Assembly (NCBI RefSeq): GCF_021044585.1
Contig: NZ_CP087998.1
Span: 1,612,001-1,676,000 of the forward strand
Length of the DNA stretch: 64,000 bases
Source of the DNA: Sulfurimonas sp. HSL-3221
GTDB taxonomy: Bacteria > Campylobacterota > Campylobacteria > Campylobacterales > Sulfurimonadaceae
Direction: 5' to 3'
Numbering within the stretch: position 1 is the first letter of the stretch; each line of letters begins with the position of its first letter. This document shows, piece by piece, positions 1 to 64,000 of this stretch. Below the pieces are notes generated by a model. The model did not search any database. It saw only the letters and a program-made list of their open reading frames with translations, and had not been told where the DNA came from. The position numbers were made by a program, and so were the translations under genes.

Positions 1-1054
1 CCGAAGCGAGAACGAAGCGGGAGACCGTGCGCGAGTTTGACGCGTAGCGCTGGTTGGCGTTGAGTTTCAGCACCAGCCCCTTGTTGATGTAGGGGGCGTG
101 CTCCGGGTCGTGCTTGTGGGCGTAGTTCGGGTGCTGGGCGTGGGCGTTGTCGCACGACACCATCAAGGAACGCTGGCAGAGCTGAACAAAGGCTTCATAG
201 CTCCCCGTGATGCGCTGCAGCGTATTTTCCAGGAAAGGTCCCGCGGCCCCGCTGCTACTTTCGCTGCCGACCTCTTCGTGGTCGGAGAGGATCATCAGGT
301 AGGGGCGGTCATTACCGACGCTGCAGATAGTGAGCAGCGCCACGTAGCAGCTCAGCAGGTTGTCCAGGCGCGCCGAGGCGATAAACTCTTTTGCGACGCC
401 GACATAGGAGGCCTTCTGCGTATCGTAAAGGCTCAGCTCGTGCGACAGCAGCCGTTCGAAGTCTGCCACGCCGAAAGCTTCCAGTTGCTTGCCAACCCAC
501 GCTTCAAAATTGAAACTCTCGTCGCAGCCGATGAGTGCCGGCAGGTCCGTCTGGGGATTGACGGAACGGCTCTGGTTCGCCTCCCGGTCGAGGTGGATCG
601 CCAGGGAGGGGATCACCGCCACCGCGTCACCCGTGTCGATATTCGCCTCTTTGAGCTCCCCCGTTTTCGTCCGGTAGGCGACCCGCCCGGCCAGCCCGAG
701 GTCGCGGTCGAACCAGGGGTTCATCAGCAGCCCGCCGTAGGGCTCCACGCCCAGGCGCACCGTGCCGCTGCCCTTCAGTACCGGGGAAGGCTTCAGTTTG
801 AGGTTGGGCGAATCCGTGTGCGCCCCGAACATAACGTAGTCGTTCCCGCCCGTATAGGTGAAGGCGATCACCGAGGAGGCGTTGCGCGTCGTGTAGTAGC
901 GCTTGCCCGCCTCCAGCGACCATTCGCCGCGCTCGTCCAGATAGGTAAACCCGGCGTTCTCCAGCATTCCCGTGACGTTGCCTACCGCGTGGAACGGCGT
1001 CGGCGACGCATCCAGAAAGCCCAAAAGTCCGTCGTTGAAATCTTCTCTTGTCAT
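1..1054 (-). CDS. M18 family aminopeptidase, 3' end outside window
   Basis: A metallo-aminopeptidase of peptidase family M18 (aspartyl aminopeptidase/ApeB type), which removes N-terminal residues from peptides in the cytoplasm using two metal ions. About 351 codons are present; the C-terminal part is cut off by the window edge. The visible translation has the family's metal-site motifs: GAHTDSPN near residue 75, SDHEEVGS in the second half, and SCDNAHAQHPNY followed by a KHDPEHAP stretch near the truncated end. The start is the ATG at 1052-1054. It is read away from the DUF2798/MarR operon, across an A+T-rich gap. The family is clear; the natural substrate is not. Confidence 0.93.
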   Translation of the reverse strand, partial: MTREDFNDGLLGFLDASPTPFHAVGNVTGMLENAGFTYLDERGEWSLEAGKRYYTTRNASSVIAFTYTGGNDYVMFGAHTDSPNLKLKPSPVLKGSGTVRLGVEPYGGLLMNPWFDRDLGLAGRVAYRTKTGELKEANIDTGDAVAVIPSLAIHLDREANQSRSVNPQTDLPALIGCDESFNFEAWVGKQLEAFGVADFERLLSHELSLYDTQKASYVGVAKEFIASARLDNLLSCYVALLTICSVGNDRPYLMILSDHEEVGSESSSGAAGPFLENTLQRITGSYEAFVQLCQRSLMVSCDNAHAQHPNYAHKHDPEHAPYINKGLVLKLNANQRYASNSRTVSRFVLAS

Positions 1055-1180
1055 TGCAAATCCCGCAGAAAATAGGTTTTGATTGTAGGTCTCATTATAG
1101 CGTCTGCCCCGATCAGCTCCGCTTAGCCTATTCAGGCCCATGCAATATTCGTACAATCCTATATCGGCAGATAAGCAAAA

Positions 1181-1212
1181 ATAGTTATTTACATAATTAT
1201 TTAAATAACTAT
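1181..1212. promoter_or_regulatory. 10-bp perfect inverted repeat, candidate MarR operator
   Basis: ATAGTTATTT at 1181-1190 is mirrored exactly by AAATAACTAT at 1203-1212, with a 12-base spacer. A plausible -10 box (TATACT, 1228-1233) follows, which would put the repeat over the -35 region of the DUF2798/MarR operon starting at 1266. MarR dimers typically bind such palindromes in their own promoter, so autoregulation is the simplest reading. The pairing is directly visible; the regulator assignment is inferred. Confidence 0.55.
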
Positions 1213-1265
1213 TAAGCACGACTCCCCTATACTGCTCTAAAATAGTTCAATCCGAAGGAGCAATT

Positions 1266-1502
1266 ATGGTCCCCATGAAATATCTGCAGTTGGTTCAAAC
1301 CTTTCTCATAGCGACGTTTATGACCTTTGTCATGTCCTTCGCCATATCATGGATCAATCTCGGTCTGGTCAAAGGATTCATCGGCATCTGGATGCATGCC
1401 TGGCTCATCGCATTTGCCATCGCCTTCCCGACCCTGCTGCTCATCCTTCCGGCGATGCGCAAACTGGCAGTACGCATCGCCTCGAAAGAAGAATCTGCAT
1501 GA
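1266..1502 (+). CDS. DUF2798 family small membrane protein
   Basis: A 78-residue inner-membrane protein with two predicted transmembrane helices (about residues 7-29 and 41-62) and a short basic C-terminal tail. The layout, with a GxxxxWxxAW motif between the helices and an R/K-rich end after PAMRKL, matches the DUF2798 family, whose function is unknown. A GGAG Shine-Dalgarno sequence precedes the ATG. Its stop overlaps the start of the next gene (ATGA), so the two are translationally coupled. DUF2798 genes are often found with transcription regulators, and here the MarR partner suggests a small stress or efflux-related unit. Confidence 0.85.
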   Translation: MVPMKYLQLVQTFLIATFMTFVMSFAISWINLGLVKGFIGIWMHAWLIAFAIAFPTLLLILPAMRKLAVRIASKEESA

Positions 1503-1948
1503 GTACAGCATCGGGCAAAATGGGCAAGCCTACCATGCTCGGACCGCTGATCGCGCGTGTGAAAAACAAAATGCGCCGTCGGATGAACGAGCGGCTCAAA
1601 CCCTATGGCATCACTGCCGAACAGCGCGCCATTCTGCTGGCGCTCTGCCGCGAAGGCGCCATGACACAGGCACAGCTATGCGAATTGACTTCCATGGAAC
1701 CTTCAAATCTTTCGACCACGCTCAAGCGTCTCATTGCCAAGGGATATGTCGAGAAAACGGAACATCCCGACGAACCGCGTGCCTACCTCGTCCATGCCAC
1801 ACAAAAAAGCCGGACAATCGAACAGGAGCTGATCGGCCTTAGCAGCGCAGTAGAGGGCGGACTGCTCCACGGCATCGACGACGAGGCGCTTCAGTCACTC
1901 TATGACACCCTGTCGAAGATGGATGCCAACCTTTCAACCCGTTTCTGA
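1499..1948 (+). CDS. MarR family transcriptional regulator
   Basis: A 149-residue winged-helix regulator. The start is the ATG at 1499, which overlaps the stop of the DUF2798 gene; the longer open frame upstream is only read-through of the same frame. The core fits MarR: a helical dimerisation N terminus with a basic RVKNKMRRRM stretch, a recognition region around MTQAQLCELTSMEPSNLSTTLKRL, a wing with EKTEHPDEPRAYLV, and a C-terminal dimerisation helix. MarR proteins usually repress and release DNA on binding phenolic or oxidised ligands. The inverted repeat at 1181-1212 is its likely operator. The ligand is unknown. Confidence 0.93.
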   Translation: MSTASGKMGKPTMLGPLIARVKNKMRRRMNERLKPYGITAEQRAILLALCREGAMTQAQLCELTSMEPSNLSTTLKRLIAKGYVEKTEHPDEPRAYLVHATQKSRTIEQELIGLSSAVEGGLLHGIDDEALQSLYDTLSKMDANLSTRF

Positions 1949-2030
1949 CGTCGTTTAGTCCCCAAAAAGGGGAAAGACAAACGTGTCAGGATTGAAAAAT
2001 CGAAGATTCCACGCTGGCACAGGTGTGCAT

Positions 2031-2429
2031 TTACATACCGGGAGTGAACCCTTTGGAGGGGAAGTTCTCATAGAGGTAATCGGCGATCAGCGCCAGCTCC
2101 TCTGTCGTGACCGCGCCCTGCTGCGACGGCATCAGACCGAAACGTTTGATCGCCATGGGCCGGCATTTTGCAACACCCTTGGACGGTTTGAGCGCATACG
2201 CGGCGATAAAGTCCGTCGCCGCTTTCTTGTCTCCGGCAAACGCCTGCTTGACATGAAACATCACCCCAGGCGCCGGCGGCGCGACCAACTCCCTTTTCAT
2301 AGCCTGCGTCGGCTTGACCTTGATATGGCATGCAGCACATTTGGCGTCAAAAAGCGTCTCGCCCGTCTCGGCGCAAAGCGCACTCATCATCACAGCCAAA
2401 GTCGCTGCCGCCGTCGGAATCATTTTCAT
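2031..2429 (-). CDS. Periplasmic monohaem cytochrome c
   Basis: A 132-residue protein with a cleavable signal peptide (about 1-20) and one haem-attachment motif, CAACH, at residues 31-35. A distal Met is probably supplied by the LMPSQ segment further on. Small soluble class I cytochromes of this kind shuttle electrons in the periplasm between the bc1 complex or periplasmic dehydrogenases and terminal reductases. The ATG at 2427-2429 has an AGGAG box 8 bases upstream. The gene stands alone on the minus strand, converging with the MarR gene, and its upstream region carries repeated CGTTATAT elements. Its partner enzyme cannot be told from the sequence. Confidence 0.9.
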   Translation of the reverse strand: MKMIPTAAATLAVMMSALCAETGETLFDAKCAACHIKVKPTQAMKRELVAPPAPGVMFHVKQAFAGDKKAATDFIAAYALKPSKGVAKCRPMAIKRFGLMPSQQGAVTTEELALIADYLYENFPSKGFTPGM

Positions 2430-2728
2430 TCGTTTCTCCTGGATAAGGTTATGGAAGCCCGATCACAAATCCGGCGGAACTTGCATATACATTTTCCGCA
2501 GCTCTGTATCGGCCCAATACGTTATATTTAAAAATATATAACGATATATACAATACATATTCCAAATAATTGCCGTGTCAGCCTATATTTCAGGAGCAAA
2601 AGTGACAAAACCCCACAAAATCGTTATATTCAAGAAGACATAATGATACACCACATGCTGAGGCTTCCGGGCGTTTGAACGCAAAACGGTTGATCTTTAT
2701 GCCGCTTTGCGCCCTTGCCGCCGGCGGC
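2430..2728. promoter_or_regulatory. A+T-rich upstream region with three CGTTATAT elements
   Basis: This 299-base gap holds no gene that I can support. It is the upstream region of the cytochrome gene and lies 3' of the ADP-ribosylglycohydrolase gene. CGTTATAT at 2520-2527 and its complement ATATAACG at 2536-2543 form an 8-bp inverted repeat with an 8-base A/T spacer. A third copy in direct orientation lies at 2622-2629. The placement suggests a regulator site for the cytochrome; the factor is unknown. Confidence 0.45.
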
Positions 2729-3796
2729 TTACGCGCTTTGCAGCAGCGGCAGCTTGTCGAGCAGGGTTTCGCAGTACTCCCACTGGTCCAGTGACCGCTT
2801 CCAGTTCTCCGGGATTGCGTTCACACCGTAGAGGGCGCCGAGTACCATCCCGATGGCGATGGCCCGCGAGGCGTTGTCGCCGCCGACCATCGCGTTGGCC
2901 TGCAGCGCCTTTTTGAGGCCGTCCGTTTCGTTGCCGTATTTGAGGATAAAGTAGACGGCACCCGGCAGCGTCCCTTCCGTCGGGCTCGCCTTGCCGACGC
3001 GCACCGGCTCGGAGCGGCCGATATCCCACAGCCGGGCCATGCTGGTGAGCGCCAGGTCGTCGACGAACTTCTCTTTGCCGAGCGGAGATTCGGGGTCCGT
3101 CGCCTCCTCGAACTTGGCGATCGCCTGGAGGGTTTTGGCCTGGAAGAAGCCGCCCATCTGCTCGCCGACGGCGCGGATCGCATCGATGGGAGCCGTCCCG
3201 CCCAGTACCCGGTGCGTCACACGGGCGAAGTACTCCCCGCCGCCGAGCGCCTCGGCGTTGCGGTGGGTGAACATCGCCTTCTGCGACGCGTCAACCACCG
3301 CCTCTTCCGTATCATAGTAGCCGTGCGCCGCGACGTGCCGGATCGCCATCGCGTTGGAGATGCCGCCCAGGTTTTCGACGGGGAAGCCCCGTTTCACCTG
3401 CGCATAGGTCTCCTTCGTCATCGTGCAGATCCACGACCCCCAGCCGTTCTCCAGCCGGTGCATCCAGTGGGGAATAAGCTCGGGGACGCTGACCGGGCGC
3501 GGAGCCTCAGCCGTCTTGGCAAGGTGTTCGAGAAAGAGGATGTTGTAATCGCCGTAGTCGGTCGTCCCCCCCGCCTTTTTGCCGGGGTGGTAGTTCTGCG
3601 CCCCCCAGCCGATGCCGTGGGTCTGCCCCCCCATCATCTCGCCGGGGGACATGAAGCGGTCCACCGGTTTGCGGCCGTAGGCCAGGTAGATTTTCTGGGC
3701 GTCGTACTCGTAGTGGCTTCCGAGGCAGAGGGCATCGCCGACAATCGCACCGAAAAACGCCCCCTTGATCGCCTCTTGTTTTGTGATCGCGCTCAT
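2729..3796 (-). CDS. ADP-ribosylglycohydrolase family protein, atypical metal site
   Basis: A 355-residue member of the ADP-ribosylglycohydrolase (DraG/ARH) superfamily, shown by the N-terminal GAFFGAIVGDALCLGSHYEY signature and the C-terminal GGDNASRAIAIG segment. Active DraG/ARH enzymes remove ADP-ribose from proteins using two Mg or Mn ions held by a TDD motif and a D-x-D-T/S motif. Here these read TDYGD and GGDNAS, so the second Asp of each is replaced, as in the crystallin J1-like branch. Catalysis may be altered or lost. The gene follows trxC by 9 bases on the same strand, so they are probably co-transcribed. The Shine-Dalgarno sequence at the ATG is weak. Confidence 0.85.
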   Translation of the reverse strand: MSAITKQEAIKGAFFGAIVGDALCLGSHYEYDAQKIYLAYGRKPVDRFMSPGEMMGGQTHGIGWGAQNYHPGKKAGGTTDYGDYNILFLEHLAKTAEAPRPVSVPELIPHWMHRLENGWGSWICTMTKETYAQVKRGFPVENLGGISNAMAIRHVAAHGYYDTEEAVVDASQKAMFTHRNAEALGGGEYFARVTHRVLGGTAPIDAIRAVGEQMGGFFQAKTLQAIAKFEEATDPESPLGKEKFVDDLALTSMARLWDIGRSEPVRVGKASPTEGTLPGAVYFILKYGNETDGLKKALQANAMVGGDNASRAIAIGMVLGALYGVNAIPENWKRSLDQWEYCETLLDKLPLLQSA

Positions 3797-3805
3797 GACC
3801 GTCTC

Positions 3806-4249
3806 TCAGAGCGTCATCTGGATCAGGCTCTCCGCCCACATGCTGAGCTGGTCTTTGGAGAGCTTACTCGTGAAACGGTTCATCTCCATCCCCCTGCTGA
3901 AGGCAATGGTCGTCGGCAACTCGTTGACGCCGTACTGCAGGGCCAGCGGCGCGTCGTTGAGGGTATTGACCTTCAAAAAGCGCACTTCGAGGGGGCAGGA
4001 GGAGGCCGCTTTTTCGAAATCCGGCGCCATCTCCATGCACGGACCGCAGTCGGGGGAGTAGAAATCGACGATGACGGGAATGTCGTTTTCGGCAATGTGG
4101 AGCTTGAACGCCTCCGCGTCGCAGGTGACGGGTGTCGTGTCCGTCAGGGGTTGGCCGCAGCTGCTGCAGAGCACCTCTTTTTTTTCGACTTCGTTGACGA
4201 CGCTGTTGACGCTTTGGCAGTGGGGGCATACGATCTTGAGAGTGTCCAT
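3806..4249 (-). CDS. trxC: Thioredoxin 2 (TrxC-type) with N-terminal zinc ribbon
   Basis: A 147-residue cytoplasmic disulfide reductase. Residues 8-11 (CPHC) and 28-31 (CSSC) form the zinc-binding ribbon that separates thioredoxin 2 from thioredoxin 1. The thioredoxin fold follows, with active site CGPC at 68-71 and the cis-Pro in ELPTT. The Trp that normally precedes CGPC is Asp here (PDCGPC), which may change the redox potential. TrxC proteins serve in oxidative-stress repair. It is the first gene of a two-gene unit with the ADP-ribosylglycohydrolase relative, and is divergent from the COG4705 gene. Confidence 0.9.
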   Translation of the reverse strand: MDTLKIVCPHCQSVNSVVNEVEKKEVLCSSCGQPLTDTTPVTCDAEAFKLHIAENDIPVIVDFYSPDCGPCMEMAPDFEKAASSCPLEVRFLKVNTLNDAPLALQYGVNELPTTIAFSRGMEMNRFTSKLSKDQLSMWAESLIQMTL

Positions 4250-4390
4250 CTTTGGCTCCGTAAATATAGTGTTGCCGGAGGGCGTGCAAAATCCGTGCCC
4301 GTCGGCCGTTTTTGCCGCTGATACGGAGCGCTGTTTCGTTTAGAAAGATGGAGTATCATCCCGTTTATACACCCCCGAAAGGTATCAGTC

Positions 4391-5143
4391 ATGACCCGTT
4401 CACGCGTTCCCCACATCCTTTTGCTTTACTGGATCATCAAGATCGCTTCGACCACCCTGGGCGAAACCGGCGCCGATATGTTTTCCATGACCTTTGAGAT
4501 CGGCTACGGGAGCACCATTCTCATTTTCCTTGCCCTGTTCATCCTGCTGGCCTCCGTCAAAATCGCGATGAAACGTTATGATCCGGCCCTCTACTGGCTG
4601 ACGTTTACCGCCTCCGCCATCGCCGGAACCGCGATATCGGATTTTATCGACCGTACGCTGGGACTGGGTTATGCTGCGGGATCAATGCTCCTGCTTGTTC
4701 TGCTTGCAGGTGTCTTGTTGCTGTGGCGTGCCCAAACACGTTCGCTCTCGGTCGAACAGATCAGCTCCGTCCCGGCGGAGACCTACTACTGGCTCGCCTT
4801 TTTGATCGCCAACACGCTGGGAACGGCGGCAGGCGATTTTCTCGCCGACGACCTTCAGATCGGTTTCATGTACAGCGCCCTTCTCATCGGCGGCGTTCTG
4901 ACCCTCACGGCGCTTCTGCACTACGTCACCACCCTTTCGCCGATCCTGCTCTTCTGGATCGCTTTCATCCTGACCCGTCCTTTCGGCGCGACATTCGGCG
5001 ACCTGCTGACCAAATCCGCCGACGACGGGGGCGTAGCATTCGGCACCATCGGGGCCTCGCTCGTTTTCACCCTGATGCTCGGCATCGCCCTCTTCTTCGA
5101 AATCCGCCGTGAAAGGGCCTATATCCCGGAAGAAAGGGCATAA
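4391..5143 (+). CDS. COG4705-type multispanning membrane protein
   Basis: A 250-residue integral membrane protein with about eight hydrophobic segments arranged as internal repeats. Each repeat contains a T/N-TxG-x(2,3)-D motif: STTLGETGAD, AGTAISDF, ANTLGTAAGDF and TRPFGATFGDL. This repeat organisation is that of the COG4705/YjcC-like uncharacterised membrane-anchored family. The function is unknown; the conserved polar residues within the membrane suggest transport or ion sensing rather than a structural role. An AAAGG box lies upstream of the ATG. The next gene begins 27 bases after the stop with its own ribosome-binding site, so co-transcription is likely. Confidence 0.8.
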   Translation: MTRSRVPHILLLYWIIKIASTTLGETGADMFSMTFEIGYGSTILIFLALFILLASVKIAMKRYDPALYWLTFTASAIAGTAISDFIDRTLGLGYAAGSMLLLVLLAGVLLLWRAQTRSLSVEQISSVPAETYYWLAFLIANTLGTAAGDFLADDLQIGFMYSALLIGGVLTLTALLHYVTTLSPILLFWIAFILTRPFGATFGDLLTKSADDGGVAFGTIGASLVFTLMLGIALFFEIRRERAYIPEERA

Positions 5144-5170
5144 TACGCCAAACAGAAAAAAGGAGTACAC

Positions 5171-6031
5171 ATGCATCTGGGATTTATCGGGCTCGGACAC
5201 CTCGGCCGCGCCGTCGCCGGACGGCTGCTGGAGTGCGGACATACGCTGAGCGTCTACAACCGTACACCGCAGCGGGCGGAGGGACTGGCTGTCGACCTCT
5301 GCGACCATCCGCGCGACGTTATCGAAAAGTGCGACGTCGTACTGCTCTGCCTCTTCGACAGCACCGCGGTCAATGCCGTCCTCTCCGGCGAGAACGGCCT
5401 GCTTGGCGCCAGCGCCTCCGGCAAAACCGTCATCGACCTGACTACCAACCATTTCGACGCCGTTGCCGGTTTCCACGAACGCTGCCGCCTGGCAGGGGCT
5501 GCCTACCTCGAATGCCCGGTCCTCGGCAGCGTCGTCCCCGCGGCCAACGGAGCGCTGACCGTACTGGCCAGCGGAGAGGAAGAGGTGTTTGAACGTTCCA
5601 GGAGCATCCTCGAATCCATCGGCGCGCACCTCTTCTACCTGCGCAAACCGGGGCGGGCGACAAAGATGAAACTCGTCAACAACCTCGCCTTGGGCGGCAT
5701 CATGGCCGTGCTGGCCGAGACCGTCGGCATCGGCGAAGCAGCCGGAATCGAGCGCGAAACGCTCCTGGAGATCCTCGCCGTCGGCGGCGGCAAATCGCTC
5801 GTGCTCGACGCCAAGCGCCAAAAACTGCTCGACGACGACTACACGCCCCACTTCTCCAACGCCCTGATCTACAAAGATCTGCACTGCCTGCAGGACCTGG
5901 CCTACGGCCTTGAACAGCCCCTGTACACGGCCGCCATGGTCAAAGAGCTCTACGCCCGCACCTTCGCCGAAGGGTTCGAGGGAGAGGATTTCGCCTCCGT
6001 CGCCAAGCTGTTCCGGAAGCGCGAGCAGTGA
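5171..6031 (+). CDS. NAD(P)-dependent oxidoreductase, 3-hydroxyisobutyrate dehydrogenase family
   Basis: A 286-residue beta-hydroxyacid dehydrogenase. It has an N-terminal Rossmann domain (GFIGLGHLGRA from residue 4), the family signature loop around residues 115-125, and a conserved catalytic Lys in the KLVNN segment near residue 167. The C-terminal half is all helical. Members reduce semialdehydes such as glyoxylate, succinic or tartronate semialdehyde, or oxidise 3-hydroxyisobutyrate. The substrate cannot be assigned from sequence alone. An AAAGGAG box lies 6 bases before the ATG. Its stop overlaps the GTG start of the SDR gene, so the two dehydrogenases are translationally coupled. Confidence 0.88.
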   Translation: MHLGFIGLGHLGRAVAGRLLECGHTLSVYNRTPQRAEGLAVDLCDHPRDVIEKCDVVLLCLFDSTAVNAVLSGENGLLGASASGKTVIDLTTNHFDAVAGFHERCRLAGAAYLECPVLGSVVPAANGALTVLASGEEEVFERSRSILESIGAHLFYLRKPGRATKMKLVNNLALGGIMAVLAETVGIGEAAGIERETLLEILAVGGGKSLVLDAKRQKLLDDDYTPHFSNALIYKDLHCLQDLAYGLEQPLYTAAMVKELYARTFAEGFEGEDFASVAKLFRKREQ

Positions 6032-6726
6032 GAACGCTCCTCATTACCGGTGCCGCGCAGGGTATCGGGCTCGCGACTGCGACCCTCTTTGCCAAACGCG
6101 GCTGGAAAGTCTACGGCCTCGACATCCAGGCGGAATCCCTCTTCGCCACATCGCTGCAAGGCGGATTCGAACCGCTTGCCTGCGACCTCGCCGATCCGAA
6201 AAGCATCGAAAGGGCGGCAGCATCCCTGACACACCTCGACGCCCTCGTCAACAACGCCGCAACGCATGCCAACGGCGATCCGCTGACCCTCTCCGCAGAG
6301 GAGTGGAAACGGGTAATCGACGTCAACCTGACCGCCCCCTTCCTCCTCAGCCGGGCCGTGGCGCCGCTGCTGATGCAAAGCGGCGGAAGCATCGTCAATA
6401 TCGCCTCCACCCGCGCCCTGATGAGCGAACCGCATACCGAGGCCTACAGTGCAAGCAAAGGGGGACTGCTCAGCCTGACCCACGCCATGGCCATGAGCCT
6501 CTCCCCCGTGCGCGTCAACGCCGTCAGCCCCGGCTGGATCGAACACGCCGCCCCCGAATCCCTGCATGGTTTTGACCACACCTTCCATCCGTCGGGACGG
6601 GTCGGCAGTGTCTCGGATGTTGCGGAAATGGTCTGGTTCCTCACCGGCGATCATGCGGAGTTCATTACGGCCCAGAACTTCGTTGTCGACGGCGGTGTGA
6701 CGAAAAAGATGATCTATCCGGAGTGA
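6028..6726 (+). CDS. Short-chain dehydrogenase/reductase (SDR)
   Basis: A 232-residue classical SDR. It shows the nucleotide-binding motif TGAAQGIG at residues 7-14, the NNA motif near residue 74, a catalytic Ser in the VNIAST segment, and YSASK with Tyr and Lys near residues 140 and 144. The start is the GTG at 6028-6030, overlapping the stop of the preceding dehydrogenase (GTGA). Such enzymes oxidise alcohols or reduce carbonyls with NAD(P)H in the cytoplasm; the substrate is unknown. The pairing with a beta-hydroxyacid dehydrogenase suggests both act on related hydroxy or keto compounds. It converges with the next gene after only 9 bases. Confidence 0.88.
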   Translation: MRTLLITGAAQGIGLATATLFAKRGWKVYGLDIQAESLFATSLQGGFEPLACDLADPKSIERAAASLTHLDALVNNAATHANGDPLTLSAEEWKRVIDVNLTAPFLLSRAVAPLLMQSGGSIVNIASTRALMSEPHTEAYSASKGGLLSLTHAMAMSLSPVRVNAVSPGWIEHAAPESLHGFDHTFHPSGRVGSVSDVAEMVWFLTGDHAEFITAQNFVVDGGVTKKMIYPE

Positions 6727-6735
6727 CGGGAGGCT

Positions 6736-7158
6736 TTACGATTCGGGCTGAAACGGCACCCTTTCGATCGCCGCTTCGCGCAGGTTGTCCGCCAGCGTCC
6801 AGAACCACGCCTCCCCGTTTATCGGCGACAGCAGCATAAAGGAGGGATCGTCCGCGCTGAAGTGCGCCAGGTACTCCCGGGTCTCGATCAGCTGCTGCTT
6901 GATGGCGCGATCATCCACTGCTTTCATGTGTGCGCGGATCCGCAGCATTGTCGCAAAGTCCTGCGACAGGTAGCAGAGCTCCACCTTCGGGTTCGCCCGC
7001 AGCTGACGCCCGACGGCTTTGGCGGTCGACGAAGTGAAATAGAGCTTCCCGCCGATGATGTTGCTTAAAAATCCGCGCACATGCGGCTGGTCCACCTGGG
7101 CGGTCGCCAGGGTACAGACAGGGTTTTGTGTGATGAATGCCAGAATTTCCGGAGGCAT
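6736..7158 (-). CDS. Pyridoxamine 5'-phosphate oxidase-like flavin-binding protein
   Basis: A 140-residue single-domain split-barrel protein of the pyridoxamine phosphate oxidase-like family. N-terminal features include CTLATAQVDQPHVRGF, where the Arg-Gly pair usually contacts FMN phosphate, and the barrel strand GKLYFTSSTAKAVGRQL. Proteins of this short type bind FMN, F420 or haem and act in redox or stress responses; very few are true PNP oxidases. The C terminus ends in a W-containing segment usual for the group. It lies downstream of the AraC regulator on the same strand, separated by 84 bases, so it may be that regulator's target. Confidence 0.82.
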   Translation of the reverse strand: MPPEILAFITQNPVCTLATAQVDQPHVRGFLSNIIGGKLYFTSSTAKAVGRQLRANPKVELCYLSQDFATMLRIRAHMKAVDDRAIKQQLIETREYLAHFSADDPSFMLLSPINGEAWFWTLADNLREAAIERVPFQPES

Positions 7159-7242
7159 AAACTACTCCTTTTTTCGGCACAGTATAGGCAAAGGTGCGGA
7201 AGGTTTGCGAGTACAAACACGCTGAAAAAGCGTACGATTCGG

Positions 7243-8118
7243 CTATTTGAACCGCGAGGCGTACTCGGAGGGGGTCTCGCCGAATGCCGCTTTGAAACGG
7301 CGGGCCATATAGGAGGCGGAGTTGAATCCCGCCCCGAGCGCGGCATCGGTCACGCTCGTCTCCCCAGACTCCAGCACTTTTTTGATATGCTGCAGCCGCA
7401 CGCGCAGCAGGTACTCCCCCGCGCTCATCCCCAGCGCGGAACGAAAAAGCCGCCCGAAATGCGACACGGAGAGGCCCGCGACCTCCGCCAGCGTGCGCTG
7501 CTCCAGTTCATAGGCGTAATGGAGGTGGATATATTCGACCGCGGCATTGATGCGCCCCTGCAGCGAAACGCTCTCGCGCTCAGCCGGGAACGGTGCGAGC
7601 GTATTGCGGACAATCAGGTGTGTCAGGCTCTGTGCCAGCGAGGCGGCCAGCGGACGGGCCTCTTCCCGGCACGACTGCATAAAGAGCTGCAGCAGCGGCT
7701 GGATCCCTTCGTCCAGGCCGAACATCTCGCCGTTGAATGCCGCCGGATCACCGCGGTACTCTCCGTAGACGCTTTCAAAGCTGTCGGCATCGACAAAGAT
7801 GGCGCAGTAGCGCGGCGGAAGGTAGTTCTGCACCTCGTGGTGCGCAATGCCGGGGGAGAGGCAGAAGAGATGGCGGGGCTTCGGCGTCAAACGCCTTCCG
7901 TCCAGGACGACCTGCGTCGCTTCGTCGTACTGGATCACGAACATATAGGCGGGGTGGGCATGTTCGGGCGTCACGGCATAACCGCACTGTCCGCCGACGG
8001 GGATGAAGGCGCAGAACTCGGGCGAAACATAGGCGTCGACAAAACGCAGCTGTTCCTGCGTCACGTCGCCGACAAGCGATCGGATCGTCCGCAGCGCTTC
8101 GGGTGCGATCGTCTGCAT
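7243..8118 (-). CDS. AraC family transcriptional regulator
   Basis: A 291-residue regulator. The N-terminal half (about 1-150) is a cupin-like AraC ligand-binding domain with HAHPAYMFV and HHEVQNY segments. The C-terminal hundred residues carry the paired helix-turn-helix domain, with TLAEVAGLSVSHFGRLFRS and the second helix pair around NSASYMARRFKAAFG, ending in the family motif TPSEYASR. AraC proteins usually activate a nearby gene in response to a small organic ligand. It lies 20 bases downstream of dnaE on the same strand and may be read through from it. The ligand is unknown; the PNPOx-like gene downstream is a candidate target. Confidence 0.92.
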   Translation of the reverse strand: MQTIAPEALRTIRSLVGDVTQEQLRFVDAYVSPEFCAFIPVGGQCGYAVTPEHAHPAYMFVIQYDEATQVVLDGRRLTPKPRHLFCLSPGIAHHEVQNYLPPRYCAIFVDADSFESVYGEYRGDPAAFNGEMFGLDEGIQPLLQLFMQSCREEARPLAASLAQSLTHLIVRNTLAPFPAERESVSLQGRINAAVEYIHLHYAYELEQRTLAEVAGLSVSHFGRLFRSALGMSAGEYLLRVRLQHIKKVLESGETSVTDAALGAGFNSASYMARRFKAAFGETPSEYASRFK

Positions 8119-8138
8119 TGCCTACTGCCGTGACCGCG

Positions 8139-11100
8139 TTATGCCACGTCGACGTCGGAGAGACCGGCCAGCTCCTCCATGATGGAGTTGTTGACGCGGA
8201 TGGCCGAGTCGATGACGACGTTTTGCAGCTTGGAGACGATGTTGAGCTTCAACGGGCGCGTACCCGGGTGGCGGCGGACAAGGCGGTAGAGTTCTTCGAG
8301 GCGCTCGACGCCGTTGTCCAGGTGTAGGCGCAGGGTCAGCGGCTCCTGCGGCACCTCGCGAATCTTCGTACTGACCTTCTTGCTCTCTTTTTTCACCTCT
8401 TTGAGGCTCATGATCTTCGTCACGCTCGTACGGGTGAACATCTCCGTATGGGTCACCTTGACCTTGAAGGCAATAGGCTCGTCGAGGTTCATCGCCTCGA
8501 GCTCCTCGAGCTTGTCGCTGAAGAGCATCACCTCGAGGTTGCCGTGGAAGTCCATGATGTTGACGATGCCGAACTGGTTGCCCTTCTTGGAGATCTTCTT
8601 CGTAATCTCCTCCACCTTGCCGATAAAGATGGCATAGGAGCCGTCGGCGATGTTCTCCAGGTCGGACGAGAGGGTATATTCGAGCTGGTCAAGCTCCTCG
8701 CGGTAGTCATCGAGGGGGTGGCCGGAGACATAGAAGCCCAGGGTCTCCTTCTCGAACTCGAGGATCTGCTTAAGGCCGAACTCCGGCGCATCTTCGAGCC
8801 TGAGCTGTACCGTGGTGACGTCGGCGTCGTCGCCGAAAAGGCTGCCCGCGGCGTTCTTGCGCGCCTGCATGGAGTCCTTGGCCGTCTCGATGACCGTCTC
8901 CATCTGTTCAAGCAGCGCCCGGCGCGAATACTGGTAGCGGTCGAAGCCCCCCGCCTTGGCGATGGATTCGAGCACCTTCTTGTTCACCTTCTGCGGGTCG
9001 ATACGGTTGACGAAGTCCTGCAGGTCCGTGAACTCGCCGTCCTTGCGCACCTCGAGGATCGATTTGACCGCGGAGGTCCCGACCCCCTTGATGGCGCCGA
9101 GCCCGAAGAGAATGTGGTCCTGGTCATCTTTGCGGGTGGCGCTGAACTCGAGCTGCGAATCGTTGATATCCGGCGGGCTCAGTTCAATGCCCATCCGCTT
9201 GACCTCATCGATGTACTTGACGACCTTGTCCGTGTTGTCCTTCTCCGACGTCAGGAGTGCGGCCATGAACTCCTGCGGGTAGTAGGTCTTGAGCCACGCC
9301 GTCTGGAAGGTGACCATTGCGTAGGCCGCCGAGTGGGATTTGTTGAAACCGTAGCCGGCGAACTTCTCGATCAGGTCGAAGAGCGCGGAGGCCTTCTTGT
9401 AGTCCAGACCCTGTTGCTGCGCCCCTTCGGAGAACTCCCGGTTGTACTTCTCCATCAGGTCCGCTTTCTTCTTACCCATCGCACGGCGGACGATATCCGC
9501 CCCGCCGAGGCTAAAGCCCCCGACGGTCTGGACGATCTGCATGACCTGCTCCTGGTAGACGATCATGCCGTAGGTCGGTTCCAGGGTCTCTTTGAGCATG
9601 TCGAAGCTGACCTCCTCGAAGGGGTAGAAGATCTTCTTGCGCCCGTGCTTGCGTTCGATAAAGTCGTCAAGCATCCCCGACTCCATCGGTCCCGGGCGGT
9701 AAAGCGCCAGGACCGCAATAAGGTCTTCGAAGTTGGAGGGTTTTAGACGCTTGTTCAAGTCCTGCATCCCGCTCGATTCGATCTGGAACATCCCGACCGT
9801 CGCACCGGACTGGATCACTTCGTAGACCTTCGGGTCGTCCACATTGATCGTATTCCAGTCGATCACTTTGTCGTAGCGCGTCTTGACGAGCTTGATCGCG
9901 TTGTCGATGACGTCGAGGGTCTTCAGGCCGAGGAAGTCGAACTTGATCAGGTCGACGTCCTCGAGGTAGTTGAGCGAGTACTGGGTGACGAAGGTCTCCT
10001 CCCCCGGCGGCTTGTAGATGGGGGTCTTCTTCCAGAGCTCTTCGTTGCTGATGACGACCCCCGCCGCGTGCATCCCGGCGTTGCGCTTGAGCCCTTCGAG
10101 CTTGAGACTGAACTCCCAGACGCGCTTCGCCTGCGGGTCCGTGTCGATAAGTTCCTTGATCTTCGGCTCTTTCTGGAAAGCGCCCGGTTTGAAGTCGTCG
10201 CCCTTCTTCTTGCCGTTGAGGGTGATCCCCAGCTCTTCGGGGATGAGCTTCGCCATCTTGTCCGCCTGCGATAGCGGCATGTCGAGGACGCGGGAGACGT
10301 CGCGGATGACCCCTTTGGCCAGCAGGGAGCCGAAGGTGATGATCTGCGCCACCTGGTTGCGGCCGTACTTGCGCACAACGTAGTCAATCACCTCGCCGCG
10401 GCGCGCCTGCATGAAGTCCATATCGATATCGGGCATGGAGACGCGTTCGGGGTTCAAGAAACGCTCGAACAGCAGGTCGTACTTCATCGGGTCGATGTCG
10501 GTGATCTCCAGCGCGTAGGCGACGAGGCTCCCCGCCGCGGAACCCCGTCCAGGACCGACGGCGACCCCCATCCGCTTGGCTTCGGCGACGAAGTCCCAGA
10601 CGATGAGCATGTAGCCGGGGAACTTCATGGAGTTGATGACGTCCATCTCGTACTCCAGGCGCGCCCGGTACTCCTCGTGGCGTTCCGGCGGCACGTGTTT
10701 GAGACGCTCTTCCAGCCCCAGGCGGCAGCGGTGGATGAAGAACTCCGCGTCGTTCTTGTCGGCGGCGCCCATCCATTTTTTCTTATCGTCCGCCGTCGCG
10801 TTCTGCCCCAGCGGCGCATCGTCGGCGTGGTCGATATTGAGCCCCTCTTTGGCGGCGTATTCGCGGGTGAACTTGAAGTTCGGCGGCGTCGGGTTGCCAA
10901 GTTCGAGCTCGAGCTGGCACTTGTCGACGATCTCCTGGGTCGCCTCCAGCGCTTCGGGAACGTCCGCGTAGAGCCGCTGCATCTGCTCCGGACTCTTGAC
11001 GTAGAACTCGTGGACCGAGTGACGCAGACGGTTCGGGTCGTCATAGAGTTTATTCATCCCGATACACATGAACGCCTCGTGGTACTGTGCATCGTCGGGG

Positions 11101-11759
11101 AAGGTGTAGTGGGTGTCGTTCGTCGCGACGAGCTTGATGCCCGTCTCCTGCGAGAGTTTGAGCAGCGGCTCGTCGATAAAGAGCTGGTCGGCGATGCCGT
11201 GGCGCATCAGCTCCAGGTAGAAGTCCTCGCCGAAGATCTCCTTGTACTCCAGCGCCACCCGCTTCGCCTCGTCGTAGCCGCCGGCGCCGAATTTGACGTT
11301 ACGTTCGCTGTTGGTGTTAAGGTGCCAGCTCACCTCTCCCTGCAGACAGGCCGAGGTACAGACAAGCCCCTCGCTGTGTTCGCGCAGCTCCTGCTTCGTG
11401 ATGCGGGGAAAGTAGTAGAAGCCGTGGATATAGGCCATGGAGGAGAGGTACATCAGGTTCTCGTACCCCTTCTGGTTTTTCGCATAAAGGCAGATGTGGA
11501 AACGCTGGCGGGTGCTCTTGTCGTCGAGGGTTTCGCCGTTATGAATGTAGCCCTCCATACCGATGATGGGCTTGATCCCCTCCCCTTTCATCTGGTGCCA
11601 GAAGTCTATGGCGCCGAACATGTTGCCGTGGTCGGTCATCGCCACGGAGGTCATCCCGAGCTCCTTGACGCGTTTGGCCAGGTTGCTGATCTTGTTCGCG
11701 CCGTCGAGCAGGGAGTATTCGGTGTGCAGGTGCAGGTGGGTAAAGGGTTGGACGCTCAT
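8139..11759 (-). CDS. dnaE: DNA polymerase III alpha subunit
   Basis: The catalytic subunit of the replicative DNA polymerase, 1206 residues, a normal length for Campylobacterota DnaE. The N-terminal PHP domain opens with HLHTEYSLLDG (about residues 9-19). The polymerase domain carries the catalytic Asp pair in PDIDMDF near residue 442 and the FNKSHSAAYA motif that follows the fingers region. A helix-hairpin-helix segment (ILFGLGAIKGVG) and an OB-fold (GKVEEITKKISKKG) complete the C terminus. It synthesises both strands in the holoenzyme. It ends just before the araC-like gene and is preceded by the terminator of the TonB-receptor gene. Confidence 0.98.
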   Translation of the reverse strand: MSVQPFTHLHLHTEYSLLDGANKISNLAKRVKELGMTSVAMTDHGNMFGAIDFWHQMKGEGIKPIIGMEGYIHNGETLDDKSTRQRFHICLYAKNQKGYENLMYLSSMAYIHGFYYFPRITKQELREHSEGLVCTSACLQGEVSWHLNTNSERNVKFGAGGYDEAKRVALEYKEIFGEDFYLELMRHGIADQLFIDEPLLKLSQETGIKLVATNDTHYTFPDDAQYHEAFMCIGMNKLYDDPNRLRHSVHEFYVKSPEQMQRLYADVPEALEATQEIVDKCQLELELGNPTPPNFKFTREYAAKEGLNIDHADDAPLGQNATADDKKKWMGAADKNDAEFFIHRCRLGLEERLKHVPPERHEEYRARLEYEMDVINSMKFPGYMLIVWDFVAEAKRMGVAVGPGRGSAAGSLVAYALEITDIDPMKYDLLFERFLNPERVSMPDIDMDFMQARRGEVIDYVVRKYGRNQVAQIITFGSLLAKGVIRDVSRVLDMPLSQADKMAKLIPEELGITLNGKKKGDDFKPGAFQKEPKIKELIDTDPQAKRVWEFSLKLEGLKRNAGMHAAGVVISNEELWKKTPIYKPPGEETFVTQYSLNYLEDVDLIKFDFLGLKTLDVIDNAIKLVKTRYDKVIDWNTINVDDPKVYEVIQSGATVGMFQIESSGMQDLNKRLKPSNFEDLIAVLALYRPGPMESGMLDDFIERKHGRKKIFYPFEEVSFDMLKETLEPTYGMIVYQEQVMQIVQTVGGFSLGGADIVRRAMGKKKADLMEKYNREFSEGAQQQGLDYKKASALFDLIEKFAGYGFNKSHSAAYAMVTFQTAWLKTYYPQEFMAALLTSEKDNTDKVVKYIDEVKRMGIELSPPDINDSQLEFSATRKDDQDHILFGLGAIKGVGTSAVKSILEVRKDGEFTDLQDFVNRIDPQKVNKKVLESIAKAGGFDRYQYSRRALLEQMETVIETAKDSMQARKNAAGSLFGDDADVTTVQLRLEDAPEFGLKQILEFEKETLGFYVSGHPLDDYREELDQLEYTLSSDLENIADGSYAIFIGKVEEITKKISKKGNQFGIVNIMDFHGNLEVMLFSDKLEELEAMNLDEPIAFKVKVTHTEMFTRTSVTKIMSLKEVKKESKKVSTKIREVPQEPLTLRLHLDNGVERLEELYRLVRRHPGTRPLKLNIVSKLQNVVIDSAIRVNNSIMEELAGLSDVDVA

Positions 11760-11815
11760 CGTAGGCCTTCAAAAAAGTATTCGGTAATCAGGAATTTATT
11801 ATAGTGGGATGCGGG

Positions 11816-11855
11816 TAAAAAGAAGCTCTCCCCGAGTACCCGGCCCGGGATTCGG
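11816..11855 (-). terminator. Intrinsic terminator of the TonB-receptor gene
   Basis: On the minus strand an imperfect G+C-rich stem (11832-11855: CCGA and CCCGG pairing with CCGGG and TCGG) is followed about 8 bases later by a T-rich run complementary to 11817-11825. It lies 35 bases beyond the receptor stop codon, between that gene and dnaE. Confidence 0.6.
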
Positions 11856-11889
11856 AGCGCGCATTAAGCGAGGAGCGAAAGTTGCGCGC

Positions 11890-14061
11890 CTAGAAGCGGT
11901 AGATGAGCCCGGCGAAGTACTCTTTGCCCGGTGCGACCGTGATCGTCGGGTCCTCGCGGTCGAAGGTACCGTCCCCGCTCTTGTCGCCGGTAAAGTAGAC
12001 CGTCTGGTAGTAGTGTTCGTCAAAAACGTTGTTGACCTTGACGTAGCACTCCAGTTCGTTGCCGCCGACGTGCATCGTGTAGCGTGCCTGCAGGTTCAGA
12101 AAAGCGTATCCCGGCATCTTGATCATGTTCGTCTCGTCCGCGTAATACTCCGATTGCGCGTACACCTGGCCGATCACCTTCAGGTTCGGCGAGAACCTGA
12201 TTGTCGTGTAGAGGTCGAAGATGTTGTTCGGGGTTCTCGGCAGCTCGTTGCCGACGATGTCATACTCTGGTCCGCGGTAGGCGATCTTCACGGGGTCATG
12301 TTTCGTGAACTCCGCCTTCAGATAGGTATAGGCGAGGTTGAACGAGAGGCGCCGCGAGGGATCGCTCTTGAGGGAGAGTTCCACCCCACGGTTGCGCGCA
12401 TCGCCGATATTGTCCGTGATGCCGCCGCTGGTCGCGAACGAGTAGGTCCCGAAACGGTAGCCGATGATATCTTTCGTATCCATCTGAAAAACGGAGAGCT
12501 CGTAATCGAGGAGATGCCCCCCGATATTCCCCCGCGCGCCGACCTCGTAGGTGATGCTGCGCTCGACGTCGATGGGCACGGCCACGCCGTCCGTGCGGTT
12601 GCGGTTTTCGTAGTTCGTGACCATCTTGTCCACTGTCGGCGTACGGTAGCCGGTGGAGATGTTGGCGTAGAGGGTCGTATCGGCATTCACGGCATAGGTT
12701 GCTCCGACCCGGTAGCCGTTTTCGTTATAGGTGTGATCCTCGTAGAGCTTCTCATTGTTCCAGTCGGTGCCGTTGTAGTCGTGCGAAACAACCTTGTACA
12801 TATCTTTCTGAATATCGTGGCGCATATTGACTACGGCCGTCCATGCCGGCGTGATGGCATATTTCAGCTCACCGTAAAAGGCGTGCAGACGCTGGTCGTC
12901 ATTGGTGTGTGTCAGCTCCCCGGCATAGTTCGCGACGGGATTCCCCTCGACGTCCGTCGAGTTGTAGTCGATCAGCGTCTCGCTGCCCGACTGGTACTGG
13001 CGGTCACCGAACTCATAGCCGACAAGATAGGCAAAATCCGCCAGCTCCTGTTTGAACTCCAGCTTGGCACCCTTCTGTTTTTTGTGTTCCAGGGTATGCC
13101 GCGCGTAGGTGTCGCCGATGCCGTCGCCGTCGGTATCCTGCGGGCTGGAGATGTAATCGTATTCGTCAATGTAGTCGTAGACGTTCAGCAGCAGGTTCCC
13201 CCCGTTGGCGAACTCTTTCGTATAGGTAAGGATGTACTTGTCCAGGTCGACCTCGTTGTCCTTCTGGAAGCCGCTCGCCTCCGTTCCCCGGGGATTGGCG
13301 TCCGCCGCGGTGACACCGGTCGATGAAGCGCGTTTCTGCTCCTCGTACTTGAGCGTCTTGTCGATCCCCAGCGTCACATCGCTCGTATCGTCGATATAGT
13401 ACGAAACCTTACCGCTGAGTGACTTGTTCCAGTAGGCCGAATCGACCCAGTATCCGTCGCTTTTACGGTAGTTCGCGTTCAAACTGGCGGCGAAGCTCTC
13501 CCGGCTGATGCGGGCCGTCGCTTCGTAATCCTGAGCATTGTAGCTCCCCGCTTCCGCACTGACCGAATAGGCGTCGTCGCCGCCCCGGGGCTTGGAGGTC
13601 GTTATGACGATGGCACCGGCCATCGCGCGGTTGCCGTAGAGATAGGCCGCACTCCCCTTGATCACCTTGATGCTGGTGATATCGCTCATATTGAGACGAA
13701 ATTTGCCGCTTTTCGCGTAGACGGGGACACCGTCGACAATAATGGCGACCCCCGTGTCCTCCCACATAAACTCCTGCTGGTTGATCCCCCGGATATGGAT
13801 CTCGACGACTTCGTTGCCCATATAGTCCGCCGTCACGCCGGGAACGGTCTGAAGCACCTCGTTGAGCTGCTTGGGATTGATCTGCTCGATCAGCTCCTGA
13901 TCGATGTAGTTCACCGTCGAGACTTCGGTCTTCCCGGCCGCCTCGTTGGTGATCGTCGACGACTCCACGCTGATCGTCTCCATCGTATAGTTATCCGCCG
14001 CTCCAAGCGCGCTGAACGCTCCAAAAAGAACGGCACCCGCCGCCGCAACACTTATTTTCAT
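11890..14061 (-). CDS. TonB-dependent outer-membrane receptor
   Basis: A 723-residue outer-membrane transporter. I start it at the ATG at 14059-14061, which has an AGGGGGAG box and opens a signal peptide (about 1-20); the frame upstream lies in A+T-rich promoter DNA. The plug domain follows, with a TonB-box-like segment near METISV, NEVLQTVPGV and the IHIRGINQQEF motif. A 22-strand barrel ends in the terminal aromatic signature GLIYRF. These receptors import metal chelates, cobalamin or other scarce ligands using TonB energy. The ligand is not evident. It sits 175 bases downstream of the dehydratase/polyferredoxin operon and has its own palindromic promoter, so a link to that operon is likely but unproven. 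Confidence 0.95.
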   Translation of the reverse strand: MKISVAAAGAVLFGAFSALGAADNYTMETISVESSTITNEAAGKTEVSTVNYIDQELIEQINPKQLNEVLQTVPGVTADYMGNEVVEIHIRGINQQEFMWEDTGVAIIVDGVPVYAKSGKFRLNMSDITSIKVIKGSAAYLYGNRAMAGAIVITTSKPRGGDDAYSVSAEAGSYNAQDYEATARISRESFAASLNANYRKSDGYWVDSAYWNKSLSGKVSYYIDDTSDVTLGIDKTLKYEEQKRASSTGVTAADANPRGTEASGFQKDNEVDLDKYILTYTKEFANGGNLLLNVYDYIDEYDYISSPQDTDGDGIGDTYARHTLEHKKQKGAKLEFKQELADFAYLVGYEFGDRQYQSGSETLIDYNSTDVEGNPVANYAGELTHTNDDQRLHAFYGELKYAITPAWTAVVNMRHDIQKDMYKVVSHDYNGTDWNNEKLYEDHTYNENGYRVGATYAVNADTTLYANISTGYRTPTVDKMVTNYENRNRTDGVAVPIDVERSITYEVGARGNIGGHLLDYELSVFQMDTKDIIGYRFGTYSFATSGGITDNIGDARNRGVELSLKSDPSRRLSFNLAYTYLKAEFTKHDPVKIAYRGPEYDIVGNELPRTPNNIFDLYTTIRFSPNLKVIGQVYAQSEYYADETNMIKMPGYAFLNLQARYTMHVGGNELECYVKVNNVFDEHYYQTVYFTGDKSGDGTFDREDPTITVAPGKEYFAGLIYRF

Positions 14062-14079
14062 TTCTCCCCCTCTCTGCAT

Positions 14080-14109
14080 AATATTAAATAAATATATATA
14101 TTTAATATT
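14080..14109. promoter_or_regulatory. 11-bp perfect palindrome upstream of the TonB receptor
   Basis: AATATTAAATA (14080-14090) is mirrored exactly by TATTTAATATT (14099-14109) with an 8-base A/T spacer. The palindrome lies 18 to 48 bases before the receptor's ATG, across the expected promoter. It is a candidate operator for a metal-responsive repressor. It does not match the Fur box well, and the arms are purely A/T, so chance symmetry is possible. Confidence 0.45.
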
Positions 14110-14236
14110 GAGTTTAATAATTAAGACCAAATTCTAGGAAAGGGGTGTTACAGATGTGTTAAATAGAGGGGTTTCATGAAGAAGAATTAAAAAATTCCAA
14201 AAAATTGGGACGATAAGGCAACCGCGCGGGCAGTGC

Positions 14237-15049
14237 CTATACCGCTTCGCCGCTTTCGTAGGCGTAGGACTCCCAGGCGAGGACGGCGGCACCGAGCGAC
14301 GTCGTGATCTGCGGAAAGGCCGGCACGAAGATCGGTTTGCCCAGCTCGTTCTCGATGGCGTTGACCAGCCCGCTGTTGAGCGCCGGGCCGCCGTCGAAGT
14401 AGATCCCCTCGTTGATGCCGACCCGCTTCACGAGCTTCACAATCCGTTTGGCGATAGAGTAGTGCACCCCGCTGACGATCTCCTCGACGCGGTGGTTGTT
14501 CCCCAGCAGGCCGATAATCTCCGACTCGGCGAAAACGGCGCAGGTACTGTTGATGGAAAGCGGCGTGCCGGTGGATTTGAAGTGGTACTCCCCCAGCTCG
14601 TCCACGCCGATTTCCAGGTTGCGGGCGACGACGTCGAGGAACTTTCCCGTCCCCGCCGCGCAGCGGTCGTTCATCGCGAAATTGACGACGTTGCCGTCGC
14701 TGTCCATGGCGATCGCCTTGGAGTCCTGCCCGCCGATGTTGATGATCGTCTTGATCTCGCCATGGCCCTGCGCCGCGGCCCGCGCGCCGATGGCGTTGGC
14801 GGTGATCTCGCTGATGTTCTCGTCCGCCTCCTTGAAGAGTTTACGGCCGTATCCCGTCGCGACGGTATAGCGCAGCGCCTCCGGGGTGACGCCCACCTCC
14901 GCCATCAACTGCGCGAGGCTCTCCTGGGCGTATTTGTAAAACATGCTGCCGCTCGCACTCACGCGGTGCCCGACCAGACTCCCCATCCCGTCGACGATGG
15001 CGATCTTGATCGCCGTCGACCCGATATCGATCCCTGCAAAATACTCCAT
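14237..15049 (-). CDS. Acyl-CoA dehydratase activase (BadF/BcrA/HgdC family ATPase)
   Basis: A 270-residue ATPase of the ASKHA fold. It has the phosphate-binding loop GIDIGSTAIKIAIVDG at residues 6-21 and NIGGQDSKAI near 104-113. Cys130 (NDRCAAGTG) and Cys170 (NSTCAVFAESE) lie at the places where HgdC-type activases jointly hold a [4Fe-4S] cluster across the homodimer. In this family ATP hydrolysis drives a very low-potential electron into the partner dehydratase or double-cubane protein. Its ATG overlaps the stop of that partner's gene (TAATG), so the pair is made in coupled fashion. Activity is inferred from the family; the substrate system is unknown. Confidence 0.93.
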   Translation of the reverse strand: MEYFAGIDIGSTAIKIAIVDGMGSLVGHRVSASGSMFYKYAQESLAQLMAEVGVTPEALRYTVATGYGRKLFKEADENISEITANAIGARAAAQGHGEIKTIINIGGQDSKAIAMDSDGNVVNFAMNDRCAAGTGKFLDVVARNLEIGVDELGEYHFKSTGTPLSINSTCAVFAESEIIGLLGNNHRVEEIVSGVHYSIAKRIVKLVKRVGINEGIYFDGGPALNSGLVNAIENELGKPIFVPAFPQITTSLGAAVLAWESYAYESGEAV

Positions 15050-16323
15050 TACTGTCTCCTTTTTCTGCTCTTGAGCGATTCGACGAAGGCCTCGACCCGC
15101 GTCGTGAGCTGCCCCAGCTGACTGGGGCTGTAGTCGCTCTCAAGGTAGAGGATGGGAATCCCCTCCTTCTCCATCGCCGCCAGAACGGAGCGCTGCTCCA
15201 TCTCGTAGACCTGGCACCCCGCGAAGGCCTGGTAAACGACGCCGTCGGCGCTGAACTCCTTCACCAGCTCGACGATGCGGCGGATCCGGTCGTCGTTGCG
15301 GGTAAAGACAGGGCAGGTGCACCCTTTCAGATAGCGGTCCGCGACCGCGTCGACCATGTCGTAAAGGAACCACTCATCCACCGAGACCATGTCGTTGAAG
15401 AGGCGGTTCGATGAGCAGCTCTCGTCCGCGACAATCACCGCGTCCGCCATCTCGATGAGCTGCGGCACCTTCAGGTTCGGGAAGATCGGGGGCGATCCGG
15501 TGTAAACGATGCGCGGGCTGCGTTTGCGGGCGGCACCGATGCCCTCCTTCACACGCGCCTCCATCTCTATTAGCAGCCGTTCCACCGCCGCGCTCCATGC
15601 CTCGGTCTTGTCGAAGAAAAAGGCGTTGGTCACAAGGAACATATCGTTGCCCGAGATCGGCGGCAGCTCCGCTTTACGCAGGGCGCTCAGACGGTGGTAA
15701 AGCGTCTGGGCGTAGCCGACCTTCTGGATGGAAGCCTTGAGCTTTCGGCGCGTCAACTTCGTTTTCAGCTCCTTCGAGAGTGTCTTGGTGAAGTTGCGCA
15801 CGCTGCGGCGCCAGTACTCCCGGCTCTCCTCGCTCTCCTTGACCCGGGGAAACTCCATTTCATACACCGGGTAGCCCATCTCCTCGACGATCCCCGTCGC
15901 CTTCGTTTTCTGGTCGCAGGTTGTCGGCGTCACGACGAGGTCCGGCGCATCGGCGAAGTGGTCCGTCGCGAAGGCCCCCACCGTGGCCTTGACCAGCGGG
16001 CAGGATTTCGACGGCAGGTATTCGCCGCCGATCTCGTCGTCGGTGTAAAAGCCGTTGCAGAGCCGCACCGGTGCCGCGCCGAGGGCGTCGATCACTTCGT
16101 AGGGAACCTGGATGCACATCGTCCCCACCTTCGTTTTCCCCTCGTGCATCGGCGTCATGTCGCAGTGGTAGCGCCGGTGAAGCTCGTAGAAGTACTCCAT
16201 CGCCTCCGGGGGGTTGACGGCGTATTCGCGCAGCGTGTCGAGCACCTTTACCGCTTCCATCGCCTTGTGGCGTCCCTGCCGCTCTCTGGGCGTCTCTATC
16301 GTATGGTCGTTACGCGCGTTCAT
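15049..16323 (-). CDS. 2-hydroxyacyl-CoA dehydratase family / double-cubane cluster-type protein
   Basis: A 424-residue protein of the HgdB/FldI superfamily. I place the start at the ATG at 16321-16323, which has a GGAGG box 6 bases upstream. Conserved cysteines lie at residues 54, 70, 89, 108, 136, 303, 335, 337 and 370, in contexts such as VRLCNGF, TTCDQKTK, DESCSSNR and GCQVYE. The family includes subunits of 2-hydroxyacyl-CoA dehydratases and the homodimeric double-cubane cluster proteins, which reduce small molecules. A single dehydratase-like gene next to one activase fits the double-cubane arrangement; true dehydratases need two different subunits. It overlaps the upstream polyferredoxin gene by 14 bases. 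The substrate is unknown. Confidence 0.87.
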   Translation of the reverse strand: MNARNDHTIETPRERQGRHKAMEAVKVLDTLREYAVNPPEAMEYFYELHRRYHCDMTPMHEGKTKVGTMCIQVPYEVIDALGAAPVRLCNGFYTDDEIGGEYLPSKSCPLVKATVGAFATDHFADAPDLVVTPTTCDQKTKATGIVEEMGYPVYEMEFPRVKESEESREYWRRSVRNFTKTLSKELKTKLTRRKLKASIQKVGYAQTLYHRLSALRKAELPPISGNDMFLVTNAFFFDKTEAWSAAVERLLIEMEARVKEGIGAARKRSPRIVYTGSPPIFPNLKVPQLIEMADAVIVADESCSSNRLFNDMVSVDEWFLYDMVDAVADRYLKGCTCPVFTRNDDRIRRIVELVKEFSADGVVYQAFAGCQVYEMEQRSVLAAMEKEGIPILYLESDYSPSQLGQLTTRVEAFVESLKSRKRRQ

Positions 16324-17296
16324 CGTCGCCTCCGGGTCTGTCAATCTGCATACGTTTGGAAAATCCTTCCTTGGTGGACTGAAAAATGGTAAAGCCGGCG
16401 ATATCGGCCTGCAGGCACCCCTCTTCCGGGCAGGCGGCGATGCACTTCATGCAGAGCGTACAGTCGTCGCGCAGGATGTCGCGGCTCTGCACGTCATCGG
16501 CGATATCCTTAATCTGCATGTCGCAGACGGTGTAGCAGTCGCCGCACTTGGTGCACTTGCCGCCGTCCTTCTTCAGCTTCAGGATGGAAAATTTGCTGAA
16601 GGAGTACTGCAGCGCGCTCATCGGGCAGAAGAAACAGAAGAAGCGTTTCTTCACAAAGGAGCCGGCGAGGAACATCCCCGTGATGACCATTCCCAGCGCC
16701 GTCAGGATCATCGTCGTTTTGCTGGAGAAGTCGATCGTCCATTGCGAGAAATCCCCGACGAAGAGCGGCGTGATCATCCGTCCCGGGCAGATCTGGCAAA
16801 ACGCCGCCCGCCATTCGCCCCCGATCAGCCCCGCGCCTATCGCCACCGGCAGCAAGAGCAGCAGAACGAGCAGTACGTACTTGATCACCTTGAGGCGGTT
16901 GAACTGCGTCTGGTTGTAGCTGCTGTAGCGGATGCCGAAAAGCTTGCGCAGCGAGGTGAGCCAGTCCTGCATCGTTCCCAGCGGACAGACGAAACCGCAC
17001 CACGCCTTATTGAAGACGATAAACCAGAGCAGGAAGGTGACAAATCCAACCAGGATCCCGATGCTCGCCATACTGAAAAGCATGCCCAGGGGACGGCCGA
17101 GCTGGTGCTGCAGCGGCAGCAGGTAGCACATGCCGCCGTTTTGGCGGTCATAGCCGCAGGAGAGCACCGGCATATTACTGCCCAGATCGATCGCGAAATA
17201 GGCCCCGTAGATCAACAGCACAAAGGTGACCAGCTGGACGATCGCGCGGAAACGGCGCAGGTTGCCCAGATCGAGGAATCGCCTAATCCTTTTCAT
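16310..17296 (-). CDS. NapH/CcoG-like membrane polyferredoxin
   Basis: A 328-residue inner-membrane iron-sulfur protein. The ATG at 17294-17296 is chosen because GGAGG lies 8 bases before it. Several transmembrane segments alternate with cysteine motifs WCGFVCPLG, FCQICPG and FFCFFCP. The C-terminal cytoplasmic part carries two classical 4Fe-4S motifs, CTKCGDCYTVCD and CTLCMKCIAACP. This is the NapH/NosR/CcoG layout, which passes electrons between the quinone pool and a soluble or periplasmic acceptor. It overlaps the DUF4198 gene by 14 bases and the double-cubane-type gene by 14 bases. That placement suggests it feeds or drains electrons for the activase/dehydratase pair. Confidence 0.88.
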   Translation of the reverse strand: MKRIRRFLDLGNLRRFRAIVQLVTFVLLIYGAYFAIDLGSNMPVLSCGYDRQNGGMCYLLPLQHQLGRPLGMLFSMASIGILVGFVTFLLWFIVFNKAWCGFVCPLGTMQDWLTSLRKLFGIRYSSYNQTQFNRLKVIKYVLLVLLLLLPVAIGAGLIGGEWRAAFCQICPGRMITPLFVGDFSQWTIDFSSKTTMILTALGMVITGMFLAGSFVKKRFFCFFCPMSALQYSFSKFSILKLKKDGGKCTKCGDCYTVCDMQIKDIADDVQSRDILRDDCTLCMKCIAACPEEGCLQADIAGFTIFQSTKEGFSKRMQIDRPGGDDERA

Positions 17297-18284
17297 CGAA
17301 ACGGACCTCCGCATACGGCTTCACCCTCCGCCGCCGGTAGATGTAGACAAAGATGCCGGTGAGCAGCAGCGCCGCCGTGCCGAACAGCAGCGCGAAAGCG
17401 TAGGACTTGTAGCTGCCCGGTTCCGGGAAGAAACGGCCGGGATAGGTCGTCACGTAACGGTGTGTGCCGTACGACGCCTCCCCCAGCGTGCCGTTGTCCT
17501 CTTCCGACCATGCCGCCGTCACGACGAATCGCTCTTCGTGGCGTTTGTCAAATTCGTTCCAGGCCGGAAAATACGCTTTGATCAGCGTAAACGAGACCGA
17601 ACCGTTCGCATCGGAAACAGCCCGTTTGCTCCACCCCTCGCCGGTGCGCATCGTCACGGCCACTCCGGCCTTCGGTACGCCTTTATACAGCGTCTTGAAC
17701 GTCAGGGTGTCGCCGGAGACGAAATGCGTGAAAAGTCCCTCTTCCGCCTCTTTGACGCGGACAATCTCGAACGGAAGCGCCGTCTCATTTGAGCGGTTGA
17801 GCTCCACCTTGTCCCCGTGGCGGCCGTAGGTCAGCTCGTACTTGGCGCTGTTCGTGCAGCGCACGCCCTCTTTGACACTATCTTCGGCGTAGTAAACGGC
17901 GTAGCGTCCCGGGGTGCGGGTCGCGATGCTGAGCGACGCGCTGCCCCGTTTCACCGACACATTGGCCTCAACGCCCCGGTGCTCGTTGTCAAAGGCCACC
18001 GCCGTCCCGCCGGCGCTGCCGAGCGTGCGGGGAGTGCCCCCTCTGCCGCCGGTCACCAGCCACAGTTTCGTGCGTCCCTCCGGGCGGCCGTATCCACTGC
18101 CGGTGCCCATGCCTCCCCACTTCTTCGCCCCCGCATTGGGGTTTTCCTTGCTGATCCACAGGGGGGCACAGAACGCCTTGGCCTGCGGCGCCTTCGTATA
18201 CGCTGCTTTCGGCGGGATCCCCTCGGGCCTCGCCGCCAGTGCGGTCACCGCCGTCAACACGACGGCGATCAAATATTTGACCAT
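17283..18284 (-). CDS. DUF4198-like periplasmic protein with C-terminal membrane anchor
   Basis: A 333-residue protein with an N-terminal signal peptide (about 1-18) and one C-terminal transmembrane helix (about 292-314) followed by a basic tail. The exported part is beta-rich; the region from about 190 onward resembles the DUF4198/CbiL-like domain found beside nickel or cobalt uptake and TonB systems (GVPKAGVAVTMRTGEG, then NGSVSFTLIKAY). A metal-binding or substrate-delivery role in the periplasm is plausible, not shown. A GGAGGAG box precedes the ATG. The gene starts 12 bases after the CcdA-like gene and overlaps the polyferredoxin gene, so it belongs to the same transcript. Confidence 0.72.
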   Translation of the reverse strand: MVKYLIAVVLTAVTALAARPEGIPPKAAYTKAPQAKAFCAPLWISKENPNAGAKKWGGMGTGSGYGRPEGRTKLWLVTGGRGGTPRTLGSAGGTAVAFDNEHRGVEANVSVKRGSASLSIATRTPGRYAVYYAEDSVKEGVRCTNSAKYELTYGRHGDKVELNRSNETALPFEIVRVKEAEEGLFTHFVSGDTLTFKTLYKGVPKAGVAVTMRTGEGWSKRAVSDANGSVSFTLIKAYFPAWNEFDKRHEERFVVTAAWSEEDNGTLGEASYGTHRYVTTYPGRFFPEPGSYKSYAFALLFGTAALLLTGIFVYIYRRRRVKPYAEVRFDEKD

Positions 18285-18296
18285 ATCTCCTCCTCC

Positions 18297-18941
18297 TTAT
18301 AAATGGCTCAATCCATTGATGGTTGCGATGCCCACGGCCATCAGTAACAGCGCGGCGATCCTCTCGATCGCCGTCTTGTAACGCGCAAGCTGCGCCACCG
18401 CTTCACGCGCGACCTGGGAAAAGAAGAGCCCGTACAGGGCCCAGGAGGCGCTCACCGCCCCAAGGCCGAAGGCCAGGCCCATCGCCAGGGCATCCGCCGC
18501 GCTGATGCTCCCCGCCGCCACGGCGATAAGCGACATAACGGGGGCGCAGGGGTTCAGCGTGATCGCAAAGCCCATCGCGAAGTAGCCGACGCTCCCGGTC
18601 GCCCCCTGCTTTCCCCCCGAAACGCTGCAGCAACGGCGCTGCCCGAAACTCCGGTACAGCAGCACGCCGCCGACAAAAACAGTGCTGATGCCCAGCAGGC
18701 TCTGCGAAAGCGCGGGATCGTCGAGCAGCGACTTGACTGCCATTGCGCCGAAAGAGGCCCCCACAGCGATCAGGCTGTAACTGACGATCCGCCCCAGGCT
18801 GAAGATGGAAACGACATAAAGCGCTCCGCCCGGACGGCCGTTTTGTGTCAGCAGCAGCGGGCTCAGAAAAGGCATGCAGCTGAACATACAGGCCGTCACG
18901 CCGTAAGAGAGACCGATAAGCAGTAAAGAGAAGTACTCCAT
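18297..18941 (-). CDS. CcdA/DsbD-like (UreH/SafE-type) six-helix membrane protein
   Basis: A 214-residue integral membrane protein with six hydrophobic helices in two homologous halves, each half beginning with a Cys-containing motif: TACMFSCMPF near residue 25 and LNPCAPVM near residue 150. This is the DsbD-2/UreH-like family that carries reducing power or metals across the membrane. I use the ATG at 18939-18941, which has an AAGGTG box; an in-frame GTG seven codons earlier is less likely. It is the first gene of a five-gene minus-strand operon. In such a setting it may supply reductant to periplasmic partners or help mature the metalloprotein. Confidence 0.82.
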   Translation of the reverse strand: MEYFSLLLIGLSYGVTACMFSCMPFLSPLLLTQNGRPGGALYVVSIFSLGRIVSYSLIAVGASFGAMAVKSLLDDPALSQSLLGISTVFVGGVLLYRSFGQRRCCSVSGGKQGATGSVGYFAMGFAITLNPCAPVMSLIAVAAGSISAADALAMGLAFGLGAVSASWALYGLFFSQVAREAVAQLARYKTAIERIAALLLMAVGIATINGLSHL

Positions 18942-19121
18942 CAACACCTTGTCTGTGCACACGCGGAAGCGATCCGGTATATTATTTATAAATTATTAGT
19001 GATTATTACTTTTAACTGTTAATTATTTGTTAAATATATACTATCCTGATTTTCACACGCCGATCACGGGGCGAAAGCGGCAAGATCGCAACAGCGGACA
19101 CCCCTTCGTGCATGGTAAAAT
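18942..19121. promoter_or_regulatory. A+T-rich promoter region of the double-cubane-type operon
   Basis: About 180 bases between the divergent operon start and the small membrane gene. The half nearest the operon (about 18978-19045) is almost pure A/T, with overlapping TATTATTTATAA and ATTATTAGTGATTATTA stretches and a TTTAAC/GTTAAA 6-bp inverted repeat. No gene is supported here. Promoters for both directions are expected. Confidence 0.4.
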
Positions 19122-19373
19122 ATGTGTCAGACATCCCGCCTCCAAAGGATTTTCATCAAGCGTCTCAAACCCCTCCTGGCGCGGCTTGCCGAGCGATACG
19201 GCAGGCCCGTGCTCTGGCTCTACGCTTTTATCTTTCTGCTGACTGCCACGGGGCTGCTCGCGGCGGTCTACTTCCTGTTCGGCTGGCTGATGCTGCAAAG
19301 CCCGAACGCCGTACTCGTACTGACCGGCCTGCTCGTCGCACTGATCTTCTATGTCAACCGGCGGCACGGATGA
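19122..19373 (+). CDS. Small two-helix membrane protein, unknown function
   Basis: An 83-residue protein with a basic N terminus (about 1-27, RLQRIFIKRLKPLLARLAERYGR) and two transmembrane helices (about 29-53 and 60-78), ending in NRRHG. I do not recognise the family. The ATG at 19122 has only a weak ribosome-binding site, and the true start could be slightly downstream. Its stop overlaps the ATG of the pseudouridine synthase gene (ATGA), which supports it being a translated, coupled gene. Confidence 0.6.
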   Translation: MCQTSRLQRIFIKRLKPLLARLAERYGRPVLWLYAFIFLLTATGLLAAVYFLFGWLMLQSPNAVLVLTGLLVALIFYVNRRHG

Positions 19374-20056
19374 GCCCCCTGACCCTTTGTTTCGACCATC
19401 GCGATTTTGCCGTTGTCGCCAAACCGGCGGGGATGAGCTTTCACAGCGAAACCGGGGCCGGATTCGTCGTACGGGCCGCTGAACTTACCGGATGCCCCCT
19501 CTACCCGGTCCACCGCCTCGACAAGATGACCTCCGGGCTTGTCATCCTTGCCAAGAGCAGCGAGGCGGCCGCTGCCTTTACGGCGCTGTTCGAAAAGCGC
19601 GAAATCGAAAAGTACTACCTCGCGCTCAGTCTGCGTAAACCGAAAAAAAAGCAGGGGTGGATCAAGGGGGACATGGCCAAAGCGCGCCGCGGCGACTGGA
19701 AATTGCTCAAAACAACGGAGAACCCGGCGGTGACCCGCTTCATCTCCGCCACCCTGCGCGAAGGGGAACGCGCCTTCCTCGTCAAACCCTACACCGGCAA
19801 GACCCATCAGATCCGCGTGGCGCTCAAAAGCCTGGGCTCTCCCATTGCCGGCGACGTGCGCTACGCCGACAAGGCGGAGGCGGAGAAAGAGGAGCGCGGC
19901 TACCTGCACGCCTACGCCCTGCGTTTTACCTACAATGATGAACCCTACCGTTTCACCTTTCCCCCCGATGAGGGGGAGCGTTTTCTCTCACCCCTGTTCA
20001 GCGATCTGCTGCAGGAATGGCAGGCCCCCTGGGAACACTTTCCCGAAAAAAAATAG
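19370..20056 (+). CDS. RluA family pseudouridine synthase (TIGR01621-like)
   Basis: A 228-residue single-domain pseudouridine synthase. It shows the family's first motif AKPAGMSFH, the catalytic Asp motif HRLDKMTSGLVI (about residues 45-56), and the TGKTHQIRVAL motif near residue 143. It lacks an S4 RNA-binding domain. The size and sequence order resemble the short RluA-like group whose RNA target is uncertain. The start is the ATG at 19370, overlapping the preceding small gene; the open frame extends further upstream but only through that gene's other frame. It isomerises uridine in rRNA or tRNA. Confidence 0.9.
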   Translation: MSPLTLCFDHRDFAVVAKPAGMSFHSETGAGFVVRAAELTGCPLYPVHRLDKMTSGLVILAKSSEAAAAFTALFEKREIEKYYLALSLRKPKKKQGWIKGDMAKARRGDWKLLKTTENPAVTRFISATLREGERAFLVKPYTGKTHQIRVALKSLGSPIAGDVRYADKAEAEKEERGYLHAYALRFTYNDEPYRFTFPPDEGERFLSPLFSDLLQEWQAPWEHFPEKK

Positions 20057-20137
20057 GCATCCCTGTTACCACTGACGTATTTTTTTGCGTTATACTTGAA
20101 ACACCACGACCCCGACGGGTCCGAGCGGAGTGACAAC

Positions 20138-21487
20138 GTGAACCTCTCAACCTACGACGTCCTCATTGTCGGCGGCGGCATCTCCGGTGCAGCGCTGCTC
20201 TATGCGCTGGAGCGCTACAGCGATCTGGGCAGCCTCTGCCTCCTCGAAAAATACGGCGCTCTCGCCACGCTGAACTCCAGCGCCACCTCCAACTCCCAGA
20301 CCCTGCACTGTGGCGATATCGAAACGAACTACACCCTGGAGAAGGCGGCCAAGGTCAAACGGACCGCCAAAATGGTCGAGAAATACTGCCTGTAGCACGG
20401 CTACGAGAACGACATCATCCATGCCCACCAGAAGATGGCCCTGGGGGTTGGCTACGACGAAGTCAACTTTATGACGAAGCGCCATGAGGAGTTCAGCAGC
20501 CTCTACCCCTACCTGCGGATCTATGACCGCGAAACGCTCAAACGGATCGAACCCGCCGTCGTTTACGACGCGGACGGCATGGAGCGTCCGAACCCCATCG
20601 TCGGTGTTGGGGTACAGGGGGAGTACACCACCGTCGATTTCAAGCGCCTCAGCGACTCCTTTGTCGAAAACGCCATGCGGGGGAAGCAGACCCACACGGA
20701 CGTTTTTTTTAACCAACACGTCATGCAGATCGAAAAACGCGGGGAGCTGTACGAGGTCCGCACCGGCGGCAGCACCTACTACGCCCGCTTTGTCGTCGTC
20801 GACGCCGGGGCCCACAGCCTCTTCCTCGCGCACCGCATGGGGTACGGGCTCGATTTCGGTATTTTGCCGATGGCGGGCAGCTTCTACCGCTCGACAAGGC
20901 ATATCCTGAACGGCAAGGTCTACATGGTCCAAAACCCCAAACTCCCCTTCGCCGCCCTGCACGGCGACCCGGACCTGCTGCTGGGCGGCCTCACCCGTTT
21001 CGGCCCCACGGCCCTGATGCTGCCCAAACTGGAGCGCTACAAGCGGGGGACCTATCTCGATTTTCTTCGGACCCTCCGATTCGATCACAATATCGCAAGC
21101 ATCTTCTACGACCTGCTCAAAGACCGGGACATCCGAAACTACGTCCTGCGCAACTTCCTCTTCGAAGTGCCGTGGCTGAACAAACGCCTCTTTGTCAGGG
21201 ATGCGCGAAAGATCGTCCCCTCGTTGCAACTCTCCGACATCGAGTACGCCTCCGGATTCGGCGGGGTCCGCCCCCAGGTGCTCGACAAAAAACAGCGCAA
21301 ACTGCTGCTGGGAGAGGCGAGTATCGATACCGGGGAGGGGATCGTGTTCAACATGACCCCCTCCCCGGGGGCGACGAGCTGCCTGGGCAATGCCCGGCGC
21401 GACGTGGAGACGGTCTGCGCCTATCTTGGCCGCCGCTTCGACCGCGCCCGCTTCGATGCGGAACTTACCGAAGGAGACCGTCCATGA
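20138..21487 (+). pseudogene. mqo: Malate:quinone oxidoreductase interrupted by an in-frame TAG
   Basis: An FAD-dependent membrane-associated enzyme that oxidises malate to oxaloacetate and reduces quinone in the TCA cycle. The product would be about 449 residues, with FAD motif DVLIVGGGISGAAL near residue 8, NSQTLHCGDIETNY, and NPKLPFAALHGDPD as in Helicobacter Mqo. An in-frame TAG at 20393-20395, after YCL, stops translation at codon 86; the same frame continues with HGYENDIIHAHQKMALGVG, which aligns with the intact family. A single C to T change in CAG would create it. The start is the GTG at 20138 with a GGAG box. Either this is a recent nonsense mutation or a base error. Confidence 0.85.
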
Positions 21488-22596
21488 AAAAGCTGCTCTA
21501 CATCACGGACCAGCAGGAGTACGCCGACCACGGCACCATCGCCCCGCTCTTTGGACACTATCTCAAAAAATACCTGCAGGTCTCGATCGTCTACTACACC
21601 CGCTACAAGGACAGCTTCCAGTACAAAGGCGACGACTGTATCGTCCCCGAGGAGAAGCTGCATTCGATCATCGGCTACCTCGACGAAGAGGGGGTGGATG
21701 TCGGTAGCTTCGATTTTATCCTCGTGCGCAACCGCTTCGATATTCTCCGTAGGGTGCTCGCCCACCGTGCGCGCTACGGCTACAGGGTCGGTTTCCGCCT
21801 CTCCTTCCCCAAGAACGAAACAGCCTACGCCGCCATGATGGCCAAATACAAACGCGCACTCCTGCCCTCCCTCGCCCTGAAGTACAAGCGCAGCCGGGAG
21901 CGGAAACTGATCGAAGCCTGCGATCTTTTCCTCCCCTCTTCGGCGATGCTGGCCTCGGGGCTCTACCCTGCCCTGGCGCTGCCGACGTTCCCCCTGCCCG
22001 CCGGCATCGATCCGGCGCGCGTCGCGGGCCCCAAAAACGGCGCTGCCGCCCCGCGGCGCTTTATCTACGTCGGCTCCCTCGACCCGCTACGTCGTTTCGA
22101 AACGCTGCTCGACGCCTTTGCCGCGCTTACCCACCTGGAGTGGTCCCTGGATATCTCCACCTTCGACCCCACCTATCTCAAAACAATCCTCAAAGAGTAC
22201 CCGATGCTCTCCGGGCGCTTCCGGATACTGCAGGCGGCCAACCTTTCGGAGCTGGGACGCCAGATCGGCGCCTGCGATGTCGGCCTGGCCATGATGCCCG
22301 CCCTGCCGATCTTTGCCATGACCCTTCCGGCAAAGGTGATGGACTACTACGCCGCCGGCGTACCGGCACTGCTCACCGACACCCCCAAGAACCGCGACCG
22401 GCTGCGCGACGGAGATGAAGCCTTCTTCTGCGCTTTCGATGCCGCCGCCATCGCCGCGAAGCTCGAAACCCTGATCCGCAGTGATGCCGCGCATCTTGCC
22501 CTGGTCCGCGAACAGGGGCTGGAGCGGCTGCTCGGAGCGGGACGCTCCTACGACGTCATGGCCGAACAGCTCTACCGCCGCCTCACCGCGCTCTGA
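21484..22596 (+). CDS. Glycosyltransferase family 1/4-like protein
   Basis: A 370-residue protein with the two-domain GT-B shape. The C-terminal half has the usual features: FIYVGSLDPLRRFETLLDAF near residue 196, an acidic/Gly segment around ACDVGLAMMPALP, and MDYYAAGVPALLTDTPKNRDRL where an E-x7-E site normally lies. The N-terminal half carries DQQEYADHGTIAPLFGHYL. Donor and acceptor are unknown; an envelope polysaccharide or lipid is likely. The ATG at 21484 overlaps the end of mqo (ATGA), so its translation is coupled to the interrupted gene and could be reduced by the mqo nonsense codon. Confidence 0.85.
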   Translation: MKKLLYITDQQEYADHGTIAPLFGHYLKKYLQVSIVYYTRYKDSFQYKGDDCIVPEEKLHSIIGYLDEEGVDVGSFDFILVRNRFDILRRVLAHRARYGYRVGFRLSFPKNETAYAAMMAKYKRALLPSLALKYKRSRERKLIEACDLFLPSSAMLASGLYPALALPTFPLPAGIDPARVAGPKNGAAAPRRFIYVGSLDPLRRFETLLDAFAALTHLEWSLDISTFDPTYLKTILKEYPMLSGRFRILQAANLSELGRQIGACDVGLAMMPALPIFAMTLPAKVMDYYAAGVPALLTDTPKNRDRLRDGDEAFFCAFDAAAIAAKLETLIRSDAAHLALVREQGLERLLGAGRSYDVMAEQLYRRLTAL

Positions 22597-22603
22597 ACGC
22601 AGT

Positions 22604-22629
22604 AATTGCATAGCAATTCTTGGCTACAA
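22604..22629 (+). promoter_or_regulatory. Promoter of ppnP with a small palindrome
   Basis: TACAAT at 22624-22629 is a fair -10 box, 24 bases before the start codon of the nucleoside phosphorylase gene. The perfect palindrome AATTGC-ATA-GCAATT (22604-22618) lies immediately upstream and may be an operator or chance. Confidence 0.4.
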
Positions 22630-22653
22630 TGACGCAAAAATGAAGGAGGATTC

Positions 22654-22971
22654 ATGTCTACATTTGAAAATGTCAGTGTCCAGAAAGAGGCCAACGTCTA
22701 CTTCGGAGGGAACGTCACGAGCCGGACGCTTACCCTGCCTGATGGCAGCGTCTTAACCCTCGGTATCATGCTGCCGGGCGAATATGAGTTCGGCACGGGC
22801 AAACCGGAGCTGATGGAGATTTACGACGGGGAGCTGGATATCCTGCTGCCGGGCGAGAGCGCGTGGCAGACGATCCACGGCGGCCAGAGTTTCAATGTCG
22901 GGGGCGACAGCAAGTTCCAGGTCCGTGTCAAAAGCATCACGGACTACTGCTGCACCTATCTCGACGCGTAA
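22654..22971 (+). CDS. ppnP: Pyrimidine/purine nucleoside phosphorylase
   Basis: A 105-residue single cupin domain of the DUF1255/UPF0345 family. The E. coli member PpnP splits several ribonucleosides with phosphate into base and ribose 1-phosphate. The sequence covers the whole family: KEANVYFGGNVTSRTL at residues 10-25, LGIMLPGEYEFGTGKPELMEI in the middle, and FNVGGDSKFQVRV then DYCCTYLD at the end. Length matches the family's usual 90-110 residues. The ATG is preceded by AAGGAGG. It is a monocistronic gene converging with the DJ-1 gene. Confidence 0.93.
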   Translation: MSTFENVSVQKEANVYFGGNVTSRTLTLPDGSVLTLGIMLPGEYEFGTGKPELMEIYDGELDILLPGESAWQTIHGGQSFNVGGDSKFQVRVKSITDYCCTYLDA

Positions 22972-22977
22972 CGGCGC

Positions 22978-23541
22978 CTAGGCGCAGTAATCGGCGAGCA
23001 CGCCGCGTTTTACGTTCTCATAGGCGGACTCCCCCGCCAGTTTCTTCACGATCTCGAGACCGAAACAGATAGCGGTCCCGGGACCGCGCGACGTCATGAC
23101 GTTCGCATCTTCCACGACCGCAGCGCGCTCTCCCTGAAACCCCTCCGTCCGTATCTCTTTCTCGACACCGGGATAGGCCGTATAATTCGGCTTCAGCACA
23201 CCGGCGGCATTGAGGGCGATCGGCGCCGCGCAGATAGCACCGATCGGCTTGCCCTTGGCATCCATCTCCCCCAGCAGCGCCTGAACACCGGCATGTTCTG
23301 CAAGGCGTTTCGTGCCGCCGCCCCCGCCGGGCAGGACGATCATATCGATATCGTCTGCGCCCAGCGTTCCAATGGGCGCTTCGGCCTTGACGACAAGGCC
23401 ATGCGCTCCTTCGACCTCCATCGCATCGTCCAATGAACGTACGAGAACGTCGATTCCGCCGCGGCGCAGCACGTCGATGACGGCAACGGCTTCGATCTCT
23501 TCAAATCCCTCGGCCAGCGGGACCAATACTTTTTTCGGCAT
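22978..23541 (-). CDS. DJ-1/PfpI (YajL-like) family protein
   Basis: A 187-residue protein of the DJ-1/ThiJ/PfpI superfamily. It opens KVLVPLAEGFEEIEAV, which includes the conserved Glu of the active site, and has the nucleophile elbow with reactive Cys in IGAICAAPIALNAAG near residue 104. It fits the YajL/DJ-1 length (about 185-195). YajL-type proteins act as oxidative-stress chaperones, and a protein deglycase activity has been claimed and disputed. The start is the ATG at 23539-23541, which has a GAGGAG box; the upstream extension is non-coding. Confidence 0.9.
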   Translation of the reverse strand: MPKKVLVPLAEGFEEIEAVAVIDVLRRGGIDVLVRSLDDAMEVEGAHGLVVKAEAPIGTLGADDIDMIVLPGGGGGTKRLAEHAGVQALLGEMDAKGKPIGAICAAPIALNAAGVLKPNYTAYPGVEKEIRTEGFQGERAAVVEDANVMTSRGPGTAICFGLEIVKKLAGESAYENVKRGVLADYCA

Positions 23542-23601
23542 GTGAGACTCCTCAATCAGCTTAATAGGATAATTGTAGCACGGAAGAAAAAAAGAGGGAG
23601 G

Positions 23602-23626
23602 AAAATCCCCGGGCAGCATGCCGGGG
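23602..23626 (-). terminator. Intrinsic terminator after efp
   Basis: A stem of CCCCG and GCA pairing with TGC and CGGGG (23607-23626) is followed on the minus strand by ATTTTC. It lies 8 bases beyond the efp stop codon. Confidence 0.65.
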
Positions 23627-23634
23627 AGGCGGGA

Positions 23635-24201
23635 TTATTTTACTTTTTCGACATACTCGCCGTCAACGGTGTTGACTTTGATCGTATCGCCTTCGAGCAC
23701 ATGATAGGGGACCTGTACGACGGCACCCGTCTCCAGTGTCGCCGGCTTCTTGGAGCCGCTTGACGTATCGCCTTTGAAGTTCGGCGGGGTTTCGGTAACG
23801 ACGAGTTCCATCGTATCCGGCGCATCGACGGAGATCGCCTGGCCGTTATGGAAAACGATCTCCACGTTGGTACCGTCTTTGAGCCACTTCATCGCATCTT
23901 CGCACTGCTCATACAGCAGGCCGAGCTGCTCGTAACTCTCGTTGTCCATGAACTGCAGCATTTCGCCGTCGTCGTAGAGGTACTGCATCGTTTTGTGCTC
24001 CATATTCGGCACTTCGAACTTGTCGCCGGCATGGACCGTCTTCTCGATCACCTTGCCGTTCGTGAAGCTTTTGACTTTCATACGCACAAATGCCGCGCCC
24101 TTGCCCGGTTTGACGTGCTGGAACTCCACGACTTTGTAAGGAACGCCCGCGATCTCGAGGCGTACGTTTTTCTTGATGTCACCCATACCGATTGTTGCCA
24201 T
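23635..24201 (-). CDS. efp: Translation elongation factor P
   Basis: A 188-residue EF-P, which enters the ribosomal E/P region and relieves stalling at polyproline sequences. The N-terminal KOW-like domain carries the modification loop KPGKGAA with Lys34, the residue that EpmA lysylates in bacteria with that pathway. Two OB domains follow, with the family signature PPNFKGDT and the C-terminal [15 protein letters not shown]. Two consecutive ATG codons exist; the second, at 24199-24201, is 5 bases from the AAGGGA box and is preferred. A G+C-rich terminator follows. Confidence 0.97.
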
Positions 24202-24262
24202 CATATTCCCTTAGATTATAATTTTCCGGGATTTTACACTATTTTCGCTAAAAAGCGGCGGG

Positions 24263-24820
24263 TCACTGGTACCAGTGGCGCCGGATACGCCGCCCCGATT
24301 CGTATTCGTCCACCAGAACCCGCGGCGGCGTCCCCCGCGAAAGGGTGACGATGATATTGCGCTGTCCGTCGACGATCAGCAGCTCCCCGTGCTCCAACGT
24401 CTTGTAGTCGCTCCGGCTGACGTGATCGTAGACGATGCTGAGGACATGATCGTATTTGGGTAGGGTCAACCCTTCGATCGGCATGTCGTCGACGAGGTGC
24501 TGATAGAGCAGCCGCTTGGCCAGCAGCAGTGTCGCAAAGAAGGTCGCCGTGCTGCGCATTGAAGAGGTCTTGACCAGGGGACGCTGCAGGTCACCCAGCG
24601 GGTTGATCATGTCGCTTTTGGCGCAGGCCATACCGACCATCGCGGCAAAGTGGGCTTCACGGCTGCCGGCGTAATAGGCCGACAGTCCCGATTTGCATGC
24701 CTGCAGATAGTCGCCGTCGCGGTAGAGGGCAAGTACCTGTTTCGTATCGGCGCCGTAGCCTGAGTGCGTCAGGAGCGCCAGCAGTGTCATTAGAGGAAAT
24801 AATCGCTTCATGGTGGGCAT
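24263..24820 (-). CDS. Exported protein of unknown function
   Basis: A protein of about 185 residues with an N-terminal signal peptide (MKRLFPLMTLLALLTHSGYGA, cut near residue 24). The mature part is mostly helical, with a TPR-like opening (ALYRDGDYLQACKSGLSAYYAGSREAHFAAMVGMACAKSD) followed by a C-terminal beta segment (GELLIVDGQRNIIVTLSRG). I do not recognise a named family. A periplasmic role is likely. The first ATG has a weak AGAAG box, and an ATG three codons later is an alternative start. It is divergent from the DUF3972 gene and downstream of nothing on its strand, so it has its own promoter. Confidence 0.7.
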   Translation of the reverse strand: MPTMKRLFPLMTLLALLTHSGYGADTKQVLALYRDGDYLQACKSGLSAYYAGSREAHFAAMVGMACAKSDMINPLGDLQRPLVKTSSMRSTATFFATLLLAKRLLYQHLVDDMPIEGLTLPKYDHVLSIVYDHVSRSDYKTLEHGELLIVDGQRNIIVTLSRGTPPRVLVDEYESGRRIRRHWYQ

Positions 24821-24906
24821 TATAGCACTTCTGCCGATGCAAGGAAAAACGGCGCCGGGACCCTATCGAGGGCATCTTCAAGCAACTTTCGCTAAAATCT
24901 TCCCCC

Positions 24907-25542
24907 ATGCAGATAACGATCGATGAATATGCCAACCGCTTCAAAATGTCCAAAGAGATGATCCGCGCTAAACTGCGTGCGGGCAGACTGCCGCATACCG
25001 TCATCGACGGCACGACCTACATTACCGTTGAAGCGCCGGCCGCGACCGCTCCCAGGCAGAGCACTCCACAGCGGACCACCGCCGGGGCCGTCATCATGAT
25101 GTACCAAAAAGAGAATGCCGAGCTCAAGCGGAAGATCGAGGAGCTCGAGACGAAGATCGACCGCCTTATCGGGGACAAGGAGCAGATGCTGCGCGAAGAG
25201 CGCGACCGTATTGAGAGCATCTATGTCTCGCGGGACGAACAGCTCAAATCCTTCCTGGAGCTTGTCAACGCCAAACTCGTGCAGGAGGGGCTCAAACTCG
25301 CCTCGCATGCGGAAGCGACCGAGACGGTCCCCTTCGGTGAGGCCCCGGCAGCCCAGCCCCTGTCCGAACAGATAGAGCTGTTCCGCTACCTCGAGTCCAA
25401 GCACTTCTCCTCTTCAGAGACGAAAACGGTCAAAAAGCGCTTCGCCAAAGCGTACGGCAACGATATCCGCGTCATCCAGCAAAACGGCGAATTTATCCTC
25501 GACTTCTCCAAGTACGACTACAGCGATCTCCTGGCGCGCTGA
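24907..25542 (+). CDS. DUF3972 domain protein with HTH-like N terminus
   Basis: A 211-residue protein typical of Campylobacterota. Residues 1-40 resemble an excisionase/MerR-like helix-turn-helix (ITIDEYANRFKMSKEMIRAKLRAGRLPHTVIDG). A long charged coiled coil spans about 62-115, and a C-terminal DUF3972-like region (LFRYLESKHFSSSETKTVKKRF) ends in FSKYDYSDLLAR. The function is unknown; the layout suggests a DNA-associated structural or regulatory protein. The ATG is at 24907 in a compact divergent intergenic region, and no obvious strong Shine-Dalgarno sequence is present. Confidence 0.78.
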   Translation: MQITIDEYANRFKMSKEMIRAKLRAGRLPHTVIDGTTYITVEAPAATAPRQSTPQRTTAGAVIMMYQKENAELKRKIEELETKIDRLIGDKEQMLREERDRIESIYVSRDEQLKSFLELVNAKLVQEGLKLASHAEATETVPFGEAPAAQPLSEQIELFRYLESKHFSSSETKTVKKRFAKAYGNDIRVIQQNGEFILDFSKYDYSDLLAR

Positions 25543-25776
25543 GCGCACCCCCGGGACACCGTCTTTCCAATAGCGTCCAAAACTATATATCTGCCCTCAC
25601 CCATCCTCTTCCAAGCAATCAGTTTTATACGGAATACCGTATAAAATATACATTTTAATATCATATTTATCTATTTTATTGACTTTATATACCTCTATTT
25701 TCTATAAATGTACTATTATTGTATTTTATATACGGTTTTTTGCTTTATTTAAGAATCCTTCTTCTACAATGGAGCA
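25543..25776. promoter_or_regulatory. A+T-rich region with palindromic operator at 25623-25646
   Basis: About 234 bases without a gene, sharply A+T rich compared with its surroundings. It contains a perfect 10-bp inverted repeat, TTTTATACGG (25623-25632) and CCGTATAAAA (25637-25646), with a 4-base spacer. A related half-site TTTTATATACGG lies at 25724-25735, and CCGTATAAAG recurs inside the second small gene at 26111-26120. The repeats probably bind the HTH protein encoded just downstream, as autoregulation. No transposase or attachment site is visible. Confidence 0.6.
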
Positions 25777-26022
25777 ATGGAACACTCCGATCTTTTCAAT
25801 ATTCTGCACAATGCGGTGGAAGCCCAGGGCAACGGCAAGAAGATCACTCAAAAAGAGATGGCGTCGCTGCTCGGGGTCTCCATGCGCACCTATCAGGACT
25901 GGCGTTTGGGCAATGCAAAGCCGCAGGCTGCCAGGGCTGTCATGCAGATGCTGGGGAAGCTCGAAGACGACGACATCATCAGGGTCGTGCGAAAAATCAA
26001 CCGATTGGAGGAAGCCTCATGA
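25777..26022 (+). CDS. Small XRE-like helix-turn-helix protein
   Basis: An 81-residue DNA-binding protein. The sequence ITQKEMASLLGVSMRTYQDWRLGNAKPQ (about residues 23-50) is a helix-turn-helix with turn Gly and recognition helix like Cro/XRE or phage regulators. A short acidic then basic C-terminal tail follows (EDDDIIRVVRKINRLEEAS). The ATG is preceded by GGAG. Its stop overlaps the ATG of the next small gene. The palindrome upstream is its likely operator. It could be the antidote or regulator of a two-gene addiction-like unit, but the partner shows no toxin family. Confidence 0.75.
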   Translation: MEHSDLFNILHNAVEAQGNGKKITQKEMASLLGVSMRTYQDWRLGNAKPQAARAVMQMLGKLEDDDIIRVVRKINRLEEAS

Positions 26023-26192
26023 CGACATTGACACAAAAAGAGCGTGAAGATCTGCAGTCCGTTTTCAATTCGATTTCCGATAACGAACCGACGCGGGGCG
26101 CCAAACTCTGCCGTATAAAGAATATTATTTTTCTTTATATTCATTCCCGTTTCCACCATCTGCTGAAAAAACGGGTTTCCTACCAAAAATAG
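26019..26192 (+). CDS. Small basic protein coupled to the HTH gene, unknown function
   Basis: A 57-residue protein starting at the ATG 26019, overlapping the stop of the HTH gene (ATGA), with GGAGGAAG just upstream. The N-terminal half is acidic (MTTLTQKEREDLQSVFNSISDNEP) and the C-terminal half basic and aromatic (NIIFLYIHSRFHHLLKKRVSYQK), which could be an amphipathic membrane-active helix. I recognise no family. Coupling and a good ribosome-binding site support translation. A hairpin (GGGGGA-CAAA-TCCCCC, 26201-26216) follows 8 bases after the stop. Confidence 0.55.
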   Translation: MTTLTQKEREDLQSVFNSISDNEPTRGAKLCRIKNIIFLYIHSRFHHLLKKRVSYQK

Positions 26193-26357
26193 GCACTTCC
26201 GGGGGACAAATCCCCCCATTTCCCCCCAAAATCAATCACTTGAAGATAAATTTAAGCAAACAGACTATAAAGTAACCGTCAGAACAGCTTTGAGAGCGCC
26301 AATCCCCTAAATTGCGTGCTCCAAGAGGTGTTATATTTCAATGACTTGGAGCGTTTT

Positions 26358-26642
26358 ATGAACAAAGCACAGTTTGTCGAACTGGTTCAGAAGCACGGTG
26401 ACTACAAAACTAAAGCAGAGGCAGAAGCTGCCATTAAAGCATTCGCGGATGCGGTAACGGAAGCACTCGTCGCAAAAGAGGATGTCACACTTGTTGGTTT
26501 CGGTAGCTTCACATCTGCCCTTCAAAAGGGAAAAAGCGGTACGGTTCCGGGTACGGACAAAAGCTACACAACAGCGGACAAAATGGTTCCGAAGTTCAAA
26601 GCAGGAAAAGGTCTCAAAGACCGCGTTGCCGAAGGCAAATAA
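26358..26642 (+). CDS. hup: HU family nucleoid protein
   Basis: A 94-residue HU/IHF-type histone-like protein that bends and packages DNA. The two N-terminal helices (MNKAQFVELVQKHGDYKTKAEAEAAIKAFADAV) form the dimer core, and VTLVGFGSFTSA is the diagnostic beta-strand motif GFG(S/T)F. The DNA arm and the conserved Pro follow (KSGTVPGTDKSYTTADKMVPKFKAGKGLKD). The ATG at 26358 has a GGAG box; the open frame upstream of it is non-coding. A strong terminator follows. Confidence 0.95.
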   Translation: MNKAQFVELVQKHGDYKTKAEAEAAIKAFADAVTEALVAKEDVTLVGFGSFTSALQKGKSGTVPGTDKSYTTADKMVPKFKAGKGLKDRVAEGK

Positions 26643-26654
26643 CTCCTCACCCCT

Positions 26655-26677
26655 GGCCGCCGTCCGCGGCCGCTTTT
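26655..26677 (+). terminator. Intrinsic terminator after hup
   Basis: The stem GGCCGC-CGTCC-GCGGCC (26655-26671) is followed by GC and four Ts. It lies 13 bases after the stop codon of the HU gene. Confidence 0.7.
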
Positions 26678-26781
26678 CCCCACACAACCATTAACTTCTG
26701 ATTCTAATCCCCGCATACCCCATTTCAGACAGGATTCTTCTGGCACACTCATGTCCATAAACATGAATGCAAAGGCGCCCA

Positions 26782-27174
26782 ATGGAAAAAGTGACCAAAA
26801 CGGAACAGGAGTGGCGTGCGCAGCTCTCGCCGGAAGCCTACCACGTCTGCCGCGAGCACGGTACGGAAGCCCCCTTCAGCGGAAAATTCTACCAGCACAA
26901 AGGCGACGGGGTCTACCGCTGCGTCTGCTGCGACGCGCCGCTCTTTACATCGGATACGAAGTTCGATTCGGGGACGGGGTGGCCGAGCTATTTCGAGCCC
27001 TACAGCGACGAGGCGCTAGTCGAGATCAAAGATACGAGTTTCGGAATGACGAGGGTGGAAGTAAGGTGCGCGCGCTGTGACGCGCACCTGGGGCATGTCT
27101 TCCCCGACGGTCCGGAACCAACGGGGCTGCGCTACTGCATCAACTCCGTCTGCCTGACCTTCGATGAGGGGTAA
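26782..27174 (+). CDS. msrB: Peptide-methionine (R)-S-oxide reductase
   Basis: A 130-residue MsrB that reduces methionine-R-sulfoxide in oxidised proteins with thioredoxin as electron donor. The zinc-holding pairs are Cys47/Cys50 (RCVCCDAP) and Cys96/Cys99 (RCARCD). The catalytic Cys119 is in RYCINS, and SGTGWPSY (63-70) is the family signature. Cys23 may be the resolving residue. I choose the ATG at 26782, 6 bases after AAGGCG; an earlier in-frame ATG is less well placed. No MsrA domain is fused. It converges with the outer-membrane protein gene after 2 bases. Confidence 0.95.
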
Positions 27175-27176
27175 AT

Positions 27177-27686
27177 TTAGAAGTTGACGGCCAGGCCGAT
27201 CATATAGTTGTTCATCGCCTCGGACGTGTTGACGTACTCGACGTAGAGGTCCAGCTGGTTGTTCAGCTCGTACATCCCGGCAATGCCGCCGGAGATCGCC
27301 AGATCGCCGCGCGAGTGAAGCTCGTCGCCGAGGTTCGGGAGAATAAGACCGAATTTCGGGCGGACTTTGAAGGCGGAACCCGGGATATCGATCGTATAGG
27401 TCGCATAAACACCGAGCGTCGTGACATCGATCTTGTTGTTGCTGTTACTGATCTCCGGTGCCACCAGTGATGTACTCAGTTCCGCTTCCACGCCAAGGTT
27501 TTTCAGCACGTTGTCGAGCTCGACACCGCCCTTGATCGCCAGACCGACGCCGTCGTCGACATGTTTCGGCATCGCTTCGAGACCGATGCCCGCACCAACG
27601 TAGAAACCGTTGCTGCCCTGCTGCTGGGCATAGAGTGAAGAAGTGAGCAGCAGTGCTGCTGCGATTGATCCAATTTTTTTCATCAT
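27177..27686 (-). CDS. Outer-membrane beta-barrel protein
   Basis: A 169-residue protein with an N-terminal signal peptide (about 1-20, ALLLTSSLYAQQ) and alternating beta-strand patterns ending in YMIGLAVNF, the aromatic terminus recognised by the Bam machine. It resembles the small eight-stranded porin-like or OmpA-like barrel group (GFYVGAGIGLEAMP near the start of the mature part). The function is unknown; it may be structural or bind a ligand at the surface. AAAGGAC is the ribosome-binding site. Confidence 0.82.
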   Translation of the reverse strand: MMKKIGSIAAALLLTSSLYAQQQGSNGFYVGAGIGLEAMPKHVDDGVGLAIKGGVELDNVLKNLGVEAELSTSLVAPEISNSNNKIDVTTLGVYATYTIDIPGSAFKVRPKFGLILPNLGDELHSRGDLAISGGIAGMYELNNQLDLYVEYVNTSEAMNNYMIGLAVNF

Positions 27687-27730
27687 TTTGTCCTTTTTAT
27701 TGTTATGGCCGGCATTATAGCACCATGAGA

Positions 27731-27736
27731 TATAAT
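27731..27736 (+). promoter_or_regulatory. -10 box of the cyclophilin gene
   Basis: TATAAT lies 21 bases upstream of the ATG at 27758, after a short A/T-rich stretch. It is a perfect -10 hexamer in the gap between divergent genes; no matching -35 is obvious, as is usual in Campylobacterota. Confidence 0.6.
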
Positions 27737-27757
27737 GGCGTAAAAAAAGGAGAGCCT

Positions 27758-28297
27758 ATGCGAAAATTTTTCGCCTTTACCATCCTCTTTCTTGCTGCAG
27801 CAGTCCTCTTCGGCGTGCCGGCCAAACACCCCCATGTCCTTCTGAAAACGAACCAGGGAACGATCGAACTCGAGATCCGTGAAGACCTTGCCCCCCTGGC
27901 GGCGGAAAACTTCCTCACCCACGTCAAAGAAGGCTACTATGACGGAATCATCTTCCACCGTATCATCAAGGGCTTCATGATCCAGGGCGGCGACCCGACC
28001 GGTACCGGCCGCGGCGGCGAGTCTATCTGGCACAAACCTTTCAAAAACGAGTATGCACCCAACGTCATCTTCGACAAGCCGGGTATCCTCGCCATGGCCA
28101 ATGCCGGGCGCAACACCAACGGCAGCCAGTTCTTCATTACGACGGCGGGGGCCCCCTGGCTCAATGGCGGCTACACGATCTTCGGTTATGTTGTGAAAGG
28201 GATGGATGTCGTTTATAAACTGGAAGGGGTTCGTACCGGCAGACAGGACCGTCCGCTGGAAGCGCAGACGATCCTCAAGGCGAGCGTCGCCGAGTAA
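27758..28297 (+). CDS. Periplasmic peptidylprolyl isomerase (cyclophilin type)
   Basis: A 179-residue cyclophilin with a signal peptide (about 1-20), so it folds proline-containing proteins in the periplasm. The catalytic Arg and Phe of FHRIIKGFMIQGGDPTGTG lie near residues 68-86, and MANAGRNTNGSQFFIT carries the other active-site residues. The C terminus has the GYVVKGMDVVYKLE strand. An AAAGGAGA box precedes the ATG at 27758. It converges with the Pit transporter gene after 6 bases. Confidence 0.94.
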   Translation: MRKFFAFTILFLAAAVLFGVPAKHPHVLLKTNQGTIELEIREDLAPLAAENFLTHVKEGYYDGIIFHRIIKGFMIQGGDPTGTGRGGESIWHKPFKNEYAPNVIFDKPGILAMANAGRNTNGSQFFITTAGAPWLNGGYTIFGYVVKGMDVVYKLEGVRTGRQDRPLEAQTILKASVAE

Positions 28298-28303
28298 CGG
28301 CGC

Positions 28304-29890
28304 TTAGAGCATCATGCCGCGGATCGTGTAGAAGATCGCGGCGGAAAGCACGGCGGCGGCGGGAACCGTGATCACCCAGGCCGCGATAATCTTCTTGATC
28401 GCATCGCGCTTGACGTATTTGATCTTCTCGGCGCGCTTGAGCTGCTTCTTGTCGATGCGGATCTTCTCCTCTTCTTCCTCGATCATCTGGTACAGCTGGA
28501 CGATACGCTCGTAATCCTCCTGGCTTTTGCCCTCTTTCGCCTCCAGGGTCTCCTTCTCGGCGTTCAGGGCGTTCAGGAGCTTCTCATCCTCGGCCAGCTG
28601 GCGGCGCTCGACGCGGATCAGCTCCTCCTCTTTCGTATGGTAGAGGAATTCGCGCAGGAAACCGACGCCGAAGACGCCGCCGATGGCGATGTGCGTGGAG
28701 CTGACCGGCAGGCCGAGCTGTGATGCGACGATGACCGTAATGGCCGCCGCCATCGCGATGCTGTAGGCGCGGACCTGGTCGAGCTCGGTGATCTCGCTGC
28801 CGACGGTGCGGATCAGCTTCGGACCGTAGAGCGCCAGCCCCAGCGCGATCCCGATGGCGCCGACAAGCATGACCCACATCGGGATGCTCGCTTTGGTGCT
28901 GATGACGCTATGCTGCACGGCATCGGCGATCCCCGCCAGCGGACCGACGGCGTTGGCGACGTCGTTCGCACCATGGGCGAAGCTGAGCAGCGCCGCGGCG
29001 AAGATCAGGGGAATCGTGAAGAGCTTGTTGACGTCGTCACGATGGTTGCGCAGCGACACGGCTGCCGTGGCGACCATCGGCTTGACCATAAAGTAGATCG
29101 CCACGGCTGCGGCGAACCCGATCCCCAATGCCGTCGGAAAATCGATTTTGATGATATGCTTGACCCCTTTGAGCATCAGGTAGGTGACGAAGGCCCACCC
29201 CATGACAGCAACATAGAGCGGGACCATCTTCTTCATGGCGCTCAGTTTGTCCTCTTTGTAGATCATCGTCTTCTTGATGGTGAAGAGGAAGAGCGCGGCG
29301 ATCACCCCGCCGAGCAGCGGGGAGATGACCCAGCTGGCGGCAATGGTCCCCATTGTGCCCCAGGCGACGGCACCGAAACCGGAAGCGGCGATCCCCGCCC
29401 CCATGACGCCGCCGACGATGGAGTGCGTCGTTGAGACCGGCGCGCCCATCGTCGTCGCCAGGTTCAGCCAGAGTCCGCCGGCCAGCAACGCCGCGGTCAT
29501 GGCCCAGATAAATTGGGAAGCATCGACGAAGGCTGCAGGATCGATAATCCCCTTTTTGATCGTCCCGACGACGTCGCCGCCGGCGATAAGGGCCCCGCTG
29601 GCTTCAAATATGGCGGCGATAATGATCGCGCCGCCCATCGTCAGTGCCCGGGAACCTACGGCCGGCCCCACATTGTTGGCGACATCGTTCGCCCCGATGT
29701 TCAGCGCCATGTAGGCACCGAAGAGCGCGGCAATCGCCAGAAAGAGACTGTTGGTAACGCCCGAGTGTGTTACCGAGCTGTAAAAGAGTACACCGACCAT
29801 GAAAAAGAGGGCCAGCCCCAGTTTCGTAAAATCGTTTTTCGAGCTTTTGACAGCCTTCTTCTCCATTTTTTTGACGGTTCTAATATCCAT
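28304..29890 (-). CDS. pit: Inorganic phosphate transporter, Pit family
   Basis: A 528-residue inner-membrane symporter for metal-phosphate complexes. It has two homologous repeats with the Pit signature GANDVANNVGPAVGSRAL near residue 66 and HGANDVANAVGPLAGI near residue 308. Each is followed by a re-entrant segment ending in a PVSTTHSIVGG or PVSSTHIAIGG motif. A charged cytoplasmic coiled-coil insert (about 425-490, EKETLEAKEGKSQEDYERIVQL) lies before the last helix. The N terminus is basic and soluble. It is a monocistronic gene read from the folP side. Confidence 0.95.
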   Translation of the reverse strand: MDIRTVKKMEKKAVKSSKNDFTKLGLALFFMVGVLFYSSVTHSGVTNSLFLAIAALFGAYMALNIGANDVANNVGPAVGSRALTMGGAIIIAAIFEASGALIAGGDVVGTIKKGIIDPAAFVDASQFIWAMTAALLAGGLWLNLATTMGAPVSTTHSIVGGVMGAGIAASGFGAVAWGTMGTIAASWVISPLLGGVIAALFLFTIKKTMIYKEDKLSAMKKMVPLYVAVMGWAFVTYLMLKGVKHIIKIDFPTALGIGFAAAVAIYFMVKPMVATAAVSLRNHRDDVNKLFTIPLIFAAALLSFAHGANDVANAVGPLAGIADAVQHSVISTKASIPMWVMLVGAIGIALGLALYGPKLIRTVGSEITELDQVRAYSIAMAAAITVIVASQLGLPVSSTHIAIGGVFGVGFLREFLYHTKEEELIRVERRQLAEDEKLLNALNAEKETLEAKEGKSQEDYERIVQLYQMIEEEEEKIRIDKKQLKRAEKIKYVKRDAIKKIIAAWVITVPAAAVLSAAIFYTIRGMML

Positions 29891-29910
29891 CGTTTCTCCC
29901 CAATTGATGT

Positions 29911-31053
29911 TTATAAGTGATACAGCGCCTCGTAAATCTTCAGCGCCTGTGCATGCGCCTTGACGTCATGCACCCGTATGATCTCGGCGCCGTTGCGCAC
30001 GGCTTCGAGATGCAGAGCCAGTGTTCCCGGTAACCGTTCGGATGGTTCAGAGGGAACAATTTTAGCAATCATCGACTTACGGCTGGCCCCGACGAGCAGC
30101 GGGTAGCCGAAGCGTCTGAAGTGCTCCAGATCGCGAATGAGTTTGAGGTTGTGTTCCAGGCGCTTTCCGAAACCGATACCAACGTCGAGAACGATCTCTT
30201 CGACCCCGTATGCCCTCGCTTTGGCAATACGGGATTCGAAAAAGTCGCCCAGCTCTCCGAAAAGGTCGTCGTACTGCGGCTGCGACTGCATCGTCTGCGG
30301 GGTGCCCTGCATATGCATGATCACCGCCGTGGCGCCGTATTCGCCGCAAAGTTTTGCCACCGCGTCGTCAGCCAGGCCGGTAATGTCGTTGACGATATTG
30401 AAACCGCGTTCGAGTGCATAGGAGAGCACCGAGGGGGCGTAGCTGTCGAGGCTGAAGTCTGCACGCTCGTAGAGGCGGTGGGCGTAGGCCGCATCGATGA
30501 CGGGTTTCACCCGTTCAAGCTCTTCGTCTGCGGGTATCGCCGCGGACCCCGGCCGGGAGGAGACCCCGCCGAGATCGATGATCTGCGCCCCCTCTTCGAT
30601 CATCGTTTCGATCCGTTCGACCGCGGCCGCGTCTTTGAAACGGCTCCCCGAGAAGAAGCTATCCTCGTTGGTATTGACGATCCCCATAATCTTTGCCGCT
30701 GCGGGCTTTTTCACCCCGGCAAAACGCTTGAGCTCAAGAGCCACTTCTTTGAGCCCGAAAGGCTGGGCCAGCTCCTTGCGTGCGAGCTCTTCAAGCTGCC
30801 GCGTCGTCGCCAGCAGCAGGGCATCGACCCGCGGGGTCTGCGCCAGGATCGTCCCCTTGGGCACAGCCAGGTCCGCCCCGACGGAGAGGGCATCCTGTTT
30901 GAGGATATTGGCCGCGCCGACATGCAGGTCTCGGATGTAAATGAAGTGCAGCGCCGCCTTGGCCGCGAGGATCTTCCGTCCCCCGGCGTCGACGTCGAGA
31001 CGCGCCAGCAGCGCCCGGATGTCGCTCTGCGTCGAGAGGCGTTCAACCCGCAC
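29911..31053 (-). CDS. folP: Dihydropteroate synthase
   Basis: Joins 6-hydroxymethyl-dihydropterin pyrophosphate with 4-aminobenzoate in folate synthesis. This 380-residue form has a Campylobacterota-type N-terminal extension of about 120 residues before the TIM barrel. The barrel starts at IMGIVNTNEDSFFSGSRF, the equivalent of the usual MGVLNVTPDSFSDGG; GGVSSRPGS and VIMHMQGTP are other family motifs. The start is the GTG at 31051-31053 with GGAG 9 bases before it, overlapping the end of holB by 11 bases. It is the last gene of the lysC-hobA-holB-folP transcript. Confidence 0.95.
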   Translation of the reverse strand: MRVERLSTQSDIRALLARLDVDAGGRKILAAKAALHFIYIRDLHVGAANILKQDALSVGADLAVPKGTILAQTPRVDALLLATTRQLEELARKELAQPFGLKEVALELKRFAGVKKPAAAKIMGIVNTNEDSFFSGSRFKDAAAVERIETMIEEGAQIIDLGGVSSRPGSAAIPADEELERVKPVIDAAYAHRLYERADFSLDSYAPSVLSYALERGFNIVNDITGLADDAVAKLCGEYGATAVIMHMQGTPQTMQSQPQYDDLFGELGDFFESRIAKARAYGVEEIVLDVGIGFGKRLEHNLKLIRDLEHFRRFGYPLLVGASRKSMIAKIVPSEPSERLPGTLALHLEAVRNGAEIIRVHDVKAHAQALKIYEALYHL

Positions 31054-31666
31054 GACGCTGCTCCGGCAGAAAGGGCATCAGTACCGTCAACAGGACGTTC
31101 TGCAGCCGGGCGTTTACTTCCAGAAGGCGAAATGCCCGTGCGAAAGCGTCAAGCTGCTCCGTGCTGAGCGGCAGTTTCTCGACAACGCTCGCCTGGTAGA
31201 AAAGCCGCTCGATCAGCGCCTTGGACTCGTGGCGGTCCATCCGTCCCACCGAGGTGACGAACCCGTACAGCGCCCCCAGGTCGAGCGATCCCAGTGTCAG
31301 TTCTACACCCTGCGGCGCTTCGCCGGAGAGTTCGTTGAGAATCGGCAGGCGCGAACGCACCGTCGGCAGCAGCACCGACTTGCTCGGCGCGATAATGACG
31401 AGGGCGATATTGGTAGGGGGTTCTTCAAGCAGTTTGAGCAGGGCGTTCTGGGAGTAGACGTTGAACTGTTTCGCCGCCAACACGACGTATTTCAGCGACG
31501 CCTCGCTGATATAGGCTTCGGCGATCACCGCTTTGGCGTCCTCGATCAGGAAATCGTCACGTACGAAACCGACGACGCGGCTCGGGTGCACCGCCTTCTT
31601 GAAAGCCTCGAAGCGCTCCTCGATCTCCTCGGCGAGGATGATGTGGCTGCGTTCGAAACTACTCAT
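31043..31666 (-). CDS. holB: DNA polymerase III subunit delta prime
   Basis: A 207-residue clamp-loader subunit that helps load the sliding clamp on primed DNA. It is short compared with the 330-residue E. coli protein, as usual for Campylobacterota. YVVLAAKQFNVYSQNALLKLLEEPP (near residue 60) is the RFC/delta-prime motif of the sensor region, and VRSRLPIL follows. There is no Walker A motif, so it does not bind ATP. It overlaps hobA by 8 bases upstream and folP downstream. Confidence 0.88.
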   Translation of the reverse strand: MSSFERSHIILAEEIEERFEAFKKAVHPSRVVGFVRDDFLIEDAKAVIAEAYISEASLKYVVLAAKQFNVYSQNALLKLLEEPPTNIALVIIAPSKSVLLPTVRSRLPILNELSGEAPQGVELTLGSLDLGALYGFVTSVGRMDRHESKALIERLFYQASVVEKLPLSTEQLDAFARAFRLLEVNARLQNVLLTVLMPFLPEQRRAG

Positions 31667-32207
31667 CCGCGTCGACCTCCCCGAAAAGGACCGCGTTGAG
31701 CGAGAGGTCGAACAGGCGGTAGAGCTGCAGGAGCTTGATATCGAGGTAGGGGTCGAAAGAGCGCAGCTTCATCGCGTGGCCGAACTCTTCGTCGAGGAGC
31801 CAGAGGCAGCTGTTGTCCGCCCGCTTGGCGATCTCGGAGCGGGGATCGCTCCCCTTGCCGACGTACCAGAAGAAGTAGTTGCCCGCAAAGGAGAGGTCGA
31901 GCATATCCGCGAGCATATCCATCGCGTCGCCGCTCGTCATCTCGTCAAACTCCGGGTAGATCCGGTCCAGGCTGATCAGCGGTACCATCGGCCGGTCGTT
32001 GGAGAGCTGGTTGATCGTCGAGGAGATGTAGTGCTGGAACCATTTTCGCTTGCGGTCGGTCACCAGGACGATCGTCTTGCCCGTGACGATCTGCGACACG
32101 GCGAGCATGGTGGAAGCCGTCCATTCGAAACGGTTCTCTTCGACCCAGTTGAACGACGCCCCCTCGGAGCGTATGGTCTCGAGCATCCATTTCATGAACG
32201 ACTGCAT
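31659..32207 (-). CDS. hobA: HobA, DnaA-binding initiation regulator
   Basis: A 182-residue protein restricted to Campylobacterota. The Helicobacter pylori protein is a tetramer that bridges DnaA molecules at the origin and stimulates replication initiation. The sequence has the family's FxWxEENRFEW segment near residue 18 and ends in the acidic tail VFGEVDADE-like end. The gene is in the same order, lysC-hobA-holB-folP, as in Helicobacter. It begins 7 bases after the lysC stop codon and overlaps holB. Its presence is a firm marker for the host lineage. Confidence 0.93.
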   Translation of the reverse strand: MQSFMKWMLETIRSEGASFNWVEENRFEWTASTMLAVSQIVTGKTIVLVTDRKRKWFQHYISSTINQLSNDRPMVPLISLDRIYPEFDEMTSGDAMDMLADMLDLSFAGNYFFWYVGKGSDPRSEIAKRADNSCLWLLDEEFGHAMKLRSFDPYLDIKLLQLYRLFDLSLNAVLFGEVDADE

Positions 32208-32213
32208 AGGGAT

Positions 32214-33425
32214 TTACTTCTCCAGTTCGTAGACGTTGTGCAGCGCACGTACCGCCAGTTCGGCGTACTTTTCGTCGATGACCATGGAGACCTTGATCTC
32301 GGAGGTGGAGATCATCATGATGTTGATATTCTCCGCCGCCATGGACGCGAATGCTTTCGCCGCGACGCCCGTATGCGACTTCATACCGACACCGACGATG
32401 GAGACCTTGCAGATCTTCTCGTCGTAGCTGGCCTCTTTGATCTCGCCCTTTTCGATAAAGGTCTCGACAACCTTTTTCGCGTCGCCCAGTTCGTTCATCG
32501 GGACCGTGAAGTCCAGGTTCGTCGAGTCGTCATGCCCCAGGGTCTGGATGATCATGTCGATGTTGACGTTGCTCGCCGCCAGCTTGCCGAAAATATCGGA
32601 AGCGATACCGGGACGGTCGACGACGCCTCCGAGTGAGATACGCGCCTGATTACGGTCGAGCGCCACACCGCTTACCAGTGGTTTTTCCATAATGTTCTCT
32701 TCCTTTGTGATCAATGTCCCTTCGGCATCCGAAAAGCTCGAACGGGTGACGAGGTTGACGTTAAGTTTTTTGGCCAGTTCGACCGAACGGTTCTGCAGGA
32801 CTTTCGCCCCGAGCGACGCAAGCTCGAGCATCTCGTCATAGGAGATCTGTTCCAGCTTCTTCGCCTTCGGTTCGATGCGGGGGTCCGTCGTGTAGATCCC
32901 GTCGACGTCGGTGTAGATCTCGCAGAGGTCCGCTTCGAGCGCCCCGGCGATCGCCACGGCGGAGAGGTCGCTGCCGCCGCGCCCGAGGGTCGTGACACGC
33001 CCCAGCTCGTTGACGCCCTGGAAACCGGCGACGACCACCACTTTGCCCTCGCCCAGCGCACGGCGCATCGGCGTCGGGTCGATATGCTCGATCCGCGCTT
33101 TCGTATGGACCGTATCGGTCACGATCCCCGCCCTGCGGCCGCTCATGGACTCTGCCGGGAACCCCATTTCATTGAGCGCGATGGAGAGCAGCGCCGCCGT
33201 CACCCGTTCGCCGGAGCTCAGCAGCATATCCACCTCTTCGCGCTGGGGGTTGTCGCTGTAGTGCTCGGCATAGGCGACCAGTTTGTTGGTCTCGCCGCTC
33301 ATCGCCGAAACGACGACGACGACGTCATTCCCCTCTTTGACCGTTTTGGCAACGCGGTTGGCGACGTTCTGGATGCGCTCCAGGTCGCCAACGCTCGTAC
33401 CACCGTATTTCTGAACAATCAGCAT
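32214..33425 (-). CDS. lysC: Aspartate kinase
   Basis: Phosphorylates aspartate, the first step toward lysine (diaminopimelate), threonine and methionine. The 403-residue protein has the N-terminal kinase domain with [11 protein letters not shown] (residues 4-14), the catalytic loop GRGGSDLSA near residue 148, and two C-terminal ACT domains (about 265 and 345 onward) for feedback by lysine or threonine. An AAGATG-type box precedes the ATG. It stands between rppH and hobA with gaps of 1 and 6 bases, so it is part of one transcript. Confidence 0.97.
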
Positions 33426-33426
33426 C

Positions 33427-33897
33427 TTACAGATACCCCTTTGCTTTAAAATAGCCGATCACCTTCTCATAGATCGGTTTCTTGAAGTGTGCAACGTAGT
33501 CATACAGTGCATCGATCTCGATGAACTTGTAATCGATAAACTCCGGATGTTTCGTCTCCAGGTTGATCTTCGCCTTGTGCTTGAGGCGTACGAGAAAATA
33601 GCGCTGTGTCTGCCCGCAGTAGGGGCGCATGCGCTCCGCGACGTGCTCCGGAAAATCGTAGGCCAGCCAATCGGGATACTCGGCGACGACTTCCACCTTT
33701 TTCGTACCGATCTCCTCTTCGATCTCGCGGAGCAGCGCCTCTTCGGGAGACTCCCCCCGGTCAATACCCCCCTGCGGGAACTGCCAGATGCCGCTGATAT
33801 CGCTGCGTTCGGCGATAAAGATCTGCTTGACCTCCGGGTACTCCGGCGGAACGATGATCGCCGCGACGTTCGGACGGTAGGGTTTGACGGATTCCAT
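33427..33897 (-). CDS. rppH: RNA pyrophosphohydrolase (Nudix)
   Basis: A 156-residue Nudix hydrolase that removes pyrophosphate from the 5' end of mRNA, triggering decay. The Nudix box is complete: GGIDRGESPEEALLREIEEEIG at about residues 41-62 with the GX5EX7REUXEEXGU pattern. The N-terminal YRPNVAAIIV and the WLAYDFP segment match RppH/NudH. It is the first gene of a minus-strand transcript into lysC-hobA-holB-folP; its stop lies one base before lysC's start codon region. The order is conserved in Helicobacter. Confidence 0.94.
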   Translation of the reverse strand: MESVKPYRPNVAAIIVPPEYPEVKQIFIAERSDISGIWQFPQGGIDRGESPEEALLREIEEEIGTKKVEVVAEYPDWLAYDFPEHVAERMRPYCGQTQRYFLVRLKHKAKINLETKHPEFIDYKFIEIDALYDYVAHFKKPIYEKVIGYFKAKGYL

Positions 33898-33928
33898 AGG
33901 CCTCTTTACTCGTTTTGGAGCACCTCTA

Positions 33929-33958
33929 ATAACCCCAGCGCAACCCGGGTAGGGTTAT
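33929..33958. promoter_or_regulatory. 7-bp inverted repeat between rppH and hemW
   Basis: ATAACCC (33929-33935) and GGGTTAT (33952-33958) with a 16-base G+C-rich spacer containing CCCGGG. It lies in the shared 170-base promoter region of two divergent genes and may be an operator or an mRNA leader hairpin. It does not fold as a tRNA. Confidence 0.3.
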
Positions 33959-34069
33959 GAGAAGTGCCCGCTTTTTTCAATGCGCGTATTATAGGGCAAG
34001 CGCGGTTAAATCGTGCTTGTTTTTTGCCCGGCTCAACCGCGGCTAACGTCCGAGGGATTACAATGCGGC

Positions 34070-35125
34070 ATGCTTTTATATGTCCATATCCCGTTTTGCG
34101 ACAGCAAGTGCCACTACTGCAGCTTCAACTCCTATGTCGACAAGTTCGCGCTGCGGCGCGATTACATGGCGGCGCTCGGACGGCAGCTGGAAGAGGAGAT
34201 CGAACGGCTGGGCCTGCCGCCGGAGAGCCTTGAGACCCTGTTTATCGGCGGCGGCACCCCTTCGACGGTCGCGCCGGAGCTCTACGCCCCGCTTTTTGCA
34301 CGGCTGCAGCCCTACCTGAAACCCGGTGCGGAGATCACCAGCGAGGCCAACCCCAACAGCGCGACCCCCGAGTGGCTTGCAGGCATGCACGCGCTCGGAG
34401 TGAACCGTATCAGTTTCGGGGTACAGAGTTTTGACCCGGAGAAGCTGAAACGGCTCGGACGCGCCCATACCCCCGACCAGGCGGTGCGTGCCGTCACCGC
34501 GGCACGTGACGCAGGCTTCGAACACCTCTCCCTCGACCTTATCTACGGCGTCGCCGGGGATACGAAACCGCTGTTGGCGCACGACCTGGAACAGGCGTTC
34601 GCCCTTCCCGTCGACCATCTCAGCGCCTACGCCCTCACCATCGAGGAGGGCACCCCCTTCTCCGCCACCCCGGAGGTCGCCGACGAAAAACTGGCATTGA
34701 CCTCATGGCTCTTCGAGCGTATCAAAGCCCACGGTTTCGAACAGTACGAGATCTCCAATTTCGGCCGCTACCGCTCCCGCCACAACCTCGGCTACTGGGA
34801 ATACAAACCCTACATCGGGCTGGGTGCCGGTGCCGTGGGCTGCATCGACACCGTCCGCTACTACCCCCACCGCGACGTTGAGGCCTACATCACCGACCCC
34901 CTTTTCCGCATGTCCGAGCCCCTCGATGCGGAGGCCGTCAAAACCGAGCGCCTCTTCCTCGGACTGCGCTCCGTCGTCGGCGTCCCCGAGGCGCTGCTCG
35001 ACCCGGAAGAGCTGCAGCGCGCCCGCTGGCTCGAAGAGGAGGGAAAACTGCGCTTTGAAGACGGCCGTTTTTACAACACGGACTACCTGCTCAGCGACGA
35101 GATCGTCCTCTACCTCCAGGGATGA
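34070..35125 (+). CDS. hemW: Radical SAM haem chaperone HemW
   Basis: A 351-residue radical SAM protein that inserts haem into respiratory enzymes. The cluster motif CDSKCHYC (near residues 10-17) opens the TIM-barrel core, with GGGTPS, GVQSFD and IYGVAGDT further on. The C-terminal HemN-like extension ends in LLSDEIVLYLQ. It is not the coproporphyrinogen oxidase HemN, whose N-terminal extension is absent. The ATG at 34070 is chosen because MLLYVHIPF is the usual start; a GAGGG box lies 13 bases upstream. Several cytochromes are encoded in this window, so haem delivery is relevant. Confidence 0.92.
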   Translation: MLLYVHIPFCDSKCHYCSFNSYVDKFALRRDYMAALGRQLEEEIERLGLPPESLETLFIGGGTPSTVAPELYAPLFARLQPYLKPGAEITSEANPNSATPEWLAGMHALGVNRISFGVQSFDPEKLKRLGRAHTPDQAVRAVTAARDAGFEHLSLDLIYGVAGDTKPLLAHDLEQAFALPVDHLSAYALTIEEGTPFSATPEVADEKLALTSWLFERIKAHGFEQYEISNFGRYRSRHNLGYWEYKPYIGLGAGAVGCIDTVRYYPHRDVEAYITDPLFRMSEPLDAEAVKTERLFLGLRSVVGVPEALLDPEELQRARWLEEEGKLRFEDGRFYNTDYLLSDEIVLYLQG

Positions 35126-35157
35126 GCGCGCCCATTCGCTTCCCCTTAAACCTCCTG

Positions 35158-35166
35158 TGCTATAAT
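35158..35166 (+). promoter_or_regulatory. Extended -10 promoter of tatB
   Basis: TGC-TATAAT (35158-35166) is an extended -10 element, 68 bases before the tatB start codon. The leader between contains a GCCGC/GCGGC hairpin close to the ribosome-binding site. Confidence 0.6.
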
Positions 35167-35234
35167 CCCGGATCATAAATTTATCTAACGGGAGAGCCGC
35201 CGCTATCCGCGGCAGCGCCCTGACGGGAAACGCC

Positions 35235-35669
35235 ATGTTCGGAATGGGATTTTCGGAGATCCTCATCATCGCCATTATCGCTATCTTGTTTCTGGGACCG
35301 GACAAACTGCCCCAGACCATGGTCGATATCGCCCGTTTCTTCCGCAGCGCCAAGCGTACGCTGGCCTCGGCCAAGGCCTCTATCGAGGAGGAGCTGCATG
35401 TCGACGACATCAAGCGCGAAGTGAACAGCTACAAGGACAACCTGCTCGAAGAGAAAGAGAAACTGAGCCAGGCGAGCGCCTTTACCGAACTGACCGATGA
35501 ATTCGATGCCGTCATCGACATGGCCGGCGATACGACGACGGTAGAATCCCCCGCTCCAAAGAAACCTAAAGCCGAAGCCGCCCCGGATGCCAAGAAACCG
35601 GAAGTCGTCACCTTCAGCAAAAAGAAAAAAAGTTCAGAGAGTTCCGATGAGGACAATGAGAATGCGTAA
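35235..35669 (+). CDS. tatB: Sec-independent translocase subunit TatB
   Basis: A 144-residue subunit of the twin-arginine translocase, which exports folded proteins. One N-terminal transmembrane helix (about 5-21), a GPDKLP hinge (the TatA/TatB signature around residue 22), an amphipathic helix, and a long charged Lys/Ala/Pro-rich tail (about 100-144) are present. The length is that of TatB rather than the shorter TatA. A GGGAAAC box precedes the ATG. tatC follows after 104 bases and the two are probably co-transcribed. Confidence 0.92.
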   Translation: MFGMGFSEILIIAIIAILFLGPDKLPQTMVDIARFFRSAKRTLASAKASIEEELHVDDIKREVNSYKDNLLEEKEKLSQASAFTELTDEFDAVIDMAGDTTTVESPAPKKPKAEAAPDAKKPEVVTFSKKKKSSESSDEDNENA

Positions 35670-35773
35670 CCTTTCTGCCCTGGCCGGGGCAAGCCGTTTT
35701 ACTTGTTCTGTCCTCGCTACGCTGCTGAATTCCGCTGACGCTGCATGTGCAACAGCGGCTAATGGAGAAGAGA

Positions 35774-36571
35774 ATGTTTGACGAACTGCGTCCCCACCTT
35801 ATAGAGCTGCGTAAACGCCTGGGCATCTCCGTCCTGACGCTGATCGGCATGTTCTTTATCATGTTCTATTTCCACGAGCCGCTGCTCGAATGGATGATCC
35901 ACCCCCTCAACGACGCCCTGCTCGAAGTCGGCAAGAAGTCCGTCAACGCGGCCAACGGAATGGTGACGACCAACCAGGTCGGCGGGGCCTTCTTCGTCGC
36001 CCTGAAAGTCGCCTTCTTTGCGGCGATCCTCGGCGCGCTGCCGGTCATCCTCTGGCAGGTCTGGCGCTTCATCGCGCCGGGCCTCTACGAGAACGAAAAG
36101 AAGATGATCCTCCCCTTCGTCTTCGGCGGGACGACGATGTTCGTCGTTGGCGTTGCCTTCGCCTACTACATCGTCACCCCCTTCGGGTTCGACTTCCTCA
36201 TCACCTTCGGTAGCTTCAAGTTCACCCCGCTGATCAACATCGAGGATTACGTCGGCTTCTTTACGAAGATCATGTTCGGCTTCGGTCTGGCGTTCGAACT
36301 CCCGGTCTTTGCCTACTTCCTGGCGCTGCTCGGCCTCGTCGACGATCGCCAGATGACGGCCTTCTTCAAGTACGCCATCGTCATCATCTTCATTGTCGCC
36401 GCCCTGCTCACGCCGCCGGACGTCCTGACGCAGCTGTTGATGGCCGGTCCGCTGATCGTGCTGTACGGCTTCTCCATCCTCATCGTCAAAATGGTCAATC
36501 CCGCACCGAAAGAGGATGATGAGAATGACGACGAGGACGAGGAAGAGGCCGTTGCCCCTCAGAACGTCTAG
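35774..36571 (+). CDS. tatC: Sec-independent translocase subunit TatC
   Basis: A 265-residue polytopic membrane protein with six transmembrane helices. It is the receptor for twin-arginine signal peptides. The family signature HLIELRKRLGIS lies near residue 6, and the conserved Glu/Phe-Pro region is around ALPVILWQVWRFIAPGLYENEKK. The tail is highly acidic (KEDDENDDEDEEEAV). I use the ATG at 35774 after a GGAGAAG box; an ATG four codons upstream is in frame but lacks one. queA overlaps its 3' end by 47 bases. Confidence 0.94.
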   Translation: MFDELRPHLIELRKRLGISVLTLIGMFFIMFYFHEPLLEWMIHPLNDALLEVGKKSVNAANGMVTTNQVGGAFFVALKVAFFAAILGALPVILWQVWRFIAPGLYENEKKMILPFVFGGTTMFVVGVAFAYYIVTPFGFDFLITFGSFKFTPLINIEDYVGFFTKIMFGFGLAFELPVFAYFLALLGLVDDRQMTAFFKYAIVIIFIVAALLTPPDVLTQLLMAGPLIVLYGFSILIVKMVNPAPKEDDENDDEDEEEAVAPQNV

Positions 36572-37568
36572 TTACGACTTCACCCTCCCCGAGGCGCTTA
36601 TTGCCGTCCACCCGGCCCAGCCGCGCGACCACGCCCGGCTGCTCGTTTATGACCGCAAAACCGACACCGTCGCCCACACGCGCTTCGACAAGATCGAAGC
36701 CTTCCTGCCCGAAGGGTGCGGCATCATCTTCAATGACACAAAGGTGATCAAGGCCCGCCTTTTCGGGAAAAAAGAGAGCGGCGGAAAGGTCGAACTCCTC
36801 ATCAACCGCCCCCTCGACGCCTACCGGGTCAGCGTCTATATCCGGGGGAAGATGAAAGCGGGCACCCGTCTACACTTCGGCCAGGAGCTCGAGGCCGTCG
36901 TCGAGGAGCTGCATGAGGACGGCAGCCGCACTGTCACGTTTGAGCGTGCCGGAGAAAAGCTGCGTTTCGAAGCCCTGCTACCGATCATCGATATCATCGG
37001 ACATATGCCACTGCCCCCCTATATCCAGCGTGAGGACAACGACGAAGACGCCGTGGAGTACCAGACGGTCTTCGCGAAAAACGAAGGGGCCGTCGCCGCG
37101 CCGACGGCCTCGCTGCACTTTACCGACGAACTCTTCGCCTCGGTCTGCGCGCACCACCCCCACGCCTACGTCACGCTGCACGTCGGCGCCGGTACCTTCA
37201 AACCCGTCGAAGCGGAGATCATCACCGACCATCCGATGCACTCGGAGTACTACGAAATCCCGGGCAATGCCAAGGCCCTCATCGACGGCGACCTTCCCCT
37301 GCTCTGCGTCGGCACGACCTCGACCCGTACGGTTGAGTACTACGTCCGCACCCACGAGACCGGGGGCGAAGCGAACCTCTTTCTGCACCCCGGCAACCCG
37401 CCGAAGCGCGTCAACCACCTGCTGACCAATTTCCACCTGCCCAAATCGACCCTGCTGATGCTCGTCGCCTCCTTCGTCGGACTGGAAAAGACCCACGAAC
37501 TCTATGCCGAAGCGATCCGGGAGCAGTACCGTTTCTACAGCTACGGCGATGCGATGCTCATCCTCTAG
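36525..37568 (+). CDS. queA: S-adenosylmethionine:tRNA ribosyltransferase-isomerase
   Basis: Transfers and rearranges the ribosyl part of SAM onto preQ1-tRNA to give epoxyqueuosine. About 347 residues, the usual family length. The motifs are SYDFTLPEALIAVHPA at the N terminus, FNDTKVIKARLFG near residue 69, LHVGAGTFKPV and TNFHLPKSTLLMLV. Several ATGs lie in the last 47 bases of tatC; the one at 36525 sits 9 bases from AGAGG and is preferred. The overlap with tatC implies coupled translation. Confidence 0.93.
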   Translation: MTTRTRKRPLPLRTSSYDFTLPEALIAVHPAQPRDHARLLVYDRKTDTVAHTRFDKIEAFLPEGCGIIFNDTKVIKARLFGKKESGGKVELLINRPLDAYRVSVYIRGKMKAGTRLHFGQELEAVVEELHEDGSRTVTFERAGEKLRFEALLPIIDIIGHMPLPPYIQREDNDEDAVEYQTVFAKNEGAVAAPTASLHFTDELFASVCAHHPHAYVTLHVGAGTFKPVEAEIITDHPMHSEYYEIPGNAKALIDGDLPLLCVGTTSTRTVEYYVRTHETGGEANLFLHPGNPPKRVNHLLTNFHLPKSTLLMLVASFVGLEKTHELYAEAIREQYRFYSYGDAMLIL

Positions 37569-37576
37569 GCCCCGCC

Positions 37577-38080
37577 CTACTCGTTGTCATCCATCAGTGC
37601 GAACGCCAGCCGCTCCTTGAGCGATGCGAGGGCCTTCGCCGCGCAGGCAGCGTCCAGCTTGCCGCCGGGTGCGCCGCTGACGCCGACGGCACCGATCAGG
37701 GTATCCCCCGATTTGACCGGCAAGCCTCCTTCCATCATGATCAGCCCCTCGATGTTGTTCAGCTCATTACGGATGTCGCTGCGTTTGGCGACAAAGGTCG
37801 TCGTATCCGTCCCCGCCATGATCACCGCGTTGGCTTTCTGTTCGGCGATCTGCATCGTAAAACGCGCTGCATAGGTATCGCGCATCACCACCTGGACATT
37901 GGCGCTGCGGTCGACCACCACGGCACTGACCCAGTACCCCTCCTGCCGGCAGGCCTCGACGGCACGCTTGGCGATCTCCGAGGCGAGGCCGAGATCCATA
38001 CGCTCGATCCGGACGACGTCGGCGGCGGTGAGCAGAAGAGCGGGCAGTGTCAATACGCCCAAGACGGTTGCGATTTTCAT
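37577..38080 (-). CDS. GlcG/HbpS-family haem-binding-like exported protein
   Basis: A 167-residue protein of the GlcG/HbpS family with a signal peptide (about 1-20, VLTLPALLLTAADV). The domain has IAKRAVEACRQEGYWVSAVVVDRSANVQVVMRD near residue 38 and SGDTLIGAVGVSGAPGGKLDAACA at the C-terminal end, both diagnostic. Members bind haem or iron, or act in glycolate metabolism; the role here is unassigned. The ATG at 38078-38080 follows an AAAGGATG box. It converges with queA after 8 bases. Confidence 0.85.
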   Translation of the reverse strand: MKIATVLGVLTLPALLLTAADVVRIERMDLGLASEIAKRAVEACRQEGYWVSAVVVDRSANVQVVMRDTYAARFTMQIAEQKANAVIMAGTDTTTFVAKRSDIRNELNNIEGLIMMEGGLPVKSGDTLIGAVGVSGAPGGKLDAACAAKALASLKERLAFALMDDNE

Positions 38081-38175
38081 AAGCATCCTTTGCATAGTGT
38101 GGCATCGATTATAGCAGAGCGCATGTGCGCGAAAATGGTAAAATGGCGCACACTCCACCATCAAACGGCGAGACC

Positions 38176-38715
38176 ATGACGAAACTCCTGACACTTTTAA
38201 CACTGACAGTGCTCATCACCCTCCTGGAGGGCTGCCAGCAGAAAGCCCCTGTACTCCTCCCCACCGTCGAGCATGTCGACCTGGAGCGCTACAGCGGTCT
38301 CTGGCACGAGATCGCCCGCTATGAAAACCGCTTCGAGGAGGGGTGTGTCGGGGCGACGGCCACGTACCGGCTGAAAGCGGATCATGTCGCGGTCGTCAAC
38401 CGCTGCTATGACGACGCCGGGAGGTTAAAGGATGAGGCGAGAGGAGAAGCCCGTGTTGTCGAAGCGAGCGGGAACGCCAAACTGCGGGTGAGCTTTTTCT
38501 GGCCCTTCTACGGCGATTACTGGATCATCATGCTTGCCGCCGACTACCGCTATGCCGTCGTCGGCGACCCCCAGCGCAAGTACCTCTGGGTCCTCGCCCG
38601 CGACACGGTGCTGGAGGACCGGGACCGCGAAGCGATTCTCGCGCGCCTCGTCGCACTGAAATACGACCCCTTCAAACTCTACTGGACCGGTTTCAAAGCG
38701 ATGTGCAACCACTGA
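38176..38715 (+). CDS. blc: Outer-membrane lipocalin (Blc-like lipoprotein)
   Basis: A 179-residue lipoprotein of the bacterial lipocalin family that binds fatty acids or lysophospholipids at the outer membrane. The signal peptide ends in a LEGC lipobox near residue 20. The lipocalin motif YSGLWHEIARYENRFEEGCVG is at about residues 38-58, with the DYRYAVVGDPQRKYLWVLAR strand pair later. The start is the ATG at 38176; a longer in-frame ATG upstream would spoil the signal peptide. It converges with the nitroreductase gene after 4 bases. Confidence 0.9.
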   Translation: MTKLLTLLTLTVLITLLEGCQQKAPVLLPTVEHVDLERYSGLWHEIARYENRFEEGCVGATATYRLKADHVAVVNRCYDDAGRLKDEARGEARVVEASGNAKLRVSFFWPFYGDYWIIMLAADYRYAVVGDPQRKYLWVLARDTVLEDRDREAILARLVALKYDPFKLYWTGFKAMCNH

Positions 38716-38719
38716 GCCG

Positions 38720-39238
38720 TTAGCTCTCCCGACAGTCGATGACGATCTCGTCGAGTCCGAGGCGCGGCGTCATGGTATGGGACTCATCGCTGTAGCCCAG
38801 GGCAAGCACCGCATGGGGTTCGAGACCCATGAGCCCGAAACGCTCTTTCGCCCTGTCGGCACTGAACCCGCCCATGGGATGCACATAGATGCCGCGTTTG
38901 GACGCTTCGACGATCAGAAAAGCCATCGCCGTGCCGCTGTCGAAGGCGTGCCATCGGTTCGGTTTTCGGTTGTAAGAGAAGGTCTGGGTCGAACAGACCA
39001 TCATGAGCAGAGGAGCGGATACGGCCCAATCGGCATTTTTCGTGCTGAGAATCTCGAGGAAATCCTCTTTCGGCCCCAGAACAAAACGCCACGGCTGTTC
39101 ATTGAAGCAAGACGGTGCCGTCATCGCGGCTTCCAAGACGGCACAGAGGTCCTTCTCTCCCAGGGGTTTGTCCAGAAAATGTTTGGGGGAGAACCGTTTC
39201 AAAAAGAGGTCGTCGATACCGTATTCCGTGCTGCGCAT
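38720..39238 (-). CDS. Nitroreductase family protein
   Basis: A 172-residue single-domain flavoprotein of the nitroreductase superfamily, which reduces nitro compounds, quinones or flavins with NAD(P)H and FMN. The FMN-phosphate region RFSPKHFLDKPLGEKDLCAVLEAAMTAPSCFNEQPWRF lies in the first 50 residues. HPMGGFSADRAKERFG in the second half is the usual subunit-interface motif. The ATG at 39236-39238 has AAAGGATGG before it and is preferred over an ATG eight codons upstream. The substrate is unknown. Confidence 0.9.
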   Translation of the reverse strand: MRSTEYGIDDLFLKRFSPKHFLDKPLGEKDLCAVLEAAMTAPSCFNEQPWRFVLGPKEDFLEILSTKNADWAVSAPLLMMVCSTQTFSYNRKPNRWHAFDSGTAMAFLIVEASKRGIYVHPMGGFSADRAKERFGLMGLEPHAVLALGYSDESHTMTPRLGLDEIVIDCRES

Positions 39239-39351
39239 CTGCCATCCTTTGGAGAGAAACATCTACACATCATACGCTTATCGCGGTTAAATCTTTCCTT
39301 AACACATCAAAAAAATGTTATGGCGACAGAGGGTTCCTGCCTGCCCATCAA

Positions 39352-40125
39352 TTACACAAGAACGCTGATCCGGCCCGCCGTAATGGCGATTTTCCCCTCG
39401 AGTTCGTAGCGGAAGACCTCCTGGGGATAGTCACGTACGGCATCCTCGTAGGTCGGTCCGGTTCGGCAATATTCCAAAAAAGGGTCGCCGACACAGCGTG
39501 TGGCCTCGCCGTAACGCGCCACGAAGGCGTCGATATCGTAGATCGCCTCCGCTCTCCCCTCTTCTAGCAAACGGTTGGTTCCCTCGCTTTCGCCGATACG
39601 GTGGGGAAGGACATAGATCTTCTTTCCCATGCGCAGGGCATGCTCCACGCTGCGCATACTGCCGCTGTTCTCATCGGCCTGGGTGACGATCAGAGCATCG
39701 CCCAGCGCGACAACAATCTCATTGCGGACGACAAAGCTCCAGGGCGTCGCCTGGAAACCGTCATTAAAGGGACTGAGCAGCAACCCTTCGTGCGCAATGC
39801 TGTCAAGCAGGGCGCGGTTCGTCGCCGGGTAGCGTACATCGATCCCGCTGCCCAGCACGGCGATCGTATTGGCCGCGCCCGCCGCCGCATGGGCCGTCGC
39901 GTCGATGCCCATCGCGCCGCCGCTGACGATACAGACTCCTGCCTGCGAAAGTTTCGATGCCAGTTGCGACGTGATGAAGCGAGCATATCCGTCCGCCCGC
40001 CGGGAGCCGACAATGGAGAGCTTGACCCTTGAGAGCAGCGCCGTATTGCCCTCGAAAAAGAGTGTTTCCGGATACTTCCGCATCGCCTCGAGGGCGGGGA
40101 CCTTCACTGAAAGCAGATCACTCAT
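39352..40125 (-). CDS. dprA: DNA-processing protein DprA
   Basis: A 257-residue Rossmann-like protein that binds incoming single-stranded DNA and loads RecA during natural transformation. The core has IVGSRRADGYARFITSQLASKL, GGAMGIDATAHAAAGA (near residue 72) and the C-terminal SGSMRSVEHALRMGKKIYVLPHRIGESEGTNRLLEEG motif. It lacks the N-terminal SAM domain and the C-terminal winged helix of longer forms, as often in Campylobacterota. It overlaps the preceding deacetylase-like gene by 8 bases. Confidence 0.93.
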   Translation of the reverse strand: MSDLLSVKVPALEAMRKYPETLFFEGNTALLSRVKLSIVGSRRADGYARFITSQLASKLSQAGVCIVSGGAMGIDATAHAAAGAANTIAVLGSGIDVRYPATNRALLDSIAHEGLLLSPFNDGFQATPWSFVVRNEIVVALGDALIVTQADENSGSMRSVEHALRMGKKIYVLPHRIGESEGTNRLLEEGRAEAIYDIDAFVARYGEATRCVGDPFLEYCRTGPTYEDAVRDYPQEVFRYELEGKIAITAGRISVLV

Positions 40126-41104
40126 GGCTTTCGTATGCCGCCAATGTGTCGATCCGCACCAGCTGCACCGACTCGAGAAGCGCCTTGGACTCTTCCAATC
40201 CCTGGAGCGTCTGTTTGTGCGGGTGCCCTATTACGACGACCGAACCGTACTTTTTCGCGATCTTCACCGCACGGCTCACCTGCTTTTTCACCGCGCCGAC
40301 ATCGGGGTCGTGATCAAGGAAAACGTCGCGGCTGATGTAGGGACGGTGCAGTGACTTCATCAGAGCCGGTACCGCCGTCTTGCCGGTCGTACGGCTGTCG
40401 ATGAAGGTGATCCCTTCCCGGTCAAGCGCATAAAGAAGTCTCTCCATCGCATCCCGGTCGGCGGTGAACTTGCTTCCCGTATGGTTGTTGACGAAGGCGA
40501 CTTTCGGAAAAAGGTTCTTGATCTGCCGGATACGTTCATCGATCACTGTCTCGTCATCCCCGACATGCAGTGTCAAAGGCTCTTCGGCCGAAAAGGAGAC
40601 CGCCTCCATCGGAAGGTGGACCATATAGTAAGATTGCTTGGCCGCCAACGCAGCCGAATCGGGGTGGCGTTTGGAGGGGGGAAGGAAAGACATCGTCACC
40701 GGCAGGTTTAATGCTTTGATATTGCGGACGTCATGGGCGAAAGAGACATCATCGAATATGATGGCCATCATCGGTTTCTCCCCTGATTCCGGTTCGACTT
40801 TCTCAGCCCGTGCTGCCGGTCGCGGCGGTGCTTTTTCATATTCATGGCTCGCCGTTCTCGCTTTTGCCTTTTTAAGCGCCTTCTTCAGTTCGGCGCTGTG
40901 CTGACGCTCCGTCAGCAGCGCCCCGCGATGCTCCTGCTTCGCCTTCTGGTAACCGAAGAAATAGCCTCCCGCCGCCAGAATAAAGGCGATCAGCAAAAAG
41001 ATCACTCCTTTGAGCAGCGTATAGGTAAATGTATTTTTTTTGCGCCGGGGCTTTCCCCCGGCCGCACGCTTCCTAGGAGCACTCTTCTTCCGCTGTTGCG
41101 CCAT
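40118..41104 (-). CDS. Divergent polysaccharide deacetylase family protein
   Basis: A 328-residue protein with a very basic N terminus (about 1-24), one transmembrane anchor (about 28-50), a charged linker, and a divergent polysaccharide deacetylase domain (about 112-320). IFDDVSFAHDVRNIKALNLPVTMSFLP is the opening strand of the barrel, and HTGSKFTAD and DSRTTGKTAVPALMK carry metal-ligand candidates. The enzyme probably acts on an envelope glycan in the periplasm, but activity has not been shown for this group. It overlaps dprA by 8 bases. Confidence 0.85.
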   Translation of the reverse strand: MAQQRKKSAPRKRAAGGKPRRKKNTFTYTLLKGVIFLLIAFILAAGGYFFGYQKAKQEHRGALLTERQHSAELKKALKKAKARTASHEYEKAPPRPAARAEKVEPESGEKPMMAIIFDDVSFAHDVRNIKALNLPVTMSFLPPSKRHPDSAALAAKQSYYMVHLPMEAVSFSAEEPLTLHVGDDETVIDERIRQIKNLFPKVAFVNNHTGSKFTADRDAMERLLYALDREGITFIDSRTTGKTAVPALMKSLHRPYISRDVFLDHDPDVGAVKKQVSRAVKIAKKYGSVVVIGHPHKQTLQGLEESKALLESVQLVRIDTLAAYESHE

Positions 41105-41198
41105 TAAAATCCCTCATGATTCTTGTCGGCACATTGTAATAAGAATCTGATAACAGGGCGGTTAACAGGGCACTTTGCCACCTTCTTTCACGCAGCCG

Positions 41199-41411
41199 CT
41201 ACTCCTCTTTGCGCCCGATGACAATATCCTGACCGTCCCACTTGGTATAGAGCCGGAACTCCTCGGCGATCTCCCGGATCCGCATCACCTCCAGAACCCC
41301 CTGCGGATCCATAGAAGTGGCCCGCATCGTTATGACGCCCGACTCCGGCTTTTGCAGCACATGATAGTTCCAATCCATTGCCGACAATTTACTATAAAGC
41401 TCTTGTATCAT
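41199..41411 (-). CDS. Small conserved-type protein, unknown function
   Basis: A 70-residue soluble protein. The ATG at 41409-41411 has an AAGGGG box 6 bases upstream. The sequence is balanced, without membrane segments or cysteines, and has an alpha/beta look (MDWNYHVLQKPESGVITMRA, then VMRIREIAEEFRLYTKWDGQDIVIGRKEE). No family is recognised. It is separated from the deacetylase by 94 bases and from the antiporter by a divergent A+T-rich region, so it is monocistronic. Confidence 0.6.
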   Translation of the reverse strand: MIQELYSKLSAMDWNYHVLQKPESGVITMRATSMDPQGVLEVMRIREIAEEFRLYTKWDGQDIVIGRKEE

Positions 41412-41620
41412 CAGCACCCCTTTATCATAATATATACAGTGTATTATAGTTATTTTGAGTTAATCAATCAATTTATTTAGCATATTGCCATTTTTTTTAA
41501 CGCTCTATTTCATTTTTACACACCATTTTACATAGGTCAGCACGTGAACATACCGGAAGATGCGCCATTTTTATACAGGGATTTCGATCAAATAAAATAA
41601 ATACAGCCTATACTTTCAGC

Positions 41621-43240
41621 ATGGACCAATTACTACTGGCAATCTTTCTTACCCTTGCCATCGCCGCCGTACTGAGCATCCTGCTCAAACGCCTGGGCAT
41701 ATCCCACCTCATCGGCTATATCCTCACGGGGACGATCATCAGCTACCTTTTCGGTTTCAACGGGCTGAGCATTCTTACCCTCGACGTCGTCGGCGAATTC
41801 GGCATCGTTTTTTTGATGTTCACCATCGGGCTTGAACTGAGCCTCGGGCGGATCCGAAGCATGAAAGAGATTCTCCTGACCAACGGTCTGCTGCAGGTCT
41901 CCCTCAGCGTCCTCGTGATTTTCGTCCTCGCCTATTTTCCTTTCGGCCTGGACTTCAATACCTCGCTCATCGTCGCCCTGGCCTTTTCGCTCTCATCGAC
42001 GGCGATCGTCCTCACTTACCTCAAACAGTCCAAGGACATCCTGACCCCTTACGGGCAGATCTCGATGGGCATCCTGATTTTCCAGGATCTGGCAGTCATC
42101 CCGATCCTTCTGCTGATCAGTTTCCTCTCCAACCATGACCTCTCCATCGGCGAGGTACTGCTCAAAACGGCACTGTCGGCCGCCATCGTCATCACCGTCA
42201 TGTTCACGGTCGGGGCGAAGAGCGTCAATGCCCTGTTGAAATTCTCCGCACGTACGGAACTCGATGAACTCTTTCTCGGCGCCGTGTTCGCCATCGTCAT
42301 CGGCACTTCCCTGCTTGCCCACGGGATGGGCTTTACCTACTCGCTGGGGGCCTTCATCGCCGGGATGATCATCGCCGATACCGACTACAGCGTCAAGGTC
42401 GAATCGGATATCGCCAGCTACCGGGACCTGCTGCTGGGCATCTTCTTTTTCGGCGTCGGCACCAAGATTGACCTGTTCTATTTCCTGGAGCATATCCATC
42501 TCATCCTTTTCGTTTTCGTCCTGGCCATGCTTTTCAAAGCTGCCGTCATCTACGCTATTATCCGTCTCAACAACGACAAGAACACCTCGGCCAAGAGCGC
42601 CCTTGCCCTTGCGCAGATCGGGGAGTTCTCCTTTGCCGTCTTCGCCCTGGCCGGGGCGGAGGAACTCATCAGCAGTGAAGCCGCCAGCTTCCTGATCCTT
42701 GTGAGCGTCATTTCCATGATCCTTACCCCCCTCGTCGTCAACAACATCTACAAACTCTCCTCCTACTTCGAAAAAGAGTTTTACGAATCCGACGTCATCA
42801 CCCCGATCGGCCGCAGCAATCACATCGTCGTCGCCGGCTTTTCGACACTGGGCAAGATCGTCTGCGCGGACCTTCAGGCCAAGGGCGTCTCCTTCATCGT
42901 CATCACGGACAACCTCAAGCAGGTACTGCATGCCCGCAAACTCGGCTACATGGCCTACTTCGGCCACCTCAACAAACGCCCGGTACTAGAATCGCTGAAT
43001 GTTGACAGCGCCAAAGCCGTGATTTTGACGGTTAACAGCGAACACAACAAACGCCTGATCGGCGAGGCTGTCCGTGCCTTTACCGCACAGCCCGACATCA
43101 TTATGAAGATCGACACTCCGACGGAACGGCGGCAGCTTCGCAGCATCGAAGGCGCCCGTTTCATCGATGCGAGCTTTGAGGTCTCCAGCCTCCTCGTCGA
43201 AGAGGCGACCGCTTTGCCATCATCCGGCACGACAAAGTAA
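41621..43240 (+). CDS. Monovalent cation:proton antiporter, Kef/CPA2 type
   Basis: A 539-residue membrane antiporter that exchanges K+ or Na+ for protons. The N-terminal 380 residues form 12 or 13 helices with the CPA2 signatures FMFTIGLELSLGRI near residue 70, FSLSSTAIVLTYLK, and GMIIADTDYSVKVESDI in the second half. The C-terminal part has an NAD-binding TrkA-N domain (SNHIVVAGFSTLGKIVCADL from about residue 398, then GHLNKRPVLESLNVDSAKAVIL). The closest types are KefB/KefC and GerN-like. Regulation by NAD(H) or glutathione adducts is known for the family. Confidence 0.92.
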   Translation: MDQLLLAIFLTLAIAAVLSILLKRLGISHLIGYILTGTIISYLFGFNGLSILTLDVVGEFGIVFLMFTIGLELSLGRIRSMKEILLTNGLLQVSLSVLVIFVLAYFPFGLDFNTSLIVALAFSLSSTAIVLTYLKQSKDILTPYGQISMGILIFQDLAVIPILLLISFLSNHDLSIGEVLLKTALSAAIVITVMFTVGAKSVNALLKFSARTELDELFLGAVFAIVIGTSLLAHGMGFTYSLGAFIAGMIIADTDYSVKVESDIASYRDLLLGIFFFGVGTKIDLFYFLEHIHLILFVFVLAMLFKAAVIYAIIRLNNDKNTSAKSALALAQIGEFSFAVFALAGAEELISSEAASFLILVSVISMILTPLVVNNIYKLSSYFEKEFYESDVITPIGRSNHIVVAGFSTLGKIVCADLQAKGVSFIVITDNLKQVLHARKLGYMAYFGHLNKRPVLESLNVDSAKAVILTVNSEHNKRLIGEAVRAFTAQPDIIMKIDTPTERRQLRSIEGARFIDASFEVSSLLVEEATALPSSGTTK

Positions 43241-43273
43241 CCGGCCGGTTTTGACAACAACGTTCGTTCGTTC

Positions 43274-43279
43274 TATAAT
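43274..43279 (+). promoter_or_regulatory. -10 box of the phzF-like gene
   Basis: TATAAT at 43274-43279 lies 32 bases before the GTG start codon at 43312. It is preceded by a short GTTCGTTCGTTC tandem repeat. Confidence 0.55.
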
Positions 43280-43311
43280 CTTGGACCAATGAAATCCAAA
43301 GGCCTAGCACT

Positions 43312-44091
43312 GTGACAATCCCCCTTTATCAAATCGACGCGTTTGCCGCGCACATCTTCGAAGGCAACCCCGCCGCCGTCTGCCCCCTCGAGACATGGAT
43401 GGACGATACAATGATGCAGTGGATCGCCGCGGAGAACAACCTTGCCGAGACGGCTTTCTTCGTCAAAGAGGCCCAGGGATACCGTATCCGCTGGTTTACC
43501 CCGACGACGGAAGTAGACCTTTGCGGGCATGCCACGCTGGCGGCGGCCCATGTGCTCTTCAAACACCTCGGTTACAAGGGAGAGAGCATCACCTTCGATT
43601 CGCGCAGCGGGGCTTTGCACGTCACTAGGAAAGGCGAATATCTCGCCCTCGATTTCCCCTCCGAACCGCCCCTGGCCGTCCCCGTGCCGCCGGAGATCGT
43701 TACCGCGTTCGGAAAGCCGCCGGTCGAAGTACTCAAAGGCAGCGACTATATCGTCGTCTTTCCCGACGGAGAGGATCTGACCAAACTCACCCCCGATTAC
43801 GCTGCGCTCCGCGCCCTGGACCTACGGGGGGTCTGCATCACGGCGCGGGATGAACGCTACGACTTCGTCAGCCGCTTCTTCGCCCCCAACTTCGGCATCG
43901 ACGAAGATCCCGTTACCGGCTCCGCCCACACCCAGCTCACCCCCTACTGGGCCAAGCGGCTCGGCAAAAGAACACTCCATGCCAGGCAGGTCTCCCCCCG
44001 CGGCGGTGAACTGCGGTGCGAGCTGGCCGGAACAAGGGTGCTCATCTCCGGACGCGCCGTCACGTATCTCACGGGCAGCATCTCCCTCTGA
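43312..44091 (+). CDS. PhzF family isomerase/epimerase-like protein
   Basis: A 259-residue protein of the PhzF/diaminopimelate-epimerase fold. YQIDAFAAHIFEGNPAAVCPLE (residues 5-26) is the characteristic start, AENNLAETAFFVKE holds the conserved catalytic Glu, FTPTTEVDLCGHATLAAAHVL follows, and EDPVTGSAHTQLTPYWA is the C-terminal motif. True PhzF isomerises a phenazine precursor, but most homologues in bacteria lacking phenazine clusters are of unknown substrate. The start is the GTG at 43312, with an AAAGG box. It converges with the cytochrome peroxidase gene. Confidence 0.92.
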   Translation: MTIPLYQIDAFAAHIFEGNPAAVCPLETWMDDTMMQWIAAENNLAETAFFVKEAQGYRIRWFTPTTEVDLCGHATLAAAHVLFKHLGYKGESITFDSRSGALHVTRKGEYLALDFPSEPPLAVPVPPEIVTAFGKPPVEVLKGSDYIVVFPDGEDLTKLTPDYAALRALDLRGVCITARDERYDFVSRFFAPNFGIDEDPVTGSAHTQLTPYWAKRLGKRTLHARQVSPRGGELRCELAGTRVLISGRAVTYLTGSISL

Positions 44092-44097
44092 GGCCCC

Positions 44098-45411
44098 CTA
44101 GCGTCCGGTATTACTACTCTCCTTTCCCCGAACCCGTTTACGCATGTCGTTTTGCGCTGCAATATCATACGTGACCGGGGCGCCGTCCACGGCCCTCAAA
44201 AACGCAACGATCTTCCCGATCTCGTTTTCGGTCAGGTTTGTTCTGAGCTGGTGGATTCCCATCACCCTGATCGCCTCTTCAAGCCTCTTGACACTGCCGT
44301 TGTGAAAATAGGGAGGCGTTTTGACGGCATTGCGCAGCAGCGGCACCCTGAAGTATCTGTTTGGCGCACCCGTAAAGCCTCCCCGGTTCTCAAAAGGGAA
44401 GGCAATCTGCGGTAGGAGCGCTTCTTTGATGCCGCGGCTCCCCTCCGTGTGGCACGCGGAACACCCCGACAATGTCATGACCGCTGCGCGTTCGTTCGCA
44501 TCGATGCGGTCAAAAAAGCCGTTTTCGAGCAGTACGAGATCGCGCTCTCCCAACTGCGCTTTCAGGTACCGCAGCCGCGCCGCGTCATCTTCGAATGCCC
44601 TCCGGCGCAACGCTTCGACGGCAAAAGAGTACCTCTTCTTGAGCCTGTCGATCTGTTTCGGACGTCCCAAGCTCCAGATCCCGTGATAGGAGAGCGGGAA
44701 CTTTCGCACCGCTTGACCCCCGAGACCGATGCCGTTGTGGCACCCCACGCACCCTTTGGTGATGAAGAGCTTCAGCCCCTCTTTCTCCCCCGCGTTCAGC
44801 GCATCCGTATACCCCAGTAAAAAGTCATCGTATCGCCCCCTTGTCTGAAGGGTCTTTTCATAAGCGGCAATCGCGTCGACAATGGTGTCGAAGGTCACCC
44901 CCCTTCCGCCGTACACCGCCCTGAACCGCCCGGCATACTCCCCGTCGGCCCGGACCCTTCTCTCCGCCGCCTTCGGGGTAATGGCCATTTCAAAAGGAGC
45001 CTGCAAAGGGCCCTTGGCCTGATCCTCGAGCGTCTCGCTCCTGCCGTCCCAAAACAGTTTTTTCGAAAAGGCCGTATTGAATACCGTCGGCGTGTTGAGA
45101 TGGTACGGATTCTCACGCCGTAAATGGCCGACGGCAGTGGGACGCCCGTCGGCACCGCCTCTGTCGAAGCGGTGGCACGACGCACAGCTGACATCCCGTC
45201 CCAGCGACAGATTCCTGTCAAAAAAAAGCTTTTTGCCGAGCGCGACCTTTTCGGCCGAAAACGCTTCGGGCTCCTCATCCAGAAGGAGCATAAGTCCCGT
45301 AAAACGTGCCGGTACGGGCTGCAGTCCGCTCTCATACGCCAGCAGGATCAGGTTTTCATCATCGCCGGCAATGAGATGCAGCGCCAGCAAGAAGATCATC
45401 AGGTATTTCAT
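44098..45411 (-). CDS. Cytochrome c peroxidase/MauG-family protein with three haem motifs
   Basis: A 437-residue periplasmic protein with a signal peptide (about 1-16). Haem motifs CASCH (76-80) and CVGCH (about 220-224) have the spacing of the dihaem peroxidase family, and FRVPLLRNAVKTPPYFHNGSV and LTENEIGKIVAFLRA complete the fold. Between the second haem and that segment lies an insertion of about 90 residues carrying a third motif, CSACH, near 316-320. Canonical enzymes reduce hydrogen peroxide with electrons from a small cytochrome. The divergent dihaem cytochrome gene beyond the operator at 45459 is the obvious partner. Confidence 0.9.
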   Translation of the reverse strand: MKYLMIFLLALHLIAGDDENLILLAYESGLQPVPARFTGLMLLLDEEPEAFSAEKVALGKKLFFDRNLSLGRDVSCASCHRFDRGGADGRPTAVGHLRRENPYHLNTPTVFNTAFSKKLFWDGRSETLEDQAKGPLQAPFEMAITPKAAERRVRADGEYAGRFRAVYGGRGVTFDTIVDAIAAYEKTLQTRGRYDDFLLGYTDALNAGEKEGLKLFITKGCVGCHNGIGLGGQAVRKFPLSYHGIWSLGRPKQIDRLKKRYSFAVEALRRRAFEDDAARLRYLKAQLGERDLVLLENGFFDRIDANERAAVMTLSGCSACHTEGSRGIKEALLPQIAFPFENRGGFTGAPNRYFRVPLLRNAVKTPPYFHNGSVKRLEEAIRVMGIHQLRTNLTENEIGKIVAFLRAVDGAPVTYDIAAQNDMRKRVRGKESSNTGR

Positions 45412-45458
45412 CTTTCAACTCCTTGACGGACAATCCTATTCGATCCGCCGATTTTCTT

Positions 45459-45476
45459 ATGTGATCCGAATCACAT
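45459..45476. promoter_or_regulatory. Crp/Fnr-type operator between divergent cytochrome genes
   Basis: ATGTGATCCGAATCACAT has perfect 7-bp arms (45459-45465 and 45470-45476) around 4 bases. The shape is the classical Crp/Fnr site. It lies 48 bases from the peroxidase gene's start and 59 bases from the dihaem cytochrome gene's start, so it could control both. The same GTGAT-N4-ATCAC core recurs upstream of the regulator gene encoded in this cluster. Confidence 0.75.
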
Positions 45477-45534
45477 ATCGGTGCACCGGATGCGGGTACA
45501 TTGTGATCTCCATGCCACCCAAGGAGCACTGAAA

Positions 45535-46137
45535 ATGAAATTTATCGTAGCCGGATTCGTGTTGATGCTCACCATCCTCGCCTCCAAGCTGTTTTTGGCC
45601 TTTTACATCGACGATGTCAATCACTACAATCTCCACGCCGACAGAAAGAAAAAAAGCGAAGCGCAGCTCACCCGCATCGGTGAATCGCTCTACACGATCC
45701 ACTGTACCTCCTGCCACGGCAAAAACGGGGAAGGCAACAACGGCAAAGCGCAGAACCACACCTATCGCATCGCGGAAAAATCCGTACTGTACGTCATCGA
45801 AAACGGCTCAAACAACTTCAGGAGCGTCTATCCGTCGGGCATGCCGGCGGGGCTGCTCGAGGGGAGTGAAGCGAAAGCGATCGCGCGCTTCGTCGCAAAA
45901 GGAATGCAGGGGGAAGCGCCCAAAGGGTGGTCCGTCTGTGCCTCGTGTCATGATAAAAGCGGCGAAGGCATCGCCTTTGTGGCCCCCAACCTCAAAACCT
46001 ACAGCGATACCCTGGTGGCGACCGTCCTGAGCAACGGGAAAAAGGGAGCGATCGGGACGATGCCGGTCTTCAAGGAGCGGCTCTCGAAAATACAGATGTC
46101 GGGATTGGCGCACTACATCAGAAGCATCCAGAAATGA
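45535..46137 (+). CDS. Membrane-anchored dihaem cytochrome c
   Basis: A 200-residue protein with one N-terminal helix (about 3-25) that probably stays as an anchor, and two c-type domains. The haem motifs are CTSCH (57-61) and CASCH (135-139); candidate Met ligands lie in SGMPAGL and GTMPVF. Such proteins carry electrons from quinol oxidoreductases to terminal reductases. The ATG has an AAGGAG box. It overlaps the Fe-S membrane protein gene by 4 bases (ATGA) and faces the peroxidase gene across the Crp-type operator, so all three are likely one electron-transfer module. Confidence 0.92.
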   Translation: MKFIVAGFVLMLTILASKLFLAFYIDDVNHYNLHADRKKKSEAQLTRIGESLYTIHCTSCHGKNGEGNNGKAQNHTYRIAEKSVLYVIENGSNNFRSVYPSGMPAGLLEGSEAKAIARFVAKGMQGEAPKGWSVCASCHDKSGEGIAFVAPNLKTYSDTLVATVLSNGKKGAIGTMPVFKERLSKIQMSGLAHYIRSIQK

Positions 46138-47159
46138 ACGCCGGCCTGCTGCGCTGGCGCATAGCGCAATCTTTTCTGGGGGCCTATGCCCTCCTCCTGA
46201 TCTATGCCCTGCTCTTTCACCCGGCACTGGGGCTGGACCTGTTTTGGAACCTTCTCATCCCGGCAGCACCGATGATCCTCTTCCTCTCCATAGGAACGTG
46301 GCGCAACGTCTGCCCCCTGGCAACCCTTTCGCTGCTGCCGAAACATGCAGGCGCTTCAAAGCGCCGCAAACCGGGGCGCATCCAGCATGAATGGCTGCGT
46401 CTCTCCGCCGTGGCCGTTTTGCTGACCGTCATCCCGCTGAGGCACGCCGTTTTCGATCTCAATGCCGCCGCCACCCTCTCGCTGCTGGCCGGGACCGGTA
46501 TCGCGGCTGCCGCCGCCGGGTGGTTCTTTGATGGGAAAAGCGGATGGTGTTCGGGGCTCTGCCCGGTGTTCCCCGCGGAAAAAATATACGCGACGGACAA
46601 TTGCGCACCCCCGACGAACGCGCATTGCCGCGTCTGCACCCATTGCACCGCCCCCTGCCCGGACCGGACACCGGGTGCAGCCGTCGCGGCCGGACGGGGC
46701 TCCCGGATCGCTCAACTCACCTCCTTTGCACTCGCCGGGTTCTTTCCCGGATTTGTCTATGGATGGTTTTTCGTCCCGGATATGCACAATGCCGTGGATG
46801 CGGCGTCACTGTTCGCTGTCTATACCCCCGGGCTCTTTTTTGGCGCGCTCAGTGCGCTCGTCTATCTTTTTTTGCGCTTGAAGCTGCCCGGGAACGCGCT
46901 GCACCTTTTGAGCGCAGCAAGCACAGTATCCATCTACTACGGCTTCAGGCTGCCGGCGCTTTTCGGCTTCGGCCTCCAACCCGGGGACGGAGTACTGATC
47001 GACATGAGCCCCTTACTTCCTCCCGCGGCAATTCATTGGTGTACGGCCGGACTGACGCTCTTTTTCTTCTACCGGGCCTATCGTGCACTCGGCAGAAAAC
47101 AGGCGTGGCTGCACGCCCCTGTATCCTACCAGCGTGATCACAATCACAGAAAAAGGTAG
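46134..47159 (+). CDS. Membrane 4Fe-4S protein, NosR/NapH-like
   Basis: A 341-residue integral membrane protein of eight or so helices. The cysteine motifs are WRNVCPLATLSLLP near residue 60, GWCSGLCPVFPAEKIY near residue 138, and a 4Fe-4S motif HCRVCTHCTAPCPD (CX2CX2CX3CP) near residue 163. This resembles the membrane part of NosR and NapH, which move electrons between the quinone pool and periplasmic partners. It lacks the FMN domain of NosR. Its start overlaps the dihaem cytochrome gene, and the Crp-type site at 47134-47147 lies within its last codons. Confidence 0.78.
   Translation: MNAGLLRWRIAQSFLGAYALLLIYALLFHPALGLDLFWNLLIPAAPMILFLSIGTWRNVCPLATLSLLPKHAGASKRRKPGRIQHEWLRLSAVAVLLTVIPLRHAVFDLNAAATLSLLAGTGIAAAAAGWFFDGKSGWCSGLCPVFPAEKIYATDNCAPPTNAHCRVCTHCTAPCPDRTPGAAVAAGRGSRIAQLTSFALAGFFPGFVYGWFFVPDMHNAVDAASLFAVYTPGLFFGALSALVYLFLRLKLPGNALHLLSAASTVSIYYGFRLPALFGFGLQPGDGVLIDMSPLLPPAAIHWCTAGLTLFFFYRAYRALGRKQAWLHAPVSYQRDHNHRKR
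47134..47147. promoter_or_regulatory. Second Crp-type operator, upstream of the regulator gene
   Basis: GTGAT-CACA-ATCAC has the same arms and spacing as the core of the site at 45459-45476. It overlaps the last codons of the Fe-S membrane gene, 92 bases before the regulator's ATG at 47239. This position would allow autoregulation. Confidence 0.6.
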
Positions 47160-47238
47160 TCCCTTGCCGTATCCTGTAGGCCCAAAGACGCTTTCACCGG
47201 TGCAAATAGTGTAAAATGAATTTCGAAAAGGAGCGGGG

Positions 47239-47859
47239 ATGCATTTACTGGAGTACGAATTTTTCAAGGAGTTGAGCACGCAGGAGCGGCAGATGATCGA
47301 AGCGGCTTCCAAACCGGTCGCACTGCCCATCGGTACCATCCTCTATTACGAAGGCGACGTCTGCGAGGAGATCCTCTTTTTGAAGCGGGGAAAGGTGAAA
47401 GTCTATCTCTCCCCGGAGAGCGTCGCCGCCGGCGAAATGACCCTGTACTATATCGCCCCCGGCGAACAGTGCCTGGTCAATACGTTCAGTACCGTCACGT
47501 CCGACAAAGCGCTCGCGTCCGCGGTCGTCGACGAATCCATCGAGGGGTGGCTGGTGCCGAGGGAAAAGATCTTGTGGCTGATCAACAACTCCGAGAGCTA
47601 CCGCAACTTCAAGATTGAACTCTGCGGCAGACGGATCGGCACCCTGATGGACCTCATCAAGTCGATCAAATTCGACCAGCTCGACCAGCGGCTGCTCAAC
47701 TGGCTCTATGTACAGGGGAAGGACACCCTGCATATCACCCATGACAAGATCGCCTCCATTCTGGGCGTTTCGCGCGAGGCGGTCAGCCGCAACCTCAAAA
47801 AGCTCGAAGCTTCCGGGAGTATTTCCCTGTCGCGCGGCAAAATCTCCATCGCGGAGTAA
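47239..47859 (+). CDS. Crp/Fnr family transcriptional regulator
   Basis: A 206-residue regulator with an N-terminal cyclic-nucleotide-binding-like beta-roll (about 1-120) and a C-terminal winged helix. The recognition helix reads SREAVSRNLKKLE (about residues 175-187) and keeps the R-E-x-x-x-R residues that let Crp read GTGA. That matches the GTGAT-N4-ATCAC sites in the cluster. No N-terminal FNR cysteine cluster is present, and there is no obvious cAMP-binding set, so the signal could be NO, haem or redox. The ATG follows an AAAGGAG box. It closes the cytochrome cluster. Confidence 0.9.
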   Translation: MHLLEYEFFKELSTQERQMIEAASKPVALPIGTILYYEGDVCEEILFLKRGKVKVYLSPESVAAGEMTLYYIAPGEQCLVNTFSTVTSDKALASAVVDESIEGWLVPREKILWLINNSESYRNFKIELCGRRIGTLMDLIKSIKFDQLDQRLLNWLYVQGKDTLHITHDKIASILGVSREAVSRNLKKLEASGSISLSRGKISIAE

Positions 47860-47938
47860 GGCCGCGCCCAGTGCGGCACAGACGCGGCCGAAAGGCCCGA
47901 AATGTCTATGTCACCATACAAGCCCCGCTTATTTCATG

Positions 47939-47960
47939 TATAATGGTGAAATCATTTCAC
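47939..47960 (+). promoter_or_regulatory. Promoter and palindrome of the leucine leader
   Basis: TATAAT at 47939-47944 is a perfect -10 box. Two bases later begins GTGAAAT-C-ATTTCAC (47946-47960), a perfect 15-base palindrome that covers the expected transcription start. The leader peptide's AAAGGAG box follows directly. The palindrome is a candidate operator, or a 5'-end hairpin on the leader RNA. Confidence 0.65.
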
Positions 47961-47973
47961 AAAGGAGAAGACT

Positions 47974-48069
47974 ATGACACATAGTAACGACCGATTTTAC
48001 CGGCACGCATCACCATCCCATACAGCGATGAACCGCGCCCTTCTCCTACGCCTACTTCTTTCTCTATAA
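47974..48069 (+). CDS. leuL: Leucine leader peptide (attenuator control)
   Basis: A 31-codon open frame with an AAAGGAGAAG ribosome-binding site. It ends in the run ALLLRLLLSL: seven of the last nine codons specify leucine (CTT, CTC, CTA, CTA, CTT, CTT, CTA). That is the hallmark of a leu-type attenuator: when charged Leu-tRNA is scarce, the ribosome stalls there and changes the RNA fold downstream. The terminator hairpin at 48099-48144 and the 2-isopropylmalate synthase start at 48162 complete the arrangement. It is too short for ordinary gene calling. Confidence 0.88.
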   Translation: MTHSNDRFYRHASPSHTAMNRALLLRLLLSL

Positions 48070-48098
48070 ACACCCTCTTTTATTTTTGATTTCTGTTT

Positions 48099-48144
48099 TG
48101 CCTTCCAGGGCGTCTTGCGCCCGTATGTAGGCATTCTTTTTTTA
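48099..48144 (+). terminator. Attenuator terminator of the leuA transcript
   Basis: A two-part stem, TGCCT with AGGCA outside (48099-48103, 48129-48133) and GGGCG with CGCCC inside (48108-48112, 48118-48122), is followed at once by a run of Ts with one C and ends 17 bases before the leuA start codon. It lies 30 bases after the leader peptide's stop, where an attenuator hairpin is expected. Confidence 0.75.
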
Positions 48145-48161
48145 TTGTCAAGGAAAATGCT

Positions 48162-50210
48162 ATGTATACCAAATACCGGCCCTACCCGGCCGTGACCATG
48201 GAGAAAAGAGCCTGGGCGGACAAGACCGCCGACGTTGCCCCCGTGTGGGCCAGTACCGATCTGCGCGACGGCAACCAGGCACTCCGTAACCCGATGGATA
48301 TCCCCAAAAAAGTCGCCTATTTTCAGGCCCTGGTCGATTTCGGCTTCAAAGAGATCGAGATCGCCTATCCCAGCGCGTCGCAGACCGAGTTCGATTTCTG
48401 CCGCAGGCTGATCGAGGGGGAGATGATCCCGGACGACGTTACCGTCGGTGTCCTCGTGCCCGCCATCGAACGCCATATCGTGCGCAGTTTCGAGGCGCTC
48501 CGGGGTGCGAAGCGGATCATCTTTCACCTGTACAACCCGACCGCCGAGAACCAGCGCGAAGTCGTGTTCAGACGCACGGAAAAGGCGATCATCGACCTGG
48601 CGGTGCAGGGCGCAGAGTGGGTCAGGCGCGAAGCGGAGCGATTTGACGGCGAAGTCGTGTTCGAGTATTCGCCGGAGAGCTTTTCGCAGACCGAGCTCCC
48701 CTTCGCGCTGGCGGTCTCCAACGCCGTCATCGACGCGTGGGGGCCGACACCGGAAGCCCCGATGATTTTGAACCTGCCCAATACGCTCGAAGCCGGTTCG
48801 CCCAATATCTACGCCGACCGGATCGAGTGGATGGGGGAGCGTATTGCGCAGCGCGAGAGCGTCATTATCAGCGTGCATCCGCACAATGACCGCGGCTGCG
48901 CCGTCGCCAGCGCCGAACTGGCCGTCCTGGCGGGTGCGCAGCGCGTCGAGGGGACGATGCTCGGTAACGGCGAGCGCGCCGGAAACGTTGACCTGGTCAC
49001 GATGGCCTTCAACTACTACGCGCAGGGCATCGACCCGCGGCTGAACGTCGGGAAAATTGACGAGGTCCTCGCACGGATCACGGTGATCACCGGTACCGAA
49101 GTACCCGAACGTCACCCCTATGTGGGCGCCATGATCTACAGCGCCTTTTCGGGCACCCACCAGGATGCCATCAAGAAAGGGATGGAGCACCGCCGCGCCA
49201 GCAACACGCATGCGTGGGAGGTCCCCTACCTCGCCATCGACCCGGCCGATATCGGACGCACCTATAAAGATGCCGTCCGCATCAACTCCCAGTCGGGCAA
49301 GGGGGGCGTCGCCTACGTTCTCAAGGAGTGCTACGGCATCGAGGTCCCCGCCTCAGAGCAGACGGCACTCGCGGATGCCGTGAAAAAGCGCTCCGAGGCG
49401 CGCGGCGGCGAGATCGGCGCCGACGAAGTGCGCGCGATCTACGAGCAGATGGCGCAGCCCGCGGAGACCAACAGCTGGAGTGCGGCGCATTACGCCCGCC
49501 ATGCCGGTTTCGTCTCGGCGCTGGCGCTCCCCGTCGTGGAACTGCTCTCGCCGAAAGCGGGCGAAACGATCCTCGACCTGGGCTGCGGCGAAGGGAGCCT
49601 CGCCGTGGAGATCCAAAAGCGCGGCGCCGACGTCGTGGCGGTCGATCTGAATGCCGACATGGTCGAAAGCGCCAAGGCCAAGGGGATCGACGCCTATGTG
49701 ATGAGCGCGACACGTCTCCCGTTTGAGCAGCGTTTCGACGCGGTCTTTTCCAATGCCGTACTGCACTGGGTCACGGAGCCCCGCACGGCCGTGCGGCAGA
49801 TCCGGCAGGCGCTGAAACCCGGCGGCAGGTTTGTCGCCGAGTTCGGCGGGCACGGCAATGCGGCGCAGGTCGTCGAAGCGATGGCCAGGGTCTTTGAACG
49901 GCATCCCGAATTCGGCCCCTTTGAAAACCCCTGGTACTTCCCGACCGATGCCGAGTACAGGGCGCTGTTGGAATCGGAAGGGTTCAGGGTCACCTCCGCC
50001 GAACTGATCCCGCGGCCGACGCCCGTAGACGACATCGCCCACTGGCTCGCTCTTTTCGCCAACGGCATCGTCGCCCACCTGGATAACGAACAGGTCTCCC
50101 GTTTTAAACAGGAGGTGCGGACGCTGTTGGTGCCGACACTGTACACTGCAGCGGAGGAGTGGCGCGTCGATTACGTTCGGCTGAGGATCAAGGCGGTCAG
50201 GGAAGGCTAG
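48162..50210 (+). CDS. leuA: 2-isopropylmalate synthase fused to a SAM-dependent methyltransferase
   Basis: A 682-residue fusion. Residues 1-420 are a yeast/LeuA2-type 2-isopropylmalate synthase (acetyl-CoA plus 2-oxoisovalerate, first committed step of leucine synthesis), with STDLRDGNQAL at 31-41 (Arg35, Asp36) and VHPHNDRG near residue 237. The usual C-terminal leucine-binding regulatory domain is absent. A class I methyltransferase fills its place: WSAAHYARHAGF at the start, ILDLGCGEGSL near residue 470 and VFSNAVLHWVTEP. Its pattern is that of the trans-aconitate methyltransferase group. The reading frame is continuous across the junction. The ATG has AAGGA 7 bases upstream and follows a leucine attenuator. 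Loss of the regulatory domain suggests no leucine feedback at protein level. Confidence 0.9.
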   Translation: MYTKYRPYPAVTMEKRAWADKTADVAPVWASTDLRDGNQALRNPMDIPKKVAYFQALVDFGFKEIEIAYPSASQTEFDFCRRLIEGEMIPDDVTVGVLVPAIERHIVRSFEALRGAKRIIFHLYNPTAENQREVVFRRTEKAIIDLAVQGAEWVRREAERFDGEVVFEYSPESFSQTELPFALAVSNAVIDAWGPTPEAPMILNLPNTLEAGSPNIYADRIEWMGERIAQRESVIISVHPHNDRGCAVASAELAVLAGAQRVEGTMLGNGERAGNVDLVTMAFNYYAQGIDPRLNVGKIDEVLARITVITGTEVPERHPYVGAMIYSAFSGTHQDAIKKGMEHRRASNTHAWEVPYLAIDPADIGRTYKDAVRINSQSGKGGVAYVLKECYGIEVPASEQTALADAVKKRSEARGGEIGADEVRAIYEQMAQPAETNSWSAAHYARHAGFVSALALPVVELLSPKAGETILDLGCGEGSLAVEIQKRGADVVAVDLNADMVESAKAKGIDAYVMSATRLPFEQRFDAVFSNAVLHWVTEPRTAVRQIRQALKPGGRFVAEFGGHGNAAQVVEAMARVFERHPEFGPFENPWYFPTDAEYRALLESEGFRVTSAELIPRPTPVDDIAHWLALFANGIVAHLDNEQVSRFKQEVRTLLVPTLYTAAEEWRVDYVRLRIKAVREG

Positions 50211-50282
50211 AATGCCCTTTTCGCAAGATGGGAGTAGGCCTTCGAAATCTACGTGCCGGTTGAATAGAACGCCGTTGCGCTC

Positions 50283-50288
50283 TATAAT
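50283..50288 (+). promoter_or_regulatory. -10 box of the ybaK gene
   Basis: TATAAT at 50283-50288 lies 30 bases before the ATG at 50319. Confidence 0.5.
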
Positions 50289-50318
50289 ACGGCATATCGA
50301 TCCAAGGAGCAGAAGGTC

Positions 50319-50792
50319 ATGACACCCGCCGTCAATGCCGCCAAAAAGGCCCGTATCGCCTATACGCTGCATGCGTACACCCATGATCCGGCCGCACCGT
50401 CATACGGTACGGAAGCGTCGGAAAAGCTGGGCATAGACGCTGCGCGCGTTTTCAAAACCCTTGTTGCGCAAATCGACGCGCACCGCTTCGCCGTCGCGGT
50501 CATTCCCGTCTGCAGCATGCTCAGCCTCAAACACCTCGCCGCAGCCGCCAACGCCAAAAAAGCCCGGATGGCCGACGGCCCGGATGTGGAACGCATCAGC
50601 GGCTACGTGCTCGGCGGCGTCAGCCCCCTGGGGCAGAAAAAACGGCTCGACACCTTCATAGACGCCAGTGCGCAGGCGTTTCAGACCATCTTTGTGAGTG
50701 CGGGGCGACGGGGACTGGAGCTGGAGCTCTCGCCGGATGACCTGCAGGCACTGTCCTCCGCCGTTTTTGCGCCGTTGACCCAAACGCAATAA
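50319..50792 (+). CDS. ybaK: Cys-tRNA(Pro)/Cys-tRNA(Cys) deacylase YbaK
   Basis: A 157-residue editing hydrolase that removes cysteine wrongly attached to tRNA-Pro. The length and order match YbaK/EbsC: YTLHAYTHDPAAPSYGTEASEKLGIDAARVFKTLV at the N terminus with the conserved Lys, AVIPVCSMLSLKHLAAAANAKKARMA in the middle, and GYVLGGVSPLGQKKRLDTFID near residue 97, the loop that shapes the active site. It acts free in the cytoplasm with ProRS. A GGAG box precedes the ATG. The transglutaminase-like gene follows 34 bases downstream. Confidence 0.94.
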   Translation: MTPAVNAAKKARIAYTLHAYTHDPAAPSYGTEASEKLGIDAARVFKTLVAQIDAHRFAVAVIPVCSMLSLKHLAAAANAKKARMADGPDVERISGYVLGGVSPLGQKKRLDTFIDASAQAFQTIFVSAGRRGLELELSPDDLQALSSAVFAPLTQTQ

Positions 50793-50826
50793 GATGCCAC
50801 CAAGAACACCAACGGAGGAGTCCGAG

Positions 50827-51399
50827 ATGGAACCATTTCTGGCATCGTCGACCTATATCGACTATCACCACCCCGCCGTCATGGCAAAGGCGAACGCGCT
50901 GGCAGAGGGACTGAGCGCCAAAGAAGACGTTGCCCGAGTCTGTTTCCAGTACGTCCGCGACGCGATCGCCCATACGGGTGACGCGGGCTGCGGAGCCTCG
51001 ACGATCAAAGCTAGCGAGGTGCTGGAACAGAAAACCGGCTGGTGCTACGCCAAAAGCCACCTCCTCGCCGCCCTGCTTCGTGCCAACGGCATCCCCGCGG
51101 CGCTCTGCTACCAGCGGCTGAGCTGCTCGGAGTACACGCCAGGCATCTACTGCCTCCACGGCCTGAACGCGGTCTGGCTGGAGGCGTACGGCTGGTACCG
51201 CTGCGATCCCCGCGGCAACAAAGAGGGGGTCAATGCGCAGTTCGCCCCGCCGATCGAACGGCTGGCTTTTGCCCTCGGCGCGAACGAGTATGACGTCGCT
51301 GGGCGTTTCGCCGAGCCCCTGCCCGAAGTCATCGACGCGTTGCAGACCTACACGAGCTACGAAGCGATGATCGGCCATTTTCCCGATCGGTCTGCCTGA
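50827..51399 (+). CDS. Transglutaminase-like domain protein
   Basis: A 190-residue cytoplasmic protein of the transglutaminase/papain-like fold. The catalytic triad positions are visible: Cys73 in TGWCYAKSHLLAALLRANGIPA, His111 in CLHGLNAVW, and Asp127 in RCDPRG. The family includes proteases and amidases, and the stand-alone bacterial members are mostly uncharacterised. No signal peptide is present. The start is the ATG at 50827, with a GGAGGAG box; the upstream frame start is not used. It probably shares a transcript with ybaK. Confidence 0.88.
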   Translation: MEPFLASSTYIDYHHPAVMAKANALAEGLSAKEDVARVCFQYVRDAIAHTGDAGCGASTIKASEVLEQKTGWCYAKSHLLAALLRANGIPAALCYQRLSCSEYTPGIYCLHGLNAVWLEAYGWYRCDPRGNKEGVNAQFAPPIERLAFALGANEYDVAGRFAEPLPEVIDALQTYTSYEAMIGHFPDRSA

Positions 51400-51417
51400 G
51401 GGCATGACAGCTGCCGT

Positions 51418-52023
51418 TCAGCAGTGATGGCTGACACGGCATTTCTGCTTGTAGTTTTCCGAGACGAAATCCCAGTTGATCAGATGCCAGAAATTTTCGA
51501 CGTATTTCGGGCGCGCGTTCCGGCAGTCAATGTAATAGGCGTGTTCCCAGACGTCACAGGTCAACAGCGGATGTTTCCCTTCGGTCTGTACCGGGGTGTA
51601 GGCGTTGGAACCGTTTTCGATCATTAGTGCGCCCTCCGGATCGATGATGAGCCATGTCCACCCCGAACCGAACAGTGACGTTGCCGCCGCGGTAAACGCC
51701 TCTTTGAAGCCCTCGACGGAACCGAATGCTTCCGCCAGCGCCGCGGCCAGCGCCTCCGATGGCGCCGTATCGTCCGGTGTAAGGCATTTCCAGTAAAAGT
51801 CGTGGTTGAATGCCTGCGCGCCATTGTTGAACAGCGCCCCTTCCGCCGTTCTCAGGACGTCTAGCAGCGGTTTTCCTTCAAACGCTGAGCCCGTAATGAG
51901 GTCGTTGTATTTCTTCACATAGGCTGCATGGTGCTTTCCGTGGTGATACGCCAGTGTTTCCGCCGAGATGTAGGGTTCCAGCGCGTGCGGTTCAAATGGC
52001 AGGCTTGGTAGATTCAGATGCAT
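51418..52023 (-). CDS. sodB: Superoxide dismutase (Fe)
   Basis: A 201-residue iron superoxide dismutase that converts superoxide to hydrogen peroxide and oxygen in the cytoplasm. Metal ligands are His27 (YHHGKHH), His74 (FNHDFYW) and the Asp and His of DVWEHAYYIDC in the C-terminal part. NNGAQAFNHDFYW and FGSGWTWLI fit the Fe type. The ATG at 52021-52023 follows an AAAGGAG box; upstream methionines in frame lack one. It converges with the transglutaminase-like gene. Confidence 0.96.
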   Translation of the reverse strand: MHLNLPSLPFEPHALEPYISAETLAYHHGKHHAAYVKKYNDLITGSAFEGKPLLDVLRTAEGALFNNGAQAFNHDFYWKCLTPDDTAPSEALAAALAEAFGSVEGFKEAFTAAATSLFGSGWTWLIIDPEGALMIENGSNAYTPVQTEGKHPLLTCDVWEHAYYIDCRNARPKYVENFWHLINWDFVSENYKQKCRVSHHC

Positions 52024-52148
52024 AGGAGACTCCTTTGGATGCAGTGAATCTCTATTATCCATCATTTTTCAACAAGCGGATATTAAAAAAAGAGTGCTGT
52101 ATTTTTTATAATTTTTGTGAATATAACGTCAGGGGGTTAGTGCCGACC

Positions 52149-52179
52149 GGGAATACAGTAGCGCGGCTGCTGTATTCCC
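52149..52179. other. Strong 31-base hairpin between sodB and the CCA-homologue
   Basis: GGGAATACAG (52149-52158) pairs with CTGTATTCCC (52170-52179), and the inner TAGC/GCTG extends it, 13 of 14 pairs in all with a GCG loop. It lies just beyond the stop codon of the CCA-homologue (minus strand). No U-run follows on that strand, so it is more likely an mRNA 3'-end stabiliser or a weak terminator than a canonical one. Confidence 0.45.
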
Positions 52180-52186
52180 CGTAAGA

Positions 52187-53335
52187 TCAAGCGAAGAAGG
52201 TCCGCTTGACCACCTCCACATTGTGCAGGTGCATGTGCAGGGCGATGGCTTTGTCGTCGGGTTTTTCCGCCTGGGACGCAATCCACTTTGCAGGATCGTA
52301 CGCGGTAATGGCATCAAAGGTCTTCAAGATAGCCCTGTCCCAAATGGCAGGCCTGGGAACATCCGTGAACCGCCCCTGGTCATCCGCCCGTTTGAAGCGT
52401 ATAAGCGCTTCAAGCAGCATTTCATCCTTGTCAAAACGCTCAAAGAAATCCGTAATGTGGTAAATGCTCATCTGCGGGAGCTTGGGCAGCTTGGTATGCA
52501 TTTCGCTCAGAAAGAGGATCTGCGCTTTTATCGCCTCCGGGATCGCCATATCGATCCGCGGCGCGATCTTGTCCGGGTCCCCGTGATGCGTGCCGTTGCC
52601 GTATGTCCGGAAACAGTAGGGTTTGGCGATGTCGTGGTAGAGCGCCGTCAGCTTCAGCAGCGGGGTTTCGTGTTTCAGCTCCCGAAGCACCATCATGACG
52701 TGTGCGAAGAGTGAAGCCTCGCGGTGGTACTTCGTCCCCTCTTTGAAGGTCGTCAAGGCAAAAAGAGACGGGAACACGGCATCCAGTACCCCCAGCTCGA
52801 AGAGGGTTTCAAAAAAGAGGTGGGTATCCGGGAGCGCAAGCACCTGCTGCACCTCGTCCCAGACCTGCTCCGGCGGCAGCTGCGTCAGCGCTTCGCGCAT
52901 GCCGTAAATCAGCACCCTTGTCGAGGCATGAATGTTCCATCCCGTGCCGAACGTTGCACGCAGACGCGCCAACCGCAGCACATTCAGCGGTGCTTGCGCA
53001 AAGGTTTCAGAGGTGTGGCGCAGTATCCGTTTCTCGATATCCTCCCGCCCGTTGCAGGGGTCGACATAGCGCTCCTCCTGCTCCTCGTAGGCGATCGCAT
53101 CGATCGTCAGCCCCTGCTGCAGCAGCACGGCCTCGATGCTCTCTCCAGGGCCTGCCGGCGTCAGCGTGCTGCCGTCTTCTCTCACAAAGTACGGATACGT
53201 CCCTTCGACCTGCTCCAGGTGCGCGAAATCCGCCGGCGCGTACCCTACGGCGACATACGCTTTGTCGCCGGCAGCCCTGCCCATCAGTGTGTCTCTGACA
53301 GCGGCGCCGACCAGGTAGATTCGCTTTTCCTGCAC
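52187..53335 (-). CDS. CCA-adding enzyme homologue with lost catalytic Asp pair and intact HD domain
   Basis: A 382-residue protein of the E. coli-type tRNA nucleotidyltransferase (Cca) architecture. The N-terminal motif is degenerate: GAAVRD instead of GGAVRD, and D24-K25-A26 instead of D-x-D, so the second metal-binding Asp is gone. The RRD motif that reads ATP and CTP is QQG. The middle helical domain (RILRHTSETFAQAPLNVLRLARL) is kept. The HD phosphohydrolase domain is intact around TALYHDIAKPY near residue 231. The start is the GTG at 53333-53335 after an AAAGGAG box. It may have lost CCA addition and kept a phosphatase or RNA-binding role. Confidence 0.82.
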   Translation of the reverse strand: MQEKRIYLVGAAVRDTLMGRAAGDKAYVAVGYAPADFAHLEQVEGTYPYFVREDGSTLTPAGPGESIEAVLLQQGLTIDAIAYEEQEERYVDPCNGREDIEKRILRHTSETFAQAPLNVLRLARLRATFGTGWNIHASTRVLIYGMREALTQLPPEQVWDEVQQVLALPDTHLFFETLFELGVLDAVFPSLFALTTFKEGTKYHREASLFAHVMMVLRELKHETPLLKLTALYHDIAKPYCFRTYGNGTHHGDPDKIAPRIDMAIPEAIKAQILFLSEMHTKLPKLPQMSIYHITDFFERFDKDEMLLEALIRFKRADDQGRFTDVPRPAIWDRAILKTFDAITAYDPAKWIASQAEKPDDKAIALHMHLHNVEVVKRTFFA

Positions 53336-53488
53336 CTAATTCTCCTTTATTGACGGATACCTAATCGATATGTGATGATCGTTTTATTTTGATTGCTGCC
53401 ATTATATAGAAGATCACTCAAAAAGCGAAAAAACGATAGCGCGGCAAGAGGCATATGGGGAAATGTACGGAGGTACGGTGAAAGGGGT

Positions 53489-54541
<1,053 letters not shown>

Positions 54542-54732
54542 TTAATCCCTTGGATTGTGGACGATCATCCCGCCTGCAAGGCGGTCCCCGCACCACAAAA
54601 ATTTTGCGCATTGTACCAAAAAGTCGTGAAAGAGTAGTTTAGCTGCCGCTTAGGCCTTTGAAAACGGCGATTTCTTAATCGCCCCGCGCTTCGGGCATGC
54701 TAAAATTTCCGAAAAATTGCGGAAGAGAACGT

Positions 54733-55407
54733 ATGAAAAAATTCAACCTAGTCAAAGAGATCATCTCCGTCGACAAACCGGCCATGATGGCCGCGGTCAA
54801 CGGCGGGAAGCCCTTCGGCATCGCCATGAACGGGGCGATCCACTATCCCCCCTACGATGCGCGCAGCTGCTACCTTTTCCAGGGCAGCGTTACACGCCCG
54901 GCGCCCTCGGCCCTGATGCCGACCCAGCCCAAGGGCCTTGCCGAACTGCTCGGCGGAAACATGCAGGTCGTCGAAGTCGAGGACCGCATCCTCATCAAGG
55001 CTGCGCGCAACTGGCAGGAGATCATCGGCTATAACGTCCGCCACGCCGATTATGACGATACGACCGGTGACGGCGTCGCCGAATTCACCGACAAGGAGCT
55101 TGAGGAGATCGGGTGGCAGGCGACCGAGTTCGGCATCAACTACCGCGAACTCGTCGAACTGATCGAGGCGCAGTGCGAGGGCACCCTCTTCTGCATCGAA
55201 AATGAAGGGGAGAACTACCACTTCAGCGGGATGGGATTTATCGACGATATGGCCTGCGCCCGGAAACAGTGCTTTGACTACTGCGCCACAAAGATCGAAA
55301 CGCTGCTAAAAGAGGATGAGAGCTACCACGGCGCCGTGCTCAGCGACGACGAGGAGGAGGCACTGGCCTTCTTCGGGGTTACTGTCCCAGATAACGCTGT
55401 AGAATAA
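54733..55407 (+). CDS. Conserved-type protein of unknown function
   Basis: A 224-residue soluble protein. The ATG at 54733 has a GGAAGAG box. It starts KKFNLVKEIISVDKPAMMAAVNGGKPFGIAMNG and is rich in acidic residues near the end (LSDDEEEALAFFGVTV). I see no signal peptide, membrane segment or known catalytic motif. Cysteines occur at MACARKQCFDYCAT near residue 185, which could hold a metal. The gene overlaps the 3' end of the ruvX gene on the other strand by 29 bases, so both are constrained there. Confidence 0.7.
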   Translation: MKKFNLVKEIISVDKPAMMAAVNGGKPFGIAMNGAIHYPPYDARSCYLFQGSVTRPAPSALMPTQPKGLAELLGGNMQVVEVEDRILIKAARNWQEIIGYNVRHADYDDTTGDGVAEFTDKELEEIGWQATEFGINYRELVELIEAQCEGTLFCIENEGENYHFSGMGFIDDMACARKQCFDYCATKIETLLKEDESYHGAVLSDDEEEALAFFGVTVPDNAVE

Positions 55408-55777
55408 CCATCGCCGAGAGCGAATCGACGCGGCCGTCGCGTTTGTAGCGGACCGCGCCCTTCATCAGCGCTTCGGCCTCGAGGGAGCTGTCGCTTTCGT
55501 CCTGGTAGGCGACGGGACAGCCGAAATCGACGAGGTTCATGAAATGCGCGACGCGGCGCCGCATCTCCTCCTCGCTGGAGCCGCCCATCGGGATCCCGAC
55601 GACGACCTGTTTTATCCCCCACTCCGCAATGACGTCGCGCACGGCCTGCGACGCCTGGTTGCGGTTTTTACGTTCGACCGCCGCCAGCGGGGTGACGACA
55701 GTGCCGTCCGCGCTGTAGGCCAGTCCGATCCGCTTAAGCCCCAGGTCGATGCCCAGGAGAGGAAACTGTGTCGCCAT
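55379..55777 (-). CDS. ruvX: RuvX/YqgF-family Holliday-junction resolvase-like RNase
   Basis: A 132-residue RNase H-fold protein. The catalytic Asp is in LLGIDLGLKRIGLAYS near residue 10, with VVVGIPMGGSSEEEMRRRVAHF in the middle and YQDESDSSLEAEALM at the end, which is the classical acidic motif. E. coli YqgF works in rRNA maturation; a junction-resolving role is also proposed. The gene ends inside the 3' end of the opposite-strand gene. It follows mnmE by 3 bases on the minus strand. Confidence 0.93.
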   Translation of the reverse strand: MATQFPLLGIDLGLKRIGLAYSADGTVVTPLAAVERKNRNQASQAVRDVIAEWGIKQVVVGIPMGGSSEEEMRRRVAHFMNLVDFGCPVAYQDESDSSLEAEALMKGAVRYKRDGRVDSLSAMVILQRYLGQ

Positions 55778-55780
55778 CTC

Positions 55781-57124
55781 CTACTTCCCGAGGCAGAAGC
55801 TGCCGAACATCTTGTCAAGCATCTCTTCGTTGTCAAAGGGGCGGGTAATGGAAGCCAGGGATTGGATCGCTTCGCCGACGTGGAAGGAGAAGAGTTCCAG
55901 CTCCTGGTCCTCCAGGGGCATAAAAGCGTTATCGATCGCCGCAAGCGCCCCTTTGACGGCATCGGTCTGGCGCTGGGAGATGAGCATCGTCTCTTCGGAG
56001 ACATTCTGCCGGTCCATCCGTGACTGCAGCGCCCCGATCAGGACCGAGGTGTCCTGCTTGCAGCTCATACGCAGCGGGGTGTACCCCTTCAGCGGCGTCT
56101 CGTCGAAACGCTGGGGCAGATCGGTCTTGTTCAGTACGGCGATGAACTCACGTTCATCTTGATGCTCCTCCATCAGCGAGAGGATCGCCTTGTCCTCGCC
56201 GTCGAGCGCACGGCTGCCGTCAAAGAGCGCGATGACGATGTCGCTCTCGCTCACCGCCTCGATGGAGCGTTCAATCCCGATCCGCTCGATCTCGTCTCCC
56301 GCCTCGCGGATCCCCGCCGTATCGACCATACGGATCAGGTGGCTGCCGATGCGCACCTGCTCCTCGATCGTGTCGCGGGTCGTCCCGGCGATATCGCTGA
56401 CGATGGCGCGGTTGTAATCGAGGAGGCTGTTGAGCAGGGAACTTTTACCCACGTTCGGCTTGCCGATAATGGCGACTTTGAACCCCTGCATCAGCCCCCT
56501 TCTGCGTTCGCTGGACGCCAGGGTACGGCGCAGGGCGGCGGCGATCGTCTCGAGCTTTTTGATGATCTGGTCGATCAGGTCCTGGGGCAAATCCTCCTCG
56601 GCATAGTCGATGGAGACCTCCGAATAGGCCAGGATCTCCAGCAGCGCGTCCCGGTTGCCTTCGACGAAGGTCCGCAAGGAGCCTTTCATCTGCTTGGCCA
56701 GGATCTTGGCGGCGTCTTCACTGCGGGCCTCGATGAGCCGGGCGATCGCCTCCGCTTCGGTCAGGTCGATGCGGCCGTTATGGAAAGCACGGCGGCTGAA
56801 CTCGCCCGGCGTCGCCAGGCGCGCGCCGCCGGCCAGGGCCGCTTTCAGGACCTCCTCTGCTACGATCTGCCCGCCGTGGCACTGCAGTTCGACGACATCC
56901 TCGCTGGTAAAACTGCGCGGACCGCGGAAAAAAAGGACGATCGCTTCGTCGATAAGTTCGTTCTGGGCGTTATAGAGGGGGTAGAGGTGGGCGCGCCGGT
57001 CTTCGAGAGGACGCTGCCCCGTCAGCTTTGAGGCGATCGTCGTCGCCTGCGTGCCGCTGATGCGGATGATGGCGATGGAGCCGATCCCGTGCGCGGTCGC
57101 AATGGCGGCAATCGTATCGTTCAT
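55781..57124 (-). CDS. mnmE: tRNA uridine-5-carboxymethylaminomethyl(34) synthase GTPase
   Basis: With MnmG, this 447-residue GTPase modifies the wobble uridine of several tRNAs. The N-terminal folate-binding domain starts IAAIATAHGIGSIAIIRISG. The G domain carries GKPNVGKSSLLN near residue 225, then DIAGTTRDT and VDTAGIREAGDEIE. The C-terminal helical domain ends in the catalytic CLGK. It is the last-but-one gene of the rpmH-rnpA-yidD-yidC-jag-mnmE order, with ruvX after it. Confidence 0.97.
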   Translation of the reverse strand: MNDTIAAIATAHGIGSIAIIRISGTQATTIASKLTGQRPLEDRRAHLYPLYNAQNELIDEAIVLFFRGPRSFTSEDVVELQCHGGQIVAEEVLKAALAGGARLATPGEFSRRAFHNGRIDLTEAEAIARLIEARSEDAAKILAKQMKGSLRTFVEGNRDALLEILAYSEVSIDYAEEDLPQDLIDQIIKKLETIAAALRRTLASSERRRGLMQGFKVAIIGKPNVGKSSLLNSLLDYNRAIVSDIAGTTRDTIEEQVRIGSHLIRMVDTAGIREAGDEIERIGIERSIEAVSESDIVIALFDGSRALDGEDKAILSLMEEHQDEREFIAVLNKTDLPQRFDETPLKGYTPLRMSCKQDTSVLIGALQSRMDRQNVSEETMLISQRQTDAVKGALAAIDNAFMPLEDQELELFSFHVGEAIQSLASITRPFDNEEMLDKMFGSFCLGK

Positions 57125-57126
57125 AA

Positions 57127-57900
57127 TCAGTAGTTGTGGTAATCGTTGATAATAATGTATTTTCCGCCGTCACGGGTCGTCCGGATGGCAACGTACTTGT
57201 CATGGTAGCGCTCGCGCAGCTGCTTCAGGGCGATCTGTACGAGCACCCCGTCGAGGACGCGGGTCTGGGCATGGCCGTCGCGGTCGACGCTCTCAAAAAC
57301 CCCCGTCAGGTAGCGTGCCACCGACTCCTCCTGGTTGTGGAGGAATTCGGCGATTTCCAGCCGGAGCTGCAGCTGGTACTCGGCATTGATCCAGTTAAAG
57401 AGCATATAGGAGAGCGCCTTGTAGCGGTATCCCTCTTTGCCGATCAGCAGCGCCGCGTCTTCCCCGTTGAACTCCACGAGCAGCGTATTGTCGTCGTAGA
57501 CGGAAACGCGGATGGGTTCGAGTTTGAAACAGATCGTCTTGAAAAGGACGTTGAGTTTCGTCTCCACCTCTTCGGCGATATCGTCGAGATCGTCGTCGCC
57601 TTCCGTATAGTGATCCTCGTCCGCGTAGACCTCTTCGTATTCGCTCTCGTCATCTTCGGGATAGGCGATCGGCTCGGTCGGTGCCGGGAGTTCATCCTCC
57701 GTCAGCAGCTCCGCCTCATCCTCGGCTTCGTCCGCGGCCTTCGGGCGGGCCACAATGACGGCATGCTTCCGCAGCAGACCGAGGAACCCTTTGCTGGGGT
57801 GCTGTACCACGACGATATCGAGTTCCGTCACCGAGCAGCTGAACTGTTTGGAAGCTTCGCTGTACGCCGCTTCAAGCGTCGGCGCTTCGATCTTCTTCAT
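57127..57900 (-). CDS. jag: Jag/KhpB-like RNA-binding protein
   Basis: A 257-residue protein with a Jag-N domain (about 1-52, EAPTLEAAYSEASKQFSCSVTELDI), an acidic variable linker (about 57-115), a KH domain (GEDAALLIGKEGYRYKALSYM) and an R3H-like C-terminal part (LRERYHDKYVAIRTTRDGGKYIIINDY). In Gram-positives KhpB binds small RNAs and influences cell division. It sits between yidC and mnmE with gaps of 2 bases on each side, as in many bacteria. Confidence 0.9.
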   Translation of the reverse strand: MKKIEAPTLEAAYSEASKQFSCSVTELDIVVVQHPSKGFLGLLRKHAVIVARPKAADEAEDEAELLTEDELPAPTEPIAYPEDDESEYEEVYADEDHYTEGDDDLDDIAEEVETKLNVLFKTICFKLEPIRVSVYDDNTLLVEFNGEDAALLIGKEGYRYKALSYMLFNWINAEYQLQLRLEIAEFLHNQEESVARYLTGVFESVDRDGHAQTRVLDGVLVQIALKQLRERYHDKYVAIRTTRDGGKYIIINDYHNY

Positions 57901-57902
57901 AG

Positions 57903-59522
57903 TCAGGCCTCGCCCCCGTTCTGCTCTTTTTGCGTCAGGTGCGCTTCATGGCGTGCCGCTTTGATCTTCGCATACTGCTTGTTCACCATGTACTGCTGTC
58001 CGATAGAGAGCAGGTTGTTCGTCAGCCAGTAGAGGACCAGGCCCGACGGGAAGGTGACGAAGAAGAAGGTAAAGACGACCGGCAGGTATTTGAAGATTTT
58101 CTCCTGCATCGGGTCGGTAAAGTTATTCGGCGTCATCTTCTGCTGGAAGAACATGGATGCCCCCATCAGGATCGGCAGGATGTAGGTCGGGTCCATGCGC
58201 GAAAGGTCCCCGATCCAGAACATCCACGGCGCCCCCTGCAGCTCGACGGCGTTGAGCAGAACGCGGTAGATCGCGAAGAAGACGGGGATCTGCAGCAGCA
58301 GCGGCAGACAGCCGCCCATCGGGTTGGCGCCGTTCTTCTTATAGAGCTCCATCACCGCCGCGTTCATGCGCTGCGGATCGCCCTTGTACTTCTCGCGCAG
58401 CTCTTTCATCTTCGGTGCGAGGTCCTTCATCTTCTGCATGGAGATCATCCCCTTGTAGGTCAGCGGGTAGAGCACCAGGCGGATCACGACGACGAGCGCG
58501 ACGATCGCCCAGCCCCAGTTGCCGAAGAAGCCGTGCAGGAACAGCAGGAAACCGAACAGCGGTTTCGCCGCCCAGGTAAACCAGCCGTATTCGATCGCAT
58601 TGACGAGCACCGGGTTGATCGATTCAAGGAGGCGGTAGTCCTTCGGACCGATAAAGCCGTTGAAGCTCAGGGTGTCTGTGGCTTCGAGATACGCGATCGG
58701 GTTGTCATTGCGGTCACGGTCGACGTTGACGATGACCTCGGGATCGAGCCCGTAGAAGATGGAGGCGAAATACTGGTCAAAGGCCGAGAGCAGCTTCACG
58801 TCGCGCAGTGCAGTGCGTCCCTCGACGTCGCCGTCTTCAAAGATATTGGAGACGCCGTCGGCCGTGTAGCCCATGACGCCGTGCACGGCCATCATCATCT
58901 GGCCCTTGTGCTCCGCATGCTGTCCGACATAGAGGAAGTAGCGCATCGGTTTGGAGAGGGAGACCTTGATGTCATAGTGGCCATCGGCGTAGAAGGTCAA
59001 CGTTTTCGTCACGGTCACCTGGGAAAGCGTCTGTGTGAGCGTCACGCTTTTCGTACCCGTCGCATCCAGGGCAACACTGCTGACGTCTGCGCGGTAGGGC
59101 ACTTTCAGCGCCTCGGCGTTGACCGCCTCGTCGGCAAAACGGATAAAGAGCGGCTGCGCGCCCTCCTGGGCAATGAGTTCCGTCGGCTTGTCATCGACGT
59201 AGTACTTCTTGTCTTTGAGTACCTTGGACACGATCCGGCCAAGGGTATCGATCTTGAGCGTAAATTCGGAGGACTCCACCGTCACCAGCTTCGTGGCGTC
59301 GGGGTTGGCCACTTTTTCGCTGGCCGCCACCGTATGACCGACACCGCTGTCCGTGACCACAGGGGTCGTCGCCTCGGCACCTACCTGCTCTTTGAGCGTG
59401 ACGTTCTGTTCTGCGCTCTCCGGCATCTCCGGCGGGAAGATCGCAGTATAGATAATAAAGAAGACAAATGAAAGGACCACGGCCAGGATCAGCCGCTGGT
59501 TGGGACTCATTTTTTCAAACAC
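57903..59522 (-). CDS. yidC: Membrane protein insertase YidC
   Basis: A 539-residue Oxa1-family insertase that places proteins in the inner membrane alone or with SecYEG. It has an N-terminal helix (about 10-28), a large periplasmic domain (about 45-315), and the conserved five-helix core with FLHGFFGNWGWAIVALVVVIRLVLYPLTYKG and GGCLPLLLQIPVFFAIYRVL. The C-terminal tail is basic. It follows yidD by 3 bases and is co-transcribed with jag and mnmE. Confidence 0.97.
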   Translation of the reverse strand: MFEKMSPNQRLILAVVLSFVFFIIYTAIFPPEMPESAEQNVTLKEQVGAEATTPVVTDSGVGHTVAASEKVANPDATKLVTVESSEFTLKIDTLGRIVSKVLKDKKYYVDDKPTELIAQEGAQPLFIRFADEAVNAEALKVPYRADVSSVALDATGTKSVTLTQTLSQVTVTKTLTFYADGHYDIKVSLSKPMRYFLYVGQHAEHKGQMMMAVHGVMGYTADGVSNIFEDGDVEGRTALRDVKLLSAFDQYFASIFYGLDPEVIVNVDRDRNDNPIAYLEATDTLSFNGFIGPKDYRLLESINPVLVNAIEYGWFTWAAKPLFGFLLFLHGFFGNWGWAIVALVVVIRLVLYPLTYKGMISMQKMKDLAPKMKELREKYKGDPQRMNAAVMELYKKNGANPMGGCLPLLLQIPVFFAIYRVLLNAVELQGAPWMFWIGDLSRMDPTYILPILMGASMFFQQKMTPNNFTDPMQEKIFKYLPVVFTFFFVTFPSGLVLYWLTNNLLSIGQQYMVNKQYAKIKAARHEAHLTQKEQNGGEA

Positions 59523-59525
59523 ACG

Positions 59526-59852
59526 TTAGCCTTTAAACGAAAAATTCTTGATGAGATAAAAGCGGTTTCCCGCTTTTGGAACGAGCCAGTACTTTATCCT
59601 ATTAATGGTTAAATCTTGCGGATTCGGCCGTAATTTCGCCACCTCGACATAATCTATTCCCCCGGGGAACAGCTGGTTGCATGTCATGATGCGTTTCGTC
59701 GAATAATAAAAAGCATGTAAAAGCGGATTCTGTTCGAACTGCTGGCGCGTATACTCCGAGCAGCTGGGATAGTAGCGGCAGCTCCCCCGGCCGATCAGCG
59801 TGAAGCTGCGCTGATAGATCCAGATGATCCCGAGTACCAGCCGTCGGATCAT
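59526..59852 (-). CDS. yidD: Membrane protein insertion efficiency factor YidD
   Basis: A 108-residue small protein that aids YidC. The family motif SCRYYPSCSEYTRQQFEQNPLL with the conserved cysteine pair is at about residues 24-45, and CNQLFPGGIDYV follows. The usual length is about 70-90, so the C-terminal tail here is extended by some 25 residues (AKLRPNPQDLTINRIKYW). It overlaps rnpA by 4 bases. Confidence 0.9.
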   Translation of the reverse strand: MIRRLVLGIIWIYQRSFTLIGRGSCRYYPSCSEYTRQQFEQNPLLHAFYYSTKRIMTCNQLFPGGIDYVEVAKLRPNPQDLTINRIKYWLVPKAGNRFYLIKNFSFKG

Positions 59853-60166
59853 GCCTGGAGCGCCCCGACCCGCTCCGCCATTTTCCGGAGCGCTTTTTCC
59901 ATCACGGCGTAGGGGGTCTCGACCGTCGCCGCCTTGGCGACAAGGATGTAACTGCCGGCGGAAAGCTGCGGTTCAAGACCGTAAAAGAGCGCACGCATGC
60001 GGCGTTTGGCGCGGTTGCGTTTGACGGCGTTGCCGACTTTTTTACTGGCAGTGAATCCGACGGATACAAAAGGGGTATTGGGGAGGTAGAAGAGGACAAG
60101 CGCAGGCGAATGCGCGCTTTTTCCCTTACGGTAGACCAGCTGAAACTCGCGGTTGTGTTTCAGCAC
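59849..60166 (-). CDS. rnpA: Ribonuclease P protein component
   Basis: A 105-residue basic protein that partners the catalytic RNA to trim tRNA 5' leaders. The RNR motif KKVGNAVKRNRAKRRMRALF is at about residues 41-60, with FVSVGFTASK before it. It is shorter than the 119-residue E. coli form but complete. It lies between rpmH and yidD, 11 bases after rpmH. Confidence 0.92.
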   Translation of the reverse strand: MLKHNREFQLVYRKGKSAHSPALVLFYLPNTPFVSVGFTASKKVGNAVKRNRAKRRMRALFYGLEPQLSAGSYILVAKAATVETPYAVMEKALRKMAERVGALQA

Positions 60167-60177
60167 TGCGGACGAAC

Positions 60178-60312
60178 TCAGGCGGCCAGTTTCTTGCGGC
60201 CCTTGGCACGACGTGCGTTGATGATCTTGCGGCCGTTTTTTGTCGCCATACGTGCACGGAAACCGTGGGTACGTTTACGAGGCGTGTTATGCGGTTGGTA
60301 TGTTCTTTTCAT
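60178..60312 (-). CDS. rpmH: 50S ribosomal protein L34
   Basis: A 44-residue ribosomal protein, too small for routine calling but complete: [18 protein letters not shown] at the start, then [27 protein letters not shown]. The ATG at 60310-60312 follows a GAGAGGAA box. It heads the rpmH-rnpA-yidD-yidC-jag-mnmE cluster. In many bacteria that cluster abuts dnaA and the origin, but no dnaA or DnaA-box array is present here. Confidence 0.97.
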
Positions 60313-60359
60313 GACCATTCCTCTCTGAAAATTTAGTGCGCAATTATGCCTAATTCATA

Positions 60360-60375
60360 CTTAATAGTTATTTAA
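60360..60375. repeat. 16-base sequence shared with the MarR operator
   Basis: CTTAATAGTTATTTAA at 60360-60375 is the exact reverse complement of 1201-1216, which includes the right arm of the MarR inverted repeat. It lies upstream of rpmH and 3' of the tetrahaem cytochrome gene. Both sites are in A+T-rich gaps, so chance is not excluded. Confidence 0.35.
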
Positions 60376-60414
60376 GGATAAGAGAAAGTCTGCCATTTTT
60401 CCCTGCCGGATGGC

Positions 60415-60813
60415 TCAAAAACCGCCGTTCGTATCGGCCGGCGGGATGAGCAGATCTTTCAGCGGCGGCATGACCGACTGGTCTTTCGGCGTCGCGATAT
60501 CGCTGAGGGCCTCCTTGATCTGCACGTGACAGTCCCGGCAGCCCCGGATCACTTTGTGCTCCTCTACCCCCACGTTCTCGATCTTCTCGACGGGGTGGCA
60601 GGCGAAACACTCGCTGCCGCATTCGGCCATGGCATTGGGGTCGGCGCTGTGGCAATCGATGCACCCGAGCATCGGCTTATGGCGCGGATCGTTCTGGATC
60701 GTCGGCAACAATTTCGGGTGGCAGGTAAGGCAGTCCCCCGTACAGGCAAAGAGCGTCGCGAAAAGCCCCGGCATCACTACCGGGAGGAGTAAAAGGCGTT
60801 TGAGCATTTTCAT
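60415..60813 (-). CDS. Periplasmic tetrahaem cytochrome c
   Basis: A 132-residue exported protein with a signal peptide (about 1-22) and four CXXCH motifs: CLTCH, CIDCH, CFACH and CRDCH, spaced over about 70 residues. This density is typical of multihaem cytochromes of the NapC/NrfH or cytochrome c7/c3-like groups, which pass electrons to periplasmic reductases. There is no membrane anchor beyond the signal peptide, so the protein is soluble or held by cleavage-resistant processing. It stands alone between clpB and rpmH. Confidence 0.88.
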   Translation of the reverse strand: MKMLKRLLLLPVVMPGLFATLFACTGDCLTCHPKLLPTIQNDPRHKPMLGCIDCHSADPNAMAECGSECFACHPVEKIENVGVEEHKVIRGCRDCHVQIKEALSDIATPKDQSVMPPLKDLLIPPADTNGGF

Positions 60814-60836
60814 ACCGGGATTGTAGCGCGTCCGGA

Positions 60837-63413
<2,577 letters not shown>

Positions 63414-63460
63414 TTTATGTGTCCTTTATTAGCTGCTGTTGAGTGGAATGATTATAGCAT

Positions 63461-63506
63461 CTTTAGTCCATTACTGTCAACTATACTTGATACAGAATGA
63501 CTAAAG
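63461..63506. promoter_or_regulatory. 8-bp inverted repeat in the clpB/protease divergent promoter
   Basis: CTTTAGTC (63461-63468) and GACTAAAG (63499-63506) are perfect complements 30 bases apart. A smaller palindrome TCAA-N6-TTGA lies between them. The region is upstream of clpB and could bind a heat-shock repressor, but it matches neither the HAIR (HspR) nor the CIRCE (HrcA) consensus. Confidence 0.35.
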
Positions 63507-63588
63507 TTTTATCGACCCCATCCATCATACCGCATTTTTTTGCACGGCACGCCACGGTCTACATGCTTTTATTTTACTATTGTTTGAC

Positions 63589-63594
63589 TATAAT
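63589..63594 (+). promoter_or_regulatory. -10 box of the C-terminal processing protease gene
   Basis: TATAAT at 63589-63594, 38 bases before the ATG at 63633, after a T-rich tract. Confidence 0.55.
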
Positions 63595-63632
63595 AGACGC
63601 TCAAAAATTGCGAGACTGGAAAGCAGCAGAAA

Positions 63633-64000
63633 ATGAAAAAGAAAAAGATGATGGCGATGGGCTTTCTCACGGCAACGGCGGCCGTAGCCCTGACCTATTC
63701 CACCGCCCTCCTCGCCGACGCACCCACCGAGGGTACACCGACGGTTGAAGCTTCCCGGCTCCAGGCGTTGGCGAAATTCACGAAGGTCCTCAGTATCGTC
63801 GAAAAATATTACGTCGACGAGGAGAGTATCGAGACCCTGATGAACAAATCCATCGAGGGAATGATGGGCAAACTCGACGCCCACTCCTCCTACCTGAACC
63901 AGAAGGGCTTTAAAGACCTCCAGGTACAGACCAAGGGCGAGTTCGGCGGCCTGGGTATCACCGTCGGCATCAAAGACGGCGCCCTGACCGTCATCGCGCC
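63633..64000 (+). CDS. C-terminal processing peptidase (S41), 3' end outside window
   Basis: The first 122 residues of a periplasmic S41 protease (CtpA/Prc family), which trims the C-terminal ends of envelope proteins. A signal peptide or anchor (about 5-28, GFLTATAAVALTYSTALLA) is followed by FTKVLSIVEKYYVDEESIETLMNKSIEGMMGKLDAHSSYL, the conserved N-terminal region of the family. The start of the PDZ domain is visible in EFGGLGITVGIKDGALTVIAP. The catalytic Ser-Lys part lies beyond the window. It is divergent from clpB. Confidence 0.93.
   Translation, partial: MKKKKMMAMGFLTATAAVALTYSTALLADAPTEGTPTVEASRLQALAKFTKVLSIVEKYYVDEESIETLMNKSIEGMMGKLDAHSSYLNQKGFKDLQVQTKGEFGGLGITVGIKDGALTVIA

Follow-up and report, generated by a model that had tools for sequence, protein, structure and literature searches.

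A LeuA2-type 2-isopropylmalate synthase lacking the regulatory domain is fused to a class I methyltransferase behind a predicted leucine attenuator in Sulfurimonas

The window analyzed here, a 64,000-nucleotide stretch of Sulfurimonas sp. HSL-3221 (contig NZ_CP087998.1, positions 1,612,001 to 1,676,000 of the forward strand), contains an open reading frame in which a LeuA2-type 2-isopropylmalate synthase is followed by a class I SAM-dependent methyltransferase, and upstream of this frame lie a probable promoter element, a leader with leucine codons and a terminator (Table 1). The first-pass annotation had described two domains fused in one frame, a missing leucine-binding domain, and a class I methyltransferase with motif I near residue 470, and each of these descriptions holds. 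A Pfam search of the 682-aa protein matched HMGL-like at residues 28–302 (220.6 bits), IPMS_D2 at 324–388 (111.5 bits), and Methyltransf_11 at 471–558 (83.1 bits against a gathering threshold of 21.2), with no match in the protein to LeuA_dimer (PF08502). The SAM motifs are motif I, LDLGCG, at 471 and the acidic residue D495, together with LHW at 534.

Table 1. Features of the fusion gene and its leader region, in window coordinates
Feature	Position	Strand	Basis or detail
-10 box TATAAT of the leader/fusion transcript, probable	47939..47944	+	read from sequence
Leader peptide MTHSNDRFYRHASPSHTAMNRALLLRLLLSL* with Leu control codons	47974..48069	+	
Intrinsic terminator of the predicted attenuator, two-part stem (48099-48133) then T tract	48099..48149	+	folding and alignment
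Fused ORF	48162-50210	+	682 aa, no internal stop
LeuA2-type 2-isopropylmalate synthase core, residues 1-430	48162..49451	+	Pfam, PRK03739, residue alignment
Junction, about 5 residues	49452..49466	+	comparison with unfused short forms and stand-alone methyltransferases
Class I SAM-dependent methyltransferase, residues 436-682 plus stop codon	49467..50210	+	Pfam, model, motifs

The first-pass annotation had proposed looking for the fusion in related genomes, and it recurs there. Two further genomes of the genus (G004 and G007) carry a fusion of the same length at 92% identity each, Sulfuricurvum kujiense carries one of 683 aa and 72% identity on plasmid pSULKU02 (WP_013449937.1, annotated as 2-isopropylmalate synthase only), and Sulfuricurvum nzgw179 carries one of 697 aa. 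Because the frame is intact in these two congeners and two Sulfuricurvum, which makes five genomes with an ORF of the same kind, a sequencing error or frameshift artefact is ruled out. Among the three congeners, dN/dS is 0.11–0.13 for the synthase half and 0.26–0.36 for the methyltransferase core, and both halves are therefore under purifying selection. Other phyla were covered by a methyltransferase scan of genome contigs (among the matches listed) and by a plasmid search; no relatives were found in viral contigs, and no paper on the fusion was found among the open-access papers searched. We conclude that the domain architecture is real and rare, that it is built from known parts, and that, judged by the open-access papers searched, it is new.

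The N-terminal half had also been read as a complete LeuA2-type core, and in agreement with this it passes the NCBIfam model PRK03739 (LeuA2) with 644 bits against a cut-off of 455 over residues 2–448. In an alignment with Mycobacterium tuberculosis LeuA, residues R35, D36, H122, Y124, S170, E172, N204, P206, T208, H239, H241, N275, H333, and Y356, among them the Arg35-Asp36 pair named in the first-pass annotation, are identical to R80, D81, H167, Y169, S216, E218, N250, P252, T254, H285, H287, N321, H379, and Y410 of that enzyme, which we take to be its metal, ketoisovalerate, and catalytic sites. The full-length equivalog TIGR00970 (leuA_yeast) is missed (552.7 bits against 697.4) because the C-terminal domain is absent. 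The fusion thus shares with LeuA2-type synthases (PRK03739; M. tuberculosis LeuA, 1sr9) the catalytic barrel, the IPMS_D2 subdomain, and all checked active-site residues, whereas it differs from M. tuberculosis LeuA in having no LeuA_dimer domain and in having a fused methyltransferase and an attenuator in front. Judged from these matches, the synthase half is a LeuA2 catalytic core only, without the regulatory domain, and by homology it would make 2-isopropylmalate without inhibition by leucine. A naturally short isopropylmalate synthase, LeuA2/IPMS2 of Leptospira (4ov4), is reported to be leucine-insensitive (PMC12345160), and it too is a second paralogue without the leucine-binding domain. 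Unlike the fusion, it belongs to another subfamily, has no methyltransferase, and is superoxide-induced; the fusion fails the model for the Leptospira-type short enzymes, NF042434, with 197 bits against a cut-off of 500.

A check for a separate canonical leuA, also suggested in the first-pass annotation, found in the same genome a 561-aa LeuA2 with the regulatory domain that is 52% identical. The single LeuA_dimer in the whole genome (C1:441063-441461) lies in this gene, and LeuC/AcnB-type aconitases are encoded as well. The carriers of fused or short LeuA2 that were checked (G004, G007, G035, G044, and G055) each keep a regulatory-domain synthase too. The suggestion that feedback control rests on the attenuator alone is therefore right for the fusion gene and wrong for the cell, which retains a regulated LeuA2. 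Three of the eight genomes of the genus have the fusion. In the complete genome G005 (L197, G005:C1:1604000-1622000), collinear PhzF, transglutaminase-like, and nucleotidyltransferase-like genes are present without it. That region also lacks two cytochrome-like genes, a Crp-type regulator, and sodB, and in the window the fusion, the cytochrome-like pair, the Crp-type regulator, and sodB sit between PhzF and the nucleotidyltransferase-like gene. The window segment from PhzF to the nucleotidyltransferase-like gene is a variable accessory spot, and the fusion itself is a second copy that is dispensable. Immediately after the fusion comes a gene for a YbaK-type aminoacyl-tRNA editing domain protein (window 50319–50789) with its own promoter-like site at 50260–50288.

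Of the 567 small ORFs in the window (12–45 aa), none but the leader upstream of the fusion has at least seven leucines in nine residues. The promoter stretch ATTTCATGTATAATGG recurs unchanged in G007 and almost unchanged in G004. Leaders that end in a leucine run also lie upstream of the gene in Sulfuricurvum kujiense (MKSHTMPISQPITDNRIVSFSLLLLPLL), of the unfused gene of G035 (MKSHHIPIATFTTENRSLLLSLLLHLL), and of short genes in a Sulfurospirillum-like family, f20 (METFITHQTIHQPQSIAQFSNASLVVVLLLKLR); in all eight fused or short Sulfurimonadaceae genes the position of the leader is the same. Within 350 nt upstream of fused or short genes, such leaders occur in 8 of 8 cases in Sulfurimonadaceae, in 10 of 13 in f20, and in 2 of 12 in f9, an AT-rich, Arcobacter-like (Arcobacteraceae-like) family, and the same 350-nt search found none upstream of full-length LeuA2s. 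Several f9 short leuA2 genes have an AraC-type regulator upstream instead of a leader. The terminator, GCCT..GGGCG...CGCCC..AGGC followed by a T tract, is present in all seven aligned Sulfurimonadaceae sequences. Its stem pairs are formed in 95.7% of cells over these seven sequences, against at most 53% in slid controls, with few variable pairs and thus weak covariation. It was detected by folding and alignment; a pattern scan missed it because the outer stem is interrupted. Folding and alignment showed no consistent conserved alternative pairing that could serve as an antiterminator, and no Rfam family matched the leader. From the leader with its leucine run and the conserved terminator, we regard the predicted leucine attenuator before the fusion, which the first-pass annotation had already recognized, as real. 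Its anatomy suggests that when charged tRNA-Leu falls, the ribosome would stall in the leader and transcription would pass the terminator.

The first-pass annotation had the methyltransferase taking the place of the regulatory domain, as if in one exchange, and this is not what the relatives indicate. The fusions are nested in a clade of short LeuA2s of 433–457 aa from the Campylobacterota families Sulfurimonadaceae, f20, and f9, and the branch that separates fused and short forms from full-length LeuA2s has support of 100/100. Since unfused short LeuA2s have the same leader and terminator as the fused genes, the attenuator and the loss of the domain predate the fusion. The two halves meet at IYEGM, which is where unfused short LeuA2s end and also where the native methyltransferase starts, and in the Sulfuricurvum fusions the MKRHENSWNA that follows IYEGM resembles the start of a stand-alone methyltransferase. 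Going by the gene context, the simplest route would be loss of the stop codon between adjacent short leuA2 and methyltransferase genes; no methyltransferase remnants were found around three unfused short forms. Apparently, then, attenuation took over from allosteric control, with the methyltransferase joined on afterwards at the native C terminus. As to the number of such events, a single fusion origin is not rejected (AU p 0.06), but the synthase tree requires two changes, and in the methyltransferase tree the Sulfuricurvum fusions are joined by a stand-alone gene of Sulfurovum with support of 81; the trees fit one fusion event or two.

The same comparison bears on whether the methyltransferase could stand in for the regulatory domain structurally or as a sensor, with SAM/SAH binding tuning the synthase. 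It occupies exactly the position of that domain behind a linker just a few residues long, but the unfused short forms with the same leader manage without any such domain, the family-invariant methyltransferase residues are all kept, and the full-length model (pTM 0.65) does not place the two domains relative to each other with confidence. We consider this the least probable of the readings, and a very unlikely one.

The methyltransferase half, modeled separately, has a mean pLDDT of 94.4, and it is predicted to be a catalytically intact small-molecule O-methyltransferase. The nearest solved structure is 3ccf, a putative methyltransferase of the cyanobacterium Anabaena variabilis, which matches the fused domain at 41% identity and Z 30.4 over 230 residues and, unlike it, is stand-alone and uncharacterized. 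The next structures, at Z 20–23, comprise many enzymes, including the carboxylate methyltransferases JHAMT, 2p35 (trans-aconitate), and SAMT. Yeast Tmt1 and bacterial Tam (2p35, Z 21) are similar to the fused domain in being class I SAM methyltransferases of comparable overall fold, but they are stand-alone enzymes and the fused domain fails the curated trans-aconitate methyltransferase models (66.3 bits against 320 and 43.8 against 297), so it was rejected as a Tam. It was likewise rejected as BioC, the malonyl-ACP methyltransferase (73.6 bits against a cut-off of 184.95). An IPMS-like synthase and a Tam-like protein, HvrF, are found in one operon in the hvr (pantaphos) cluster of Pantoea ananatis (PMC7858074); unlike the fusion, these are separate proteins of a phosphonate pathway, and the role of HvrF is also putative.

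For the METHYLTRANSFERASE of the fusion, stand-alone relatives at 49–58% identity are present in 13 of the 397 genomes of the class, and six of these 13 genomes have no short LeuA2. A GTDB scan places the stand-alone family in many phyla (among the matches listed). Among the best 80 loci, a synthase adjoins a close stand-alone relative in only one, which is itself a fusion. A general tie of the family to leucine genes is thus ruled out: with no leuA beside the stand-alone relatives among the matches listed, the family's general role is not leucine-tied. Members of the same family also follow a different, O-methyltransferase-like domain in G300 and G245 (L067:3468-4787 and L071:493-1809; 439 and 438 aa). 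At L073 and L112, masked stretches (N, translated X) lie beside the methyltransferase.

It is possible, if doubtful, that the substrate of the methyltransferase is an unrelated compound, either a small acid or a toxic metabolite, and that the fusion only brings the enzyme under the leucine attenuator or arose as a neutral accident when the stop codon between neighboring accessory genes was lost. The family is widespread as stand-alone genes in unrelated contexts (among the matches listed), and in G300 and G245 it is fused to another kind of methyltransferase, so that fusion alone need not indicate a shared pathway. Both halves of our protein are drawn from accessory gene pools, and the methyltransferase half evolves faster at the protein level. 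That half is nevertheless under purifying selection inside the fusion, and in f20 the short leuA2 of this lineage is accompanied by another, distinct methyltransferase.

In 7 of the 13 f20 genomes, the short leuA2 is followed by a methyltransferase of a different subfamily, 37% identical to the fused one and in a separate clade with tree support of 100, in an operon under a Val/Leu leader; the remaining six short leuA2 genes have no adjoining methyltransferase. Here a Tam-like methyltransferase seems to have been paired with this synthase a second time and independently, which makes a shared acid substrate more likely. After the adjacent f20 methyltransferase there is often an OsmC or MOSC gene and then a LysE-type exporter. 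A LysE-type exporter lies downstream of a Leu/Val-attenuated short leuA2, sometimes directly, at the f20 loci L083, L079, L043, L050, L047, and L049, apparently under starvation control. In the window genus, the fusion has a sodB-like superoxide dismutase gene nearby (window 51418–52065), and so does short leuA2 in some Arcobacter-like genomes (L087:3897-4502, L088:7713-8288, and L024:830-1396), a proximity that recalls the superoxide-induced Leptospira leuA2.

These neighbors could be taken to mean that damage to tRNA-Leu charging or to the pathway itself, as by leucine analogues such as norvaline or by superoxide, makes the insensitive synthase flood the pathway, and that the methyltransferase or neighboring exporters clear toxic by-products. 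Consistent with this are the LysE-type exporters in several f20 genomes, an EamA exporter near the short leuA2 of G035 and G400, the sodB-like genes, the norvaline resistance that follows lost IPMS allostery in M. abscessus (PMC11057210), and the short Leptospira leuA2 being the most superoxide-induced gene (PMC12345160). The window fusion, however, has no adjoining exporter, the link with sodB is patchy, and the Leptospira protein belongs to the other subfamily by its NF042434 score, and we think such a stress function distinctly unlikely.

Taken as a whole, the explanation that we tentatively prefer, at somewhat less than even confidence, is that the fusion is an accessory, leucine-insensitive second synthase, induced through the attenuator on leucine starvation and carrying a fused small-molecule O-methyltransferase. 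The uninhibited synthase would provide extra pathway flux, and the attached methyltransferase would probably methylate a carboxylic acid. As a first guess, which we hold with similar caution, that acid would be of the isopropylmalate type, as the first-pass annotation had also suggested, which is plausible because a different methyltransferase adjoins the short leuA2 in f20. Most tentatively, a carboxylate of the synthase product, or of its dehydration product isopropylmaleate, may be methylated, so that pathway overflow during starvation would yield a methyl ester that is either diffusible or inert. Against the preferred explanation, no residue of the methyltransferase pocket was matched to a substrate. 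In yeast, Tmt1 uses 3-isopropylmalate and isopropylmaleate as methyl acceptors (PMC3197675), and a work cited there describes in its title the secreted methyl ester of 3-isopropylmalate as a signal in amino acid starvation. A single enzyme that both makes and methylates isopropylmalate (or isopropylmaleate) at leucine shortage, with the excreted ester as a bacterial counterpart of the Tmt1 starvation signal, is the boldest version of this proposal and an unlikely one.

The locus offers a comparative case in which allosteric feedback has been lost, the gene lies behind an attenuator, and a second, mobile copy stands beside a regulated one. The natural fusion also gives a large uncharacterized methyltransferase family, that of 3ccf, a concrete first guess at a substrate. 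If the product of the synthase is indeed methylated, bacteria would have a new metabolite, a methyl ester from the leucine pathway, which might also be a signal.
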